DNA from: Candidatus Mycalebacterium zealandia
GTDB lineage: Bacteria; Desulfobacterota_D; UBA1144; Nemesobacterales; Mycalebacteriaceae
NCBI GenBank assembly: GCA_014075295.1
Contig: CP046180.1
Span: forward strand, 1,080,458-1,144,457
DNA: 64,000 bases
Reading direction: 5' to 3'
The notes beneath the pieces were generated by a model. That model made no database searches, was not told the origin of the DNA, and saw nothing but the letters and a program-made list of their open reading frames with translations. The translations under genes and the position numbers were made by a program. Every line of letters starts with the position of its first letter. The first letter of the stretch is position 1. Below are positions 1 to 64,000 of the stretch, piece by piece.

Positions 1-606
1 TTCAACGAAGTGGATATGGGCGCGGTTATGGAACTGCGAAAACGGCGCAAAGACGCCTTCAAGGAAAAACACGGCGTGTCTCTGGGAATGTCGTCCTTTT
101 TCATCAAAGCGTCAGTTGGCGCGCTCAAAGCGTTTCCGCAGATTAACTCGGAAATTCAAGGAGACGAGATTCTCTACAAGAATTTCTACGACATTGGCAT
201 AGCCATCGGCGCATCAAGCGGACTTGTTGTTCCCGTCATACGAGACGCGGACAAAAAGAGCTTTGCCGAACTTGAAAAAGAGGTCAGGGAGCTCGCCGAA
301 AAAGCCGAAGAGGGAAAATTAAAAATAGACGAACTCATGGGCGGAACCTTCTCCATAACAAACGGAGGGGTTTTCGGCTCAATGCTCAGCACCCCGATAC
401 TAAACCCGCCGCAAGTGGGAATACTGGGGCTTCACGCGATTAAACAGCGTCCGGCGGTTGTGGATGGCGAGGTCGTCATCCGCCCTATAATGTTTGTCGC
501 GCTCAGTTATGACCACAGGGTTGTGGACGGCAGAGAAGCGGTGCAGTTCCTCGTGCGCCTCAAAGAACTTGTGGAAGACCCTGAGTCTCTACTGGTTGAC
601 GGGTAA
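1..606 (+). CDS. sucB: Dihydrolipoyllysine-residue acyltransferase (E2) of a 2-oxo acid dehydrogenase, 3' part
   Basis: The reading frame is open from base 1, so the N-terminal lipoyl and E1/E3-binding domains lie outside the window. The 201 visible residues are the C-terminal catalytic acyltransferase domain, which moves the acyl group from lipoate to CoA in the core of the complex. The opening FNEVDM segment is typical of 2-oxoglutarate dehydrogenase E2 (succinyltransferase). The active-site motif SYDHRVVDG, with the catalytic His and Asp of HxxxDG, is near the C terminus. Assignment to the catalytic family is secure. Assignment to the succinyl enzyme rather than a branched-chain or pyruvate E2 rests on overall likeness. 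The following gene, recG, is convergent. Confidence 0.9.
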
Positions 607-621
607 TCGGCGCGCGGCGGC

Positions 622-3096
622 TCATCTGAACGCAATCTCATCAACCATTTCGCGCAATTTCGGATAGTTCTCAAGTTCGGGGTCTTTGTCCAGAATCTCC
701 CGCGCGGCTTCTTTTGCCTCAACCAAAACGTCGGAATCCATTACCAAATCGGCGAAGCGAAAATCGGGCATTCCCGACTGCTTCACGCCCAGAAACTCAC
801 CGGGTCCCCTCATGGCCAAATCCGCTTCGGCAATTGAAAATCCGTCCGGATTTTTGCAGACCTCTTCAAGCCGGCGGGCGCCGGGCGCCGTTATACCGGG
901 TGATTTAAGCAGAATGCAACGGGACTTCTCCGCGCCGCGCCCCACTCTGCCGCGCAGTTGGTGAAGTTGCGAAATACCGAACCTGTCCGCATTTTCAATC
1001 ACCATAAGTGTCGCGTTCGGCACGTCAATCCCAACTTCAATAACGGTTGTGGAAACAAGAACTTGAGTGCCGCCCGCGACAAACTCCTCCATCGCGGAGT
1101 CTTTTTCATCGGGCGGCATGCGCCCGTGCAAAATGCCGACCCGCGCGCCGGCAACCTCCCGCCGAATTGCCGCGGCGGTTTCTTCAACACGCGCGATGCC
1201 GTCATCACTTTCCGCGCCATTTTCCCCGCCCTCTATAAAAGGGCAAACGACATAACACTGCCGCCCCGCTTCAATACTGTCTTTGATGGCACCGTTCATT
1301 ACGTACCGGTCTTCGGGCGAGGAGCCGAGCGCGACCGTTTCAATCTTTTTTCTGCCTGCGGGGAGCGTGTCTATAACCGCGACATCAAAATCACCGTAAA
1401 CCGTCATCGCGAGCGAACGCGGAATCGGGGTCGCCGTCATTACAAGAATGTCCGGACTGGAGCCCTTGCGGTTGAGTTTCTCCCTCTGCGCTACTCCGAA
1501 TTTATGCTGTTCGTCTATGACCGCGAGACCGAGATTATTGAACTTCACCCTGTCCTGAATAAGAGCGTGAGTGCCGATAACAATCCTTGCCTCGCCGCTT
1601 TCCACCTCGGACAACGGAGCCGAGCGGTCTCCACCTTTGAGCAGAAACGGTTTTATTCCTATCTCCGCGGTGTATCGCGCGATGACTCTCGCGTGCTGTT
1701 CCGCGAGTATTTGTGTGGGGGCCATAATCGCCGCTTGACAGCCCGAATCAAGCGCTTTTGCTATTGCGAGTGTGGCAACAACCGTTTTGCCGCTTCCGAC
1801 ATCACCTTGAAGCAAAATGTTCATGGGAACGGGTTTTTCCATGGCCGAATTTATCAAAGAGAACGCCTTTTCCTGTGCGGCGGTCAGTTTGAAAGGCAGG
1901 GCTTGAACCAAACGGCGCGATATGTCGCCCGAAGGTGCAAATGATATTCCGCCCACGCCTTCGCGTTTGTTTCTGCCTATCCCAAAAGCGAGCTGTAAAA
2001 GAAAAAACTCTAAAAAAGCCACCGTCTTGGGAGCGGGCAGATTCCTGTCGCGCGAACCTGTTTCCCACGCGGCTCGTGAAAAATCCGGGCATACGCCGCA
2101 TTTTTCGGGAAAATGCATCTCTGCGACTGCATCGTCAACCGGCTCCAAATCCCGCCCGATGCCTTTAGGCAGAACGTCCGCAAGCATCTCACGATGGTCA
2201 AGAGCGCCGTGCATAATCGCGCGCGCGCGCCGCTGTGTAAGCCCCTCGGTCAGTGAATAAACGGGCGTTACGCGGTTGATATGAATGCTGTCCGCCGCTT
2301 CATCGACTTTGTCAAGAACCTCAATCCTGTCAGGCTGCGGATGAAGAATCTGCAAAACTCTGCGGCGCGGGTCAATCTGAACATCGCCACTCACAAAAAC
2401 AAGTTTTCCCTCCTGATACCTACTCCTCATATACCGCTCATCAAAATTGAACCACACGAGTTCAAGAGTCGCTGTGCCGTCTTTCAGCACAACGCAAAAC
2501 TGCACCCGCGCTCCGGGGCGCGTTCTGCCCGCCGACTCCACCCTGCCCGCAACCGTCTGCCAACTGTTTGGCACCGCGTCTGAAACTCCTTTTATATCGC
2601 GCCTGTCTTCGTATCTGGAGGGGAAATAAAAAAGCGCGTCCCCTACCGTGTGGACGCCTTTTTTCGCGAGAAAAGATGAAACTGAAGAGCCGACACCCTT
2701 TATTGCCTCAACCGGGCTTGAAGGATTTTTCGCCAACGGTTTGGACGAGCGCGCCGGAGAAGTGGTTTCACCAAAACGGGAAGTAACAGCGCTCACGCGC
2801 TCCACACACCGCCGCAACACTTTGATTTTTTCAAAATTGGTGAGAGCGTCAAAACCCCGAAACAGGTCTCTCGCGTCTTGCAGTTCTTTGCGCTCATCAG
2901 GCGGAGAAAGAGAAAACAGCCTGCGGAATATGTTGTCAACACTGCTCTCGTAACTGCCTGAAAACTTGTCGATGTAAGACGCGCCACGCTTCAAATCGCC
3001 CGCAAGGTTTGCTTCCAACTTTCTCGCAGCGTCAATAAAATCTTTTGTGTAAACCGTTTCAGGATTTTTGCGCGGAATCTGATTTCTTCCTTTCAA
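622..3096 (-). CDS. recG: ATP-dependent DNA helicase RecG
   Basis: RecG remodels stalled replication forks and branched DNA. The protein has 824 residues against about 690 in E. coli. An extra, non-conserved N-terminal region of about 125 residues precedes the wedge/OB domain, which starts near GVGSS at residue 135. Helicase motifs are intact: Walker A GDVGSGKT at 431-438, DEQH at 528-531, then TATPIPRS and QLRGRVGRG. The chosen ATG lies inside the 3' end of topA on the same strand, a 38-base overlap that suggests co-transcription and translational coupling. The next in-frame ATG is far inside the protein, so the long N terminus is probably real. Confidence 0.95.
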   Translation of the reverse strand: MKGRNQIPRKNPETVYTKDFIDAARKLEANLAGDLKRGASYIDKFSGSYESSVDNIFRRLFSLSPPDERKELQDARDLFRGFDALTNFEKIKVLRRCVERVSAVTSRFGETTSPARSSKPLAKNPSSPVEAIKGVGSSVSSFLAKKGVHTVGDALFYFPSRYEDRRDIKGVSDAVPNSWQTVAGRVESAGRTRPGARVQFCVVLKDGTATLELVWFNFDERYMRSRYQEGKLVFVSGDVQIDPRRRVLQILHPQPDRIEVLDKVDEAADSIHINRVTPVYSLTEGLTQRRARAIMHGALDHREMLADVLPKGIGRDLEPVDDAVAEMHFPEKCGVCPDFSRAAWETGSRDRNLPAPKTVAFLEFFLLQLAFGIGRNKREGVGGISFAPSGDISRRLVQALPFKLTAAQEKAFSLINSAMEKPVPMNILLQGDVGSGKTVVATLAIAKALDSGCQAAIMAPTQILAEQHARVIARYTAEIGIKPFLLKGGDRSAPLSEVESGEARIVIGTHALIQDRVKFNNLGLAVIDEQHKFGVAQREKLNRKGSSPDILVMTATPIPRSLAMTVYGDFDVAVIDTLPAGRKKIETVALGSSPEDRYVMNGAIKDSIEAGRQCYVVCPFIEGGENGAESDDGIARVEETAAAIRREVAGARVGILHGRMPPDEKDSAMEEFVAGGTQVLVSTTVIEVGIDVPNATLMVIENADRFGISQLHQLRGRVGRGAEKSRCILLKSPGITAPGARRLEEVCKNPDGFSIAEADLAMRGPGEFLGVKQSGMPDFRFADLVMDSDVLVEAKEAAREILDKDPELENYPKLREMVDEIAFR

Positions 3097-5305
3097 TGGG
3101 TTTTATTTCGCCGTTTTCCAGACGCTCAAAATCCGAAGCGTTTCTGCATTTCGGGTAGCCCGAACACGCGAGAAATTCCGCGCCGTCTCGTCTGCGTTTG
3201 CGTATCACCATTGGCTTATCGCACTTTTCACAAGATATGCCCGCGTCTTCGGGTTTTTCTGTCTGTTTAACAATGATTTTATCCCCGTCCCTTTCAAAGT
3301 CCGAAGCGTTTTTGCATTTCGGATAACCCGAACACGCGAGAAATTCCACGCCGTCCCGTCTGCGTTTGCGTATCACCATCGGCTCGCCGCATTTTTCGCA
3401 CGCGATTCCGGAATCTTGAGGCGGCGCAGTCTCTTTGATTACAATTTTTCCGTCCACCCTTTCAAAGTCGGAAGCGTTTTTGCATTCGGGATAGCCGGAA
3501 CAAGAAAGAAATTCCCCGCCGCCCCGGCGGCGGTTTTTTACCACCATCGGTTTGTCGCACTTTTCGCACATGATGTCGGTTTCCTCAACATCATTCACAG
3601 CGTTTTCGGCGGTCTCAACCCTTTTCTTTAAACCCGATTCCTCGTCAAGATAGAAATCGTGCAGAAGCCCGTCCCATTTTTCGCTGCCCTGCTCAATTTT
3701 ATCAAGCCGTTGCTCCACGCTCGCGGTGAATTTTTCATCCATTATGTCGGGGAAATCTTTCACGAGATAGTCGTTGACGGCAAAGCCAAGCGGAGTTGGA
3801 AAAAGCGCCTTCTTTTCCTTGTTGACATATTCCCTGTCCTGAATTGTGGAGAGAATTGAAGCGTATGTCGAAGGGCGGCCGATGCCTTTTTTCTCAAGAT
3901 CTTTGACAAGAGACGCCTCGTTGTATCTGGGCGGCGGCTTGGTGAAATGCTGAGACGGAACAACCTCTTCGCACTTCAAATCCGCTCCTTCACTCAATGG
4001 CGGAAGAAGCGCCTCTTCCCCGTCTTTTTTCTCAGGCGGAGGCGCGGCGGCTCTCCAGCCCGCGAACACCTGAACCGTTCCGGTGGCTCTGAAAACCGCT
4101 TCTCCGGCACTGATATCGGCAGTTGTTTTTTCGTCAACGGCGGCAGACATCTGGCTTGCGGCAAACCGCTTCCAAATCAATTCGTAAAGCCGCAGTTGAT
4201 CCTTTTCAAGAAACTTCGCCATATCTTCGGGGCCTCTGAGAATTGAGGTAACCCTTATCGCTTCGTGCGCGTCCTGCGCGTCCTTGCTGACCTTTTGAAT
4301 ATTAGGTTTTGCGGGGACGAACTCCTCTCCGTATTTCTCTTTTATAAAGTCGCGCGCCTCATCAACCGCGCGCGGAGAAAGGCGCGGTGAATCGGTTCGC
4401 ATGTAAGTTATAAGACCCACGGGACCTTCAGAGCCAATTTCAATGCCCTCATAAAGCCGTTGCGCCAGATTCATTGTTTTCTTCACGGAAAAACCGAGTT
4501 TTGTTGCCGCTTCGCGCTGCAAAGTGCTGGTTATGAACGGAGATGGAGGTTTGAGATTAACCTTTTTTCTCTCAACCGATGAGATAACAAACCACTCATT
4601 TTCAATGGCGGCGACAATTTCAAGCGCCTGCTCCTCGTTGGAAATTTCGTCTTCCGAACCGCGAAAACTGCGCAGACCCGCGCTGAAAGAATCTCCTTCC
4701 TCCGTAAACAAACGCGCCTCAATCTTCCAGTATTCAACGGGGTTGAACACCTCAATCTCGCGCTCGCGTTTGACGACAAAATTGAGCGCAATGCTCTGGA
4801 CCCTGCCCGCGCTGAGCGCGCCGCCGATTTTTTTCCACAGCAGAGGACTCACCTTGTAGCCAACTATTCTGTCCAGTATGCGCCGCGCCTGCTGCGCTTC
4901 AAACTTTGATTGGTTTACCTGTTCAGTCCGCCGGAAGGTTTCAAGAACGCCCTCCTTTGTTATTTCCCGTATTAGAACGCGGTGCGCTCTGTCACCCAGT
5001 TTCAGTTGCTGAGAGATGTGCCACGCAATCGCTTCACCTTCTCTGTCGGGGTCGGTGGCGAGATAGACCTTGTCCTTGCCCTTGGCAGATTTGCGTAAAG
5101 AGTCAAGCACTTTGCCTTTGCCTTTGATAACTTCGTAATCGGGCTTGAACCCGTTGTCCAAATCAACACCGAGCTTGCCGTGGGTTTTGTCCGAAAGGTC
5201 AACAATATGGCCCACGGACGCCTCAACATCGTATTCCGTGCCGAGATACCTTTTTATCGTTTTCGCCTTGGCGGGCGATTCCACAATTACAAGTGATTTA
5301 GCCAT
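3059..5305 (-). CDS. topA: DNA topoisomerase I (type IA)
   Basis: Relaxes negative supercoils by transient single-strand cleavage. The protein has 748 residues. The TOPRIM domain at the N terminus carries the catalytic Glu9 (VESPAKAK) and the acidic cluster TDPDREGE at 85-92. The nucleophilic tyrosine is Tyr301 in ITYMRTDS. The C terminus holds three Cys4 zinc-ribbon modules of about 56 residues, each with the pattern CEKC-x(17-18)-CSGYP-x-C. They are nearly identical to each other in DNA as well as protein. The gene lies 21 bases downstream of the epimerase gene and overlaps recG. Confidence 0.97.
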   Translation of the reverse strand: MAKSLVIVESPAKAKTIKRYLGTEYDVEASVGHIVDLSDKTHGKLGVDLDNGFKPDYEVIKGKGKVLDSLRKSAKGKDKVYLATDPDREGEAIAWHISQQLKLGDRAHRVLIREITKEGVLETFRRTEQVNQSKFEAQQARRILDRIVGYKVSPLLWKKIGGALSAGRVQSIALNFVVKREREIEVFNPVEYWKIEARLFTEEGDSFSAGLRSFRGSEDEISNEEQALEIVAAIENEWFVISSVERKKVNLKPPSPFITSTLQREAATKLGFSVKKTMNLAQRLYEGIEIGSEGPVGLITYMRTDSPRLSPRAVDEARDFIKEKYGEEFVPAKPNIQKVSKDAQDAHEAIRVTSILRGPEDMAKFLEKDQLRLYELIWKRFAASQMSAAVDEKTTADISAGEAVFRATGTVQVFAGWRAAAPPPEKKDGEEALLPPLSEGADLKCEEVVPSQHFTKPPPRYNEASLVKDLEKKGIGRPSTYASILSTIQDREYVNKEKKALFPTPLGFAVNDYLVKDFPDIMDEKFTASVEQRLDKIEQGSEKWDGLLHDFYLDEESGLKKRVETAENAVNDVEETDIMCEKCDKPMVVKNRRRGGGEFLSCSGYPECKNASDFERVDGKIVIKETAPPQDSGIACEKCGEPMVIRKRRRDGVEFLACSGYPKCKNASDFERDGDKIIVKQTEKPEDAGISCEKCDKPMVIRKRRRDGAEFLACSGYPKCRNASDFERLENGEIKPIERKKSDSAQKS
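3100..3590 (-). repeat. Three tandem 168-bp repeats encoding the TopA zinc ribbons
   Basis: Matching stretches recur at 3138, 3306 and 3474, an exact 168-bp period (56 codons). The two copies nearest the 3' end of topA differ at only a few positions over more than 100 bases. The third is more diverged. Near-identity in DNA, including synonymous sites, indicates recent duplication or gene conversion of the zinc-ribbon module inside topA. Confidence 0.85.
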
Positions 5306-5326
5306 TTTTCAAATCCTTAAATAATA

Positions 5327-6313
5327 TCAAACCTCGGGCATTTCAAGGCGGCTTGCCCATTCCCTGTTTTCAAGATACCAGTCAATACAAGATTTTACGC
5401 CTTTTTTAATATCAGTTTGCGGCTCCCAGCCGAGAATTTTTTCCGCCTTTGAAATATCCGCCGCAGTGGCTTTTGAATCCGCGGGATTCATCGGCTCTTT
5501 TCTGACAACCGCCTTTTTGCTGAGTCCGTCCTCTATGAGCGCGATGATTTCGTTCAGCGAAACCACATTGCCACCTGCTATGTTTATTTGCTCAAACCCC
5601 ACATTTTTCACCGAAAGCAGTGTCGCGCGTGCGGCGTCATCAACAAATGTAAAGTCCCTGCTCTGAGTTCCGTCTCCGTAGAGAACTATCTCATTTCCTT
5701 CGGCAACCGCCCGCACAAACCGGAACACACTCATGTCGGGACGCCCCGCGGGACCGTAAACCGTAAAATACCTGAGAGCGGAAACATCTATCCCGAAAAG
5801 TTTGTGATATGAGTGGCAAAGCCCTTCACCAGCGGACTTTGAAGCCGCGTAGGGAGAAAGCGGCTTGTCGGTTTCCGAAACGGCTTCGGCAAGAGGCAGT
5901 CTTCCGTTTCCGTAAACGCTTGAAGACGATATGAACACAAACTTTTCCGTGCCGTTTTCCCTGCACGCTTCAAGCAGGTTTAGGGTACCGAGCACATTTG
6001 TTTTGTAATACTCCGCCGGAATCTCCGCGCTTCTTCTCACTCCCGCGCGCGCGGCGAGGTTGATTACCGCTTTGGGCGAAAAACCGCGCATCCCCGCGAA
6101 AAAATTCGCGACCGCGCCCGAGTCCGCGATGTCAGTTTTTTCAAATATAAACCTGTCCGATGAGAAAAGATTTCGAAGCCGTTTTTCTTTCAGCGCGGGA
6201 TCGTAAGCGTCATTCAGATTGTCCATTCCGGCAACCCTGTCTCCTCTTTCAAGCAACATCTCGCACACGCGAGCGCCGACAAATCCCGCGCAACCGGTTA
6301 CAACAAAATCCAT
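5327..6313 (-). CDS. NAD-dependent epimerase, UDP-glucuronate 4-epimerase type
   Basis: Extended short-chain dehydrogenase of 328 residues. It has the N-terminal NAD-binding TGCAGFVG motif, the SSSSVYG strand and the catalytic YAASK (Tyr-x3-Lys). The early DNLNDAYDP segment is characteristic of UDP-glucuronate 4-epimerases (CapI/WbpP-like). These interconvert UDP-glucuronate and UDP-galacturonate in the cytoplasm for lipopolysaccharide or capsule synthesis. It starts 3 bases after the UDP-glucose dehydrogenase stop, which would supply its substrate, so the two form a natural pathway pair. A UDP-glucose 4-epimerase is the main alternative, made less likely by that neighbour. Confidence 0.85.
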   Translation of the reverse strand: MDFVVTGCAGFVGARVCEMLLERGDRVAGMDNLNDAYDPALKEKRLRNLFSSDRFIFEKTDIADSGAVANFFAGMRGFSPKAVINLAARAGVRRSAEIPAEYYKTNVLGTLNLLEACRENGTEKFVFISSSSVYGNGRLPLAEAVSETDKPLSPYAASKSAGEGLCHSYHKLFGIDVSALRYFTVYGPAGRPDMSVFRFVRAVAEGNEIVLYGDGTQSRDFTFVDDAARATLLSVKNVGFEQINIAGGNVVSLNEIIALIEDGLSKKAVVRKEPMNPADSKATAADISKAEKILGWEPQTDIKKGVKSCIDWYLENREWASRLEMPEV

Positions 6314-6316
6314 TCT

Positions 6317-7624
6317 TCACGCCTCGCCAAGACAGAAGTACCGGAAACCCATATTTTTCATCTCCGCCGGTGAATAGATATTCCTTCCGTCAACAATAAC
6401 AGGGGATTTCATAATGGAAAAAATCCTGCCGAAATCCGGCTGTCTGTATTCATTCCATTCCGTGCTTATAAAAAGCGCGTCCGCACCCTCACACGCGTCG
6501 TATGGACCGCGCGCCCTTTTGACGCCGGAGGGAATGAAATCCTTTGCCGCGCCGTCAAAAGCCACAGGGTCATGAGCGCTTACTTCGGCGCCTTCGCTCA
6601 AAACCTTATTCATAATGTAAATCGCCGGAGACTCCCTGATGTCATCGGTGTTGGGCTTGAAAGATACCCCCCAGAAAGCAATTTTCACACTGCCGAGCCC
6701 GTCGGGAAACTGGCTTTTCAGTTTGTTCAGAAAAATCTCATGCTGAAGAGTGTTGACCTCGTCAACAGCCGAACAGATTCTCATATCAAATCCCTGCTTG
6801 CGCGCGGCGCCGATAACCGCTTTGATATCTTTTGGCAGACACGAACCGCCATACCCGACTCCCGGATACAGAAACTTGTCCCCAATCCTCTCGTCAGCTG
6901 CCATAACCGAGCGCACTTCTGAGACACTCGCGCCCATCTTTTCGCAAAACACCGCCATCTCATTCATAAAGGATATTCGGGTTGCGAGCATCGCATTTGA
7001 GGCATATTTGGCAATCTCCGCCGAGCGTATGGAGATGGAAATCAACCTCTCGCCACGCCTCATATACGGCAAATAGAGTTGGCGCAAAATGCCTTCTGCT
7101 TTTTCGCTGTCCGTGCCGATAACAATTCTGTCCGGACTCATAAAGTCCTTCACCGCCGTTCCCTCTTTCAAAAATTCCGGGTTGGAAGCCATATCAAAGT
7201 TTTTTCCGCCGTTTTCAAGCACAAGCCCCATGACTTTCTCCGTTGTGCCCGGCGGAACGGTGCTTTTTGTAACAATCAGTTTGTAATCGCCCCCGCAGAC
7301 CGGGCCAATCATCCGCGCGACATCAAAAACGCCGCCCAAATCCGGCTCGCCGTTTACGGACTGCGGCGTTCCCACGGCGATAAAAACAGTGTCGGACTCT
7401 AAAACGGCTTGCTCAGGCTCATTTGAAAAAGTGAGACGTCCGTCTTTGATGTTTTTTGCGACAATATCTTCAAGGTTCGGCTCATAAAACGGCACAGTCC
7501 CTTTTTTAAGAGAGGCGATTTTCTCTACATCAATGTCTGCGCAGACGACTGAGTTTCCACTGTCCGCGAGGCACGCGCCCGTAACAAGACCAACGTATCC
7601 GGTTCCTATAATTCCTACTTTCAA
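6317..7624 (-). CDS. ugd: UDP-glucose 6-dehydrogenase
   Basis: Oxidises UDP-glucose to UDP-glucuronate with two NAD+. The protein has 435 residues, a normal length. The N-terminal Rossmann motif GTGYVGL is at residues 7-13. The catalytic cysteine is in the conserved GYGGSCLPKD segment. The C-terminal UDP-binding domain includes the WNEY strand and a final VDGRN. Its partner is the adjacent epimerase, so the pair likely supplies uronic acids for surface glycans. A 63-base gap separates it from the upstream DUF1285 gene, so it may share the efflux-operon transcript or have its own promoter. Confidence 0.96.
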   Translation of the reverse strand: MKVGIIGTGYVGLVTGACLADSGNSVVCADIDVEKIASLKKGTVPFYEPNLEDIVAKNIKDGRLTFSNEPEQAVLESDTVFIAVGTPQSVNGEPDLGGVFDVARMIGPVCGGDYKLIVTKSTVPPGTTEKVMGLVLENGGKNFDMASNPEFLKEGTAVKDFMSPDRIVIGTDSEKAEGILRQLYLPYMRRGERLISISIRSAEIAKYASNAMLATRISFMNEMAVFCEKMGASVSEVRSVMAADERIGDKFLYPGVGYGGSCLPKDIKAVIGAARKQGFDMRICSAVDEVNTLQHEIFLNKLKSQFPDGLGSVKIAFWGVSFKPNTDDIRESPAIYIMNKVLSEGAEVSAHDPVAFDGAAKDFIPSGVKRARGPYDACEGADALFISTEWNEYRQPDFGRIFSIMKSPVIVDGRNIYSPAEMKNMGFRYFCLGEA

Positions 7625-7687
7625 AAAAATCTCCGGCGGAATGTTAATTTTATCCGCAAAGGGTATATTCGCAAAGGAAAACGCTCT

Positions 7688-8134
7688 TTACTGTGCGGTT
7701 TTGGGCAAGAACCTGTATTTTTTCCCTTGTGACTCAATAACAAATCCGCCTTCGGGCAGCGGCTCCGCAACCGATGCTATGGCATAATATGCGGGGCTTA
7801 GAAAACGCGCCTCAAACTCACCGTTTTTTATGAAGGCGTATGGAATGTTGTCCGCGTTCACGCGCAAATCGGTGTCCTCGGTGAGTATCTCCGAAGTTTC
7901 ATCATTAACGACCACCTCAAATCCCTTTTCTGTCAACCGGGCGGAAACAATGACAAAAGGCGTGTCCTCCACCTCAACGGAAACGGAAACTTTCCCCTCG
8001 GCAACTTCAAACCCGCCTCCACGCGCACGGCGGAGGTTACGGTTGTTTTCAAGATAGGTCCACTTGTGAGTTATCTGAACCCCGTCCTGAAACCATCTGC
8101 CCTTTTTGTCTATAAATATGTGCGGAGTCTTCAT
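7688..8134 (-). CDS. DUF1285 family protein
   Basis: A 148-residue soluble protein with no signal peptide or membrane segment. The N-terminal IDKKGRWFQDG-x-ITHKWTY stretch and the VEVEDTPFVI segment match the DUF1285 family of proteobacterial-type proteins. Their function is not established. It lies 18 bases downstream of an ABC ATPase gene and upstream of ugd, where one would otherwise expect the permease of a MacB-type exporter. I infer a co-transcribed gene but no shared role. Confidence 0.75.
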   Translation of the reverse strand: MKTPHIFIDKKGRWFQDGVQITHKWTYLENNRNLRRARGGGFEVAEGKVSVSVEVEDTPFVIVSARLTEKGFEVVVNDETSEILTEDTDLRVNADNIPYAFIKNGEFEARFLSPAYYAIASVAEPLPEGGFVIESQGKKYRFLPKTAQ

Positions 8135-8152
8135 AATCCGGATGAAACCGCC

Positions 8153-8833
8153 TCACAAGATCGTGCCGTCTTTCATGGTAACAACTCTGCGGCAGCAGTC
8201 CGCGACTTCCTTTTCGTGCGTAATCATCACAATGGTAGTGCCCGAAGCGTTCACTTGCTTGAGAAGGTTCATAATCTCGTCCGTGTTTTTGCTGTCAAGG
8301 TTGCCGGTCGGCTCATCGGCGAGAATCATCGCCGGATTTTTGCACAGCGCGCGCGCTATGGCAACCCTCTGCTGCTGTCCGCCGGAGAGCTGTGAAGGCA
8401 TGTGGTTTTCTCTGTCCGAAAGCCCGACCGATTCAAGCACCTCCGAAGCCCGCTTTCTTCTCTCCCCGGCCGCTGCGCCGTCGTATATCAGCGGTATCTC
8501 CACGTTTTCATGTGCGCTCAAGCGCGGAAGCAGATTAAAACTCTGGAAAACAAACCCGATGCGCTTGCGCCTCAATTCAGAAAGACCATCCGCCGAAAAC
8601 GCCGAAATTTCCCGCCCCTCAAAAAGGTAGGAGCCGGAATCCTGAGTATCCAAAAGCCCCAGAATGTTCATAAGTGTGCTTTTGCCCGATCCGGAAGACC
8701 CCACAATCGCGACTAAGTCTCCGGGAAAAATATCAAGGGAAACATTGCGCAAAGCGTGCACGGAGGTGTCACCGGACTGATAGGTCTTTTCAATTCCGCA
8801 AAGCGATATGATGGGAATTTCGTTAGTCGGCAC
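8153..8833 (-). CDS. ABC transporter ATP-binding protein, MacB/LolD type
   Basis: A 226-residue ATPase with Walker A GSSGSGKS (45-52), signature LSGGQ (149-153), Walker B ILADEP (170-175) and the downstream GNLDS typical of the MacB/LolD/FtsE family. Such ATPases power lipoprotein release or macrolide and peptide export together with an FtsX-like permease. The permease is not encoded here: DUF1285 follows after 18 bases. The adaptor and TolC-like channel genes are immediately upstream (12-base gap), so it most likely energises a tripartite exporter whose permease lies elsewhere. Confidence 0.9.
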   Translation of the reverse strand: MPTNEIPIISLCGIEKTYQSGDTSVHALRNVSLDIFPGDLVAIVGSSGSGKSTLMNILGLLDTQDSGSYLFEGREISAFSADGLSELRRKRIGFVFQSFNLLPRLSAHENVEIPLIYDGAAAGERRKRASEVLESVGLSDRENHMPSQLSGGQQQRVAIARALCKNPAMILADEPTGNLDSKNTDEIMNLLKQVNASGTTIVMITHEKEVADCCRRVVTMKDGTIL

Positions 8834-8845
8834 GGCGAAAACTAA

Positions 8846-9949
8846 TCAGAAACGTTTTGGCTGGGGAAGTGTCATGCCACCGGAATCTTCGTCTGTTTTA
8901 ACAACTGTTCCAACCGCAATTATGTCGCCTTCGGATATTTCTCCGGTCTTAACCTCGGTAAACACTTCATTGCTCTCTCCGATTGTTACGGGTACGCGCT
9001 TGAATTTTCCCGAAAGGGTTTTAATCCACACCGCGGAGCCCGAAGCGTGCACGGAACCGTCCGGCGGGAGAAAACGCAGAGCGGCGGTCGGCACGCGCAT
9101 AACATCGTCCACTTGCGCGGTTTTTACCGTAATGTCCGCGGTCATTCCGGATTTAAGAATGTGTTCAGGGTTCTCAACCCGTGCCAGAACCTCGTAAGCA
9201 ACGGCGCCGTCACCTTCAAGCGGAGATTCGGACACGGAAAAAATTTCGCCCCTGAAAGACTGATTTTTGAACGCCGAAACCGTAAAGTGCACAAACTGCC
9301 CCTCGGAAACGCGCCCGATGTCCGCTTCGCCGATACGGATAAGAAGCCTCATTTTGTCGGCTTTTCCGGCGATTTTCATAAGCATTCCGACTGTATTGTC
9401 AAATGAGCGTCCGACCTCAACGTTGCGGTAAATAACCGTTCCGTCAATGGGAGACTTTATCTCGGCCGCTTTGAACTTTCTGGTCGCTTCGGAAAATCCC
9501 GCCTTTGCTTGCTCCATCGCTATTTTCGCCTTCTTGTAATCGTTTGTGGAACTGAGCTTCTTATCGTAAAGCTCGGACTGATATTTAAAGCCCGCCTCTT
9601 TTGTCTCAAGTTCCGTGCGCGCTTTATCGTAGCGCGACTTAAGTGTGGTCGCATCAAGGCGTATAAGAACATCGCCTTCGGAAACCGTGTCGCTCTGTTG
9701 CTTAAAAACTTCGGTAACCGTGCCCGGTATGGAGCTGTAGATTTCCGCTTCCTCAAAATGTTTCAGCGTTCCGACAGAAGTTATGGTGGAAATTACGCTT
9801 CCAACCGAAACTGACTCGGTTTTGTATTCAACAGAACTGTCTTCAAACGTAAACACCCACGCGCCCAAAATGAGTCCGACAATAAGCACACCGCGCAGTC
9901 CGGCGCTTAATCGGCCCAACGCATTAAAAATTTTCCCCGGTCCACTCAC
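8846..9949 (-). CDS. Periplasmic adaptor (membrane fusion) protein, MacA/HlyD family
   Basis: A 367-residue protein with one N-terminal membrane segment (about residues 18-35) and then periplasmic domains. The split lipoyl/barrel-sandwich halves are recognisable (IYSSIPGTVTEV near 75 and IKSPIDGTVI near 165), flanking an alpha-hairpin with the KAG repeats. A beta-barrel domain follows. It joins an inner-membrane pump to the outer-membrane channel. Its start overlaps the TolC-like gene stop by 4 bases (ATGA), so the two are translationally coupled. The neighbouring ATPase suggests an ABC-type rather than RND pump. Confidence 0.9.
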   Translation of the reverse strand: MSGPGKIFNALGRLSAGLRGVLIVGLILGAWVFTFEDSSVEYKTESVSVGSVISTITSVGTLKHFEEAEIYSSIPGTVTEVFKQQSDTVSEGDVLIRLDATTLKSRYDKARTELETKEAGFKYQSELYDKKLSSTNDYKKAKIAMEQAKAGFSEATRKFKAAEIKSPIDGTVIYRNVEVGRSFDNTVGMLMKIAGKADKMRLLIRIGEADIGRVSEGQFVHFTVSAFKNQSFRGEIFSVSESPLEGDGAVAYEVLARVENPEHILKSGMTADITVKTAQVDDVMRVPTAALRFLPPDGSVHASGSAVWIKTLSGKFKRVPVTIGESNEVFTEVKTGEISEGDIIAVGTVVKTDEDSGGMTLPQPKRF

Positions 9950-11241
9950 TTTTCAACCTCCACTACCCATTCTTCAGCGGTGTCTAATCCCGCAAGAAAC
10001 TTCAAATCAGCCACCAATGCTCTTTTATTATACAAAGATTCTTCGTATTTAAGGTAAAAATTTGCATATTCTTTTTCCGAAAAAACAAGATCCAGTTTTG
10101 AAGCCGCGCCCAGTTCCGCCTTTTCCCGCGCGAGAATAAGCTTCTTTTCCGCCGTGCCGAGGACCCTTCTGCTAAGTTCTATATACTCGTCGGCGTGCGT
10201 AATATCCAGCAACAGCCGTTTCACTTCCCTTTCAAGACGCTGCTTTTCAAGCGCGATTTCTATCTCGGTTCTCTCACGAACAGCGCGGGTTTTGTCCAGC
10301 GTGCCGAAACGGGAAAACCCCTTGAAAAGCGGTATTGTCGCTCCCGCTCCCGCAATGAAATCCGGCGCGTCCGTGTGCGCGCCTTCCCCTTCAAACCTGT
10401 AAGCAACCCTTCCGTAAAGAATCGGAAGAAACTCCGCCTTTGCGGCGGCGATTTTCGCCTTATCACTTTTCAACTGCTCGGCGAGAGCCAGAAGAGTGGG
10501 ATTGTCTTTTAAAACATCAGCAAGAAGCTCTTTAACAGGGGGCAGTATCTCTTCCGAATCCTGCGGCGGCACAAGAGTGATGTCTCCGGTGTCCTCAATT
10601 CCAAGCAACTGGAAAAAATCAAACCGCGCGCTTTCAACTCCGTTCTGCGCGCCGTTGAGTTGAAAAATTATGTTCTTCTCATCGGATTCCTGCTGGGCTA
10701 ATTCAAGCGGGGAAATGCGCCCGTTTCTGGCGAGAATTATGCTTTTTTCAAGTCTCATTCCCGCATGCAGACGGTTCTTCTCGGCATAAACAAGACGCGC
10801 CTCGTTAAGAATAACCGCGTAAAATGCCTTGCGCGCGCGGGTTACCGCCTTATTCTCGGCGTTTTTCTTTGAATATTTGGCAGAGGAGACAAGGCTTTTG
10901 CTTGATTTGACGCGGTTTTTCGTGCGCCCGAAATCCCAGATTACCTGGTCAGCGAAAAATCCTGATTCGTGTCCGACAAAAGGCGCGACAACTCGGGAGT
11001 GAACTTGCGGATAGTAAGTGCCGGAGGCTTCCTTGCGCATGCCTTTGCGTATTCGAACATCCGCTCCCGCGAGCCGCACTTCAAGGCTCTGCCTGACCGC
11101 CATGCGCTCCGCTTCGGCAAGCGAAAGGTTTTTTTTCGCCCCCGCGACCGGCGCGCAAACGAGCAAAAACAAAAAAATGCAAAGCGCGCGCAAAAACGCT
11201 ACTTGTAAAAATAACCTGCTGATAGAGAGCAAAAAGCGCAT
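9946..11241 (-). CDS. TolC-family outer membrane efflux protein
   Basis: Outer-membrane channel component of a tripartite exporter. From the ATG at 11241 the product has 431 residues. It starts with a long hydrophobic signal sequence ending near the APVAGA cleavage site. Two similar halves rich in coiled-coil helices then follow (LSLAEAERMA... and the second repeat ending VADLKFLAGL), as in the OEP family. An in-frame TTG at 11262 would add seven residues. I prefer the ATG because it begins a normal signal peptide. It is the first gene of the leftward efflux operon, with a perfect -10 hexamer and an inverted repeat just upstream. Confidence 0.9.
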   Translation of the reverse strand: MRFLLSISRLFLQVAFLRALCIFLFLLVCAPVAGAKKNLSLAEAERMAVRQSLEVRLAGADVRIRKGMRKEASGTYYPQVHSRVVAPFVGHESGFFADQVIWDFGRTKNRVKSSKSLVSSAKYSKKNAENKAVTRARKAFYAVILNEARLVYAEKNRLHAGMRLEKSIILARNGRISPLELAQQESDEKNIIFQLNGAQNGVESARFDFFQLLGIEDTGDITLVPPQDSEEILPPVKELLADVLKDNPTLLALAEQLKSDKAKIAAAKAEFLPILYGRVAYRFEGEGAHTDAPDFIAGAGATIPLFKGFSRFGTLDKTRAVRERTEIEIALEKQRLEREVKRLLLDITHADEYIELSRRVLGTAEKKLILAREKAELGAASKLDLVFSEKEYANFYLKYEESLYNKRALVADLKFLAGLDTAEEWVVEVEK

Positions 11242-11263
11242 TGTTCTGTGGAAAGCCCGCAAA

Positions 11264-11300
11264 CAGAGGACTTAAATGAAAAAGTCCTTAAATTATAACA
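11264..11300 (-). promoter_or_regulatory. Likely promoter and operator of the efflux operon
   Basis: On the minus strand a perfect TATAAT lies at 11297-11292. It is followed directly by an inverted repeat with 7-bp arms (AGGACTT/AAGTCCT) and an 8-base spacer at 11267-11288. No good -35 is visible. A palindrome placed just downstream of the -10, about 26-47 bases before the tolC-family ATG, is where a repressor would block transcription. Confidence 0.45.
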
Positions 11301-11362
11301 CAAGATTAAAAGCCACGCACAGCGGACGCAAAAAAACCTGATGCTGTTAGATTTACCGCCGG

Positions 11363-12529
11363 ATGAAAAAACCTCTTTCAATCTATGTCCACTTCCCATA
11401 CTGCGAAATTAAGTGCCCTTTCTGCAATCTGAACGCATGGGAGGAAAAAAAATTTGATGAAAACGCCTATACACGCGCAATACGTGACGAACTGAAAGCC
11501 CTCACTTCGGAAATGCCCGAACTGCTCTCGCACTACGAAGTAAAAACCGTGTTTATTGGAGGCGGAACACCGTCTCTGTTCTCGGCACGGGCGGTGGGCG
11601 GCGTGTTGGAGTTTCTTGCGGGAGAGTTTGAAATCTCAAACTCCGCGGAAATATCGCTTGAATCTCATCCCGCATCATGCGGGCGCGAAAAAATGCGCGG
11701 ATTTTACACGGCGGGAATCAACCGTTTGAGCATCGGGGCGCAGTCCTTCTCATCTGAAAAACTCAAAAGTCTCGGAAGAGAGCACGAGGCTCGGCTATGT
11801 TTTGAGGCGTTTGAAAATGCGCAATCGGCGGGTTTTCAGAACATAAGCGCGGACATCATAGCCGGCGCGGCGGGAGAAACTCCACAAGCGTTTGAGAAAG
11901 ACATCAAAACCGCCGCCGCAACCGGAGTGCCTCACATATCGGTTTACGGACTTGAAATTGAGCGGGGAACGCAATTTTACGCTTTGGCGAAAAAAGGGCT
12001 GTTGAAAACACCTTCGGATGAGGATTGCGCGCAAATGATTGAAATTGCCGCCGAGTGTTTGAGCGCGATGGAGCGCTATGAAATATCAAGTTTCGCCGCG
12101 CCGGATGCGCACTGCCGGCACAACATAAACTACTGGCGTTCGGGAGATTACATAGGACTCGGTGCGGGGGCGCATTCTCACATGACAGTGCGCGACGCGC
12201 CTTTCGGACTCAGGTGGGCAAACCCGCGAAACCCTCGCGAATATATGGAACAGACCGCAAGGGGCAAAACCGCGCCGAGGCAAGCTTTGGATGCTGAAAC
12301 CGGATTTTGCGACTGCGTGATGATGGGGCTCCGGCTTGCGGACGGAATGGATTTGGCGGATGCGGAAAAGCAGTTCGGTGTCCGGGTTGACGTGCACGCG
12401 CTTGAAAAACTTGAAAACAATGGTCTGATCCGCCGTGAAAACGGCGCGGTGAAAATCACAGAAAAGGGTTTTGTTTTGGCAAACTCGGTGATTGTGGAAA
12501 TTACGGGAAAAACCAAGCCGGGCGAATAG
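11363..12529 (+). CDS. hemW: Radical SAM heme chaperone HemW (HemN-like)
   Basis: A 388-residue member of the oxygen-independent coproporphyrinogen oxidase-like group. The radical-SAM cluster motif is Cys14-x3-Cys18-x2-Cys21 (CEIKCPFC). The GGGTPS motif follows. The fourth N-terminal cysteine of true HemN is absent (N follows Cys21), which favours HemW, a heme-delivery chaperone, over the catalytic oxidase. The C-terminal HemN domain is present with an ENNGLI winged-helix-like end. It is divergent from the efflux operon and is followed 40 bases later by eno. Confidence 0.9.
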   Translation: MKKPLSIYVHFPYCEIKCPFCNLNAWEEKKFDENAYTRAIRDELKALTSEMPELLSHYEVKTVFIGGGTPSLFSARAVGGVLEFLAGEFEISNSAEISLESHPASCGREKMRGFYTAGINRLSIGAQSFSSEKLKSLGREHEARLCFEAFENAQSAGFQNISADIIAGAAGETPQAFEKDIKTAAATGVPHISVYGLEIERGTQFYALAKKGLLKTPSDEDCAQMIEIAAECLSAMERYEISSFAAPDAHCRHNINYWRSGDYIGLGAGAHSHMTVRDAPFGLRWANPRNPREYMEQTARGKTAPRQALDAETGFCDCVMMGLRLADGMDLADAEKQFGVRVDVHALEKLENNGLIRRENGAVKITEKGFVLANSVIVEITGKTKPGE

Positions 12530-12531
12530 GA

Positions 12532-12537
12532 TATAAT
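12532..12537 (+). promoter_or_regulatory. Possible -10 element of eno
   Basis: A perfect TATAAT starts three bases after the hemW stop and 38 bases before the eno ATG, giving a short leader. No clear -35 is seen at the expected distance. Confidence 0.35.
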
Positions 12538-12569
12538 TGCGGAAATCTTACCGCCCGGAGAGAAAACAA

Positions 12570-13853
12570 ATGGCGAAAATCAAAAGCGTAAAAGCGAGGG
12601 AAATTCTGGACTCGCGCGGAAATCCAACAGTTGAGACCGATGTTGTGTGCTCTGACGGCACACTTGGAAGGGCTTCGGTGCCGTCCGGAGCGTCAACGGG
12701 AAAGTTTGAGGCGCGGGAACTTAGAGACTCGGCAAAGAAAAGATACGGAGGCAAAGGCGTTCTCAAAGCGGTTGAGAACTCAAACCGGACTCTTGAACGT
12801 GCGATTCGGGGAATGGACGTAAGCGACCAGAAAAAAATTGATGCGAAGATGATTGAAAAAGACGGAACAAAATCAAAATCACGCATCGGAGCGAACTCTA
12901 TTCTCGGTGTTTCGCTCGCCGTTGCACACGCGGCGGCACAATCGCGCAAAACCCCTCTTTACCGATATCTCACGCGACTCTACGGCTCCGTGCGTCCGTC
13001 TCTGCCGGTGCCGTTTATGAACATAATCAACGGCGGAGCGCACGCGGACAACAATCTGGATATTCAGGAATTCATGCTTGTTCCGCACGGTTTCAAAACT
13101 TTTTCAGATTCATTGCGAGCCGGAGTTGAGATTTTTCACGCTCTCAAATCGCTGCTGAAATCCAAGGGGCTTTCCACCGCCGTTGGAGACGAAGGCGGCT
13201 TCGCCCCGAATTTGCGCTCCAACGAGCATGCGATGGAGTTCATCGCGCGTGCGGCGGAAAAAGCCGGATATAAAACCGGAACGCAAGTGTCGCTTGCCAT
13301 GGATGCGGCGGCAAGCGAGTTTTTTTTCGACGGAAAATACCGCATCGGACGCGCAAAACTTTCATCGGCGCAAATGGGCAAAATGTATGAAAAATGGACA
13401 AAAAACTGGCCTCTCATCTCCATTGAAGACCCGATGGACGAGAATGACTGGGAGGGCTGGAAGGAGATTACGGAGCGAGTCGGCCGGTCGGTTCAGTTGG
13501 TAGGAGACGATCTTTTCGTCACAAACAGACAGCGGCTTGAAAAAGGAATAAAACTCGGAGCCGCAAACTCAATTCTCATAAAAGTCAACCAGATAGGGAC
13601 TCTGTCGGAAACATTTGATGCGATGAAGACCGCCGGCAAAGCGGGCTATTCGCGCATGGTGTCCCATCGTTCGGGGGAGACCGAAGATTCATCAATCGCG
13701 GACATCGCGGTCGCGACCGAATGCGGTCGCATAAAAACCGGCGCGCCGTGCAGGGGAGAAAGAACGGCAAAATACAACCGTTTGCTGAGAATTGAGGAGG
13801 AACTGGGGAAAAAGGCTGTGTTTGCGGGCAAACAAATCTTGGGTAAAATCTAA
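12570..13853 (+). CDS. eno: Enolase
   Basis: Converts 2-phosphoglycerate to phosphoenolpyruvate. From ATG 12570, preceded by GGAGAG, the protein has 427 residues and begins [19 protein letters not shown], the family's canonical start. A TTG 33 bases upstream is in frame but would add a non-conserved leader. Visible active-site elements include GDEGGFAPN, the metal ligands in SLAMDAA, IEDPMDE and GDDLFVTN, the catalytic Lys in LIKVNQIGT and SHRSGETED. Confidence 0.97.
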
Positions 13854-13874
13854 AAAGAAAGGTCACGAAAATAT

Positions 13875-15299
13875 ATGAATGGTAAAACACTTCTTGAAAA
13901 AATTTGGAATTCCCACCTCGTAAGCGAGGGGAAAGACGGCCAGCCCGACATTCTCTACATAGATTTGCATATGGTTCACGAAGTTACCTCGCCTCAGGCG
14001 TTTGAGGGGCTTGTGATGGAAAACAGAAAAGTTCGCCGCCCGAATTTAACATTCGCCACAATGGACCATAATGTGCCCACAACGGCGCGAAGCAAACCCA
14101 TAGAGGACGACATATCCGCCCGTCAGATTGAGACGCTCAGAAAAAACTGCGAGCGTTTCGGTATTAATCTTTTTGACATTCTGCCGAATCCGGAAATTGA
14201 GGATCTTCAAGGAATTGTCCACGTAATAGGTCCTGAACTGGGGCTCACAAGGCCCGGAATGACTATAGTGTGCGGCGACAGCCACACTTCAACTCACGGC
14301 GCGTTCGGTTCCCTTGCTTTCGGAATCGGAACAAGCGAGGTTGAGCATGTCCTTGCGACCCAGTGCCTGCGCCAGACCCGCCCGGAAACCTTTGAGATAC
14401 GAATGGAAGGAAAACGGGGACGCGGCGTTACGGCAAAAGACATAATTCTGGCAATCATAGGGCGGATTGGAACTGCCGGCGCGACCGGGCACGCGGTTGA
14501 ATACGCGGGCGAAGCCATAAGAGACCTGTCAATGGAAGAAAGAATGACCGTGTGCAACATGTCGATTGAGGCCGGAGCGAAAGCGGGAATGATGGCGGCG
14601 GACGAAAAAACTTTTGAATACGCGCGCGCGCGGCGTTATTCGCCGGCAGACGAGCATTTTGAGTCGGCGCTTGAGGAATGGAAACAGTGCGCGTCCGATG
14701 AAGACGCAGTTTTTGATAAAACTCTGAAAATGGACGCCGGAGAAATTGCCCCGCAGATAACGTGGGGAACGAATCCGGGAATGGTGGTTGACGTGAACTC
14801 TACGGTTCCAAACCCCGCGGACGAAAGTGACGCAGTACGGCGCGGCGACATGGAAAGAGCGCTTGAATACATGGGACTCAAAGCCGGAAAGCCGATGACG
14901 GACATCAAAATTGACAGGGTCTTTCTGGGCTCATGCACAAACTCGCGCATAGAAGACCTGACCGCCGTGGCACAGATTGTTAAAGGCAAAAAAGTCGCGA
15001 AAGGCGTGCGTGCGATGGTTGTTCCGGGTTCTCAATTGGTGAAAAAACAGGCTGAAGAAATGGGAATAGACAAGATTCTCAAAGATGCCGGATTTGAATG
15101 GCGTGAATCGGGATGCAGTATGTGTCTGGGAATGAATCCCGACATTCTCGCGCCCGGGGAAAGATGCGCCAGCACATCCAACAGAAACTTTGAAGGACGG
15201 CAGGGCAAAGGCGGCAGAACACATCTCGCAAGCCCCGTTATGGCTGCGGCCGCGGCAATTGAAGGTCATTTTGTTGACGTCCGGGAGTGGGGCAATTAA
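13875..15299 (+). CDS. leuC: 3-isopropylmalate dehydratase large subunit
   Basis: Isomerises 2-isopropylmalate to 3-isopropylmalate in leucine synthesis together with LeuD. The protein has 474 residues, with the aconitase-family signatures [11 protein letters not shown] and the 4Fe-4S cluster cysteines in GSCTNSR and [10 protein letters not shown]. It is followed by leuD with no intervening base. leuA and leuB are not in the window. Confidence 0.97.
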
Positions 15300-15923
15300 A
15301 TGGAAAAATTCACGAAAATAAAAGCGGTAGTCGCCCCGCTTGACCGCTCAAACGTTGACACCGACCAGATAATTCCCAAGCAGTTTCTCAAAAGAATTGA
15401 AAGAACCGGATTTGGTGAATTCCTTTTTTACGATTGGAGATTTCTTGAAGACGGAAAAACACTCAATCCGGACTTTGAGATGAACATGGAACGCTACAAA
15501 GGCTCGGGAGTGCTAATTGCAAAAGACAATTTCGGAAGTGGAAGTTCGCGCGAACACGCGCCGTGGGCAATCAGAGAGTTCGGATTCAGGGTCGTAATCG
15601 CGCCGTCTTTTGCTGACATTTTCTATAACAACTGCTTCAAAAACTCCATTCTCCCCGTCAAACTCAACCGCGAGCAAGTGGACTCCCTGTTTGAAACCGT
15701 AAGGGCAAATCCGGGTTTCAGTCTGGAGGTTGATTTGGAAAAACAGTCAATCACGGGAAGCGGGATTAATTTTGAGTTTGACATTGACCCATTCAGAAAA
15801 AGAACTCTTCTTGAAGGGCTTGATGACATATCGCAAACTTTGAAAGAAAGCGACCTGATAGAAAAATATGAAAAAAAGCATGTGGAAACAAGGCCCTGGG
15901 GTTTCCCTGCAATGGAAAGATAA
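15300..15923 (+). CDS. leuD: 3-isopropylmalate dehydratase small subunit
   Basis: Swivelling-domain subunit that completes the LeuCD isomerase. It has 207 residues and includes NVDTDQIIPKQFL near the start and the conserved GSGSSREHAPWAI loop. Its ATG follows the leuC stop directly. The gene for the hibernation factor starts two bases after its stop, so leuCD may be co-transcribed with the following PTS regulatory genes. Confidence 0.97.
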   Translation: MEKFTKIKAVVAPLDRSNVDTDQIIPKQFLKRIERTGFGEFLFYDWRFLEDGKTLNPDFEMNMERYKGSGVLIAKDNFGSGSSREHAPWAIREFGFRVVIAPSFADIFYNNCFKNSILPVKLNREQVDSLFETVRANPGFSLEVDLEKQSITGSGINFEFDIDPFRKRTLLEGLDDISQTLKESDLIEKYEKKHVETRPWGFPAMER

Positions 15924-15925
15924 AA

Positions 15926-16447
15926 ATGAACATAAAAATAACAACAAGACACATCAAAGACAGAAAAGTCGCAAAAAAAATGAAACACTACATGCTTTCA
16001 AAACTGCCCCGGCTGGGCAGGTATCTGTATAAACAGGGAGAAGAAGCGACAATCAGCGCGGTTCTCTCATCTGAAAAACTCCGGCACACGGCGGAGATTA
16101 AAGTTGTGGGAACACGGCTTTCCGCGACTGCGAGCGTTACTTCGGACGATTTGAGCTCTTCCATAGACAACGTAATGGACGCCGCTACAAAACAGCTCAG
16201 GCGTAAAGGCGACAAAAGAATCTCCACGAGGCGCAGAAACTCTCCCGCCGCCGAGTCACCGCAGGACAAATCGCAGCCCGCCGAGGTGAAAATTCAGCAA
16301 GTAGCGGCAAAACCGATGTTTCTTGAAGAAGCCGCGCTACAGGTTACGGAGTCGGGAAAAGAGTTCGTCGCGTTCATAAACAGCGAAACCGATGAACTGA
16401 ACGTCGCGTACAAAAAAGACAAACGGGTGATTGTTATAGTTCCTTGA
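15926..16447 (+). CDS. hpf: Ribosome hibernation promoting factor, long form
   Basis: A 173-residue protein. The N-terminal S30AE/RaiA fold covers about residues 1-100 and binds in the 30S decoding centre. A variable linker and the C-terminal dimerisation domain (KPMFLEEAALQV ... NVAYKKDKRVIVI) mark the long form that makes 100S ribosome dimers. The gene sits before ptsN, as it does beside rpoN in many proteobacteria, but rpoN itself is not here. Confidence 0.9.
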   Translation: MNIKITTRHIKDRKVAKKMKHYMLSKLPRLGRYLYKQGEEATISAVLSSEKLRHTAEIKVVGTRLSATASVTSDDLSSSIDNVMDAATKQLRRKGDKRISTRRRNSPAAESPQDKSQPAEVKIQQVAAKPMFLEEAALQVTESGKEFVAFINSETDELNVAYKKDKRVIVIVP

Positions 16448-16476
16448 AAAACCGCTCAACGGTAATGGAAAACGCA

Positions 16477-16947
16477 ATGAAAATCGCCGATGTTTTGACA
16501 AAAGACTCCATAATAAAATCTCTTCAAGCAACCGACAAAAACGGCGTTCTGAAAGAAATATCTGAAACCGTGTCGAGTCTTTCCCCTTCTCTTGATGCCG
16601 ATGTACTGCTCAAGATGCTTCTGGAAAGAGAGGAAATCTGCAGCACCGCCCTTGACCACGGAGTTGCGGTTCCGCATTTGAGAATGCACGGGCTTTCCGA
16701 GCCTGTTGCCGCGTTCGCAAGAAGCGTGCAAGGAGTTGATTTTGGCTCGCTTGACGGCAACCCCACCTACCTTTTCATGGTTATCATCGCGTCTGATTCG
16801 CGCGCTGATGAATACATCAACCTGCTCGCCAGAGTTACTTCCGCACTCAAAAGCGGCGAAATGCGTGAGCGGCTCATCAAAGCTGGGTCAACAAAAGACA
16901 TCTTTGAAACGCTTGTTGAGGAAGACGACAGGAATGGCAAAAGATAA
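16477..16947 (+). CDS. ptsN: Nitrogen-type PTS EIIA protein
   Basis: Phosphorylatable regulator of the PTS-Ntr branch. From ATG 16477 it has 156 residues. The phosphoacceptor is His67 in GVAVPHLRM, and the RVTSAL and LVEEDD ends are typical. An alternative ATG at 16465 adds four residues. I prefer 16477 because a GGA lies six bases upstream and MKIADVL matches usual starts. hprK starts inside its 3' end. Confidence 0.9.
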   Translation: MKIADVLTKDSIIKSLQATDKNGVLKEISETVSSLSPSLDADVLLKMLLEREEICSTALDHGVAVPHLRMHGLSEPVAAFARSVQGVDFGSLDGNPTYLFMVIIASDSRADEYINLLARVTSALKSGEMRERLIKAGSTKDIFETLVEEDDRNGKR

Positions 16948-17884
16948 AAAGGTCAAAGTAGAAGAACTCAAGCAAAAATGGTTTTCACACCTCAAACTGA
17001 GCAAGGTTTCCGGCAAAGCGGGTTTTGACGCTTTTATAACAGCCGCGCCGGTTCGCAAGCCGGGCTTGAGGATGACGGAAAAGCCCATGAAGCTTGACTC
17101 CGGGCACGTCTATGTGCTTAGCGAAACCGAATGCGCTTACATAGAAAAACTGTCGCCCAAAGAGTGCAAAGACCTTGCCGAGGACTTTGTGCGACAAGGA
17201 ATTCCGTGTTTTATCGTGTCGGACGGCATAGACATAAACGCACGCTTTAAATCCATGATGAATAAAAAATCAATCGCGGTTTTAAAAAGCGACATTCCGC
17301 TTGAAGCGTTGATGTCAACACTCGGAGAGTTGCTTGAGTGGCGGCTCGCCCCGTTCACCACATTTCACGCCACGCTTGTTGTAGTCCACGGAACCGGAAC
17401 GCTCATAACGGGCAAAAGCGGCGTGGGAAAAAGTGAATGTGCGCTTGACCTTGTCGGGCGCGGATGGAAATTCGTTTCCGATGACATCGTTGAAATAAAA
17501 CGGGTGGGCGCGCACCTTATCGGCTCGCCGCCGGAAAAGGTCAAGCACATGATGGAAATAAGAGGCATCGGCATCGTGAACATAGGAGACCTTTTCGGCA
17601 GAACCTCGGTTATGGAAAACCACTCCATTGACATAGTAATCAACATTGAACTGTGGAACAGGAAAATGGAATACGACCGGCTCGGACTTGAGACAAAAAC
17701 CATCAAGATCCTTGACGTGGAACTGCCGATTGCGAACATTCCGGTGCGCCCGGGCAGAAGCATATCCACACTCGTTGAAGTAGCCGTGCGAAACCATATT
17801 CTGAAAACTGGCGAGTCAGACACATTTGATTCCCCGCCTGAAATAATTAAGGGAAGAAAAAACTCAAAACGGCCGAAAACATGA
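16934..17884 (+). CDS. hprK: HPr kinase/phosphorylase
   Basis: Phosphorylates and dephosphorylates a serine of HPr. From ATG 16934, preceded by GACAGGA, it has 316 residues. The N-terminal domain is followed by the kinase domain with Walker A GKSGVGKS (160-167) and the HprK signature EIRGIGIVNI. The start overlaps ptsN by 14 bases and its stop overlaps rapZ by 4, so expression is coupled. No HPr gene is present in the window. Confidence 0.95.
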   Translation: MAKDKKVKVEELKQKWFSHLKLSKVSGKAGFDAFITAAPVRKPGLRMTEKPMKLDSGHVYVLSETECAYIEKLSPKECKDLAEDFVRQGIPCFIVSDGIDINARFKSMMNKKSIAVLKSDIPLEALMSTLGELLEWRLAPFTTFHATLVVVHGTGTLITGKSGVGKSECALDLVGRGWKFVSDDIVEIKRVGAHLIGSPPEKVKHMMEIRGIGIVNIGDLFGRTSVMENHSIDIVINIELWNRKMEYDRLGLETKTIKILDVELPIANIPVRPGRSISTLVEVAVRNHILKTGESDTFDSPPEIIKGRKNSKRPKT

Positions 17885-18726
17885 AACTGCTGCTGATAAT
17901 CACGGGGTTGTCGGGAGCGGGAAAGAGCACGGTTTTGAGCACTTTTGAAGACCGGGGATTTATCTGCGCGGACAACATTCCGCCGAACCTGACGGGGCAG
18001 TTTGTCAAAGAGCACGAGGGGCCCTTCGCAATTGTGATTGATTCAAGGACGCCCGGCGGAAAACTTTTCGAACAGGTCTCGGAAGCGGCGGAAAAACTCA
18101 AAAAAGACGCGAAGGTTGAAATCATCTTTCTTGAATCCTCAGACGAAACGCTCGTAAAACGTTACGGTGAAACGCGCAGAAACCACCCTCTCTCCAGAGA
18201 CGGAAACATCACAGACGGCATAAAAAAAGAGAGAGCCCTGCTTGAAAACCTCAAACAGAAAGCCGACCTGATTATTGACACAAGCGGACTCAATCCGCAC
18301 GAACTCAGAGAGCACCCGTCGCTTCGCGCCGCCGGGGGCGAAACGGGCGAAATCCGTGTAAACATAACCTCATTCGGATTCAAGCACGGCCACCCGCCCG
18401 ACGCGGACATGATGTTTGACGTACGCATGCTGCCAAACCCGAACTTCACGCCCGAACTCAAACCCCTTGACGGCAAAGACAAAAGAATCAGGGATTTTGT
18501 TTTTTCGGACACGGGCGGCGAGGGTTTTCTTGACAAAGCGGCGGACATAATTGATTTTGTAGTCGGTCTTTACAAAAGTAAAGACAAGCTTTATCTGAAT
18601 GTCGCCATCGGTTGCACGGGGGGAAAGCACAGGTCCGTCTCGGTTGCCGAGAGGCTCGGGAAAAGGCTGAAAGGTTCCGTTAAAGAGGTACGGGTTGCGC
18701 ACAGAGACATCGGGAAGAACAAATGA
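17881..18726 (+). CDS. rapZ: RNase adapter protein RapZ
   Basis: A 281-residue nucleotide-binding protein with P-loop GLSGAGKS (9-16) and the C-terminal domain containing GCTGGKHRSV. In enterobacteria RapZ controls glucosamine-6-phosphate synthase through small RNAs. Outside that group its role is less clear. It overlaps hprK and the EIIA-Man gene by four bases each, which supports one regulatory operon. Confidence 0.95.
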   Translation: MKLLLIITGLSGAGKSTVLSTFEDRGFICADNIPPNLTGQFVKEHEGPFAIVIDSRTPGGKLFEQVSEAAEKLKKDAKVEIIFLESSDETLVKRYGETRRNHPLSRDGNITDGIKKERALLENLKQKADLIIDTSGLNPHELREHPSLRAAGGETGEIRVNITSFGFKHGHPPDADMMFDVRMLPNPNFTPELKPLDGKDKRIRDFVFSDTGGEGFLDKAADIIDFVVGLYKSKDKLYLNVAIGCTGGKHRSVSVAERLGKRLKGSVKEVRVAHRDIGKNK

Positions 18727-19145
18727 AACTGATACTTGTCGTAACGCACGGGGAACTCGCTTTTGAGCTTATAAAAACCGTTGAATTCGTTCTCGGCGAA
18801 AAACCCGCCGTTGAAATCAAAGGCGTTTCCTTTGTTCCGAAAGGCGGATTTGACATGCTCTCCGGAGAGATAGAAAAACACCTGCGCGGCAATAAAAAAG
18901 ACACAATCATTTTGACCGATATGTTCGGTGGAACGCCGTCAAACGTCAGCCTGACTTTTCTTGACCCCGGCAAGGTGGAAGTCGTAACCGGAGTAAACCT
19001 GCCGATGCTTTTGAAACTTGCCACGCTGAAAACCGGTATTTCTCTTGAAAAAGCCGTGGAAGCAACAAAAAAAGCGGGACGCGAAAATATAGTTTCCGCG
19101 AGTGGAATCTTGAGTTCAAAACAGGGAGCAAAGGAAGAAAAATGA
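18723..19145 (+). CDS. PTS mannose-family EIIA component
   Basis: A 140-residue stand-alone EIIA of the mannose family. The phosphorylatable His9 is in VVTHGELA, and the TDMFGGTPSN loop is intact. In delta-proteobacteria such orphan EIIA-Man genes cluster with hprK and rapZ and usually with HPr and enzyme I. Here the next gene is an unknown, not HPr. No EIIB, EIIC or EIID sugar transporter is nearby, so a regulatory role is likely. Confidence 0.9.
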   Translation: MKLILVVTHGELAFELIKTVEFVLGEKPAVEIKGVSFVPKGGFDMLSGEIEKHLRGNKKDTIILTDMFGGTPSNVSLTFLDPGKVEVVTGVNLPMLLKLATLKTGISLEKAVEATKKAGRENIVSASGILSSKQGAKEEK

Positions 19146-19471
19146 CCGAAGAACAGTTCAACAAAGCCGTTGAGAAGTGGAAAAACTTCATACTGAAGGG
19201 ACCTCTCGCCGAATACACGCTTGAAATTGATCCGAAAATTCTGAAAGAGTTTGCCGCAGTCGCGCTGTTTCTGGATATTCAGACCATAAGGGCGTCCGGC
19301 AACGAAGAAAAATTCTACGAGGGCTACCGCGAAGCGTCCTCGGACATTTTGAAATTCATGGGGATTGAGATGTTTCAGGACGATAACAAGAAAAAAATCG
19401 CGTTGGTGCCCTCATCTTACGACCCCGAAGCCCGGACGCGCCTCGCCCGCTCAATGTGGGGAGATGTTTAG
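19142..19471 (+). CDS. Small conserved-looking protein of unknown function in the PTS operon
   Basis: A 109-residue acidic soluble protein, overlapping the EIIA-Man stop by 4 bases (ATGA). I do not recognise a family. It has no signal peptide, membrane segment, cysteines or obvious HPr-type active-site His. Its central part (LKEFAAVALFLDIQTIRA) looks helical. The tight coupling suggests a function with the PTS regulators. The following HAD gene starts 23 bases after its stop. Confidence 0.7.
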   Translation: MTEEQFNKAVEKWKNFILKGPLAEYTLEIDPKILKEFAAVALFLDIQTIRASGNEEKFYEGYREASSDILKFMGIEMFQDDNKKKIALVPSSYDPEARTRLARSMWGDV

Positions 19472-19494
19472 GCGCGGGGCCGGCAAGGACCCCT

Positions 19495-20295
19495 TTGCGA
19501 CTCGTTGATAAATTTGACGCTTTTGTCATAGACCTTGACGGAACGGTGGTTTCGGGACCCACCCCCGTTAAGGGCGTGGCGGGCGCGCTCAAAAAACTGC
19601 GTAAAACCGGAAAACCGTTTCTGTTCGCGACAAACAACTCCCGGCTCACGCCCGCGGGATGGGCAAAACGCCTGAAAGAAACCGGAATAGAGGCGCGGGC
19701 GGGCGAGATTGTAACATCGGCGGGATCAACCGCGCGCTTCATAACGCGCAAATTCAAAAATCCGGAATCAAAAAAAGCGTTTGTTTCGGCAAGTCGCGCG
19801 CTTGTGTCGGAAATAAAGAAAACGGGAATTCGTATTGTCGGGGCGGACGAAGCCGCGCGCGGATGCGACGTTGTAATTATCGGCGGGTACACGGGTTTCG
19901 GTTATCAAGACATCGCCGCGGCGGGAACGGCGATAATAAAAGGGGCTGATTTTCTCGCCACAAATTCAAATTTCGTCTATCCCGCGCGGGACGGGCGTTT
20001 TATGCCGGCAACCGGCGCGCTTACCGCCGCCATAGAGAAAGTTGCGCGCAAAAAACCCGTCATCACCGGAAAACCGCATCCGGACATTTTCAGAATCTGC
20101 CGTGAAATTCTCCGCGTTGCCGCCGGCAGAACGGCGGTTATCGGGGACAGCCTCAAAACCGATATAAAAGGCGGAAAAAATGCCGGAATGAAAACAGTTT
20201 TGACGCTCACGGGAATTTCATCGCGAGCGGACGCGAAAAAATCCCGCCACAAACCGGACTACATCATAAAAGATATGTCGGAACTGTTCCGCTAA
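19495..20295 (+). CDS. HAD-superfamily phosphatase, NagD/phosphoglycolate-phosphatase type
   Basis: A 266-residue hydrolase of HAD subclass IIA. Motif I is DLDGTVV with the nucleophilic Asp. FATNNSRLT holds motif II, and GKPHPDIF and GDSLKTDIKGG hold motifs III and IV. I chose TTG 19495 because a strong AAGGA lies six bases upstream and the protein then starts RLVDKFDAFVIDLDG. A GTG at 19456 would give 279 residues with a non-conserved leader. The substrate is not predictable; nucleotide or phosphoglycolate hydrolysis is usual in the family. Confidence 0.85.
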   Translation: MRLVDKFDAFVIDLDGTVVSGPTPVKGVAGALKKLRKTGKPFLFATNNSRLTPAGWAKRLKETGIEARAGEIVTSAGSTARFITRKFKNPESKKAFVSASRALVSEIKKTGIRIVGADEAARGCDVVIIGGYTGFGYQDIAAAGTAIIKGADFLATNSNFVYPARDGRFMPATGALTAAIEKVARKKPVITGKPHPDIFRICREILRVAAGRTAVIGDSLKTDIKGGKNAGMKTVLTLTGISSRADAKKSRHKPDYIIKDMSELFR

Positions 20296-20334
20296 TTATT
20301 TCGTCTCTCAAGAAAATGTCCGTATGCGCAAATT

Positions 20335-20370
20335 GATTAAAGATGTGCTGATTGGATGAGAAATTTATCT
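20335..20370. repeat. Copy 1 of an imperfect direct repeat flanking the DUF4160/DUF2442 island
   Basis: The segment AAAGATGTGCTGATTGG (from 20339) matches AAAGATGTTCTGATTGG at 21327 with one mismatch. Similarity continues on both sides with small gaps (GAGAAATTTATC against AGAAATTTTATC). The copy overlaps the stop codon of the DUF2442-XRE gene. Confidence 0.65.
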
Positions 20371-20829
20371 TTCAGAAGTTACGCTCATTTCAAACCGCAG
20401 ATTTAGAAGAGAAGCCACCTTGTAGATTTGGCTCAGATTTTTATTCACCAACGCCGGATTGAGCAACCGCTGAATCTGATTGTCTGAAGTTTTCAGACAG
20501 CGAGCCAGATGTTTTTTTGACACTTTCTTGCGGGAAAGTTCCTTGTTGATGCGGGCAATGATGTGTTCAATATGATCCTGAAGCATATATTCGGGGTCTT
20601 TTATCAAAAAAAGCGGTTGGTCGGACGGCATATAGTCCGCCGTGCCATCTTCAAAACGCATTCCCAAAGACCTGTTTCCCGTCTCCTTATCAACCCATAC
20701 CTCTTGAATGCCCTTGCTTATGCCAAGAGAACCGTAATGGACTGTCGCCTCTTTGCCAGTCGCATAGATGACATTAATCTCTTTTTTCCTATTGGAAAAA
20801 GTTGCTGATTTGATTTTAGGAACACTCAT
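20365..20829 (-). CDS. DUF2442 protein with C-terminal XRE-like helix-turn-helix (putative antitoxin)
   Basis: A 154-residue protein. The N-terminal region to about residue 85 resembles DUF2442, with VHYGSLGI, the LGMRFEDG segment and a following MPSDQPLF. Residues 103-146 look like an XRE/Cro-type DNA-binding domain (VSKKHLARCLKTS ... SQIYKVASLLNL). It starts in a 4-base overlap with the DUF4160 gene. DUF4160/DUF2442 pairs are common and are thought to be toxin-antitoxin-like. With its DNA-binding domain this would be the antitoxin and autorepressor (inference). Base composition is more AT-rich than the flanking nagD-like and ccr genes. Confidence 0.75.
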   Translation of the reverse strand: MSVPKIKSATFSNRKKEINVIYATGKEATVHYGSLGISKGIQEVWVDKETGNRSLGMRFEDGTADYMPSDQPLFLIKDPEYMLQDHIEHIIARINKELSRKKVSKKHLARCLKTSDNQIQRLLNPALVNKNLSQIYKVASLLNLRFEMSVTSER

Positions 20830-21020
20830 ATCCTGCCCTCCTTAATAAGATCGAGAAGAATTTTTCTTAGCCTTCCGTTCATGTTTCCGCTCAAAATCTC
20901 CATTCCCGGAACGGCGACTTTGGCAACGGCTTCGCCATCTTTGTATATGTGAACATGCTTCGGCTGATGGTCTCCCACCCACCATTCAATGATGTAGCCG
21001 CCACGCTTTTCTCGTCCCAT
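20826..21020 (-). CDS. DUF4160 protein (putative toxin-antitoxin partner)
   Basis: A 64-residue protein with the DUF4160 hallmarks: WWVGDHQPKHVHIYKDGE near the centre and RLRKILLDLI near the end. The family has no proven biochemical activity. It is the first gene of a two-gene operon with the DUF2442-XRE gene. A perfect palindrome lies 10-25 bases upstream, and no good Shine-Dalgarno sequence is visible. Confidence 0.75.
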   Translation of the reverse strand: MGREKRGGYIIEWWVGDHQPKHVHIYKDGEAVAKVAVPGMEILSGNMNGRLRKILLDLIKEGRI

Positions 21021-21029
21021 TGAGAGACG

Positions 21030-21045
21030 CTACTATATTTAGTAG
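21030..21045. promoter_or_regulatory. Palindromic operator candidate for the DUF4160/DUF2442 operon
   Basis: CTACTA-TATT-TAGTAG is a perfect 6-bp inverted repeat with a 4-base spacer, centred about 17 bases upstream of the DUF4160 ATG. On the minus strand TATAGT within it could be a -10. Its position suits autorepression by the helix-turn-helix partner. Confidence 0.45.
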
Positions 21046-21052
21046 TGGTTGT

Positions 21053-21228
21053 CTATATTGAGTGAAAGAAAATCCGGGAAAAATCTATCTCTAAATGTTC
21101 CGCTGTTGACCTTGAAAGTTGCAGTCCAACCGCTTCTTTCAAACTGTCAATTGCATCTCAACATTGTCTCCGTAACTGGAAACATCGCCTTCCTGCCAGA
21201 TTAAAGCATTAAACATTATTTGTTGCAT
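21053..21228 (-). pseudogene. Degraded HicB-family antitoxin gene
   Basis: From an ATG at 21228, preceded by GGAGG, the frame reads MFNALIWQEGDV and SSYGDNVE, then hits a stop near 21139. A one-base shift restores a HicB-like end, IDSLKEAVGLQLS, running to a stop at 21053. Compared with ordinary HicB proteins, about ten residues between EGD and SSYGD are also missing. One frameshift plus an internal deletion make it a pseudogene. No hicA toxin gene is visible next to it. The rest of the 346-base gap 21021-21366 holds only the palindrome and the direct repeat. Confidence 0.7.
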
Positions 21229-21321
21229 AAATCTGATTGCCTCCGACAAACAAGCACGAAAATCATAGTTATGGCATGTTTAGGTTTCAATAGCCACTAA
21301 AAAACTCGTTTCCGTTTGAAC

Positions 21322-21366
21322 TGCTCAAAGATGTTCTGATTGGGTAGAAATTTTATCAGAACTTTT
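21322..21366. repeat. Copy 2 of the direct repeat, with hairpin, adjoining the ccr stop
   Basis: This is the second copy of the repeat seen at 20335-20370. It contains an 8-bp inverted repeat (GTTCTGAT at 21333-21340 and ATCAGAAC at 21355-21362, 14-base loop) followed on the plus strand by five T. It may serve as a transcription terminator between ccr and the island. Confidence 0.6.
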
Positions 21367-22614
21367 TCACCCCTTTCTCGTCTCCTCCTGATTCTTCAAA
21401 CCCGTTTTCGGCGCCTGAACAAGAACCGCCATTTTCCCCGAATGTTTGTTTTCATACATATTCTGGTGCGCAAGCGGAATGTCCTTGTATTCAAAAATCT
21501 CCGACATCACGGGGTTGATAATTCCCTTGTGAACAAGCGCGTTCGCCCGAATGCATTCAAGAGCGTTCGCGAAATGCGAGCCGAGAATTTTTTTCTGGTG
21601 CATCCACAGATAGCGCACATCAAACATGCATTCATAACCCGTTGTGCCGGCGCAAATCACAATCCGCCCGAAGCGGTTGCACACAAAAACGCTTGTCGGA
21701 AAAGTCCCCTCGCCCGGATGCTCAAAAACAACGTTGGGGTTTTTCCTCTCGCCCATAATTTCCCAAATCGCCTTGCCGAATTTCTTTGTGTCTTCCAGCC
21801 GCGCTTTTTTGCGCTCCGGCGTTTCGTCCTTTGAATACATCAAATCCGGAAAATCCCGCCGGTTTATTGTTCCCTTCGCGCCGAGTTCCATGCACATCTT
21901 CGCCTTTTCTTCCGAAGAAACAATCGCGATGCAGTCCGCGCCCATCATTTTGCAAATCTGTATGGCAAAAACGCCGAGTCCGCCCGCGCCGCCCCAGATA
22001 AGAGCGAGTTCGCCGGGCTCAATTTTGCATTGTGAAACAAGCATCCTGTAAGCCGTGAAATAACACAGCCCGTAAGACGCCGCCGCCTCCCATGCCAGAT
22101 GAGCCGGTTTTGAAAGAACCTGCTGAGCCTGCACGCAGGTGAACTGCGCGAAAGAGCCGTTGGGCGTCTCGTAGCCCCAAATCTGGTCGCCCGCGTTCAC
22201 CATCGGGTCGTAAGTAATAAAATCAGCGTTGCTTTTTGTGAGTTTGCCGTGGTCGGGGCCCTCAACGTTGCAGTGGATAATGACCTCATCGCCGATTTTC
22301 CAACTTTTCACATTTGAACCGACAGCCCAGACAATTCCCGCCGCGTCGCTACCCGCGATATGAAAATCCTGCTTGTGAATATCAAGCACGGAAATCGGCT
22401 CGCCGAGCCCCGCCCAAACTCCGTTGAAATTAACGCCCGCCGCCATAACAAGCACAAGAACCTCATCCGGTCCCGGTTGAGGAACGGGCACTTCCTCCTC
22501 CTGAAAAGATTTCATCGGCTCACCGTGCCGCTCTTTGCGTATCAGCCACGCCTTCATCATCTCCGGCATTTCGCCGATTTCGGGAAGCGTCCCGAGTTCA
22601 AAAACTTTTGGCAT
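21367..22614 (-). CDS. ccr: Crotonyl-CoA carboxylase/reductase
   Basis: A 415-residue medium-chain dehydrogenase/reductase that reductively carboxylates crotonyl-CoA to ethylmalonyl-CoA with NADPH and CO2, the defining step of the ethylmalonyl-CoA pathway. Recognisable are the N-terminal APxP-like region, NFNGVWAGLG with the CO2-site Asn, the IAGSDAAGIV turn, the nucleotide-binding GGAGGLG and the FEHPGEGTFPTS stretch. A secondary-metabolism Ccr providing ethylmalonyl extender units is possible, but ethylmalonyl-CoA mutase in the same window favours central carbon metabolism. trpS lies 16 bases upstream. Confidence 0.93.
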   Translation of the reverse strand: MPKVFELGTLPEIGEMPEMMKAWLIRKERHGEPMKSFQEEEVPVPQPGPDEVLVLVMAAGVNFNGVWAGLGEPISVLDIHKQDFHIAGSDAAGIVWAVGSNVKSWKIGDEVIIHCNVEGPDHGKLTKSNADFITYDPMVNAGDQIWGYETPNGSFAQFTCVQAQQVLSKPAHLAWEAAASYGLCYFTAYRMLVSQCKIEPGELALIWGGAGGLGVFAIQICKMMGADCIAIVSSEEKAKMCMELGAKGTINRRDFPDLMYSKDETPERKKARLEDTKKFGKAIWEIMGERKNPNVVFEHPGEGTFPTSVFVCNRFGRIVICAGTTGYECMFDVRYLWMHQKKILGSHFANALECIRANALVHKGIINPVMSEIFEYKDIPLAHQNMYENKHSGKMAVLVQAPKTGLKNQEETRKG

Positions 22615-22630
22615 ATTTATTTCCCCCTTT

Positions 22631-23632
22631 TTACGGATTAAACAAACCCGTTTTTTTAATTATCTCCTCAATATGTTCATTAGCGCTTTCATTCGCTTTC
22701 GCCGTTCCATGCCTCAAAATATCGCGCACATCATCGGGGCGTTTTTCAAATTCCGCCCTTTTCTCCCGAAACGGCTCCAGAACCGCGTTTATCGCTTTGG
22801 CAAGTTTCTGTTTTACCTCAACATCGCCCACCGCGCCCTTGCGGTAACGGTCTTTCAAGTCTTCAATTTCCTCAACATCGGGATTAAAGGCGTCGTGATA
22901 TTCAAAAACCGGATTCCCCTCAACCGTGCCGGGAATATCCGCCCTTACGCGCTTGGGGTCGGTAAACATTCCGCCCACTTTTTTGTTCACCTCTTTTTCC
23001 GTGTCGGACAGATAAATACAGTTGTTGAGACTTTTGCTCATCTTGCGGTCGCCGTCCAGCCCGACAAGGCGTGAGACCCTGCTGATTACCGGCTCCGGCT
23101 CCTCAAACATTTCGCCGTAAAGCGAATTGAACCTGCGGGCGAGTTCGCGCGTGAGTTCAATGTGGCTGAGCTGGTCTTCACCGACCGGCACCTTTGTCGC
23201 CTTGAAAACCAGTATGTCCGAAGCCATAAGCACCGGATAGCCGAGCAACCCCACCGAATACGCCTCGCCGACTCCCAAATCCTGAATCTTTTCTTTGAGC
23301 GTGGGAATTCTGCCGCAACGCGGAACCGAACACAGCATGGACAAAATCACGTTCAGGCGCGATATGGCGGAAATCTGCGACTGAATGTAGAAAACCGATT
23401 TTTCGGGATTCATTCCCACCGAAAGCCAGTCCGTTACCATTTCAAGCGTGCTTTTCTCCACCTCGCCCGTTTTGTCAAAATGGGTTGTGAGCATGTGCAG
23501 GTCGGCAACGAGAAAAAAACACGCGTATTGGTCCTGAAACTTCAGGCGGTTCTCAAGTGAGCCGGCAAGATGCCCCAGATGGAGCCGCCCGGTCGGTCTG
23601 TCGCCGGTTACAAGTATGTGTTTGTCCGCCAT
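22631..23632 (-). CDS. trpS: Tryptophanyl-tRNA synthetase
   Basis: Class I aminoacyl-tRNA synthetase of 333 residues. The HIGH-like motif is in TGRLHLGHLAGS near residue 17, and KMSKS follows GLDGDRK. Length and motif spacing are those of bacterial TrpRS. It is followed 16 bases later by ccr and is divergent from the sulfite reductase gene. Confidence 0.97.
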   Translation of the reverse strand: MADKHILVTGDRPTGRLHLGHLAGSLENRLKFQDQYACFFLVADLHMLTTHFDKTGEVEKSTLEMVTDWLSVGMNPEKSVFYIQSQISAISRLNVILSMLCSVPRCGRIPTLKEKIQDLGVGEAYSVGLLGYPVLMASDILVFKATKVPVGEDQLSHIELTRELARRFNSLYGEMFEEPEPVISRVSRLVGLDGDRKMSKSLNNCIYLSDTEKEVNKKVGGMFTDPKRVRADIPGTVEGNPVFEYHDAFNPDVEEIEDLKDRYRKGAVGDVEVKQKLAKAINAVLEPFREKRAEFEKRPDDVRDILRHGTAKANESANEHIEEIIKKTGLFNP

Positions 23633-23722
23633 TTTGAGCGTTTATGCTACTCGGACGGGCGCAAAACCGCAAAATCCCCGCGCAGATTTTCAGTTATAAT
23701 GTCGCCTCGGAGGAGCGTAAGA

Positions 23723-25432
23723 GTGTCCGAAGAAAAAAAATCCAAAGTAGAAGCAATCAAGGAAAAGAGCGACTATCTGCGCGGAAACATAAGCGAGACG
23801 CTCAAAGGCGATGACTCGCATTTTACCGAAGAAGACTACCAACTTCTGAAATTTCACGGAATTTACCAGCAGGACGACCGGGATGTGCGCCAGCAACTGA
23901 AAAAAGAGGGCAAAGAGCGCAAATATATGTTCATGGTGCGCACAAAAAACCCCGGCGGCGGTGAACTTTCACCGCAACAGTGGGAGGCGCTTTGCGAAGC
24001 GGGGGAAAAATACGCAAACGGCACTTTGAGAATCACAACGCGCCAGACCATTCAGTTTCACGGAATCGGAAAGGACAACCTGAAAAACGCGATGCGGTAC
24101 CTGAATGAAAATTTTGTGCCCACAAACGGCGCGTGCGGAGACGTGAACAGAAACACGATGGCGGGTCCCGTTTCGGACATCACCGGTTCGGGCGCGTTCA
24201 ACGCGCAGGAACTTGCGCGCGAAATCTCCGAAAACCTGTCGTTCAAAACAACCGCCTACTACGATGTCTGGATGGACGGCGAGATGATGACAAAAGACGA
24301 ACCGCCGCCAAGCAATGAAATTGAGCCGATGTATGGAAAGGCGTATCTGCCGCGTAAATTCAAAATCGGCATAGCGGAAGAGCACGACAACTCTGTGGAC
24401 GTTCACACGAACGACATAGGCGTAGTTCCCGTTATCAACGGCGAACTGAAAGGTTTTAATATTCTGGTCGGCGGCGGTCTTGGCAGCCACCACAGGCAGA
24501 AACGCACGTTCCCGCGCCTCGCGGACCCGCTCGGTTTCGTCAGCGAAGACAAAGTCCACGACACGCTGAAAGCCATATTAGAGTTTCAAAGAGACAACGG
24601 CGACAGAACAGATCGCAAACACGCACGCATGAAATACGTTGTTGAGGAATGGGGAATTGACAAAGTGCGCTCCGAGATTGAAAAACGGGTCGGTTTCAAG
24701 TTTGAGCCCGTAACCGAATTCACTCTGCGCCAGCCCGAAAATCACCTCGGCTGGCACACACAAAGCGACCCCGAATTAATGTATGTCGGCATATTTGTTG
24801 AAAACGGCAGAATTAAAGACACATCCGGAAATCGGACAAAAACCTGCATAAGGGAAATTGTGAAGGAATACGGAGCGGGCGTCCGGCTGACCGCTCTTCA
24901 AAACATCATTCTTTCGGGCATTCCGAAAAACAAAAAGGACGAAATCTCAGCGCGGCTTGAATCGGCGGGCGTCAAAACGGAGGACGAATACTCAAAAATC
25001 CGCCTGAACTCAATGGCATGCCCCGCTCTGCCCACCTGCGGGCTCGCGCTTGCCGAAGCCGAAAGATATATGCCGGACCTAATTTCCGAACTTGAAAAAA
25101 TGGGATACGGCGACGAGAACATCAAAATCAGAATGAGCGGCTGTCCGAATTCGTGCTCGCGCCCGCCCACTTCGGAAATCGGGCTTATTGGGGCGTCTCC
25201 GGGGAAATACAACATCTACCTCGGCGGCAATTTTGAGGGAACGCGCATGAACACGCTTTACGAGGAGATGGTTTCCGAAAGCGAACTCGCGCCAAAAATC
25301 GCGGAGTTCATAGATTTTTACAGGGAAAACGGCAAAGATGGCGAAGCGTTCGGAGATTTCTGCGCTCGCGTGGGTTTTGACGAGATAAGAAAATCAACGC
25401 GCCCGGAGGGAGTCGAACCCCCAACCTCCTGA
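23723..25432 (+). CDS. cysI: Sulfite reductase hemoprotein (NADPH-type beta subunit)
   Basis: Reduces sulfite to sulfide with siroheme and a 4Fe-4S cluster. From GTG 23723, nine bases after a GGAGG, the protein has 569 residues, almost exactly the length of E. coli CysI. Cluster and siroheme ligands are visible in ACPALPTC and GCPNSC. An upstream ATG at 23700 adds eight residues but has no ribosome site. The flavoprotein partner (cysJ) is not nearby, so a ferredoxin may donate electrons. The last 35 bases overlap tRNA-Arg on the other strand. Confidence 0.92.
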   Translation: MSEEKKSKVEAIKEKSDYLRGNISETLKGDDSHFTEEDYQLLKFHGIYQQDDRDVRQQLKKEGKERKYMFMVRTKNPGGGELSPQQWEALCEAGEKYANGTLRITTRQTIQFHGIGKDNLKNAMRYLNENFVPTNGACGDVNRNTMAGPVSDITGSGAFNAQELAREISENLSFKTTAYYDVWMDGEMMTKDEPPPSNEIEPMYGKAYLPRKFKIGIAEEHDNSVDVHTNDIGVVPVINGELKGFNILVGGGLGSHHRQKRTFPRLADPLGFVSEDKVHDTLKAILEFQRDNGDRTDRKHARMKYVVEEWGIDKVRSEIEKRVGFKFEPVTEFTLRQPENHLGWHTQSDPELMYVGIFVENGRIKDTSGNRTKTCIREIVKEYGAGVRLTALQNIILSGIPKNKKDEISARLESAGVKTEDEYSKIRLNSMACPALPTCGLALAEAERYMPDLISELEKMGYGDENIKIRMSGCPNSCSRPPTSEIGLIGASPGKYNIYLGGNFEGTRMNTLYEEMVSESELAPKIAEFIDFYRENGKDGEAFGDFCARVGFDEIRKSTRPEGVEPPTS

Positions 25433-25471
25433 TCCGTAGTCAGACGCTCTGTCCAGTTGAGCTACGGGCGC
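25398..25471 (-). tRNA. tRNA-Arg (anticodon ACG)
   Basis: Cloverleaf of 74 bases on the minus strand. The acceptor stem GCGCCCG/CGGGCGC pairs fully and GGTTCGACTCC is the T arm. The anticodon stem TCTGA/TCAGG carries loop CTACGGA, giving ACG. CCA is not encoded. A TACAAT -10 lies at 25490-25485 upstream. Its 3' part lies inside the cysI coding region on the opposite strand. Confidence 0.95.
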
Positions 25472-25506
25472 TTGCAAGAGGGCTATTGTATCAGAGATAC
25501 GCGAAT

Positions 25507-26121
25507 ATGGAAAAGTTAGAGACGCTTCTTGACACCGAAATTGACTCTTTTCTGTCCAAAGCGCGGGAACTTACCGAGGTTAAGGCGCTTGTTTCGGGAA
25601 GTTTGAGCAAAGAGCAGTATAAAAAACTGCTCCGAACCTTCTGTTTTGTTGAGCAGATAAGCCACAGAGCGGTGAACACCGCCGCGATTTACGCGGGCGA
25701 GAAGGGAAACGCCTATCTCGCGGGGCGGCTCGGCTCATGCGCGGCGGGAGAATTGGGGCACGCCGAACTCGCATTGGAAGATTTGCGGGATTTGGGTGAA
25801 AAAAACGCGAAAATACCGGTTGCGAAAAACTGGGAAAGGGAATTGCTTGAAAAAGCGCGTGAATTTCCGCCCGCGATTGTGGGGCATTCATATCTGTTTG
25901 AAGGGGCGAGCGGAATTCTGTTCCAGAACGCGGTTGTTCCAAAGGGAATGCCGGAGCGGTTTGTGGTTGTTCACGCCAAGGAAGACCCCGCGCACGCAAG
26001 GGCGATTAAACGCACAATCCGCATAATGGTTAAAGACCTGACCCCGAAGAAAACCCTCGAAATCGCGGACTTCGCCCGAAAATCCGGCGTGCGTTTAATG
26101 AAGATGTTTGAAGGGATATGA
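25507..26121 (+). CDS. Heme-oxygenase-like diiron protein (TenA/PqqC/CADD-like)
   Basis: A 204-residue, mostly helical protein from ATG 25507. All six ligands expected of a heme-oxygenase-like diiron oxidase can be placed: Glu82 and His85 (GELGHAEL), Glu132 (FEGASG), His156, Asp160 and His163 (HAKEDPAH). This favours a redox enzyme such as the CADD type over TenA thiaminase, which lacks the set. Substrate unknown. It stands alone between tRNA-Arg and an AT-rich island. A TTG at 25486 would add seven residues. Confidence 0.75.
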   Translation: MEKLETLLDTEIDSFLSKARELTEVKALVSGSLSKEQYKKLLRTFCFVEQISHRAVNTAAIYAGEKGNAYLAGRLGSCAAGELGHAELALEDLRDLGEKNAKIPVAKNWERELLEKAREFPPAIVGHSYLFEGASGILFQNAVVPKGMPERFVVVHAKEDPAHARAIKRTIRIMVKDLTPKKTLEIADFARKSGVRLMKMFEGI

Positions 26122-26201
26122 TTGGGTTGGCAACATACCAGAATACTGTAATGAAGAAATGGACTGTAGATTTTTCAAACAGGGCTCTGCAGTAAAACAC
26201 T

Positions 26202-26846
26202 ATGAACTGGATAGAAATATGTTTAGAGGCACTCCTAGCAATTTCACAAATTTCATTAGCTGTTGTTGCGTTCATTGGAATAAATTCATGGAGGCATGAA
26301 TACAAAGAGAAAAGACAAATAGAAATAGCTGAAGAAACTTTAGAATTGTTTTACAAAGTCGTAGATGTATTACAAAGCATACGAAACCCTACAGTTTATT
26401 TAGATGAAATAAAGGATATAGAACGAAAAAAAGAGGAGAACGAAAAACAATACAAAGCAAGACAAAAAGCACAAGTTTTGTTTGACCGCTACGATGAACA
26501 AATTGAAGTTTTTAATAAGATTCACTCTCTTCGCTATAGGTTTATGGCTAAGATTGGAAAAAATAAAGCAAAGCCATTTGCGGATTTGAGGCGTATTGTC
26601 CATAAAATAACAACTTCTGCAATTATTCTTAAAGATTTGTGGGGCTTGGAACGAAAGCCGGAAGACAAAACGCATTGGAAATTCGTAAGAGAGAACGAAA
26701 ACATATTTTGGGATGATAGAGATAGTAACAATCCTACCAACCTTGAAATAGAAAGAATTGTCTCAGAAATTGAAACAACTTGCGAAAAAATAATATCTGG
26801 AAAAAATAACACCCATTCTCGCTTCGGCTCAAAAGCTACCACCTAA
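26202..26846 (+). CDS. AT-rich single-pass membrane protein of unknown function
   Basis: A 214-residue protein. One hydrophobic segment at residues 8-26 is followed by charged, coiled-coil-like helices (residues 30-125). I recognise no family. The codon use is AT-rich, unlike the flanking HDO gene, so it is probably acquired. It is convergent with the SF1 helicase, with only 3 bases between stops. Its last dozen codons run antisense through the copied 3' end of the macrodomain gene, so its present C terminus was shaped by that rearrangement. It may be the membrane partner of the helicase in a defence-like system (inference). Confidence 0.65.
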   Translation: MNWIEICLEALLAISQISLAVVAFIGINSWRHEYKEKRQIEIAEETLELFYKVVDVLQSIRNPTVYLDEIKDIERKKEENEKQYKARQKAQVLFDRYDEQIEVFNKIHSLRYRFMAKIGKNKAKPFADLRRIVHKITTSAIILKDLWGLERKPEDKTHWKFVRENENIFWDDRDSNNPTNLEIERIVSEIETTCEKIISGKNNTHSRFGSKATT

Positions 26847-26865
26847 ATACTATTCATATTCCCAA
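26816..26865 (-). repeat. Copied 3' end of the macrodomain gene beyond the helicase gene
   Basis: Read on the minus strand this segment matches the 3' end of the macrodomain gene (28957-29003) at 35 of 46 aligned bases without gaps. The core GAGGTGGTGGTTTTTGAGCC has counterpart TAGGTGGTAGCTTTTGAGCC, coding VVxFEP in both. The helicase stop codon (26850-26852) lies inside it. Confidence 0.75.
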
Positions 26866-28952
26866 GTTTCACCCTCAACAAAAAAATCTTTTACACAATT
26901 CAGACTTTCAGGAAATTCATTTTCATCACGAGAAACCACGCCAAGAAAACGAGAAGCACGAGTAATGGCAACATACAAATATTTATCAATCAACTCTGGG
27001 AAAAGACTTGCCATACGTGCTATTCCCACAAGAAAAACGCCTTCAAACTCAAAACCTTTTATATGTTCTACAGGAAAAACGTAAACCCCATCTTTTGTAG
27101 ACTCGATTTTACCATCTACGGAAGCGTAAACCTCAACACCATCTTTCAAAACCTTTTGAAGCATTGATGTCATCGGCTGAACATTACTCTGTTCTGGCAC
27201 AACTACTGCAATAGCAGGTTTTTCTTCACAATACCTATAAATCTCTTGAACTCGCTTGCCAATCCATGCAACCCCTTCTTCACTTGAAGGAGCAGAATAC
27301 AATAACGGAGGAACAGGATGGACATCCTTGTTCTCAATACTGAGAAACGGAGGGTCTTCACCAATTTTGTGTTTATAAAGGGTGGCAACCATCTGAGCAA
27401 GTTTTTCACTCTGGCGATAATGCCTACCAACCTGATGAACCCGAAAATCGGAAGCAAACAAATTACACTCGGAAAATTGTTGAATTCCATTTCTCGTTAT
27501 TCGCTGCATTAAATCACCCACAAGCGTAAATGATCTAAAGCGTGGATGAGCAAGATAAAAAATACATCCCAACTGCACTGCCGAAAAATCAGAAAATTCA
27601 TCTACTGCAATTTGTGTTTTCTCGTTTATTTTAATAGTGTCGTACCAATCAATACTTTTAAAATTCTCAGGTCTTTTGCTTTCCAGAAATCTTGCATATT
27701 TCAAAACGGTAAAGTTAATGATGTCAACTTCATCAGGAGAAATTTCTTTGTTGGCAAGAGATTGTTTGTAATCAATCTCTGTATTGAAGAATTCTCCACC
27801 CTTCCCACCCCTGAAAATTCTGTAATACTCAGGAATTCTCTTAATGAAAGCGTATCTCAATTTATTAAGATCTGTTTTAACACTGTACCTCTGCCCAACG
27901 TATGAATAAAAATCTGTGGCTACTTTAGCGAGTCCGGAACTTGAAGATACGGACAGGATGTTTCTGTCTTTTTTCAGGGAAAACCCCTCTCCAGTACCTA
28001 AATAGTGGCGTTTGGCAATCTTTATGCTTTCCTCACTCCATAATTTAATTGTTTCAACATCAGCAGAAATACTTTCTTGCGACATAGCATTCTTCAAATA
28101 ATCACGAAGTCCTTGAGACGGGACATAAAGTGTCCAGTTTCGAGCATGAAATAGTTCTTTGTCTTTAGGCCGAACCAGAACGGATTCATCTTCAGAAAGA
28201 TTGTCAACGCTTGTTTTCTGTGCGAGCCTCTTAATTAGCAGAGTGGTTTTTCCAGTTCCCGGAGCTCCAGTAACAAAAATCCTTGAATTTAGAGGTGTGC
28301 GAAAAATATCATCTTGCTTTGAATCAAGAATCGGTTGATCTCTTAATTCGAATGACTGAACAGTTTTTTTCTCTCTGTCTATTGTTACCTGCTCAAGTTC
28401 TGCATCAAGAAAAAACTTTTTCAGAGATTGAACTGTCCCTCTGTCATTTCCCGTCTCAATTTTATTGTCTATTGCGTCCCAACCAGAAGATGTATTCACA
28501 GGAACAAAGAGGTTTCTCTCAACAGCACAAACTTCGTCATTGTTCGGAAGATCAATATAATCACCAAAAGGAATCGCTGCTATCCTTCCGGCAGGTGCCA
28601 AATAAGCACATAGAAAAGTGTTTTGTGATTTGGAACTGTAATTGGAAAGCATTTTTCCGTGTCTATGCACTAAATAAATTCGAGCTCCGCTTTTCCCCTC
28701 TTCATTTTCACACTCTGCTCGTACAAAACAGACAAAAGGCTCTTTAACTGCTACCTCAAGTTGTGGTATCCACTGATTACGAATTTGTGCTCTTGCTAAA
28801 ACAAGATGATCTTCTTGCCCTGAAATGTCCTCTGCAAGACTTCGATTGTTGAGAACTTGCAATTCCTGATTCGCAGACTCTGATACTGGACCTAATTCTT
28901 CCAGTATCAATTCTGACATTTCACCTATTTGCTTTGTAAATGTTTTACTCAT
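26850..28952 (-). CDS. Superfamily 1 (UvrD-like) DNA helicase, probably acquired
   Basis: A 700-residue protein. Residues 1-215 are an N-terminal region I do not recognise. The SF1 core follows: Q-motif-like LDSKQDD, Walker A GAPGTGKTT (229-237), motif II AVDEFSDFS (449-457, with DE), motif III TLVGDLMQRI (near 476), motif IV-like GRHYRQSEK (near 510) and C-terminal motif VI AITRASRFLG. Composition is AT-rich compared with the neighbouring macrodomain and permease genes. It starts six bases after the macrodomain stop, on the same strand. SF1 helicases of this shape occur in defence systems such as Gabija, but no nuclease partner is seen. An ordinary repair or HelD-like role remains possible. 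Confidence 0.8.
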   Translation of the reverse strand: MSKTFTKQIGEMSELILEELGPVSESANQELQVLNNRSLAEDISGQEDHLVLARAQIRNQWIPQLEVAVKEPFVCFVRAECENEEGKSGARIYLVHRHGKMLSNYSSKSQNTFLCAYLAPAGRIAAIPFGDYIDLPNNDEVCAVERNLFVPVNTSSGWDAIDNKIETGNDRGTVQSLKKFFLDAELEQVTIDREKKTVQSFELRDQPILDSKQDDIFRTPLNSRIFVTGAPGTGKTTLLIKRLAQKTSVDNLSEDESVLVRPKDKELFHARNWTLYVPSQGLRDYLKNAMSQESISADVETIKLWSEESIKIAKRHYLGTGEGFSLKKDRNILSVSSSSGLAKVATDFYSYVGQRYSVKTDLNKLRYAFIKRIPEYYRIFRGGKGGEFFNTEIDYKQSLANKEISPDEVDIINFTVLKYARFLESKRPENFKSIDWYDTIKINEKTQIAVDEFSDFSAVQLGCIFYLAHPRFRSFTLVGDLMQRITRNGIQQFSECNLFASDFRVHQVGRHYRQSEKLAQMVATLYKHKIGEDPPFLSIENKDVHPVPPLLYSAPSSEEGVAWIGKRVQEIYRYCEEKPAIAVVVPEQSNVQPMTSMLQKVLKDGVEVYASVDGKIESTKDGVYVFPVEHIKGFEFEGVFLVGIARMASLFPELIDKYLYVAITRASRFLGVVSRDENEFPESLNCVKDFFVEGETWEYE

Positions 28953-28956
28953 AACC

Positions 28957-29003
28957 CCTCACCTCGGCTCAAAAACCACCACCTCAACCCCATTTATATT
29001 TTC
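28957..29003 (-). repeat. Original 3' end of the macrodomain gene (repeat partner)
   Basis: The terminal codons EVVVFEPR and stop of the macrodomain gene pair with the copy at 26816-26865. The two copies bracket exactly the helicase gene. Confidence 0.7.
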
Positions 29004-29414
29004 AAACGCATTTATTATAAGCGGTTTTACTTCTTTCCAATCAAGACCGCCCAAGCCGCAACCCAGCGCCGGAATTGCGATTGATTTAATTGCGCGGGTT
29101 TCAATCTCGCGGGTAAGCGCGGAAAGTCCGCTTTCAATGTATTCAATTCTGCTTTTATCGCGGTAATGGTTTTCGGTCGGAAAGTTGATTATGAATTTCG
29201 GAAAAAGCGAGCCGGTTTCAAAAACAAACATTTCGCCCGTTTTCACCCTTCCCTGTTCGCATGCGGCGGCATAAGCATCAAAATTTTCCGCAAAACGCTT
29301 TTTGAATTGAAGCGCGAGCCCCGCGCCCATCGCGCCAACGCAGTTAACGGGATTTACCAGCGCATCCGCTTTTTCGTCAAAAATACTGCCGTCTGTTTTG
29401 TGAATAATTCCCAC
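28959..29414 (-). CDS. Macrodomain protein, DarG-like ADP-ribosyl hydrolase
   Basis: From GTG 29414 the protein has 151 residues, a single macrodomain. It shows DALVNPVNCVGAMGAGLALQF (18-37), FVFETGSL, INFPT and PALGCGLGGLDW (115-126), the pattern of the DarG antitoxin macrodomain that removes ADP-ribose from DNA. The GTG overlaps the stop of the permease gene (TAGTG), so the two are coupled. An upstream in-frame start would read into the permease region and is less likely. No DarT-type toxin is encoded in the window, so it is an orphan. Confidence 0.85.
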   Translation of the reverse strand: MGIIHKTDGSIFDEKADALVNPVNCVGAMGAGLALQFKKRFAENFDAYAAACEQGRVKTGEMFVFETGSLFPKFIINFPTENHYRDKSRIEYIESGLSALTREIETRAIKSIAIPALGCGLGGLDWKEVKPLIINAFENINGVEVVVFEPR

Positions 29415-30451
29415 TACCCCGCAAACCAACCGTTCAGGATTGCGGACAGCAAAACAATCTGCGGAACCGCAATAAGCGGAATAAAGAGCGACAGTTTCCA
29501 TGAGCGCGTGGTCTCTTTAACCGCCATAATTTCGGTGTAATCGGTCGCCGCGCCCGCCATAAGGAACGTAAACGCGTTTCCCGGCGCACCGGCGCGGTTG
29601 AGCAAATCAGCCGCAATCGGTGTTGAGCCCTCCGAGCAAACCTCAATCACGGTCGCGGCAATAACGGTTAAGCCAAGCCCCGCGAGCGTTGGACCGAAAA
29701 GATCTTCATATCCGATGTGCGACCCGAAAGTCCTGATTAAAGCGGCAAGAATCACACCGAAAAGAAGCCAGCGCAAAACGGGTTTTGAATCCCGGAACGC
29801 GGAAGCTGTGAGAAACGCCGCCGTGTTCCGGTTCAGGCGCACGGCGCGAAGAGACTCAAAAACCGCGCCCAAACCCCCTTCCGCCGGCTGAACCGCGTTC
29901 GGATTGGGCGGCACAACGGCGTTTTTTTCAAGCCGTATGAAAACAAGCCCCGTGATAAACGCCACAACCACCGACAGAGCGATAAACACAAGCGTCCACC
30001 ACACGCCCGCAAGCGCGATAAGAACAAAAGTGAGCGAAAGCGAATTCCACGGGCTCGCGAGCAGAAAGGCGGCAACCTGCCCCATGCTCGCGCCGCGCTC
30101 ATACAACTTCACTCCGAGCAAAACTACTCCGTGATTGCAAACATCAAAAAACACGCCCGCGAAAACGGCGCGCGCTATGCCTCCCGCGCTGTGTCCGCCG
30201 CCGAGAACGGACGCAACCGCCTCGCGCGGAACAAGTGAGATAAAAGCGATTGAAATAACGCCGAGAGCGATTCCCGGCAGAACCGTGTTGGTTATTTCAC
30301 GCACGGCAAAGGTTAAATCCCCAAACAACGCGCTGCGTGCGGGAATAAAATCCGCGCAGTAAAGCAAAACCACAACGGACAAAGACGCCCAGAAAAACCA
30401 GTCAAAAGATTCGGGATTGTGGCAACAGCCGTGCTCGCACTCTTCGGGCAT
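29414..30451 (-). CDS. Permease of the DUF318/SO_0444 family (putative metal efflux)
   Basis: A 345-residue integral membrane protein with about eight to nine hydrophobic helices in two similar halves. Each half has a conserved loop (FFDVCNHGVVL; VIEVCSEGSTPIAADLL) as in the DUF318 permeases. The N terminus EECEHGCCHNP is rich in Cys and His and could bind metal. The SO_0444 branch is annotated as copper/zinc efflux. Transport of a metal or metalloid is a reasonable but unproven reading. It lies 10 bases downstream of tRNA-Ser. Confidence 0.75.
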   Translation of the reverse strand: MPEECEHGCCHNPESFDWFFWASLSVVVLLYCADFIPARSALFGDLTFAVREITNTVLPGIALGVISIAFISLVPREAVASVLGGGHSAGGIARAVFAGVFFDVCNHGVVLLGVKLYERGASMGQVAAFLLASPWNSLSLTFVLIALAGVWWTLVFIALSVVVAFITGLVFIRLEKNAVVPPNPNAVQPAEGGLGAVFESLRAVRLNRNTAAFLTASAFRDSKPVLRWLLFGVILAALIRTFGSHIGYEDLFGPTLAGLGLTVIAATVIEVCSEGSTPIAADLLNRAGAPGNAFTFLMAGAATDYTEIMAVKETTRSWKLSLFIPLIAVPQIVLLSAILNGWFAG

Positions 30452-30461
30452 AAAACTTCCG

Positions 30462-30544
30462 CGGAGGGCGAGGGATTCGAACCCCCAAGTCCGTGAGGAC
30501 GCCGGTTTTCAAGACCGGTGCATTAGCCGTTCTGCCAGCCCTCC
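30462..30544 (-). tRNA. tRNA-Ser (anticodon TGA)
   Basis: Type II tRNA on the minus strand with acceptor stem GGAGGGC/GCCCTCC, T arm GGTTCGAATCC and a variable arm CGTCCTCACGGACTT. The anticodon stem CCGGT/ACCGG carries loop CTTGAAA, giving TGA. CCA is not encoded. A perfect TATAAT at 30561-30556 lies about 11 bases upstream. Confidence 0.95.
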
Positions 30545-30568
30545 GTTAACGGGGAATTATACCGTATT

Positions 30569-32230
30569 TCAGACCGTGGCTCTGTCTGAGAGCGCATCTT
30601 GTTTGAGCATCGGAAGGAACTTGCCGCCGAGCATAATGCTTCCGCTCGCCGCGCCGTTTGACAGGCGGTCAACAAGGTATTTTTTGTCCGTGCCGACTAT
30701 GTTCACCCCGTGGTCGCTCTCAACAAGACACAGCAGCCGCATGTCGCGCCCGGCGGACGGAGTGTCCGCCACTTTATAGACCGCCGCGTAGTTCAAAAGC
30801 GCCGCCTCAACCGTTCCGCACGGCAATGACGGATTTTCCGCGCCTTCGCAGAACTCGCCGCTCTCAAACCACTGAGGAGACGGATAGCCGTGAAAGTGCA
30901 GTACGGACATACCGTCTTTTTCAACCATTTCGGGCATATACATCGCGAACGAAAACGCCTGAGCGAGAATCACAAAAGTGTCAAAAGACGGCCTGATGTC
31001 ACGGCGGGACAAATCCATTCCGGCTGGAGTCTGCAAGTGAAGTTTGCCGTTGATAATCCCTATGCGCACAATGTCGGTCATGGGGTCAAGGTTTGTTTTG
31101 TCGCATCCCGAACGCGAGGTTACCGTCCAAATGTCGGGAATCTGTCTGAATTTTTCAGAGCCCGCGACGCTGATTTTCGCATACCATCTGCCGGACTGCG
31201 CTTCGCGCACATCGGAAAGCCCCGAAACCGGGGTGAAGCCGTTCCACTCTTCGCCCGAAACCTCTTTGGCTCCCGTATATACGGGCGGCTCAACAATGGC
31301 TATGAAGCCGTAGGAAACTCCCGTTCTGCCGTCAAGTATGTTGCTGAGCACGTCGCGATGCGAAACGCGCCTGATGCGTTCGCTGAATTTGTATCCTGCG
31401 GGAAAAAGCCCCGTGGGCCTTACCGTTTTGCCAAGATTCGCGAGCGCCTCGGTGTTTTTGTTTTCCGCCGGATTGTATTCCTCTATGTTGAACCTGCTCA
31501 AAATAGGCGGTTTTATCGGAGCGTAAATCTTCGGAACAAGCGAATTCAGCACAAAACCGTCAAGCTGCCCGTGGGCGTAAACCGAATCGGACAGGTTCAT
31601 GTTGATTATGGCGAAATTATCGTCCGAAACACCTATTACAATCTCCGACATTGTGCCGATAAGATGGCTCAGCCCTATTTCTATTTTGATGTTGTATGTG
31701 GTTTGCGGGTCTTCAAACTCGCTCTCAAGCGGCACAATTGTTATGACCTGCGTGCTGAACGGGTCTTGAATGTATTTCTGCGTGAAGTCGTCCGCCCAAC
31801 CGCTTATTTTGAGGATTTCCATAACAGACCTGCCGGGCTTGCGGACAAACCCGTAAATGGTTTCGGCAAGGAAGCTTGCCGCCTTGCGCAGAATTGACGG
31901 ATTTCTTTTCACGTCCACAACGGCGTTTATGTCTCTTTTGACCCGCCGGATTTTGAAAATGCGCGAAAAAATGCCGAACGCGTTGTCCTGAACCGTCGCC
32001 TCGCGCCACGGCACAACCGTTACGCCGAGCCGCTCAAGACTTTTTCTGAGTTTGTCCGAAAATGACTTTAGAAGTTCCTCCGGATACCCGCCGGGAACGG
32101 GGCGGAACGCCACCCTCACACTGCCCGCCATCTCGCGCGGATCCATGGGGTTGGCGGAGTTGCGCAACTTCGGCATTCCCGTGAGGGAAACTATGGTTTC
32201 AAGATCTATGTCGGCTATCTTACAGCTCAT
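30569..32230 (-). CDS. Large soluble protein of unknown function
   Basis: A 553-residue protein without signal peptide or membrane segments and with ordinary codon use for this genome, so it is probably an old resident. I do not recognise any family or motif. The sequence mixes beta-strand-rich stretches (VITIVPLESEF, IVIGVSDDNFAIINMNL) with Pro-rich turns. It begins 14 bases after plsC, suggesting co-transcription with phospholipid synthesis. A membrane- or lipid-linked role would be speculation. Confidence 0.75.
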   Translation of the reverse strand: MSCKIADIDLETIVSLTGMPKLRNSANPMDPREMAGSVRVAFRPVPGGYPEELLKSFSDKLRKSLERLGVTVVPWREATVQDNAFGIFSRIFKIRRVKRDINAVVDVKRNPSILRKAASFLAETIYGFVRKPGRSVMEILKISGWADDFTQKYIQDPFSTQVITIVPLESEFEDPQTTYNIKIEIGLSHLIGTMSEIVIGVSDDNFAIINMNLSDSVYAHGQLDGFVLNSLVPKIYAPIKPPILSRFNIEEYNPAENKNTEALANLGKTVRPTGLFPAGYKFSERIRRVSHRDVLSNILDGRTGVSYGFIAIVEPPVYTGAKEVSGEEWNGFTPVSGLSDVREAQSGRWYAKISVAGSEKFRQIPDIWTVTSRSGCDKTNLDPMTDIVRIGIINGKLHLQTPAGMDLSRRDIRPSFDTFVILAQAFSFAMYMPEMVEKDGMSVLHFHGYPSPQWFESGEFCEGAENPSLPCGTVEAALLNYAAVYKVADTPSAGRDMRLLCLVESDHGVNIVGTDKKYLVDRLSNGAASGSIMLGGKFLPMLKQDALSDRATV

Positions 32231-32244
32231 TTCACCTTCCTTTT

Positions 32245-32985
32245 TTATTGAACGGCGGACGCCTCTTCGTCTCTGAAACGCTCTTCTACCTTCGCAAGCA
32301 TCGCGTCTCTGACCTCGCGCTCAAGTTTTTCAATCCTTTTTCTGCCCGCAAGCGATTTGTCGGGACGCAGAGGCGGCAGAAACTCCACGGACATACTGCC
32401 GCCGGGTTTGAACACCCAGCCGCTTTTCTTTTTGATGTCTTTTCCGCCCCAGATAATCATCGGAACAACCGGCGCGTTCGAAACTGACGCAATTAGAAAA
32501 CCGCCTTTTTTGAAATCAAGAAGCCTCCCGGTCGCACTGCGCGTGCCTTCGGGAGCGAACACAAGCGTCTGTTTTTTCTCACTGATTCCGCGCGACATAA
32601 CTTTCAGTTGCTTTGTGTCTCCTCCTCCTCCGTCTCTGGCGACAGAATAGTGACCTGCGGCTTTTGAAAGCCATCCGACAAAAGGAATCATAAGAACCTC
32701 ATTTTTCATGATCATTCTGTAATCCACGGGAAGTGAAGCGGTAAGGGCGGGAATGTCAAACGCACTTTGATGATTGTACATTATAATTGACGGTTCGGGC
32801 GGAATATTTTCAACCCCTTTGACACGCAACCGTATGAAACAACTTGCAAGCACCGCTTTGCCCCACGGGCGGACGGCAAACCGTATCACAAGATCCTGAG
32901 AAAAAAGCGAAACAACCAGCCCTATGGAGCCGAACACAAAAGTGGCAACGGAGGCAAGAAACATTGAGAAAAACGCTTTAAGCAT
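32245..32985 (-). CDS. plsC: 1-acyl-sn-glycerol-3-phosphate acyltransferase
   Basis: Makes phosphatidic acid from lysophosphatidic acid at the inner membrane. The 246-residue protein has an N-terminal hydrophobic segment, the catalytic NHQSAFD (H-x4-D) and the substrate motif APEGTRS. It lies 33 bases downstream of a diacylglycerol-kinase-like gene, consistent with a phospholipid gene cluster. The acyl-donor preference is not predictable. Confidence 0.9.
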   Translation of the reverse strand: MLKAFFSMFLASVATFVFGSIGLVVSLFSQDLVIRFAVRPWGKAVLASCFIRLRVKGVENIPPEPSIIMYNHQSAFDIPALTASLPVDYRMIMKNEVLMIPFVGWLSKAAGHYSVARDGGGGDTKQLKVMSRGISEKKQTLVFAPEGTRSATGRLLDFKKGGFLIASVSNAPVVPMIIWGGKDIKKKSGWVFKPGGSMSVEFLPPLRPDKSLAGRKRIEKLEREVRDAMLAKVEERFRDEEASAVQ

Positions 32986-33018
32986 GTTAACGCAGACTAC
33001 ATTCGCACGGCAGACCTT

Positions 33019-33912
33019 TCAAGAACCCCGTTGTGCGCCGCAAAGCAGATTCAGCGCGCCTTTGTTAACCCGGATTTCGTGCCCGCCCGCGGGCAGAACA
33101 AACGGCTCGCCGTCCATATGGGCGGGAAGGTCTTTTGAGGTCTTTATCACCCCGCTTTGCGCTTGAAACCGCCCTATCCACCGCTCGCCGGCTCTTCCGG
33201 CGACGACCAGACCCAAAGCGGCGATTCTCCTGAGCGCGAACATATCCCTCACAAAGTGAAAATCAAGCAGTCCGTCATCGGCGCGAGCCGAGGGCGAAAG
33301 ACTGAATCCGCCCTGAGTGGGGCCGTTTGAAACGCCCAGAAGCAAACAGCCGCCCTCCTCCTCTGACTCCGGCAACTCAAGACGTGCGGAAAAACCCTCA
33401 AACTCAAAAGCCTGCCTGACCGCGGCGGCGAGATAGCCCGCAAAGCCGCCTAAAAATCTGTATTTTGGAAAACACCCGGCTATCGCACCGTCCATTCCGA
33501 TTCCAAGCCCGTTTATAAATCCTTTGCCGTCAAGAACGCCCATGTCCACCTTGCGTGAGGAATCTGAAAAAACCGCTTCAAGCGCGTCTGCGCCGTATGG
33601 CAAACCGCACGCGGAAGGAAAATCATTTCCGCTTCCCGCCGCAACAACTCCGAACAGAACCGGAGTTCCCGCGAGAGCGCCCGCGATTTCGCTTGAAGTT
33701 CCGTCTCCGCCAACCGAGACGATGCGGGAAAAACCCTCTTTCACTCCGTCCGAAGCCAGCCGTGCGGCGTCTCCGGGCGCACCCGTGAAACGGATTTCGC
33801 ACCGCGCGCCCTTTAAGCGGCACAAAGCCGTTATTTCATCGGGGGAAACGGGCATATCGCCCTTGCCGGCGACGGGATTGACGATAAAAAGGTGGGAAGC
33901 CGTTGTTGCCAT
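33019..33912 (-). CDS. Diacylglycerol kinase-family lipid kinase (YegS/DgkB-like)
   Basis: From ATG 33912 the protein has 297 residues and begins with FIVNPVAGKG. The nucleotide motif VSVGGDGTSSEIA and the GSGNDFP loop mark the DAGK catalytic domain. The family phosphorylates diacylglycerol or related lipids. Longer in-frame starts would reach into the rpsB gene and its promoter and are unlikely. It is divergent from rpsB and heads the plsC cluster. Confidence 0.88.
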   Translation of the reverse strand: MATTASHLFIVNPVAGKGDMPVSPDEITALCRLKGARCEIRFTGAPGDAARLASDGVKEGFSRIVSVGGDGTSSEIAGALAGTPVLFGVVAAGSGNDFPSACGLPYGADALEAVFSDSSRKVDMGVLDGKGFINGLGIGMDGAIAGCFPKYRFLGGFAGYLAAAVRQAFEFEGFSARLELPESEEEGGCLLLGVSNGPTQGGFSLSPSARADDGLLDFHFVRDMFALRRIAALGLVVAGRAGERWIGRFQAQSGVIKTSKDLPAHMDGEPFVLPAGGHEIRVNKGALNLLCGAQRGS

Positions 33913-33929
33913 TTCGGTGAAATATAACC

Positions 33930-33966
33930 TATCACACTTGATAAAAAGCCCGCGTTTGTGTAGAAA
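33930..33966 (+). promoter_or_regulatory. rpsB promoter with an inverted repeat over the -35
   Basis: TTGATA (33938-33943), a 17-base spacer and TAGAAA (33961-33966) form a fair sigma-70 promoter 46 bases before the rpsB ATG. The -35 is one arm of TATCA-CACT-TGATA (33930-33943), which could bind a regulator or simply be chance. Confidence 0.45.
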
Positions 33967-34011
33967 AATGGCTTGCGTTTCGCGCGAGTGGCGTGAAAAA
34001 GGGAGAAACAA

Positions 34012-34968
34012 ATGAGCGAAGAGACTCAAGAGACACCTATGGGCGGCAATGGGGAGTTGAATATGAAGCAACTTCTTGAAGCCGGAGCCCATTTCGGACA
34101 CCAGAAAAGTTACTGGAATCCGAAGATGAAAAACCACATTTTCGATGTTCGCAACGGCGTTCACATAATCAATCTGCAAAAAACCGTTGATCTTTTCAGA
34201 GTCGCTTATCAGTTCGTATTTGAACTCACTTCAAAAGGCGGAATCGTTCTGTTTGTGGGAACAAAACAGCAGGCGCGCGGCATAATCAAGGAAGAAAGCC
34301 AAAGGTGCTCAATGCCTTTTGTGAATGTGCGGTGGCTCGGAGGAGCACTTACGAACTTCAGCACAATCCGTTCACGGCTTCAATATATGGAAATGCTCAG
34401 AAAACTGGAGGAAGAAAACAAAATGGACCTTCTTCCGAACAAGGAAGCCGTCAAACTGAGAAAAGAGGAAGCGAAACTTTCAAGCATAATCGGCGGAATT
34501 GCCTCAATGAAACGACTGCCGGATGCGGTTTTCATTGTTGACACCAACAAGGAACAAAACGCTTTCAAAGAGGCGAAAAAACTCGGCATTCCGATTGTCG
34601 GTCTGGTTGACACAAATTGCGACCCGACGGGAATTGACTATGTAATTCCGACCAACGATGACGCGATGAGGGCAATTAAACTGTTCGCTTCAAAAATCGC
34701 CGATGCGTGTGTTGAGGGCGCCCAAATCTACGCCGAAACCGTAAAAGACATTCCCGAAGAACAGCTCAGGGAACAGAAAAAGGAAATGGAAGGCCCCATA
34801 GTTGAGAAGAAGGTTTACGTGTTCAAGAAATTCGGAGAGGATGAAGAAAATCCCGCTGAAATCTCCGTAGTTAACGAAAACCGACCGCCCAAACAGGAAA
34901 ACAAAGTTGAGGATACGCGGAAAACTCCCAAAGAACAGCCGGGTTCGAAACCGGACGGGAAAAAGTAG
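34012..34968 (+). CDS. rpsB: 30S ribosomal protein S2
   Basis: The protein has 318 residues, longer than usual (about 240), because of a hydrophilic C-terminal tail rich in Lys, Glu and Pro and an N-terminal extension of 17 residues before MKQLLEAGAHFGHQ. Signature elements are GHQKSYWNPKM, RWLGGALTNF and PIVGLVDTNCDPT. ATG 34012 has GGGAGAAA upstream. It heads the classic rpsB-tsf-pyrH-frr operon. Confidence 0.97.
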   Translation: MSEETQETPMGGNGELNMKQLLEAGAHFGHQKSYWNPKMKNHIFDVRNGVHIINLQKTVDLFRVAYQFVFELTSKGGIVLFVGTKQQARGIIKEESQRCSMPFVNVRWLGGALTNFSTIRSRLQYMEMLRKLEEENKMDLLPNKEAVKLRKEEAKLSSIIGGIASMKRLPDAVFIVDTNKEQNAFKEAKKLGIPIVGLVDTNCDPTGIDYVIPTNDDAMRAIKLFASKIADACVEGAQIYAETVKDIPEEQLREQKKEMEGPIVEKKVYVFKKFGEDEENPAEISVVNENRPPKQENKVEDTRKTPKEQPGSKPDGKK

Positions 34969-34970
34969 TG

Positions 34971-35570
34971 ATGGCGGAAGTTACCTCAAGCATGGTCAGA
35001 GAAGCCAGAGACCTCACGGGAGCCTCTTTTCTTGACTGCAAAAACGCTCTGGAAGAAGCCGGCGGCGACATGGATAAGGCGATTGACCTTCTCAAAATTA
35101 AAGGCGCGTCTCGCGCTTCAAAGAAAATCGGCAGAAACACGCCCGAAGGCCTCGTAACCTCATACATCCACCCGGGCGGAAAAATCGGGGTTATGCTTGA
35201 ACTCAACTGCGAAACCGATTTTGTCGCCAGAAACGAGGAGTTTTCAAACCTTTCAAAAGAGATAACGATGCAAATCGCGGCAACGGGCCCGCTTTACACT
35301 TCAAGGGACGAAATCCCTGAGGAGATTCTTAAAAAAGAGAAAGAAATCATCACAGCCCGCGCCAAAGAGGAAGGCAAACCGGACAAAATTCTGGAAAAAA
35401 TAGTGCAAGGCGGAATTGAGAAATTCTGCAAAGAAGTCTGCCTTCTTGAGCAGGACTACATAAGGGAGCCGAAAACAAAAATCTCGGACCTTGTTTCGTC
35501 CGCGATATCCAAAACGGGCGAGAACATAATAGTCAGAAGATTCACGAGATTCCAACTCGGAGAGTCTTAA
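34971..35570 (+). CDS. tsf: Elongation factor Ts
   Basis: Nucleotide exchange factor for EF-Tu. It has 199 residues, near the short form of about 200. The N-terminal UBA-like helix bundle ([22 protein letters not shown]) and [15 protein letters not shown] are diagnostic. The ATG follows the rpsB stop after two bases. Confidence 0.97.
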
Positions 35571-35581
35571 AACCTGATGCC

Positions 35582-36316
35582 ATGCCGTCCAACCGGAAAA
35601 AACCTCTCTACAAAAGAATCCTTCTGAAAATAGGCGGCGAAGCCCTTCAAGGCAAAGATGAGTTCGGCATAGACACCAAGATGCTGGACAAGGTGTCAAA
35701 AGAGCTCAAAGATTTGACCCGTCTCGGCGTTGACATCGCGCTTGTAATCGGCGGCGGAAACTTTTTCAGAGGCAGTTCGGACAGTGCCAGCGGAATGGAC
35801 AGGTCAACGGCGGACTACATGGGAATGCTCGCGACCGTTATAAACGCCATCGCTCTTCAGGACTATCTGGAAAAACACGGCGTTGACACGCGGGTTCAAA
35901 GCGGGCTTGAAATCAAACAGGTCGCCGAGCCGTTTATAAAGCGGCGTGCGCTGAGGCACATTGAAAAAGGCAGGATTGTGATTTTCGCCGCCGGAACGGG
36001 CAGCCCGTTTTTCACAACCGACACGGCGGCAAGTTTGCGCGCTCTGCAAATCGGCGCGGATTGCGTTCTGAAAGGAACAAAAGTTGACGGCATTTACAAC
36101 AAAGACCCGAAAAAACACAAAGACACCAAAAAATTCACCGAACTCACCTATATGGAAGCCATCCAGAAGGAACTGGACGTTATGGACACAACGGCTATTT
36201 CACTGTGCATGGAGAGCGGAATTCCCATTATAGTTTTCGATCTGTTCAAGGCGGGGAATATGAAAAAAGTTGTGTGCGGCGAAAAAATCGGCACGAAGGT
36301 ATGGAGCGGAAAATGA
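35582..36316 (+). CDS. pyrH: Uridylate kinase
   Basis: Phosphorylates UMP to UDP. The protein has 244 residues of the amino acid kinase fold, with [21 protein letters not shown] and the ATP-site [13 protein letters not shown]. It sits 11 bases after tsf and overlaps frr by four bases (ATGA). Confidence 0.97.
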
Positions 36317-36867
36317 GCGAAGAAATAAGAAATCAAACTGCGGAAAAAATGGGCAAAACCATTTCCGCGCTGGAAGGCGAGTTGTCAAAACTTCGCACGG
36401 GAAAAGCGTCAACGGGTTTGCTTGAAGGGCTGGAGGTTAATTATCACGGCGCGAAAATGCCGCTTAATCAGGTCGCGGGAATAACCTCGCCCGACCCGCA
36501 AACGGTGATGATTCAGCCGTGGGACGAAACCGTCATAGGCGATATTGAAAAAGCGGTTAATCAATCAGACCTCGGTCTCACGCCCGCACGGGACGGAAAA
36601 ATGATACGAATTTCAATTCCGCCACTCAGCGAAGAGCGGCGCACCGAACTTGTAAAAATCGCAAGCAGAATAGCCGAAGACCACCGCGTTTCCATACGGC
36701 AGACAAGAAAGGATTTGAACACAAAGGTAAAAGCGATGGAAAAAGAGGGAATGAGCGAAGACGAAAGTAAAAAAGCACTGTCCGACATTCAAAAATCAAC
36801 CGATGAGTTTATCTCCAAAATAAACTCGCTTGTGGAAAAGAAAGAAAAAGAGATTATGGAGATTTAG
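36313..36867 (+). CDS. frr: Ribosome recycling factor
   Basis: Splits post-termination ribosomes with EF-G. From ATG 36313 it has 184 residues and includes LRTGKAST, the [14 protein letters not shown] stretch and [10 protein letters not shown]. The start overlaps the pyrH stop. The upstream in-frame region belongs to pyrH in another frame. In the 175-base gap that follows I see no gene I recognise and no clear terminator. Confidence 0.97.
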
Positions 36868-37042
36868 GCGACATTTGATAAAAAAGCCAAGAACTTGTTC
36901 ATAACTTTCATACCCACATTCTATTGACATTCTTCTTAAACTCTTTATTTCAGTAACTGGCAACTTTCTTGCGCAGAGCCCGCTTGTCGGGTTTCTGACA
37001 AATACAAGACCCTGAAGGCACTTATGTGCAATTAAAACAGCA

Positions 37043-39895
37043 TTAGTCCTCCATATTCAAAAAATCAAAATGTCCTCGTCGAAGAAGATTTTCCCGTGCT
37101 TGTTCGGCGTTGTTTCTCACTTCAGGATTCTCATCTTTAAGCCCTGCATTTAGAATTATTCTGGCTTGATCAACCCGAACATAGGTAGTTTTATCTATAG
37201 CACCTGTCAATCCGGCAAAACACTCAACAACAAGAGATGGGTTACTTTCTAACATTTCACACAAAGATTCTGTCAAAATAGAAAATTCAATATCTTCGAA
37301 ATCCTTAACGATGTTGAGAATACTCAACAAAGATTTCAGTCTCCATTCAACATCTAAACACTCAGCCTTCATCCAGAAAGCGAACTCATGTAATTCATCC
37401 TGATCCTTAAAGGTCAAACGCCAATCGAAAAACTCAACTACTCTTTTTTTGAGTTTTTCATCAAGTTTTTCCCCAGTATGCTTGCCTGTATGATAAAATA
37501 GCTTCGCCCAATACTTTTTTTCAGTTTTTTGATAATACTTGTTGAGCAAACTCTCCTGACTACCAATTGAACACTCTTCAAGTAGATAACAATCGAACAA
37601 ATAGCAACCTAGCCCATTTACCAACATTCTAGATATTTTGCTCTCTTGTTTTTTGATTTCATCCAAATTTTCAAGGGTAAATTCAAGTTCATTACGAACA
37701 ACATCAACAATGGGTACCCAGGGATTATTGTCGAGAAAATTTCCAAAAGATTCAATAAATTCACAAAGATTGCCTTGAGGAAAGAAAAAAGATTTGTTAT
37801 CAGAAGCCCATTGTTTATCTAACAAATAAATATTTTGATAGCAAGATCCTAAAATTGCATACTCAGGAAGTGTTAACGGATGGGCACACATTCTTCGGGT
37901 TTCAAGAATTTGTGTAACTTCTTGCACATTAGAATTTTCGCCTGAATGCTTCCTAATCCACCAACCAAAACTCACCAAGGTTTCCAATGCTCTGCAACGA
38001 GTATTGTTAATTGCTTCATCGAGACTACTATCTCCATCAATCAAAACCGGACGCTGTTCATCCAGCCTCCAATCGTATTGAGTGCAAAGCAATTCCAGCA
38101 ACTTAGCAAGTCTTTCACGTTTAGAAAGTGGTGTTTTTACGTTCTCCTTCAAACATTCACTTATCAGGTCACCTACAGCAAAACGTGAACTTGACCAGTC
38201 AGGTGTATCGAATGATTTTTCATTCTCAAATTCTCCCGATTGACTTTCATGTGACAACACCCATTCACACAAATCAAAACACTGGTCTATTTTTTCAAGG
38301 TTGCCAGATTTGATTCTCTCTTGAAAAGCTTGAATAAACGAACGAACATAAATCGGGCGACGAATTTGTTCGCGGTGATTTATCCAGAATCGAAATCTTG
38401 AATTGTCCTGAATAATTTCTTCCTCTAAAAGCATTTGAAATTCACTTGCAAGAGATCTAATGTTAATCTCAACAAACCAATCATCAGTATCTCTATGGGT
38501 GTCTTCCCATTCATTTACAAAATTTAAGATTTCTTCATCCGATAACTTCGCAAGTTCATCTCTGGATTTGGGGCTCCGGTCTTTTATTGCTCCTACTACA
38601 ACTCTCCCTGAAACATAATCTTTGTCGGCAAGAAGAGTTTCTTTTGAACTTGTGAGACTCTGAAAATAAGTTAGATATTTCCCGTACAGCACATTTTTAA
38701 ATGGGGTGAGTTGACACTTGTGCAAATGTTTTTGTTGTTTAATAAACTTTTCTTCTGAGCAATTGTCACCCATGGAATCACGAAATTCTTTTTTTGATGG
38801 ACCATTTATTATCCTTTCAAAAATTTCTGCTCTTTTTTCTTCCGGCAAAAACCCATATCCAAAATGCTCGCATGCACAACGAATCATTTTTTGAAACTCA
38901 GAACTATAAGAATGGACACCATAGTCTTGATGTGAAAGAACAAAATCAAGAATCCAAGGCTTAGTTTGTTCGTTTACATTGAATGAGTACAAATGCTGAC
39001 GAACTCGTTGAAAAATCCTCCAGTGTTTTTCTCGTAATTTTCCATCTAATTCTGCTACCGAATCTGGCATTTGTTCATAGGTTTTTTCACATGCATAGGT
39101 CATTGCGTGAACAAGATCTCTCTTAGGTTCATTGTAGAAACCTTTTTCTTTTCTCAATGTTGCACACCAAATCCTCGACTTGTCATAAGATTTTCTTTCA
39201 TAAATCTCCCTCATCTCAATCATTCTGTCTACTTCATCAATCAAAAGATTAGCAACTTGAAAAGGCTCCTTGTCTGTCAGAAAAGAAACTCCTTTCTCAA
39301 GTATCTGTCGGTATTCAAAATCACTAAACATAGTACGAGGCTCTAAAATTCCATCGTAGCCTGGATTCTTTTTGCGCCTTCTTTCATTGTCACTATCTGG
39401 AGAAAATTTGATGAGTTCCTTAGTAAAATTCAATGCAACTTTAATCTGATTCTCCTGTGTCCAATGCATTAATAAGTTTGAGCATCTTTCATTCGAATAC
39501 GCAATATAATAATCAGTATCAAAATATTCGAGAATCTTTGATTCAAGTTTTGCCGAATGTTCTCCACTGAGTTCTAGTGCAATATCAATAATATCTTCAC
39601 AGATTCTCGTGTTATTAGTCTGAGGAATTTTTAATAAAATTTCGACTACATCTTCCGGTTCATTTTTTGCCACATTCTTGAGATAACGCAATTCTGGCCA
39701 CCAAGGCAATTGAACACTATGATCTGACAATTTCCGTATTGGTGGAGGAGAAGCAAAATATCCGCGCTCTTTTAAAGGTTTTACCCACAAAGGATTTTGT
39801 AATCTAGTAAAGAAATACTGACGATCATTCTCCTTTTTAACAAAAGCCAGAGCTTTCTTAACCATTTCATCCGTTGGTTTTTCGTAAGATTTCAT
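37043..39895 (-). CDS. Large AT-rich helical-repeat-like protein of unknown function
   Basis: A 950-residue soluble protein, strongly AT-rich compared with frr and serS on either side, so most likely acquired. I recognise no enzymatic motif; no P-loop is present. Many stretches look like amphipathic helix pairs, such as the N-terminal WPELRYLKNVAKNEPEDVVE and the C-terminal DENPEVRNNAEQARENLL, which has a HEAT-repeat flavour. Its start overlaps the 3' end of the 211-residue gene by 29 bases, so the two form an operon. Helical-repeat proteins of this size are common as sensors or scaffolds in defence systems. That role here is inference only. Confidence 0.65.
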   Translation of the reverse strand: MKSYEKPTDEMVKKALAFVKKENDRQYFFTRLQNPLWVKPLKERGYFASPPPIRKLSDHSVQLPWWPELRYLKNVAKNEPEDVVEILLKIPQTNNTRICEDIIDIALELSGEHSAKLESKILEYFDTDYYIAYSNERCSNLLMHWTQENQIKVALNFTKELIKFSPDSDNERRRKKNPGYDGILEPRTMFSDFEYRQILEKGVSFLTDKEPFQVANLLIDEVDRMIEMREIYERKSYDKSRIWCATLRKEKGFYNEPKRDLVHAMTYACEKTYEQMPDSVAELDGKLREKHWRIFQRVRQHLYSFNVNEQTKPWILDFVLSHQDYGVHSYSSEFQKMIRCACEHFGYGFLPEEKRAEIFERIINGPSKKEFRDSMGDNCSEEKFIKQQKHLHKCQLTPFKNVLYGKYLTYFQSLTSSKETLLADKDYVSGRVVVGAIKDRSPKSRDELAKLSDEEILNFVNEWEDTHRDTDDWFVEINIRSLASEFQMLLEEEIIQDNSRFRFWINHREQIRRPIYVRSFIQAFQERIKSGNLEKIDQCFDLCEWVLSHESQSGEFENEKSFDTPDWSSSRFAVGDLISECLKENVKTPLSKRERLAKLLELLCTQYDWRLDEQRPVLIDGDSSLDEAINNTRCRALETLVSFGWWIRKHSGENSNVQEVTQILETRRMCAHPLTLPEYAILGSCYQNIYLLDKQWASDNKSFFFPQGNLCEFIESFGNFLDNNPWVPIVDVVRNELEFTLENLDEIKKQESKISRMLVNGLGCYLFDCYLLEECSIGSQESLLNKYYQKTEKKYWAKLFYHTGKHTGEKLDEKLKKRVVEFFDWRLTFKDQDELHEFAFWMKAECLDVEWRLKSLLSILNIVKDFEDIEFSILTESLCEMLESNPSLVVECFAGLTGAIDKTTYVRVDQARIILNAGLKDENPEVRNNAEQARENLLRRGHFDFLNMED

Positions 39896-40502
39896 CTATC
39901 TCTCCAAACCTCTCAGATTCCCTGCTAGCAACTACATACAACAAATCATCTAATTGTCTAAAGTGATTCTCAACATAATCACTACTGTCTGGGTTCAGTC
40001 TGCCTTTGTGGGCGTGTACGTTAGAGTTAAAAAATTTCTTTGCTTCCCGCCAAGGTCTCAAAAAATTCTCGGGAATTTCATCTTTGAAAGAGTAATCAAG
40101 AAGTTCAGAAAAGAACAAGTCTGATTTATTTTCTGCTCTCAGTCTCCCAGCATGGTGTTGTTTAAGTAATTTCTTAATCGGCAAGAGAACCTCATAGGGT
40201 ACAGAGTGTTCTTTGTCCTTGAGGGGCAATTCTAGAGGTTTAAAATGAGATTCCCATTTTTCCAATATTTTATCGGATAGTTGACTGTACTGAACTTGAC
40301 TTCTTTGAATCCCTCCCAATTCGGAAGGAAGACCATTCATCAATTCTCTTCCAGCATGGGAGACAAAACTTACATATCCACTGGTTTTGTTTTTGAGAAG
40401 GAAAACTGCTCCTTTGTACAATTCGGCAAATATAGAAAGTTCTTTTTTCATCAACCATTTAAACACGGTATTCTGTTTATCATTAAGCATTCCTTTTAAC
40501 AA
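39867..40502 (-). CDS. AT-rich 211-residue protein of unknown function, possibly HEPN-like
   Basis: A soluble, helical protein starting at ATG 40502. The N-terminal part (KKELSIFAELYKGAVFLL ... SHAGRELMNGLP) and the C-terminal RPWREAKKFFNSNVHAHKG (149-167) are the most distinctive pieces. The His-rich end could be a HEPN-type R-x-H ribonuclease motif, but the spacing is not canonical. It is translationally coupled to the 950-residue gene. Upstream, its leader is the copied 3' end of serS. Acquired by composition and position. Confidence 0.6.
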   Translation of the reverse strand: MLKGMLNDKQNTVFKWLMKKELSIFAELYKGAVFLLKNKTSGYVSFVSHAGRELMNGLPSELGGIQRSQVQYSQLSDKILEKWESHFKPLELPLKDKEHSVPYEVLLPIKKLLKQHHAGRLRAENKSDLFFSELLDYSFKDEIPENFLRPWREAKKFFNSNVHAHKGRLNPDSSDYVENHFRQLDDLLYVVASRESERFGEIDEILRKTNG

Positions 40503-40504
40503 AT

Positions 40505-40551
40505 TGCACTCCTCTCATATACCCCGCAAGTGCGTCCGGAATTTTAACGCT
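40505..40551 (-). repeat. Copied 3' end of serS
   Basis: Read on the minus strand this codes [12 protein letters not shown], against [13 protein letters not shown] at the true serS end (40790-40840). Thirty of 37 bases match without gaps in the core, and similarity continues after a small insertion. The DUF2442 stop codon (40551-40553) adjoins it. Confidence 0.8.
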
Positions 40552-40787
40552 TAACCTCTCACCGAATCCAAATACAGCGTATCAGGACATATATCCTGAT
40601 CATTGGGCCAAACAACCGTTCCATCTAAAACGGTCGCTTTTTGAAAGTATTGTTTGTCCTTTAACTCAGCAAAAACCCCAAAATCCAACAAATCCGAGCA
40701 GTCATACAAACCACGCTCCCCGTTATCAAAAACAAGTTGAAGTTTGCAGTCTTCCGTTGTGCTGACTTCTTTTACTCTTGGATTAAT
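40551..40787 (-). CDS. DUF2442 protein without a standard start codon
   Basis: An open frame of 78 codons ends at 40551. The product runs NPRVKEVSTTEDCKLQLVF, then DNGERGLYDCSDLL, then VVWPNDQDICPDTLYLDS, which is a complete DUF2442 domain (the family usually starts NPRV-like). No ATG, GTG or TTG precedes it in frame after the upstream stop. The only candidate is ATT at 40787-40785, overlapping the serS stop. It is therefore either started at ATT, translated by coupling from serS, or a nearly intact pseudogene. No DUF4160 partner is present. It lies between serS and the copy of the serS 3' end. Confidence 0.6.
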   Translation of the reverse strand: MNPRVKEVSTTEDCKLQLVFDNGERGLYDCSDLLDFGVFAELKDKQYFQKATVLDGTVVWPNDQDICPDTLYLDSVRG

Positions 40788-42052
40788 TAATCAATCCTCT
40801 CCACTCCCATATACTCAACAAGCGCATCGGGAATTTTCACGCTTCCGTCTTTTTGCTGGTAGTTTTCAAGAATTGCCACAACGGTGCGGCCAATCGCGAG
40901 CCCGGAACCGTTAAGCGTGTGAACAAACGCCGTTTTTTTGCCATCTTTGAATCTTATTCCCGCCCTTCTCGCCTGAAAATCCTCAAAATTACTGCACGAG
41001 GAAATTTCCCTGTACGCGCCCTCTCCCGGTAGCCAGACTTCAATGTCGTATGTTTTCGCGGCGGAAAACCCCATATCGCCCGCGCAGAGAGTTACAACGC
41101 GGTAATGAAGCCCCAATTTTTCCAAAATCCCGCACGCGTCCGCCATTAAGCTTTCCAACTCGTCATACGAATTTTCCGGACGCGCGAACTTGACCAACTC
41201 AACCTTGTTGAACTGATGCTGTCGCATAATGCCCTTTGTGTCTTTGCCGTATGAACCCGCCTCTTTGCGGAAACACGGCGTATGAGCAACGTATTTAAGC
41301 GGCAAGTCGCCTGAAATAACTTCATCGCGGTAAATGTTGGTAACAGGAACCTCGGCTGTCGGAATAAGAAAATAGTCCGTGCCGGAAAGTTTGAACAGAT
41401 CGTCCTCAAATTTCGGCAGATTACCCGTTCCGGTCAAACTTGCGGTGTTTGCCGCAAACGGCGGAAGCGTTTCCGTGTAGCCGTTTTCCTTTGTGTGAAT
41501 ATCAAGCATGAAGTTCGCGAGCGCACGTTCAAGCCGCGCACCCGCACCGAAATAAAGCGCGAAACGCGAACCGGTGATTTTCGCCGCGCGCTCAAGGTCA
41601 AGAATTCGGAGTTTTTCCCCGATTTGGTCGTGAAGCAGAGGCTCAAAATCAAATTCGGGCTTTTCGCCCCACTTTCTCACTTCAATGTTGTCGCCCGCTC
41701 CCGCTCCCGCGGGAACACTTTCGTGCGGAATGTTCGGAATTATGAGCATTTCGGTTCTGATTTTCTCCTCAATTTCCGTCCGGTCGGAATTGAGCGATTT
41801 CACTTTTTCTGAAACGGTTTTGAGTTCATCGGAGAGTTTTTCAAACCCTTTGTCGTCGCCCTTTTGTTTGAGAGCCGCCATTTCGCGCGAACCCTCATTG
41901 CGCTTGCGCTCCAGCTCCTCAACCTGCCCTATAACTTCGCGGCGGCGGCTCAAAAGCGGTGAAATCCCCGCAAAATCAAAGTCAAAACCGCGCGCGGACA
42001 GTTTTTTCTTCACTTCATCAAGATTTTGTTCAACAAATTTCCAGTCAAGCAT
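40787..42052 (-). CDS. serS: Seryl-tRNA synthetase
   Basis: Class II synthetase of 421 residues from ATG 42052 ([14 protein letters not shown]), which matches family starts. A longer in-frame start lies in non-conserved sequence. Motif 2 is [15 protein letters not shown] with [11 protein letters not shown], and motif 3 is [17 protein letters not shown]. The N-terminal coiled-coil arm is present. The 3' end is duplicated downstream of an inserted DUF2442 frame. Confidence 0.97.
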
Positions 42053-42144
42053 GGAAACGGTTCCGCCTGCGAATAAAGATACAGAATAACACAAAACCGG
42101 ACGGGAAAACCCCTGACTGATTGCTTTGACAATGAACCCGCCTT

Positions 42145-42173
42145 TTGACAATAAAAATGGGCGCGGTTAGTTT
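42145..42173 (+). promoter_or_regulatory. Possible promoter of the UPF0173-ald-bamD-mtnA run
   Basis: A perfect TTGACA (42145-42150) is followed after 17 bases by TAGTTT (42168-42173), a weak -10. The next gene starts at 42207 with GAGGAGG upstream. A second TTGACA lies 20 bases earlier. Confidence 0.35.
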
Positions 42174-42206
42174 GACTTCACAACTCTTGAGAGGAGGAAC
42201 AACGCC

Positions 42207-42926
42207 GTGGGAAAACTAACTGACGGAACAGAAATAACATATTACGGACACTCAACCTTTATGGTGAAAACGCCGAAAGGCAAAAATGTGCTTATTGACC
42301 CGTGGGTGAAAGGAAACCCCGCGTGTCCGGAAAACCTGTACAAGGTTGAAAAAGTTGACGTTATCGCGATAACACACGGTCATTTTGACCACATCAATGA
42401 TGCCGTTGAAATCGCCAAAGAACACAAACCGCAAATGGTGGCGAACTGGGAAATCTGCGCGTGGCTCGGAACAAAAGGCGTTGAGAACTGCTGCCCGATG
42501 AACAAAGGCGGCGGGCAAACGGTTGAAGGCGTGAAGTTTGTGATGACGCACGCTCAGCATTCAAGCGGAATCGGCGAGGAAGACGGCACAACCTCAGACG
42601 GCGGCGAGGCGGGCGGTTTTGTGATTGAACTTGAAGACGGTTACCGCATGTATCACGCGGGAGACACTAACATTTTCAGCGACATGAAACTCATAAAAGA
42701 GATTTACGCGCCGAAACTCGCGTTTCTGCCCATAGGCGACCTGTTCACAATGGGACCGCTGGAAGCGTCATACGCCTGCAAATTCATATCGCCTGAGATT
42801 GTGATTCCGATGCACTACGCCACCTTCCCGCCGCTCACCGGCACGCCCGAAGAACTCGGAAAACTGACTTCGGACATGAAGGGGCTGGAGATTGCCGCGC
42901 TCAAACCCGGCGAAACCCTGAAATAA
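42207..42926 (+). CDS. Metal-dependent hydrolase, UPF0173 (UlaG-like metallo-beta-lactamase fold)
   Basis: A 239-residue protein starting at GTG 42207, 11 bases after a strong GAGGAGG. It has YYGHSTF, the metal-binding THGHFDH, a later YHAGDTN and a C-terminal PMHYATFP, the UPF0173 pattern. Family substrates are unknown. It is followed by ald after six bases, suggesting co-transcription. Confidence 0.88.
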   Translation: MGKLTDGTEITYYGHSTFMVKTPKGKNVLIDPWVKGNPACPENLYKVEKVDVIAITHGHFDHINDAVEIAKEHKPQMVANWEICAWLGTKGVENCCPMNKGGGQTVEGVKFVMTHAQHSSGIGEEDGTTSDGGEAGGFVIELEDGYRMYHAGDTNIFSDMKLIKEIYAPKLAFLPIGDLFTMGPLEASYACKFISPEIVIPMHYATFPPLTGTPEELGKLTSDMKGLEIAALKPGETLK

Positions 42927-42932
42927 CAATCT

Positions 42933-43985
42933 ATGAAAATAGGAATTCCAAAAGAGGTGAAAACCTCTGAATTCAGAGTCGCCCTGACCCCGCGCGCCAT
43001 ACGCACATTTACCGAAGCGGGGCACGAAACAATCGTTGAAAAATCCGCGGGAAACGGGGTGGGAATAACCGACGAGCAATACTCCTCGGCGGGCGCGCAA
43101 ATCGCGCAATCGGCGGCGGAGGTTTTTGAAGAGGCGTCTTTGATTGTAAAGGTCAAAGAACCGCAGGAAAGCGAATATACGCTTATCACCGAAAAGCACA
43201 CACTTTTCTGCTATCTGCATCTCGCGGCGGAACCGCGCCTGACCGAAGCCCTTGTTGCTTCGGGCTCCAGAGCGATCGCTTTTGAAACCGTGCAAACCGC
43301 AGACGGCGCGTTGCCGTTACTGGAGCCGATGAGCCTTATAGCGGGAAGAATTTCCGCACAGATAGGGGCGGCGTATCTACAAAAAGACAATGACGGCAAA
43401 GGAGTTCTGCTCGGCGGCGTTCCGGGAGTGCGCCCCGCGAAAACTCTTGTGGTGGGCGGCGGAATAGTGGGCGGCGGCGCGGCGGAAGTCGCACTTGGCA
43501 TGGGCTCGGAGGTTACGGTCATAGACAAAAACCCGGCAAAACTCACGCTTTTTCACGAGCGGTTTGGAGGCAGAGTTAAAACGCTGCCGTCATACAATTC
43601 GCTCATAAATGAGGAGTGCGCGCGGTCTGACCTTGTTGTGGGCGCGGTTCTTGTTCCGGGTCTCGTGGCGCCAAAAGTAATAACCGCCGAAGCAATCGCG
43701 GCGATGGAAGACGGCTCGGTTTTCACCGATGTTTCAATAGACCAGGGAGGCTGTTCGGAAACAAGCCGCCCCACTTCTCACACCGACCCCGTTTACAAAA
43801 CAAGCGGTGTAACGCACTACTGCGTAACAAACATTCCCTCTCTCGCGGCGAGAACGGCGACCTACGCCCTTTCGGGCAAAATTATGCCGTATGCGCTGAA
43901 AATCGCGGGCGGCGGCGAGAATGAAGCTCTGCGAAAAGGCGTGAATATTGAAAACGGAAAACTGCTTATAGATTTGGGACTGTAA
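42933..43985 (+). CDS. ald: Alanine dehydrogenase
   Basis: Oxidises L-alanine to pyruvate and ammonia with NAD+. The protein has 350 residues, with GIPKEVKTSEFRVALTP at the start, the substrate Lys in KVKEPQESE, the catalytic His in HLAAE and the nucleotide motif VGGGIVGGGAAE. That glycine-rich loop has GGG where GTNAA is common. With the AGCS symporter at 46.4 kb it could form an alanine uptake and use route. Confidence 0.93.
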   Translation: MKIGIPKEVKTSEFRVALTPRAIRTFTEAGHETIVEKSAGNGVGITDEQYSSAGAQIAQSAAEVFEEASLIVKVKEPQESEYTLITEKHTLFCYLHLAAEPRLTEALVASGSRAIAFETVQTADGALPLLEPMSLIAGRISAQIGAAYLQKDNDGKGVLLGGVPGVRPAKTLVVGGGIVGGGAAEVALGMGSEVTVIDKNPAKLTLFHERFGGRVKTLPSYNSLINEECARSDLVVGAVLVPGLVAPKVITAEAIAAMEDGSVFTDVSIDQGGCSETSRPTSHTDPVYKTSGVTHYCVTNIPSLAARTATYALSGKIMPYALKIAGGGENEALRKGVNIENGKLLIDLGL

Positions 43986-44030
43986 GGTCTTGACTGGAAA
44001 CGCCAATAGTTGATATTTAGGACTGTTAAA

Positions 44031-44714
44031 ATGCTTCAAAAACGAACTTTTTTCACGCTCGCGGCCGCCGCGCTGATACTTTGCTCATGCGGGGGCGGCG
44101 CGGACTATTCGGCAATGACGGCCGAGCAGATGTTCACTCGGTCATCCGAAATCGCGGACAAAGGCGCATCTTCTTACGAACACGCCCTTGACATACTTCA
44201 AGAGTTGCAGATACGGCACGGCTTCAGTTCTTACGCGCCGCTTGCTTCGTTGAAAACCGCCGACATCTACTTCGCCGATGAAAAGTTTCAGAGCGCCGCG
44301 GACCAGTATAAGAGATTCATCGCGGACAATCCCAAACACCCGGGGCGCGAACACGCGCTTTTAGGACTTTCGGAGAGTTTTTACAGGATGAAGGAATCAT
44401 ACACAAGGGATCAGGAACCGTGCAAACAGGCCATTTACTGGTATCAGTCGCTACTGTCATATCACCCCGAAACGGAGCACAAAGACAGCGCGCTTGAGAA
44501 AATAGGCTTCTGCAATGAAACACTGGCTGAAAGCGAACTGGAAATAGGAAAGTTCTACCTGAGGCGCAAACACTACGAAGCGGCGCGGCGCAGATTCACC
44601 TATGTGGCAAAAAACTTTCCGCAGACCGAATCGGCGGCGCAATCCACCGGGTTGCTCGCCTCACTGCCTCCAGAAGAGAAAGACTCCGATGAGAATACGC
44701 GGGACGTCCGGTAG
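44031..44714 (+). CDS. bamD: BamD-like outer membrane assembly lipoprotein
   Basis: A 227-residue lipoprotein from ATG 44031. The signal peptide ends with lipobox LCSCG, giving an N-terminal lipidated Cys. TPR-like helices follow (SYEHALDILQELQIRHG; YKRFIADNPKHPG; YYEAARRRFTYVAKNFP-like). This is the layout of BamD, the scaffold of the beta-barrel assembly machine. A general TPR lipoprotein such as YbgF/CpoB is the alternative. mtnA follows after 12 bases. Confidence 0.85.
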   Translation: MLQKRTFFTLAAAALILCSCGGGADYSAMTAEQMFTRSSEIADKGASSYEHALDILQELQIRHGFSSYAPLASLKTADIYFADEKFQSAADQYKRFIADNPKHPGREHALLGLSESFYRMKESYTRDQEPCKQAIYWYQSLLSYHPETEHKDSALEKIGFCNETLAESELEIGKFYLRRKHYEAARRRFTYVAKNFPQTESAAQSTGLLASLPPEEKDSDENTRDVR

Positions 44715-44726
44715 AAGCGGCTTACG

Positions 44727-45782
44727 ATGCCTTTCAGAACAATTGAATGGAAAAACGGCGCGGCGGTCATTCTTGACCAGAGAAAATTGCCCGGAGAAAA
44801 AACCTATCTTGAGTGTAAAACTCACAAGCAGGTTGCCGAGGCAATACGCTCAATGGCAATAAGAGGCGCTCCCGCGATTGGCATCGCGGCGGCGATGGGA
44901 TACGCCCTCGGCGCGGCGGAAAACAAGTTCGGGACAAAACGGGAATTTGCAAGAAAAATGGCGCGAGTGAGTGAAACGCTGGCGCAAACACGCCCCACGG
45001 CGGTCAATCTCTTCTGGGCGCTTGAAAGGATGGGAAAATTGCTTTCCTCCAACCCTGAATCGGAGCCCGGGAAAATCGCTGAAATTCTGCGCGCCGAAGC
45101 AATCGCCATCTGCGATGAAGACTTGAATCTTTGCAAAAAAATAGGGAAAACCGGAGAGCCGCTCATAAAAAACGGCGCGACCGTTATGACTCACTGCAAC
45201 GCCGGAGGTCTGGCGACCGCCGGATACGGAACCGCGCTCGGAGTTTTGAGAGCCGCGAGGGACTCGGGCAAGGAAATAAATGTTATCTCATCCGAAACCC
45301 GCCCTCTGCTTCAAGGGGCGCGGCTTACGGCATGGGAACTTTCGGATGACGGCATACCGGTTCGGGTCATAACCGACACCGCCGCGGGATACGTTATGAA
45401 GAACGGCGGCGTGGATGCGGTTATTGTCGGGGCGGACAGAATTGCCTCAAACGGAGATGTCGCAAACAAGATAGGAACCTATCAACTGTCCGTTCTGGCA
45501 AAACACCACGGAATCGCGTTTTACGTCGCCGCGCCATGGTCAACAGTTGATATGAACTGCGCAAGCGGCAAAGACATTCCCATTGAGCAGAGAGACGAAC
45601 GGGAGGTTTCCCACATCGGACGGACGCGCACCGCCGCGAAAGGCGCGAAAATCATGAATCCGGCTTTTGACATAACGCCCGCCGAAAATATTGACTGCAT
45701 AATAACGGACAGGGGAATAGTAAAACCGCCGTGCAGAGAGAATATGGAAAAACTTCAGCCGACTTTTTCCATCTCTTCCTGA
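44727..45782 (+). CDS. mtnA: Methylthioribose-1-phosphate isomerase
   Basis: Methionine-salvage enzyme converting methylthioribose 1-phosphate to the ribulose form. The 351-residue protein has MAIRGAPAIGIAAA, THCNAGGLATAGYGTALG with the catalytic Cys, and GADRIASNGDVANKIGT with the catalytic Asp. Other mtn genes are not in the window. An eIF2B-like relative acting on ribose-1,5-bisphosphate is less likely. Its last 28 bases overlap the convergent DksA-like gene. Confidence 0.93.
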   Translation: MPFRTIEWKNGAAVILDQRKLPGEKTYLECKTHKQVAEAIRSMAIRGAPAIGIAAAMGYALGAAENKFGTKREFARKMARVSETLAQTRPTAVNLFWALERMGKLLSSNPESEPGKIAEILRAEAIAICDEDLNLCKKIGKTGEPLIKNGATVMTHCNAGGLATAGYGTALGVLRAARDSGKEINVISSETRPLLQGARLTAWELSDDGIPVRVITDTAAGYVMKNGGVDAVIVGADRIASNGDVANKIGTYQLSVLAKHHGIAFYVAAPWSTVDMNCASGKDIPIEQRDEREVSHIGRTRTAAKGAKIMNPAFDITPAENIDCIITDRGIVKPPCRENMEKLQPTFSISS

Positions 45783-46261
45783 GCTTCAATCGTAAAACGG
45801 GCAAAAGGCATCACGCGCAAACGGTCTTCGCCGATTTTTTCGCCGGTCATCTCGCAAACTCCGTAAGTTCCCTCTCTTACGCGTTTGAGCGCGTCTTCAA
45901 TCTGATTCAGTTTGTTGCGCTCTCGCTCGGAAAAAGTCAGCGACAGAACTCTCTCTCTGTCATCGGATGCTTTGTCGTAAAAATCTCCCACATTAAGGCT
46001 GTTTTCCTGCTGAAGAGAGCGTGAAACATCTTTCAGAAGCCCATCTTTCATGAGTAACAGCTCCTTTGTGATTTCGTCAAGAAACCGCTTTCCGTATTTG
46101 CCGGATTTCGCGGCGGACACGCTCTTTTTTGTCTGTGCGGAGGCGGAAGGTTTTTTCTTCGCGGTTTTCTTTGCAACGGGGGCAACCTTATCCTTTGTTT
46201 TGAATTTTGAGGATGTCCCCTTAACAACGGTTTTGTTCTTTTTCACCTTTTTTTCAGCCAA
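45755..46261 (-). CDS. DksA/TraR-family protein with degenerate zinc finger
   Basis: A 168-residue protein. Residues 1-55 form a Lys-, Ala- and Ser-rich basic tail. A coiled-coil region (60-130) and the family's C-terminal globular end (TYGVCEMTGEKIGEDRL) follow. Only Cys136 remains of the Cys4 zinc site: the positions expected at 139, 157 and 160 are Thr, Thr and Ala. The coiled-coil tip DKASDDRE resembles the acidic tip of DksA-type RNA polymerase regulators. A role as a (p)ppGpp-linked regulator is plausible but the tail and lost cysteines are unusual. Confidence 0.8.
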   Translation of the reverse strand: MAEKKVKKNKTVVKGTSSKFKTKDKVAPVAKKTAKKKPSASAQTKKSVSAAKSGKYGKRFLDEITKELLLMKDGLLKDVSRSLQQENSLNVGDFYDKASDDRERVLSLTFSERERNKLNQIEDALKRVREGTYGVCEMTGEKIGEDRLRVMPFARFTIEAQEEMEKVG

Positions 46262-46327
46262 ATTACGTCCTCTGTTAGCGGTTTTGCGTCTTTTTCAGAG
46301 GTAGTTAAATATTTGAAAAGCCCTCAA

Positions 46328-46355
46328 TTGTCAAGCCCGCGTAAACTCGTATACT
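46328..46355 (+). promoter_or_regulatory. agcS promoter, sharing its -35 with a divergent promoter
   Basis: TTGTCA (46328-46333), 16-base spacer, TATACT (46350-46355) makes a good sigma-70 promoter 68 bases before agcS. On the other strand TTGACA (46334-46329) with TATTTA 17 bases on could drive the DksA-like gene at 46261. The two -35 boxes occupy nearly the same bases. Confidence 0.55.
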
Positions 46356-46422
46356 TACACGAAAAAGTATTGTCCGTTAGTCCGTATCTCGCAATTCGTC
46401 TGTTTTTCCGGAGGAAACCCGA

Positions 46423-47922
46423 ATGTCATTATTCCCGAAACCGTTTTCAATACTTTCAGCGTTTTTCGCGCTGTTTTTACCGATTACGGCGCGCGCGGAA
46501 ATTGACAAAGCCATTGATCAGGCGGTCAGCCCGCTCGCGGAGATATTGGGGAAATGGGTTTTCGTTTCCGTTCCGCTTTTCGGAAGCGACATCAAAATTG
46601 TGGTCGCTGTGCTCATCGGAGCAAGCATTTTCTGCACCATATATTTCAAATTCATAAACATAAGAGGTTTTAAACACGCAATAGATATTGTGAGCGGGAA
46701 AACGCCGGAATCATCGCAACCGGGCGCGCCCGGAGAAGTCAGCCACTTTCAGGCGCTCACGACCGCATGCGGAGCAACCGTGGGACTCGGCAACATAGCC
46801 GGAGTTGCCATAGCAGTTTCACAAGGCGGTCCCGGGGCGGCATTCTGGATGATGGTGGCGGGGCTGTTTGGAATGTCGCTCAAGTTTTGTGAATGCACTC
46901 TGGGAGTTAAATACCGCAAGGAAAATCCGGACGGTTCCGTGTCGGGCGGGCCGATGTATTACCTTTCGCGCGGCTTTGAAGAAATGGGAATGAAAAAACT
47001 CGGCAAGGTTCTTGCGTCTTTGTTCGCGGTGTTTTGCGTGGGCGGAGCAATAGGCGCGGGATGCCTTTTTCAGGCGAACCAGTCTTTCACACAGTTCAGC
47101 GAGATTTCAGGCGGAGGCGCCACTTCAGGTTGGATTTTCGGAGTGGTTGTCGCCATAGTGCTCGGGCTTGTTATCATCGGCGGAATAAAACAGATAGGTC
47201 GCGTAACTTCAAAAATTGTTCCGTTTATGGCGATTGTTTACGTGGGCGCGGCACTTGTGATTATCGGACTCAGATTTGACCAGGTACCCGAAGCGTTGTC
47301 GTTGATATTCCATGGCGCCTTCACGCCCGAAGGGGTTGAAGGCGGAGCGTTGGGAGTGATGATATGGGGATTTCAACGAGCCGCTTTCTCCAACGAAGCG
47401 GGGCTCGGTTCGGCGGCAATCGCCCACAGCACGGTAAAGACAAACTACCCCGCGACGGAAGGTCTGGTTTCGCTTCTTGAGCCGTTTTTGGACACAGTTG
47501 TCATCTGTTCCATAACAGCCCTTGTGATAGTTCTGACCGGCACCTATCAGATTACAGACGGAGGCATGGCGGGAATTGAAATAACATCGGCGGCGTTCGC
47601 GTCTTCAATATCGTGGTTCCCGTATGTTCTGGCTTTTGCCGCGATACTCTTCGCTTTCTCCTCAATGATATCGTGGAGTTATTACGGTCTTAAATCCTGG
47701 ACATTTCTGTTCGGCGAGACTGAAAGCAACAAACTGACCTTCAACGCCATATTTTGCGTCTGCGTGGCAATCGGCTCGGCTATCAGCCTGTCATCGGTTA
47801 TCAGTTTGTCCGACGCCCTTATCTTTCTTATGGCGTTTGTGAACATGATAGGAATTTTCGCGATGATTAACAAAGTCAAAGGCGAATTGAAAACCTACAA
47901 AGACAGCACAAACGGTTTTTAG
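46423..47922 (+). CDS. agcS: Alanine/glycine:cation symporter (AGCS family)
   Basis: A 499-residue inner-membrane transporter with about eleven hydrophobic helices. Signature stretches are ACGATVGLGNIAGVA, VSGGPMYYL and AAFSNEAGLGSAAIAHS. It takes up alanine or glycine with Na+. The N terminus looks like an unclassical signal sequence, common in this family. GGAGG precedes the ATG by seven bases. It ends four bases into the convergent CDP-alcohol transferase gene. Confidence 0.92.
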   Translation: MSLFPKPFSILSAFFALFLPITARAEIDKAIDQAVSPLAEILGKWVFVSVPLFGSDIKIVVAVLIGASIFCTIYFKFINIRGFKHAIDIVSGKTPESSQPGAPGEVSHFQALTTACGATVGLGNIAGVAIAVSQGGPGAAFWMMVAGLFGMSLKFCECTLGVKYRKENPDGSVSGGPMYYLSRGFEEMGMKKLGKVLASLFAVFCVGGAIGAGCLFQANQSFTQFSEISGGGATSGWIFGVVVAIVLGLVIIGGIKQIGRVTSKIVPFMAIVYVGAALVIIGLRFDQVPEALSLIFHGAFTPEGVEGGALGVMIWGFQRAAFSNEAGLGSAAIAHSTVKTNYPATEGLVSLLEPFLDTVVICSITALVIVLTGTYQITDGGMAGIEITSAAFASSISWFPYVLAFAAILFAFSSMISWSYYGLKSWTFLFGETESNKLTFNAIFCVCVAIGSAISLSSVISLSDALIFLMAFVNMIGIFAMINKVKGELKTYKDSTNGF

Positions 47923-49208
47923 GACTCTTTGCGGGGAACTCGTCCCCGGATTCTGAAAATGTCTTCAAGTTGGTGAAGGAAGATTCCGACAAGCCCCATT
48001 GTCGTAACAATCAGAATCCACATATAGCCTCCGGCCGCCGCCAAAAACACGAAAGCCAGCGAGTAAAAGTTTCTCCTCATTACCGGACGCAGGAAAGCCA
48101 TGAGGCGCCTGACCGGGGAAAGTGGGGCGTTGCCTAAAAGTTCGTCAATGCGGTGGTATGAAACCAGACTTCCGGACTTCGTGTAACGAACCATAAAAAT
48201 GAAAGACCACACCAGAAAGAAAAGAAAAATGGACAGGTTCAAAAGGCCCAGCCACAAAGCCAGATGCTGGTTGTCTCCGTGAATGTAGTAGCCGACCGGA
48301 ACACTGATGACAAAGCCCCCGATTGTTAGTTGGTCACTTATCGTGTCGACCCATTCGCCTCTCTTCGTTTCAAGTAGTTTGAGGCGCGCCACCTCGCCGT
48401 CGCAACGGTCAAGAATCGCGGCGATTTGCATAAAGACCGCCCCGAGAAACGGATACCCCGTCAAATACGCGATTATGCACGGCACGCCCGCCACAATGTT
48501 GGTCAGAACGCTTATATGGTTGGGGGTAAGCGAAGTGTTGCAGGCAAGCCACAAACTTATTGGCAAAGACAGCTTGCCGTTTATATTCTTGGCTATCCAG
48601 CCGGTTGAGGTCTTTCCCACGGTTGAAGCAATAAGCCGCCGCGCTCCTGAAAAAGACTCGGCATCAAGATTGATGGCGTAAAGACCTTCGGAGTTTTCAT
48701 ACTCAGTGATGCCCTCCATTCTGTAACGCCCCACCCATCTGGACAGATTGCAGTCTTCAAGAAGGTCCGCCACGGCTTCGGGCTCAACAATCGCCGCGCC
48801 GAGCGGTTTTGTAATTTTTGTGCCCGTGGAGTCATTTTCGGAGGTTTTCATCAAAACCGCCCCGCCGGTGGAAGGACTTTCCTTGATGAATTTTTCCAGA
48901 AGAGGCATCTGAAAAAACAGGTTTGCCTGCAATATCAGGACTTTGCCTCCCCGGTCACGTTCGGCAAAAACGGTGCCGGGCGCTGTAAAAGTTATCTTTG
49001 CATCACCCGAAACGGATTCGGGAAGCATGCGTCTTAATGTGGATTCAGAAGCCGTTGAAACAACGGTGATGTCATCAATGCCGCTCTTCAGACAAGAACG
49101 CACAAGCCTGCGGACCTGTGTGAGTCCGCCCACGGAAAATTCAAGAAAATCTTCAAGGGACTCGCCTTGAAATCCTGTCCCGCAAGCCACAATCAGGGCG
49201 TCCGTCAT
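47919..49208 (-). CDS. CDP-alcohol phosphatidyltransferase with N-terminal nucleotidyltransferase-like domain
   Basis: A 429-residue protein. The C-terminal half is a membrane domain with the full CDP-alcohol motif: Asp270, Gly271, Ala274, Arg275, Gly284, Asp288 and Asp292, followed by hydrophobic helices. Residues 1-200 look like a degenerate nucleotidyltransferase: ALIVACGTGFQG replaces the usual glycine-rich GLGSRL loop. The layout resembles bifunctional inositol-phosphate cytidylyltransferase/transferases that make phosphoinositol lipids or di-myo-inositol phosphate. Here the neighbouring active-looking cytidylyltransferase probably supplies the CDP-alcohol. The alcohol is unknown. Confidence 0.85.
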   Translation of the reverse strand: MTDALIVACGTGFQGESLEDFLEFSVGGLTQVRRLVRSCLKSGIDDITVVSTASESTLRRMLPESVSGDAKITFTAPGTVFAERDRGGKVLILQANLFFQMPLLEKFIKESPSTGGAVLMKTSENDSTGTKITKPLGAAIVEPEAVADLLEDCNLSRWVGRYRMEGITEYENSEGLYAINLDAESFSGARRLIASTVGKTSTGWIAKNINGKLSLPISLWLACNTSLTPNHISVLTNIVAGVPCIIAYLTGYPFLGAVFMQIAAILDRCDGEVARLKLLETKRGEWVDTISDQLTIGGFVISVPVGYYIHGDNQHLALWLGLLNLSIFLFFLVWSFIFMVRYTKSGSLVSYHRIDELLGNAPLSPVRRLMAFLRPVMRRNFYSLAFVFLAAAGGYMWILIVTTMGLVGIFLHQLEDIFRIRGRVPRKES

Positions 49209-49215
49209 TGCAGGG

Positions 49216-50001
49216 TTAACCCGAAGAAACTATTTTCAGAGATCCGCCAACCGCGGCGCGACGCCCGCCGCCGAACACAAATTTGTCAAAGTTATTTTTG
49301 GCGAGAAACAGATCTTTTGGATAGTCAACATCCATCCAGAACATATTGCCTATGTCGAAAGGTTTGATTTTATAGCCCTTGTTCAAAAGCCTCTGTATGC
49401 ATGACACATACCATTTCTGGCGCACATTTCCAGACCTCATCTCCTCTTCGGAAGCCCTCTTTAACATTTCGACACCGGTTCCCCTGAAAAGACGCAATCC
49501 CACCGACTCGTAATGGATATGGTCTTTAATGTCTTTTGTTACAAGCGACACATGACCGTTTTCCATCCTTATCTTCATGTCTTCCTCATCGTAATTCTCT
49601 TTCTTTTTGACCGGAAGCACTATGTTTTCTTTCCTCGCGTTTATCATGCTGTCCAGAATATCTATCTCAAATATGTCATCGCCGTTCATTATGACCAAAT
49701 CATCATTCATCTCGCCCCGCGCCAGACACAGAGACACAAGACTGTTGGTCGTTGTGTAGAACGGGTTGTAAAGGGTTTTGATCCTCATGCCGATGCTGTC
49801 ATAACTGCGCAGAAAGGCCTCAACTTTGTTAAAACCGAAGCCGACAACAATAACAACATCATTTATTCCACAGTCTCTTATGTGGTTTATCTGGTTTTGA
49901 AGGAGTGAGGTGCCGCCCACGTCAAGCAAGCACTTTGGAACATATTCGGTATAAGGGCGCAACCTGCTCCCCAAACCTGCAGCAAGAATAATCGCTTTCA
50001 T
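49216..50001 (-). CDS. Sugar- or alcohol-phosphate nucleotidyltransferase
   Basis: A 261-residue enzyme with an intact nucleotide-binding loop AAGLGSRLRPYTEYVPKCLL and the metal motif NGDDIFE. NPFYTTTNSLVSLCLA resembles choline- or inositol-phosphate cytidylyltransferases (LicC-like). It would activate a phospho-alcohol with CTP for the adjacent CDP-alcohol transferase, seven bases downstream on the same strand. The substrate cannot be told from sequence. Confidence 0.85.
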   Translation of the reverse strand: MKAIILAAGLGSRLRPYTEYVPKCLLDVGGTSLLQNQINHIRDCGINDVVIVVGFGFNKVEAFLRSYDSIGMRIKTLYNPFYTTTNSLVSLCLARGEMNDDLVIMNGDDIFEIDILDSMINARKENIVLPVKKKENYDEEDMKIRMENGHVSLVTKDIKDHIHYESVGLRLFRGTGVEMLKRASEEEMRSGNVRQKWYVSCIQRLLNKGYKIKPFDIGNMFWMDVDYPKDLFLAKNNFDKFVFGGGRRAAVGGSLKIVSSG

Positions 50002-50130
50002 AAAACCATCTCTCCCGGAACAAACAGATAAATAAAAATCGGAATTCTATATAAAGAATTGACGGCTAAACAACTCCAGCCCCCAGTTCTCTTTCATTAT
50101 CCCTCTTAAGACGGGGGAATTCAAGAAGTA

Positions 50131-50532
50131 TTATTGTTTATGCCCAACCTCCGGTATTGTGAATGGGCTTACTTCGTGTTTTACCGCCGTGATGTTGTTG
50201 CGCTCATCAACATAAACAAACTTGGGCTTGTGGTTCTTGCATTCGCTCTCATCATATGAACCGAAACTCACGATAATCAACGAATCGCCCTCACGCGCCA
50301 GATGGGCGGCCGCGCCGTTCACACACACCGCATTTGTGCCTCTTTCACCTTCTATCACGTATGTAAAGAACCTGTGGCCGTTAGTAACGTTGAATATGGA
50401 AACCTTCTCATGAACAAGCAAACCCGCCGCCTCTATGAGAACCGGGTCAAGAGTCAAACTCCCTTCGTATTCAAGGTCGGCTTCGGTAACTATCGCCTTG
50501 TGAATTTTTGATTTCAGCAAACTTATTTTCAT
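50131..50532 (-). CDS. panD: Aspartate 1-decarboxylase
   Basis: Forms beta-alanine for pantothenate. The 133-residue proenzyme self-cleaves at Gly-Ser in YEGSLTLD to make the pyruvoyl group. Lys9 and Tyr58-like positions and RGTNAVCVNGAAAHLA are conserved. It is last in the panB-panC-panD run, 16 bases after panC. Confidence 0.96.
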   Translation of the reverse strand: MKISLLKSKIHKAIVTEADLEYEGSLTLDPVLIEAAGLLVHEKVSIFNVTNGHRFFTYVIEGERGTNAVCVNGAAAHLAREGDSLIIVSFGSYDESECKNHKPKFVYVDERNNITAVKHEVSPFTIPEVGHKQ

Positions 50533-50548
50533 TGCAAATTCCTCCCCT

Positions 50549-51397
50549 TCAAAATCTTATGCTGTCTATAAGTCTGGCTTTCCCAACCCTCGCGGCAATT
50601 GCCGCTAAACTCCCTTCGGACGCTTTTTCAACCGGAATAAGCGTCTCAGGGTCGCAAATCTCAAGGTAATCCACCTCAACAATTCCCTCACCGGCGAGAA
50701 ACCGCCCGCCGTCTTTCAAAATCTCCGCGCTCTCACGCATCCCCGACTCAAAAAGCCGCTTCATTTTAAATAAAACGCGCGGAATAGCAACCGCCGTTTC
50801 CCTTTCCTGTTCAGAAAGGTATTCATTTCGCGAACTCATGGCAAGACCGGACGGCTCCCTCACGGTGGGAACCGCTATTATGTGAACGTCAAGATGAAGA
50901 TCCCTGACAACTCTTTTGATTATCGCGAGTTGCTGAAAATCTTTCTCGCCAAATCCCGCCACATCCGGACTGACTATGTTGAAAAGTTTCATTACAACAG
51001 TCGCCACCCCTTTGAAATGACCGGGCCTTGAAGCGCCGCAAAGAAACTTCTGCAACTCGCTTGCCTCAACGGAGGTCTGAAACCCGGGCGGGTATATCTC
51101 ATCCGCGGACGGCAGAAAAACAGCGTCAATTCCGGTGGTGGAAAGTTTTTCAACATCGCCCTCTTCGTCCCTTTTGTAACCTCCGTAGTCCTCTCCGGCT
51201 GAGAATTGAAGTGGATTGACAAATATACTTGCCACGCACACATCGGCATGGGCGGAAGTCTCCCGCACAACGCTCAAATGCCCCTCGTGAATTGATCCCA
51301 TGGTGGGAACAAGACCGACTTTGCGCCCGTTACGCACCGCGGCGGACGAGAATTCCCTCATCTCGTCAACCGTTCTGATGATGGCGGGGGATTTCAC
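50549..51397 (-). CDS. panC: Pantothenate synthetase
   Basis: Joins pantoate and beta-alanine with ATP. The 282-residue protein has PTMGSIHEGHL with the HIGH-like loop, FVNPLQF, GEKDFQQ and SSRNEYLS. Its ATG overlaps the panB stop by four bases, so it is translationally coupled. Confidence 0.97.
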   Translation of the reverse strand: MKSPAIIRTVDEMREFSSAAVRNGRKVGLVPTMGSIHEGHLSVVRETSAHADVCVASIFVNPLQFSAGEDYGGYKRDEEGDVEKLSTTGIDAVFLPSADEIYPPGFQTSVEASELQKFLCGASRPGHFKGVATVVMKLFNIVSPDVAGFGEKDFQQLAIIKRVVRDLHLDVHIIAVPTVREPSGLAMSSRNEYLSEQERETAVAIPRVLFKMKRLFESGMRESAEILKDGGRFLAGEGIVEVDYLEICDPETLIPVEKASEGSLAAIAARVGKARLIDSIRF

Positions 51398-52212
51398 CGT
51401 TTTTTCCCGTCCGGAGATGGGAAAACGCCTTTTCTGACTTCACGGATGTATTCTCCGGTCGCGGCGGAAAAGATTTTTCTTGCTTCGGAGTATTTCTTCA
51501 CAAATCCCGGTAGCGGACCCTTTGTAAGTCCCACCATGTCGTCAAAAACAAGAACCTGACCGTCACATCCGCCGCCCGAACCGATGCCTATAACCGGTAT
51601 GTCGACTGCGGAGGTTATTTTTTCCGTAAGAGAAGGCTCAACACGCTCAAGAAGAAGCGCAAACGCTCCCTCGCCGGCGCATTCAAGGGCAAGGTCGTAG
51701 ATAAACTGCGCGGACTCTGAAGTTTTTCCCTGAACTCCGTATCCACCGAGCATATTGACCGACTGCGGACACAGCCCCACATGTGCTATAACGGGAATCC
51801 CCGAGTCCGTGAGGGCGCGAACGGTTTTTGTGTAGCGCGTTGCGTTGACCTCTATTTTTACCGATTCCGCGCCGCCGCGTTTCATAAGATTTCCGGCATT
51901 CCTTACGGCGTCATAGTCGCTTGCCTGATACGAAAGAAACGGCATATCCGCACACAGATGTGCCGTTTTGATGCCGCGCGCCACGTTTTTTGTGTGGTAA
52001 ATCATCTCGCTCATGCGCACCGGAATTGTGCTCTCAAGCCCCTGAACAACGTTGCCGAGCGAATCGCCCACGAGAACAACATCAACGCCGCACTCATCAA
52101 CTATTGAAGCAACAGACCAGTCGTAAGCCGTGATGGCGACAATCTTACGCCCGTCTTCCTTCATGCGCTTCAGATGGGTAATTCGCACCTTTTTTGTCCG
52201 CTTTTTCTCCAT
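51394..52212 (-). CDS. panB: 3-methyl-2-oxobutanoate hydroxymethyltransferase
   Basis: Makes ketopantoate. From ATG 52212 (MEKKRTKKVRITHLKRMK) it has 272 residues, typical length. VLVGDSLGNVVQG and the HVGLCPQSV loop are diagnostic. A longer in-frame start would reach the divergent aminotransferase region. It is the first gene of panB-panC-panD. Confidence 0.97.
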   Translation of the reverse strand: MEKKRTKKVRITHLKRMKEDGRKIVAITAYDWSVASIVDECGVDVVLVGDSLGNVVQGLESTIPVRMSEMIYHTKNVARGIKTAHLCADMPFLSYQASDYDAVRNAGNLMKRGGAESVKIEVNATRYTKTVRALTDSGIPVIAHVGLCPQSVNMLGGYGVQGKTSESAQFIYDLALECAGEGAFALLLERVEPSLTEKITSAVDIPVIGIGSGGGCDGQVLVFDDMVGLTKGPLPGFVKKYSEARKIFSAATGEYIREVRKGVFPSPDGKKR

Positions 52213-52301
52213 CCCAAGTAAATCTAACAGGCAAAAGCGGACTGGAAAAGTCCGGATCGACAAGTTGAAATTCAAGAGCGTTAAAATATAATCGCTTTAT
52301 C

Positions 52302-53495
52302 ATGAAAGGTTCGGGCGGGCGATGGAAGTCGCCTCTTATACAAAGCCTTCCGGAATACGTCTTCAGCACGGTTGACAAACTCAAGAAAGACGCACGGATA
52401 AAAGGGGAAGACATAATTGATTTGGGCATGGGCAATCCGGACCGCCCGACCCCAGGTCATATTGTTGAAAAACTGATTGAGTCTTCAGGCAAACCGCGCA
52501 ACCACCGTTATTCGGCGTCCGCCGGAATAACGAACTTGAGAAAAGCTGTTTGCGACTGGTATGAGCGGAGGTTTAACGTAAAACTCAACCCCGACAGGGA
52601 AGCGGTCGCCACAATGGGCATAAAAGAGGGAATTTCACATCTTATGCCGTGCCTGCTCTCCGCCGGAGACAGCGTAATTGTCCCGGTTCCGGCGTATCCA
52701 ATTCACCCTTACTCGGTAACCATAGCCGGAGGCAAGCCGGTTCCGGTTCCGCTTGTCTCCGACACCGACACCCTTATAGGCTCAATAGAGAAAGCGGTGC
52801 GCAAGAACGGAAAAAAGGTAAAGGCAATTCTGGTGTCGTTTCCAAACAATCCGACCACTCAGACAGTCAACATTGATTTCTTTGAAAAGATTGTGGATTT
52901 AGCGCGCGAGGCGGGGATTCTGATTATTCACGATTTTGCCTACGCGGAGTTGTGTTTTGATGGCACGCCTCCGAGCATAATGCAGGTCAAAGGGGCGAAG
53001 GAAGTCGCCGTTGAGTTCTACTCACTTTCAAAAACCTACAATATGCCGGGCTGGAGGGTTGGATTTATGGTGGGCAACCCGGAGATTGTGGCGCATTTGA
53101 AGAAGATTAAAAGTTACCTTGACTACGGAATTTTCCAGCCCATCCAAATCGCGTCCATTCTTGCAATGAACGGCTCGCAGAAATGCGTTGACGAAGTAAG
53201 AGAAACCTACCGCTCAAGACGCGACAAACTCATAAAATCATTCGCCAAAGCCAACTGGGAGATTGAGCCGCCGTCCGCAACTATGTTCGTCTGGGCGAAA
53301 ATTCCCGAACAGTTTGAAAAAATGGGCTCGCTTGAGTTTTCAAAGATGCTTGTAAAAAAAGCGGGTGTTGTCTCTTCTCCGGGAGTGGGATTTGGCAAAC
53401 ACGGCGAAGGGTTTGTGCGCTTCGCTCTGGTGGAAAACGAAAAACGCATAGGGCAGGCGGCGCGAAATCTGGACAAAACGCTTGGCAAACGCTAA
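52302..53495 (+). CDS. Class I aminotransferase, AlaC/LL-DAP type
   Basis: A PLP enzyme of 397 residues. The cofactor lysine is in SLSKTYNMPGWR, NNPTT and the Asp of DFAYAELCF are present. YSASAGITNLRKAV is typical of the AlaC/DapL group. It probably makes alanine from pyruvate and glutamate, though LL-diaminopimelate aminotransferase cannot be excluded. It ends four bases into the convergent Omp85 gene. Confidence 0.88.
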   Translation: MKGSGGRWKSPLIQSLPEYVFSTVDKLKKDARIKGEDIIDLGMGNPDRPTPGHIVEKLIESSGKPRNHRYSASAGITNLRKAVCDWYERRFNVKLNPDREAVATMGIKEGISHLMPCLLSAGDSVIVPVPAYPIHPYSVTIAGGKPVPVPLVSDTDTLIGSIEKAVRKNGKKVKAILVSFPNNPTTQTVNIDFFEKIVDLAREAGILIIHDFAYAELCFDGTPPSIMQVKGAKEVAVEFYSLSKTYNMPGWRVGFMVGNPEIVAHLKKIKSYLDYGIFQPIQIASILAMNGSQKCVDEVRETYRSRRDKLIKSFAKANWEIEPPSATMFVWAKIPEQFEKMGSLEFSKMLVKKAGVVSSPGVGFGKHGEGFVRFALVENEKRIGQAARNLDKTLGKR

Positions 53496-55315
53496 AAAGC
53501 GTGTCCCACGTCCAGAAAGAACTGATACCGTTTTAGGCGCGAGTCGTGGTTGAGAGCGTAGCCAAAATCAACAGCAATCGGAATTCCCGCGACTTTATAA
53601 CGCAAACCCGTGCCAACGGCGTATCGCAGGTCACCAAACGGATAGTCAAAACTTTTCGGAAAAACATTTCCGTAATCCAGAAAAGCCACCCCGCCAATTT
53701 TTCGCCATATGGGGAAGCGCACCTCAAACGCTCCGGTTATGAGCGAGTTTCCTCCAACGGGGTCGCCCCGTGAATCAAGCGGGCCCAGTTCCTGAAACGG
53801 AAATCCCCTCATGCTTTTGTTGCCGCCCGCGAACAATCTTGTGAACGGCGGAACTTCATCGCGGCTCGTCTGTCCAAACGGAGATAAAAATCCCAACTGA
53901 AACTTCTTGGCGAACACAATTCCGCCTGCGGGATTGAAATATCCGGCGGCTTCAAAAACGGTCTTCACGTACTCCTCATCGGAGCCCAGAAACGCGGGAG
54001 AAATCTCAATATCGGCACTCATTGTGAAACCGTTGAATGGGTCCACCGGATTGTCAGTCGCCGTTATATCAATGCCGCCCATGAGCGTGACCAGAAAGAT
54101 GTCCTGAAGCCCGCGCGCAAGATTTGTGTCTCCCGCTTGCGATTTTATTTCAGACCTGATCGCGGCGGGGTTGAAATGAACAGAAAACAAGCCGTGCGAA
54201 AAGTCTTTCCTGACTTCGGGAGAAAATATGAAAAAATCCGCCTCATAACTCGGAAAGTCGTCTCTGCGGATATCAAAAAGCAATGAGAGGTTTGATTTTG
54301 CCCCAAGAAATCCGGTCTGCTGAATACTCACGGCAGCGCCCTGAGACGCGAAAGAAGCCCGCGCGGAAATTTCCAAAGTTCTGTTCAGATGCAAAAAATG
54401 GCGGTTTATCAGCTTCACTCGCCCGCGCAGTTTGTCCACCCGCCCGGCGCCGATTCCCAACTGGAGAGTCATGGTTTTTCTTCGCACGGGAGTAACAACC
54501 GTGGAAATCACCGCCGCCCGGGCATCAATCTCCGAAGTTATGGAAACGGACTCAAAATACCCCAGCGCGACAAGCCGCCTTTTTGATTCAAAAAGTTTTG
54601 ACAGCGAACTGGGCTCTCCCGTGCGGTAGGTAAGGTTTTCTATCACCAGATTGCGCAGGGTTTCATCTTCGGTGCGAATCTCTATGTTGCCAAAAACATA
54701 CGGCGGGCCCGGCTCAATGGAAAAAATCACCTCCACACGCCTCTCTTTCCGCCTGACCTCTCCTTTTGAATTGACCACAGCCGAGGCATACCCCATCTCA
54801 AGCAGGGTGTTTTTCACAACCCCTTTCGCTTTTTTAAAACGTTGTACGGAAAATCTCTCTCCCTCTTTGAGCGGCACACCGTAAACGGCCTCCCTGATGA
54901 GCGCGACCTGTTCGGGCGCGAGGGACCCCTTGACGTTAATCCTCACCTCGGACACAACAACGTGCTTGCCGAGTTTAATGTTTATCTCTACGGCGACCCT
55001 TCTCTTGTTTTTTTCATAAACCGGACGCCAAGTTACCAAAGAACGGTAATACCCGTTGCCCGCAAGAAACTGCCGCAGGTATTCCATGTTTCTCTCAACC
55101 TTGAATCTGTCGAATTCCGGATAGGTTCTGCGCAGGAATGTGCCGCTTGGAACAATTTCCGAGATGACGCTCTTCATCTCGTCGTGGTCAATCTCTCCGC
55201 CGCCTCTTATGGAAACTTTTGAAATTTCCGGTAACTGACTTTCCTGAGCCGCTCCCTGCGCAGGGAACGAGACCAGCAGAAAAGCAATAAGCAATGGAAC
55301 TGCGAGTAGACGCAT
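53492..55315 (-). CDS. Omp85-family outer membrane protein (TamA/BamA-like)
   Basis: A 607-residue secreted protein with signal peptide (cleavage after AQGAAQ-like). Three POTRA-like domains follow (about 25-275) and then a 16-strand barrel ending in a C-terminal Phe. The Omp85 loop-6 motif is NKSMRGFPF, with the conserved Arg-Gly-Phe. Three rather than five POTRA domains point to TamA-like export assistance rather than BamA. The DNA is otherwise ordinary for this genome. Confidence 0.88.
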   Translation of the reverse strand: MRLLAVPLLIAFLLVSFPAQGAAQESQLPEISKVSIRGGGEIDHDEMKSVISEIVPSGTFLRRTYPEFDRFKVERNMEYLRQFLAGNGYYRSLVTWRPVYEKNKRRVAVEINIKLGKHVVVSEVRINVKGSLAPEQVALIREAVYGVPLKEGERFSVQRFKKAKGVVKNTLLEMGYASAVVNSKGEVRRKERRVEVIFSIEPGPPYVFGNIEIRTEDETLRNLVIENLTYRTGEPSSLSKLFESKRRLVALGYFESVSITSEIDARAAVISTVVTPVRRKTMTLQLGIGAGRVDKLRGRVKLINRHFLHLNRTLEISARASFASQGAAVSIQQTGFLGAKSNLSLLFDIRRDDFPSYEADFFIFSPEVRKDFSHGLFSVHFNPAAIRSEIKSQAGDTNLARGLQDIFLVTLMGGIDITATDNPVDPFNGFTMSADIEISPAFLGSDEEYVKTVFEAAGYFNPAGGIVFAKKFQLGFLSPFGQTSRDEVPPFTRLFAGGNKSMRGFPFQELGPLDSRGDPVGGNSLITGAFEVRFPIWRKIGGVAFLDYGNVFPKSFDYPFGDLRYAVGTGLRYKVAGIPIAVDFGYALNHDSRLKRYQFFLDVGHAF

Positions 55316-55358
55316 GTTTGCCCGTTAAAAAGACTGATACGGGCTGATAATGTCCGAA

Positions 55359-56390
55359 CTACCGCCCTTCCAATATATTGTATCCGGTAATTGACATGCT
55401 TTTCTCAGCCATTGTTTCAACATATTGCTGATCAATCATCCCGGCGTTCAGGGCTTTTGAAATGCGCATAAGCGCGATTTTCGCGGTTGCTTCGTCAACC
55501 ATCTGCCCGGTTTCGGGGTCAAACATGCTGCCGCCGCCCTGCTCATGATAGAAATCAAGCTGGTGCTTGGCCTCTTCTATTTGCTTGTCGGTCGGAGAGA
55601 ATGCGGTATTGGATATCAGAGCCTGCTGCGGATGGATAACCCAGGTTCCGTCCATTCCAATCTCCGCGGAGCCCACACACTTTTTCTCAAGCCCCTTTTC
55701 AATCTCTTTGATGGTTTCCGGCTTGTCGTCTTTTCTCCAGATTCTGAGATAGACGTTGTCTATCGCGTGAAGCCCGGCCGCTTTCGCCGCCGTAACAACG
55801 GCTTTTTTCTCGTAGTAGAAAACCTCGTTCTGCTTTTCCAGAAGAAGGTTGGGGTCAAGACCGAGTTCGGCCGCGTAATCGGCTATTCCGAAAACAAGTC
55901 CCGCCATTCTCGGAGACGCGGTCGCTATCTCGTAGGCATATTTCACGGCGCGCGGACGCTCAATCAGCGCCTCTATGCCGACCTTCGTTTTCCAGCCGTG
56001 TTTCTTCTCCAACTTGTCCAGCAGGTCGGAGACGATTTTAATGTCCTCGGGGCCGTTTGACTTGGGAATGATAACGCCGTGAAACCTGTCCACGGCACCG
56101 CTCATAATCGCCTCAATGTCACCTTTGAAGAAATCCGATCGCACGTTATTGGGACGAACCGTTATGACCTTTTTGCCAAAATCAAGCGTGTTGAGCGCTT
56201 CAACCATAACAGCCCTGCTTTTGTCTCCTTTGAATTCATAAGGGCAGGCGTCTTCAAGGTCCGCCATCACGTGGTCAACAGGCGCCTTCTCAGGGTCCGC
56301 CGCATTTGTGTGAAGTTTCATATTGTGTCCGGGATAGGTGAGTTCCGTTCTCGGAACCACAACTCTTGAACCGTTGTCTAATACAAACAT
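55359..56390 (-). CDS. HpcH/HpaI-CitE family lyase, malyl-CoA/beta-methylmalyl-CoA lyase-like
   Basis: A TIM-barrel lyase of 343 residues from ATG 56390, which has a strong AAGGAGG just upstream. DLEDACPYEFK holds the metal-linked Glu and Asp, ITVRPNNVRSDFF the CoA-linked Arg and GIEALIERPRAV the second metal Glu. In the ethylmalonyl-CoA pathway such a lyase splits beta-methylmalyl-CoA to glyoxylate and propionyl-CoA. The presence of ccr and ecm makes that the likely job, though a citrate-lyase-like substrate is possible. It follows an acyl-CoA dehydrogenase gene after 37 bases. Confidence 0.85.
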   Translation of the reverse strand: MFVLDNGSRVVVPRTELTYPGHNMKLHTNAADPEKAPVDHVMADLEDACPYEFKGDKSRAVMVEALNTLDFGKKVITVRPNNVRSDFFKGDIEAIMSGAVDRFHGVIIPKSNGPEDIKIVSDLLDKLEKKHGWKTKVGIEALIERPRAVKYAYEIATASPRMAGLVFGIADYAAELGLDPNLLLEKQNEVFYYEKKAVVTAAKAAGLHAIDNVYLRIWRKDDKPETIKEIEKGLEKKCVGSAEIGMDGTWVIHPQQALISNTAFSPTDKQIEEAKHQLDFYHEQGGGSMFDPETGQMVDEATAKIALMRISKALNAGMIDQQYVETMAEKSMSITGYNILEGR

Positions 56391-56427
56391 TTTTTTCCTC
56401 CTTGTTTTTTTCGTTTGAAAAGGTTTG

Positions 56428-57594
56428 TCAATAAATTTCAAGAAGCCGTCTGGCGATTACTTCATGCTGAATTTCGCTTGTTCCTTCAAAGATGCTGAAC
56501 ACGCGCGCGTCCCGCCAGAATCTCTCCATCGGGTATTCGGAGGAATACCCGTAACTGCCGAATATCTGCATCGCCTCTCTGGTTACGAACTCCGCCATTT
56601 CCGCCCCTTTGGCTTTGGCGATTCCGGCTTCAAGGTCGCAACGTTTGCCGCTGTCTTTCTTCTCCGCGGCAACATAGGTCAAATTGCGCGCGGCTTCAAT
56701 CTCAACCGCCATTTCCGACAGTTTGTGGCGTATAATCTGAAAATCGCTTATGGGCTGCCCGAACTGCACACGTTCTTTGGCGTATTTAATTCCTTCCTCA
56801 AAAGCCGCCTGCGCGACCCCCACCGCTCTTGCCGCGGTCTGTATCCTCGCCGCTTCAAAAGTGGTCATAAGATGGTAAAACCCTCTGCCTTCCTCAAGCC
56901 CCAGAAGGTTTTCCGCCGGAACCCTGCATTCATCAAAACTGACGGTGAAAGATTTCATTCCGTGATAGCCAATTGTGGGAATGGGACCGCCCGCAATGTT
57001 GGGATGGTCAAGATGCTCCGATGGCTCCTTCTCAACCAGAAATATGCTCAAGCCCTTGTGCCTTTTGGATGCGTCCGCGTCAGTCCGGGCAAGCACCGCG
57101 AGAACATTCGCCCTGTTGGCGAAAGTGCACCATGTTTTCTCTCCGTGCAGTATGTAATGGTCGCCGTCTTTTGTGGCGCTGACTTTGGCTCCCGCGAGGT
57201 CTGACCCGTTATCGGGTTCGGTGAAAGCCGCGGCGGACATCAATTCCCCGCTTGCGAGACCCGGAAGAAACTTCTTTCTCTGCTCCTCCGTCCCGCCGTT
57301 TTGCAAAAGCGTTCCGGTGATGATGTTGCGCGTCATAATGCTTCCGGCGCTGAGCAACCCACGACTGAGTTCTTCGGTAACTATCGCCATGCTGATGTAG
57401 TCCATCCCGATACCGCCGTATTTTTCGGGGAAAACCATCCCGAAATATCCGAGTTCCCCCATCTCCTTTATAATCTCCGGCGGAATTTCCTTGTTTTCAT
57501 TGTGGATTTCCGCCGCAATGGGAACAATTTTTTCCTCGGTGAATTTGCGCACCGACTGTCTTATCTCTTCATGCTCGCTTGTGCATAAGGGCAT
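56428..57594 (-). CDS. Acyl-CoA dehydrogenase
   Basis: FAD flavoprotein of 388 residues from ATG 57594, with AGGAG nine bases upstream. FTEPDNGSDLAG, the RVQFGQPISDFQ stretch, QIFGSYGYSSEYP and the catalytic-Glu loop IFEGTSEIQ are standard. It is directly upstream of the malyl-CoA-lyase-like gene, so methylsuccinyl-CoA dehydrogenase is an attractive role. However, known enzymes of that type are about 540 residues, and this one is of ordinary short-chain length. Confidence 0.9.
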   Translation of the reverse strand: MPLCTSEHEEIRQSVRKFTEEKIVPIAAEIHNENKEIPPEIIKEMGELGYFGMVFPEKYGGIGMDYISMAIVTEELSRGLLSAGSIMTRNIITGTLLQNGGTEEQRKKFLPGLASGELMSAAAFTEPDNGSDLAGAKVSATKDGDHYILHGEKTWCTFANRANVLAVLARTDADASKRHKGLSIFLVEKEPSEHLDHPNIAGGPIPTIGYHGMKSFTVSFDECRVPAENLLGLEEGRGFYHLMTTFEAARIQTAARAVGVAQAAFEEGIKYAKERVQFGQPISDFQIIRHKLSEMAVEIEAARNLTYVAAEKKDSGKRCDLEAGIAKAKGAEMAEFVTREAMQIFGSYGYSSEYPMERFWRDARVFSIFEGTSEIQHEVIARRLLEIY

Positions 57595-57661
57595 AACTGC
57601 TTTCTCCTGTTTTTCACTCTGAAACGAAAACCGCAATATGAAACCTGAACGGCTCGCTTTG

Positions 57662-58273
57662 TCAATACGAACCGGCCGCTTCGTATATCAGGTATTTAAT
57701 ATCCACGCCTTTCTCCCTGAACATCTTTTCAAATCTGGTCTGCGGTCTACCGCCCGGATACGAAAGCAACGCCTCGCCGCCCGAAATGCTCCGGAACATT
57801 TCCGAGCGCGCGAAAACCTCCGAGCACCGCTCAATGTATTCATCATGGTCGCTCGCGATTTCAAAGCGCCCGCCCCCGATTATTACACGGGCGAGAACGG
57901 ACGCAAAATCGGCGTTCACAATCCTGTGCTTGCGATGGCGGTCTTTGGGCCAGGGATCGGGGAAATTCATGTAAACGCGGTCAAAGGTGGCGGAGGCGAA
58001 AAGCCCCGTCGCAAGCAAGCCGTCAAGATGGATGTATTTGAGGTTTTGCGTGCCGCTTTTTTCCGCATTTTTCACGGCTTTGACGAATCTGCCCGTTTTA
58101 ATCTCAACCCCAACGTGATTGAAATCCGGCATCAGCCGCGCGAGTTCAAGCAGAAACTCGCCGTCGCCGCACCCGATGTCCAAAGTTGCAGGTTTTGAGT
58201 CACCAAAAATGGTCTGTTTTGAAATGGGCGGAAGGTGTTCCGAAACATCAAACGCCGCGCTCCGCGGGCTCAT
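57662..58273 (-). CDS. trmB: tRNA (guanine-46-N7-)-methyltransferase
   Basis: A SAM-dependent methyltransferase of 203 residues. LDIGCGDGEFLLELA binds SAM, and NFPDPWPKDRHRKHRIV is the TrmB signature. It overlaps the aroB stop by four bases and is slightly short at the C terminus compared with E. coli TrmB. Confidence 0.95.
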   Translation of the reverse strand: MSPRSAAFDVSEHLPPISKQTIFGDSKPATLDIGCGDGEFLLELARLMPDFNHVGVEIKTGRFVKAVKNAEKSGTQNLKYIHLDGLLATGLFASATFDRVYMNFPDPWPKDRHRKHRIVNADFASVLARVIIGGGRFEIASDHDEYIERCSEVFARSEMFRSISGGEALLSYPGGRPQTRFEKMFREKGVDIKYLIYEAAGSY

Positions 58274-59241
58274 AAAACGCTCTCATCAACCGGAATGCCG
58301 TGACTACCGTCCACAGCCGCCATCTCACCGATTGCGCACGGCAAAGCCATCTCCACATTGCCCGCGCGGACTTTCTTGTCAAGTTTCATTGCCTCAAAAA
58401 TCCGCGCGCCATCCATTTCAGAGGGAACCTCAGACGGAAGCCCCGCGGACTTAATCAGATCTTCAATCCTCCGGGTTTCACCTTCGGACAGAAAACCCAT
58501 CTCCCGCGATATTCGCGCTTCGGCAACCATTCCAATCGCGACCGCGCCGCCGTGCGGTATTGAGTAGCCCGAAAGGTTTTCAACCGCGTGCCCGACCGTG
58601 TGTCCGAAATTGAGGATTTTCCTCAAATCCGCCTCTTTTTCGTCCTCTTCCACAACGCGCGCTTTGATTGAACAACTTCTCTCAACTATATGAAGCAGCG
58701 CCTGCTCATCACATTTGAGAACCGCGTCCATGTTTTCTTCAAGAAACGCGAACAGTTCCGGATCTTTGATAACTCCGTATTTTATGACTTCGGCAACCCC
58801 TTCAATAATGTGTGCGCGCTCAAGAGTGGAAAGAAGCCCCACGTCCGAATAAACGGCTATTGGCTGATGAAACGCTCCTATGAGGTTTTTTCCGGCGGGG
58901 GTGTCAACACCGGTTTTTCCGCCGACCGAACTGTCTACGCAGGCGACAAGTGTAGTGGGGATTTGAACGTAAGGCACGCCCCTGCAGTATGTCGCCGCGA
59001 CAAATCCCGCGAGGTCTCCCACAACACCGCCTCCAAGAGCTATGACGGCGCAGTCCCTTCCGAGAAGGGATTTCTGCATCATATCCTCAATGCTTTGTTT
59101 TGTTTCCCTTGTTTTGTTGCTCTCGCCCGCTGGAAAGTCAAAAATCTCGACACGGGCAACGCTCTTTTTCAAATCCGAAATAAGCGCCAGAGCGTGAAGG
59201 CGCGCGACATTGGAATCGGTTATCACCGCCCAACAGTCCAC
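58270..59241 (-). CDS. aroB: 3-dehydroquinate synthase, start unclear
   Basis: Second shikimate-pathway enzyme. GGGVVGDLAGFVA, PTTLVACVDSSVGGKTGVD and the zinc-site NFGHTVGHAVE are intact. From GTG 59241 the protein has 323 residues, about 35 fewer than usual. The frame upstream (to a stop at 59353-59355) still codes an AroB-like N terminus, NPYQIKIGDGLFPLIASELAE, but holds no ATG, GTG or TTG. Translation may begin at ATT 59301 or another rare codon, or the gene may be truncated or frameshifted. trmB follows in a 4-base overlap. Confidence 0.92.
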   Translation of the reverse strand: MDCWAVITDSNVARLHALALISDLKKSVARVEIFDFPAGESNKTRETKQSIEDMMQKSLLGRDCAVIALGGGVVGDLAGFVAATYCRGVPYVQIPTTLVACVDSSVGGKTGVDTPAGKNLIGAFHQPIAVYSDVGLLSTLERAHIIEGVAEVIKYGVIKDPELFAFLEENMDAVLKCDEQALLHIVERSCSIKARVVEEDEKEADLRKILNFGHTVGHAVENLSGYSIPHGGAVAIGMVAEARISREMGFLSEGETRRIEDLIKSAGLPSEVPSEMDGARIFEAMKLDKKVRAGNVEMALPCAIGEMAAVDGSHGIPVDESVL

Positions 59242-59360
59242 ACCGGGAATTTCCGCAAGTTCCGAAGCGATAAGCGGAAAAAGCCCGTCTCCGATTTTAA
59301 TCTGATACGGGTTGCTTGTCCGGGATTGTACTTGTGATTTTACGGGCGTTTTTCAGCACC

Positions 59361-59879
59361 TCAAACTTGAAACTGTATAACGGAGAAAACTGACTCTTCC
59401 AATTTGGACGCGCCCCCCAAACCGGCAAGTTCAATAAGGAAAAGGTAGCCGGCAACCTGCCCCCCTATGCTTCTCACAAGCCGACCCGATGCCTCCGCCG
59501 TGCCTCCGGTTGCAAGAAGGTCGTCCACTACAAGAACCTTTTCACCTTTGCTGACCGCATCCTTGTGTATTTCAAGGGAGTCCGTTCCGTATTCAAGATC
59601 ATAGGATTCCGCCTGTGTGGAGTGCGGCAGTTTCCCCATTTTTCTTACCAAAACCATGCCCTTGCCCATCTTTAAGCACAGAGCGGACGCAAAAATAAAA
59701 CCGCGTGATTCTATGGCGACGATTTTGTCAAAATCAACGCCTTCCACCATTTCCAACATACTGTCAACGGCTTGCGAAAACGCCTCGAAGTTCTGGAGTA
59801 AAGGGGTTATGTCGTGAAAGCAGATGCCCTCCCGGGGAAAATCGTGAACATCCCGTATGTGGCTCTTGATGTCAATCAC
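59361..59879 (-). CDS. apt: Adenine phosphoribosyltransferase
   Basis: Salvages adenine to AMP using PRPP. The protein has 172 residues, with [12 protein letters not shown] and the PRPP-binding [14 protein letters not shown]. The start is GTG 59879, and [19 protein letters not shown] is the expected N terminus. It is divergent from the secreted protein gene and upstream of aroB. Confidence 0.96.
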
Positions 59880-59894
59880 AGTTTTTGTATTATA
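59866..59894. promoter_or_regulatory. Overlapping divergent promoter elements between apt and the secreted protein gene
   Basis: On the plus strand TTGATG (59866-59871), 16-base spacer and TATTAT (59888-59893) would drive transcription only a few bases before the ATG at 59901. On the minus strand TATAAT (59894-59889) lies ten bases before the apt GTG. The two -10 boxes share bases. Both would give nearly leaderless messages. Confidence 0.4.
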
Positions 59895-59900
59895 ACACGG

Positions 59901-60518
59901 ATGATTGAGTTTTCTTTGAGCCGGTGTCCGGTGCGTAGAACGGGGGTTTTAACCGCCGTTTTCGCCGTATTTCTCTGCCTTACATTTACCGTCCCGGCGG
60001 CGTCCGGCGAGTCTCTTCTGGGTTTCGATTTTATGACTCCGTCAAAACGCGCTTTTGCAATTGCGAACCATATGGGTCTCCGGACACTTGAAAAAGGCAA
60101 AACCAAAAACGCGAGAAGAGAAGCGGTTTTCTCCGGTTCGGCGGCTCAAATTCCGATTGGTACGGAGGAAACAATAACGAGGATTTCCTTCTACAGAGAC
60201 AAAATTGAAGCAGTTACCCTGTTAGGCAACGGCGCGGATGAGGAAGACGCGCAGGCGGTTGCAATGGCACTCAGAGAACGATACGGGGCGCCTGACGCCG
60301 AAGAGGAGGTTTTTTCCTACAGGGTCAAATCTTGGAACCTCTCGAATTCCAGACTTACTTTCAGTTATTCGGGCGACACGCTGAAAATCTCGCAGAGCCA
60401 TCTCGAAACCAGAAAAGAAAGACATGAAAGGGATTTAACCAGAGAAAGACTCAAAGATAAGCGACATCCCGTGCAAAAGATGCTTGACGGCGATTTTTCA
60501 AAGCCGGAATACAAGTGA
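59901..60518 (+). CDS. Secreted protein of unknown function
   Basis: A 205-residue protein from ATG 59901. It has a signal peptide ending at VPAASG with hydrophobic core [14 protein letters not shown]. The mature part has no cysteines or recognised motif, and its C-terminal tail is Arg-, Lys- and Glu-rich. A predicted location is the periplasm. It is convergent with ecm, with one base between the stops. Confidence 0.75.
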
Positions 60519-60519
60519 T

Positions 60520-62523
60520 TTAAGACCTGCTTTCAAGAACAAGTCCCGCGATGTCGTCCATTATTTGGGTCAGAGAAAAATCTTTCGGAGTGTAAACCTT
60601 TTTCACCCCGGACTTCATAAGTCTTTTCGCGTCTTTATCGGGAATGATGCCTCCCATGATGACGGGAACATCGGACATCCCCCTGCTTTTGAGCATCTTC
60701 ATTATCTTTGGAACCACTGTATTGTGCGAGCCTGAAAGTATGCTCAAGCCTATCAAGTCAACGTTTTCCTGCTCCGCGGCGCTCACTATCTGTTCGGGCG
60801 TGAGACGAATTCCCTGATACAAAACCTCCATTCCCATGTCTCTTGCACGAACGGCTATCTGTTCAGCGCCGTTGGAATGTCCGTCAAGCCCGGGTTTGCC
60901 TATGAGAATTTTCGGCGGACGGCCAAGCTTGTCGTGTATTTTTTTGACGGAAACCCTGACGCTCTTGTCCTCATCGTTTTTTGTGCCGCACGACAACTCA
61001 ACGGACGCTCCCGTGGGAGCCCTGTATTCACCGAACTCTTTTCTCAAAGTGTCCGCCCACTCGCCGGTGGTAACGCCCGCACGGGCGCACTCTATTGACG
61101 CGGGCATTATGTTCTGCCCATTGCGCGCCGCGGAACTGAGCCCGGACAGCGATTTTTTCACTTTCGCGGATTTCCTTTTCTTTTTGAAAGCGACGAGCCT
61201 GTTAATCTGGTCCCTGACAAGCCCCGGCGAAGTTTTGTGAATTGAGGTTTCGAGCGACTTCGTAAGAGGAGACTGTTCGGTTTCGGTAAAGCAGTTCACG
61301 CCGACTCGCATGATGTCGCCCGATTCAATTGCGGCAATGCGCAAAGCGTTTGAAGCAACAAGGCTCTCCTTCATATACTCAATGCTCTCAAGCGCACCGC
61401 CCATGTCCGCGATTTTGCCGGCTTCCGCAAGCGCGTTTTTCTTGAGTTCGCGTGATTTGGCGTTAATCACCTTTGAGCCGTCAAAGATATCGGGGTATTC
61501 AAGAATGTCGGTCTCGAAAGCAAGAATTTGCTGAAACCGCAGAGACCATTGCTGGTCCCACGGGCGGGGAAGCCCCAGCGCTTCATTCCATGCAGGCAAC
61601 TGAATGGCGCGCGCGCGCGCTTTTTTCGAAAGCGTAACGTCAAGCATTTGCAATATGATTCGCGCCACGTTGTTTTCGGGCTGGTCCGCGGCAAGCCCCA
61701 GAGAGTTCACCTGAACGCCGTAGCGAAACCGGCGAAAATTTTCATCTTTGACGCCGTATCTGTTTTTGGTCAAATCGTCCCAGATTTCCGTAAACGCGCG
61801 AAGCTTGGAAACCTCTTCCACAAAACGTATTCCCGCATTCACAAAAAACGACACTCTGCCGACCACGCCCGGAAAATCTTTTTTTGAAATAGCGCCGCTG
61901 TCTCTCACGGCGTCAAGCACGGCAACCGCGTTTGATATTGTGTAGGCAATCTCCTGAACCGGTGTCGCTCCGGCTTCCTGCAAGTGGTAACTGCATATGT
62001 TGATGGGGTTCCATTTTGGAACGTTGCGATAGCAGTGCGTCACCATGTCGGAAATAAGGCGCATTGAGTGCGCGGGCGGAAAGATGTAAGTGCCGCGCGA
62101 AAGGTATTCCTTGATTATGTCGTTCTGAGTGGTGCCCTGAAGCACGGACGAGTCCGTTCCGCGCTTTTCGGCGACCGCTATATAAAGTGCCAGCAGCCAT
62201 GCGGCGGTCGCGTTTATCGTCATTGAGGTATTCATCTTTTCAAGCGGGATATGGTCAAAAAGGGTTGCCATATCCTCAATGTGGCAAATGGGAACGCCTA
62301 CCTTGCCAACTTCGCCCTCCGCGAGCGGGCTGTCGCTGTCGTATCCGGTCTGTGTGGGCAAATCAAAGGCAACGCTGAGCCCCGTCTGCCCTTTTTTAAG
62401 ATTTTTTCTGTAAAGCTCGTTGGATGCCTTTGCCGTTGAGTGCCCGGCGTAAGTGCGCATTATCCACGGGCGGTCTTTTGTTTGAGGCGCTTTTCCGTTT
62501 GTTCGTTTCGTGCGTGGTGACAT
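60520..62523 (-). CDS. ecm: Ethylmalonyl-CoA mutase (coenzyme B12-dependent)
   Basis: Rearranges ethylmalonyl-CoA to methylsuccinyl-CoA. From ATG 62523 the protein has 667 residues. RPWIMRTYAGHSTA, AFDLPTQTGYDSD, QGTTQNDIIKEYLSRGTYIFP and PAWNEALGLPRPWDQQWSLR follow the Ecm rather than the methylmalonyl-CoA mutase pattern. The B12 domain is at the C terminus with DGHSNG (D-x-H-x-x-G), LSILSG and MGG. Longer in-frame starts run into non-conserved sequence. Together with ccr it marks the ethylmalonyl-CoA pathway. Confidence 0.93.
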   Translation of the reverse strand: MSPRTKRTNGKAPQTKDRPWIMRTYAGHSTAKASNELYRKNLKKGQTGLSVAFDLPTQTGYDSDSPLAEGEVGKVGVPICHIEDMATLFDHIPLEKMNTSMTINATAAWLLALYIAVAEKRGTDSSVLQGTTQNDIIKEYLSRGTYIFPPAHSMRLISDMVTHCYRNVPKWNPINICSYHLQEAGATPVQEIAYTISNAVAVLDAVRDSGAISKKDFPGVVGRVSFFVNAGIRFVEEVSKLRAFTEIWDDLTKNRYGVKDENFRRFRYGVQVNSLGLAADQPENNVARIILQMLDVTLSKKARARAIQLPAWNEALGLPRPWDQQWSLRFQQILAFETDILEYPDIFDGSKVINAKSRELKKNALAEAGKIADMGGALESIEYMKESLVASNALRIAAIESGDIMRVGVNCFTETEQSPLTKSLETSIHKTSPGLVRDQINRLVAFKKKRKSAKVKKSLSGLSSAARNGQNIMPASIECARAGVTTGEWADTLRKEFGEYRAPTGASVELSCGTKNDEDKSVRVSVKKIHDKLGRPPKILIGKPGLDGHSNGAEQIAVRARDMGMEVLYQGIRLTPEQIVSAAEQENVDLIGLSILSGSHNTVVPKIMKMLKSRGMSDVPVIMGGIIPDKDAKRLMKSGVKKVYTPKDFSLTQIMDDIAGLVLESRS

Positions 62524-62596
62524 CAGTAAAGTTATTGGTAATTGTAAAAGCGCCAAAGGGCAAGTCAAGGAAAACAGGAAACAAGTTTTCAGTTTA

Positions 62597-62605
62597 TGGT
62601 ATAGT
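62597..62605 (+). promoter_or_regulatory. Extended -10 promoter of aroF
   Basis: TGGTATAGT is an extended -10 (TG-n-TATAGT) 59 bases upstream of the aroF ATG. No clear -35 is seen, which fits an extended -10 promoter. Confidence 0.45.
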
Positions 62606-62663
62606 GTCTGCCTGTATTCAAGGGGCATCTTGGAAATTAAAGGAAGATTTCGGGACTTGTAAA

Positions 62664-63698
62664 ATGATAGTTGTAATGAAGAACTCCGCGACTGCGGAGG
62701 AAACCGCCAAAGTCATATCCGCCATTGAGGATTTGGGCTACAAAGCACAACCCATAGAAGGGGTTCTGCACACGGTCATAGGAGTTGTCGGAGACGACAG
62801 AGACAAAACCGTCCACAGGGAAAACCTTGCTCTGTTTAGCGGGGTGGAGAAGGTTGTGCCGATTCTCCAGCCCTACAAACTCGCGAGCCGCGAAGTAAAG
62901 GATATGACGTCTGAAGTGACGGTTGATAAAACAAAAATCGGCGGCACGGAAATCGGCGTAATCGCGGGTCCGTGCTCGGTTGAGAGCGAGAATCAGATTA
63001 TGGAAATTGCAAAAGCCGTCAAGGCGGCTGGCGCAACAATGCTTCGAGGCGGAGCTTACAAACCGCGCACTTCACCATACTCATTTCAGGGTCTCGGACG
63101 GGAAGGGCTTGATCTTATGCTTCAGGCGAAAAAGGAAACGGGGCTTATGCTTGTTACAGAGATAATGGACGCCAGCGACATTGACGAACTTGAGCAATAC
63201 ACCGATGTGCTTCAGATAGGAGCGAGGAACTCACAAAACTACTCTCTGCTGAAGGTTGTCGGCAAAACCAGAAAGCCGGTTCTGCTCAAAAGAGGGCTTT
63301 CAACCACCATAAACGAGTTTCTGATGTGCGCCGAATACATACTTTCCGAAGGCAACACCAACGTTATGCTGTGCGAGAGGGGAATACGAACTTTTGAGAC
63401 GGCGACAAGGAACACCTTTGACCTGAACGCCATACCGGTTTTGAAGGAAAAAACCCATCTTCCGGTTATTGCCGACCCAAGTCACGGAACCGGATACTGG
63501 AACTATGTTACACCCGTGGCAATGGCGGCGGTTGCCGCAGGAGCGGACGGGCTGATGGTGGAAGTTCACAATGAGCCGGAAAAGGCTTTCAGTGACGGCG
63601 GGCAGTCTTTGAAGCCCGAAAAGTTTGAACAACTGATGAAAAAAACCGCCATGATCGCAAAAGCGGTCGGCAGAACAATGAAATCACCCGCTAACTGA
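62664..63698 (+). CDS. aroF: 3-deoxy-7-phosphoheptulonate synthase (type I beta)
   Basis: First shikimate-pathway step, joining phosphoenolpyruvate and erythrose-4-phosphate. From ATG 62664 the protein has 344 residues. An N-terminal ferredoxin-like regulatory domain (about 1-70) precedes the barrel with AGPCSVES, GGAYKPRTSPYSFQG, KRGLSTT and ADPSHGTG. This is the AroF/KDO8PS-like branch in Thermotoga and Bacillus. The long upstream frame to 62424 is antisense to ecm and not part of the gene. It ends eight bases into purN. Confidence 0.95.
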   Translation: MIVVMKNSATAEETAKVISAIEDLGYKAQPIEGVLHTVIGVVGDDRDKTVHRENLALFSGVEKVVPILQPYKLASREVKDMTSEVTVDKTKIGGTEIGVIAGPCSVESENQIMEIAKAVKAAGATMLRGGAYKPRTSPYSFQGLGREGLDLMLQAKKETGLMLVTEIMDASDIDELEQYTDVLQIGARNSQNYSLLKVVGKTRKPVLLKRGLSTTINEFLMCAEYILSEGNTNVMLCERGIRTFETATRNTFDLNAIPVLKEKTHLPVIADPSHGTGYWNYVTPVAMAAVAAGADGLMVEVHNEPEKAFSDGGQSLKPEKFEQLMKKTAMIAKAVGRTMKSPAN

Positions 63699-64000
63699 AT
63701 ACAACCTTTCCACCATCAAGTTTTATTCGCCCTTCGGCGAAAAGCGTTAACACTTCGGGATAGATACGGTGCTCCTGAATGTGTATTTTCTCAGCGAGCG
63801 TCTGTTCGGTGTCATCGGGCGCGATTGAAACATCCGCCTGTTTTATCACCGGACCCGTATCAACTCCCTCATCAACAAAGTGAACCGTGCACCCAGTCCG
63901 CCGCGCTCCGGAATCAAGAGCACGCTTTACCGCACGCTTTCCCGGAAAATCCGGCAGTAAAGACGGATGTATGTTGATTATTCTTCCCTCAAACTGCTTT
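63691..64000 (-). CDS. purN: Phosphoribosylglycinamide formyltransferase, C-terminal part
   Basis: Purine synthesis enzyme, visible for its last 102 codons and cut by the window edge. The active-site stretch INIHPSLLPDFPG and the loop HFVDEGVDTGPVI, followed by EHRIYPEVL, are unmistakable. The stop overlaps the aroF stop by eight bases (convergent). Confidence 0.95.
   Translation of the reverse strand, partial: KQFEGRIINIHPSLLPDFPGKRAVKRALDSGARRTGCTVHFVDEGVDTGPVIKQADVSIAPDDTEQTLAEKIHIQEHRIYPEVLTLFAEGRIKLDGGKVVFS

Follow-up and report, generated by a model that had tools for sequence, protein, structure and literature searches.

What are the two AT-rich genes that lie between frr and serS in this genome, and do they form a defence system, as a sequence-only reading of the locus had proposed? 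In the window, i.e. the whole stretch of 64,000 nucleotides that was analysed, both genes are located on the minus strand with p2 upstream and p1 downstream, and the following features are of importance here:

p1: 37043..39895, minus strand, 950 codons, predicted DSR1-type C-terminal helical solenoid (putative sensor) without SIR2
p2: 39867..40502, minus strand, 211 codons from a TTG start, all-helical putative effector
p2/p1 overlap: 39867..39895, minus strand, 29 nt, the end of p2 being the start of p1
DUF2442 open reading frame: 40551..40790, minus strand, between serS and p2, match to PF10387 with E=6.3e-14, no ATG, GTG or TTG start

Both reading frames are intact and have full-length homologues (39–46% identity for p1, 37–44% for the close p2 set), confirming the AT-rich pair of 211 and 950 codons with a 29-base overlap that had been read from the letters alone. 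The pair is flanked by rpsB-tsf-pyrH-frr on one side (frr ends at 36867) and by serS (40787–42151) on the other. Its GC content is 0.371 for p2 and 0.361 for p1, and GC3 is 0.349 and 0.294, respectively, compared to 0.50–0.60 in frr, pyrH, tsf, rpsB and serS. The overlapping DNA is read as ..EILEETNx* in one frame and as MKSWKKPT.. in the second, an arrangement suggestive of translational coupling. The TTG at 40502 has a better ribosome-binding site (Shine-Dalgarno) than the in-frame ATG at 40490 (207 aa), yet the latter may be the true start of p2, as p2 relatives begin with 'MLT..QQTVF'; all p2 residue numbers given below follow the 211-aa (TTG-start) numbering.

The slot next to serS, a possible hotspot of insertion, varies in content within the order. 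In agreement with the earlier reading, genes of phages, transposons or conjugation were not observed there, and no integration marks were found around it, the direct repeats being only short and imperfect. The DUF2442 open reading frame is probably a remnant or a bystander; an alignment by eye with typical starts of this family showed a possible ATT start at 40785–40787, overlapping the serS stop. In a genome of the same genus (G001; L061:1604-4244) the cassette behind serS consists of an AAA/DUF3696 ATPase, an unknown 178-aa protein and an RNA ligase, and in genome G003 a histidine kinase is flanked by frr and serS. The window also contains a second AT-rich patch (26202–28952, GC 0.34–0.39, GC3 about 0.29) with a 214-aa open reading frame without family match and a 700-aa UvrD-like helicase, adjoined by a macro-domain gene (28959–29501).

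Searched alone, p1 gave no confident match to any Pfam, NCBIfam or PADLOC family (DUF7674 matched below the cut-off with E=0.0016). As a family it is more informative: 13 of 17 members match the PADLOC Dsr1 model (PDLC04166; best L008, 1.4e-54), and these matches begin near position 300 of the model and extend towards its end (1227 positions in all). Using hhalign, the p1-family profile matched L032, a complete DSR1 with a confirmed SIR2_2 domain, with 99.8% probability (E=3.7e-28, 844 columns), and the alignment begins just past the SIR2 and covers DSR1 residues 314–1229. A profile built from close p1 homologues alone still reached 97.3% (2.1e-11), compared to 0.0–0.2% for reversed and shuffled control profiles. 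Neither p1 nor p2 shows a SIR2 family match and p1 starts directly at the solenoid. Judged from these profile comparisons, p1 is a homologue of the DSR1 sensor region that lacks the SIR2 NADase. Its AlphaFold2 model is a helical solenoid with a mean pLDDT of 81, for which the fold search returned generic HEAT/ARM solenoids only (TM about 0.3 or less), and the predicted model of p2 is all-helical with a mean pLDDT of 72.6, which bears out the earlier assignment of both proteins as helical. A sequence search of the PDB with the family profiles of p1 and p2 gave nothing convincing.

p1 is present as a single copy in its 1.16-Mb genome. The phylum of the window is small, and of its 58 genomes covered here the 57 others contain no relative of p1. 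A pattern scan in which each GTDB species was represented by one genome, with p1 and two closer relatives as queries, identified 13 loci at 39–45% identity in Poribacteria, Nitrospirales (Nitrospirota), Chloroflexota and metagenome-assembled Gemmatimonadetes/Gemmatimonadota genomes, and a profile search of 387 genomes added further, more distant p1 relatives; none were found in the phage genomes or viral contigs searched. A p2 gene directly precedes p1 in L008, L009, L010, L019–L028 and L031, and the overlap is 38 nt in L010 and 29 nt in all the others. As the relatives come from several phyla, nearly always with p2 upstream and almost always with the 29-nt overlap, the arrangement does not result from chance and p2-p1 is a real conserved unit. 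In the phylogenetic tree p1 of the window is located beside proteins of other phyla with moderate support. Composition, patchy presence and tree together indicate a horizontal acquisition of the pair, and the recent gain proposed earlier is supported by the low GC and GC3 as well as by the absence from the other 57 genomes of the phylum.

The same type of solenoid was also found with other modules at its N-terminal side. In L032 it is fused to SIR2, and L035/L064 (G040:C2:20142-23808), from a genome of the same order as the window, represents a split DSR1 in which a SIR2 gene (323 aa) and a solenoid gene (941 aa) overlap (profile match 98.3%). A PIN_12 domain is fused to the solenoid in L007 (E=1.7e-21), with which L030 groups by its N-terminal sequence and in the tree, and on two haloarchaeal plasmids AAA_16 is fused with a C-terminal p1-like solenoid (L002:2796-6887, L004:3838-7932). 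p2-like domains themselves occur as N-terminal fusions in L003, L011/L069 and L029. The last of these (3235–6837), in which a p2-like, pP_pnuc_1-like domain is joined to a p1 solenoid, nests with its solenoid in the clade of the split pairs but its fused domain is only 18% identical to p2 of the window, which suggests that the effector was exchanged within a recent lineage. Going by these domain assignments, the effector slot on the DSR1-type solenoid is exchangeable and accepts SIR2, PIN, AAA/STAND and p2-like modules. The suggestion that the two genes represent an effector/sensor pair is thus supported by the gene order, the conserved overlap, the p2-like fusions and the occurrence of SIR2, PIN and AAA/STAND at the same place.

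The sequence-only reading had asked how often homologues co-occur inside defence islands. In nine of the 15 loci whose flanks could be read, the pair or its fused form is an immediate neighbour of restriction or DISARM-like genes, an uncontrolled count on relatives picked without regard to their neighbourhood, among which the loci from Poribacteria are partly dependent on one another:

L065: type I, in the order hsdM, hsdS, p2, p1 and a C-terminal piece of HsdR
L020, L026 and L029: type III, the pair or fusion being located between mod and res
L022: type III, res downstream
L024: Eco57I type
L025: N6/N4 methylase-HNH
L067 (1-12743, G102): Druantia/DISARM/Dpd-like (DrmD-like) helicases and a DrmMI-type methylase, then p2-p1, then a trypsin-like/NTPase gene
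L068: type IIG with AbiE

In L069 SIR2 and PifA-like genes are found a few genes off, and five of the readable loci (L019, L021, L027, L028 and L066) show no defence neighbour. Together with the homology of p1 to the DSR1 sensor, these neighbourhoods lend good support to the defence role that had been proposed. The positions between mod and res, after hsdS or after DrmMI would also fit an accessory module that regulates the restriction enzyme or backs it up, for example when restriction is blocked, and that does not act autonomously, since it is an established idea that restriction-like loci employ endoRNases as a last resort or as backup effectors (PMC12839542; PMC3710099). However, no restriction-modification or other defence gene adjoins the pair in the window, so that the association is not constant, the window and the five loci named above being without it; the neighbouring restriction types are too different for a specific subunit, and in the window genome N6/N4 methylases are located elsewhere and a PF02384 methylase is absent. 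We therefore regard a mere accessory function as unlikely.

We rather consider it probable that the two genes encode an abortive-infection system following the DSR1 plan, in which p1 senses and p2 kills. p2 and p1 would be made in coupled amounts and form a complex, in which p1 would hold p2 inactive until a component of the invader is bound. DSR2 recognises the phage tail tube protein through its middle and C-terminal domains, and this binding activates its SIR2 (PMC11087589); by analogy the trigger of p1 could be a phage structural protein. As DSR2 is described as acting alone and the C-termini of DSR1 and DSR2 as showing limited homology (PMC10973363), its trigger cannot simply be transferred to p1. 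Released p2 would then act as a toxin that stops the infected cell, and the pair might in this way protect against phage. A small gene with an overlapping partner, horizontal spread and an adjoining DUF2442 remnant would also be found in a toxin-antitoxin system without a dedicated phage sensor, a selfish element with p2 as toxin and p1 as large antitoxin. We hold this for quite improbable, because p1 shares homology with a defence sensor and also occurs fused to PIN, SIR2 and AAA, which is not an antitoxin architecture, and because 950 aa would be unusually large for an antitoxin.

In the proposed sensor-killer pair p2 is probably an all-helical toxin and nuclease. An alignment of 18 diverse p2 sequences showed R52 and H163 to be invariant and Y29 and H49 to be nearly so, and the favoured activity is most likely that of a nuclease with H49, R52 and H163 as putative active residues. 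The fold search with p2 gave no match with E≤0.001, Csm6/Csx1 occurring only among the insignificant matches. HEPN RNases, which are common in restriction-modification loci (PMC3710099), are likewise all-helical, and p2 shares with them an invariant histidine after a late helix. H49xxR52 and H163 are present in p2, but the Rx4-6H motif that defines HEPN (PMC3710099) is missing around H163 in the p2 alignment and a significant fold match is lacking as well; the 'HEPN-suggestive' reading of the His-rich end of p2 thus found no support from motif or fold. Since families with displaced arginine or histidine are on record (PMC3710099), p2 may still be a degenerate HEPN-derived domain with displaced arginine. 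A 'GA....RE' helix and a late histidine are common to the p2 relatives and to pP_pnuc_1 (PF18165), a predicted pPIWI-associating nuclease. Three p2 relatives match this family weakly (best E=4.7e-6); L029 reaches 22.1 bits, which is below the curated cut-off of 26.3. p2 of the window shows no match to it or to any other Pfam family, the profile comparison of p2 with pP_pnuc_1 gave 16% only, and no PIWI gene lies near the pair. Weak matches of p2 relatives were also obtained to the PADLOC model Aga_Nuclease (best E=5.1e-4). PD-lambda-3_B, a Ymh-like HEPN protein, was rejected as identity of p2: p2 searched by itself matched with E=0.0018, only one of the 18 relatives matches, and the profile comparison with five strong matches of the family model gave only 0.2–0.5%. 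That p2 is instead a non-catalytic adaptor or DNA/RNA-binding partner and that the pair blocks phage by binding would agree with the lack of a recognised catalytic motif and of a confident fold match but is the least probable explanation, as R52 and H163 are invariant and H49 nearly invariant over 18 divergent sequences, p2-like domains are fused exactly at the position of the SIR2 and PIN enzymes, and relatives weakly match a predicted nuclease family.

DSR proteins have been described as single-gene SIR2 systems. If our interpretation as a sensor-killer pair is true, the DSR1 sensor could be detached from NAD+ depletion and a single sensor fold wired to different killers, in one or two proteins, offering natural material for studying how the sensor passes on its signal. 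p2 would then probably be a new effector family, and a 'Dsr1' annotation by the C-terminus alone may hide other effectors. A broader picture, which we put forward tentatively and hold for slightly more doubtful than probable, would be that the solenoid of DSR1 serves as a general invader sensor that can be transferred and that cooperates, in cis or in trans, with four or more kinds of modules, that p2 represents an effector family not yet characterised in which H..R...H forms the active site, and that the split pair moves as a backup module and inserts into unrelated restriction systems. We found no description of the p2-p1 pair in the literature, although a subscription paper or preprint might have escaped us; calling the system undescribed was nevertheless only half right, as p1 belongs to the known DSR1 sensor family.

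Among the known systems, DSR2 resembles the pair in outline, with a helical solenoid as sensor and the effector at its N-terminal side (PMC11087589), but the pair has no SIR2, p1 showed no sequence match to the solved DSR2 in the PDB search, and DSR2 is not among the 50 best fold matches listed. The closer likeness is to DSR1, as p1 matches the whole region behind its SIR2 (about 305–1229) and the order of effector and sensor from N- to C-terminus is the same. The pair differs from it in having two genes instead of one and, in place of SIR2, a separate small all-helical protein from another family as its putative effector. As the defining SIR2 is absent the pair is not a DSR1 proper, and from its sequences it is most likely a relative of DSR1 that is split and lacks SIR2, with a predicted role in defence.
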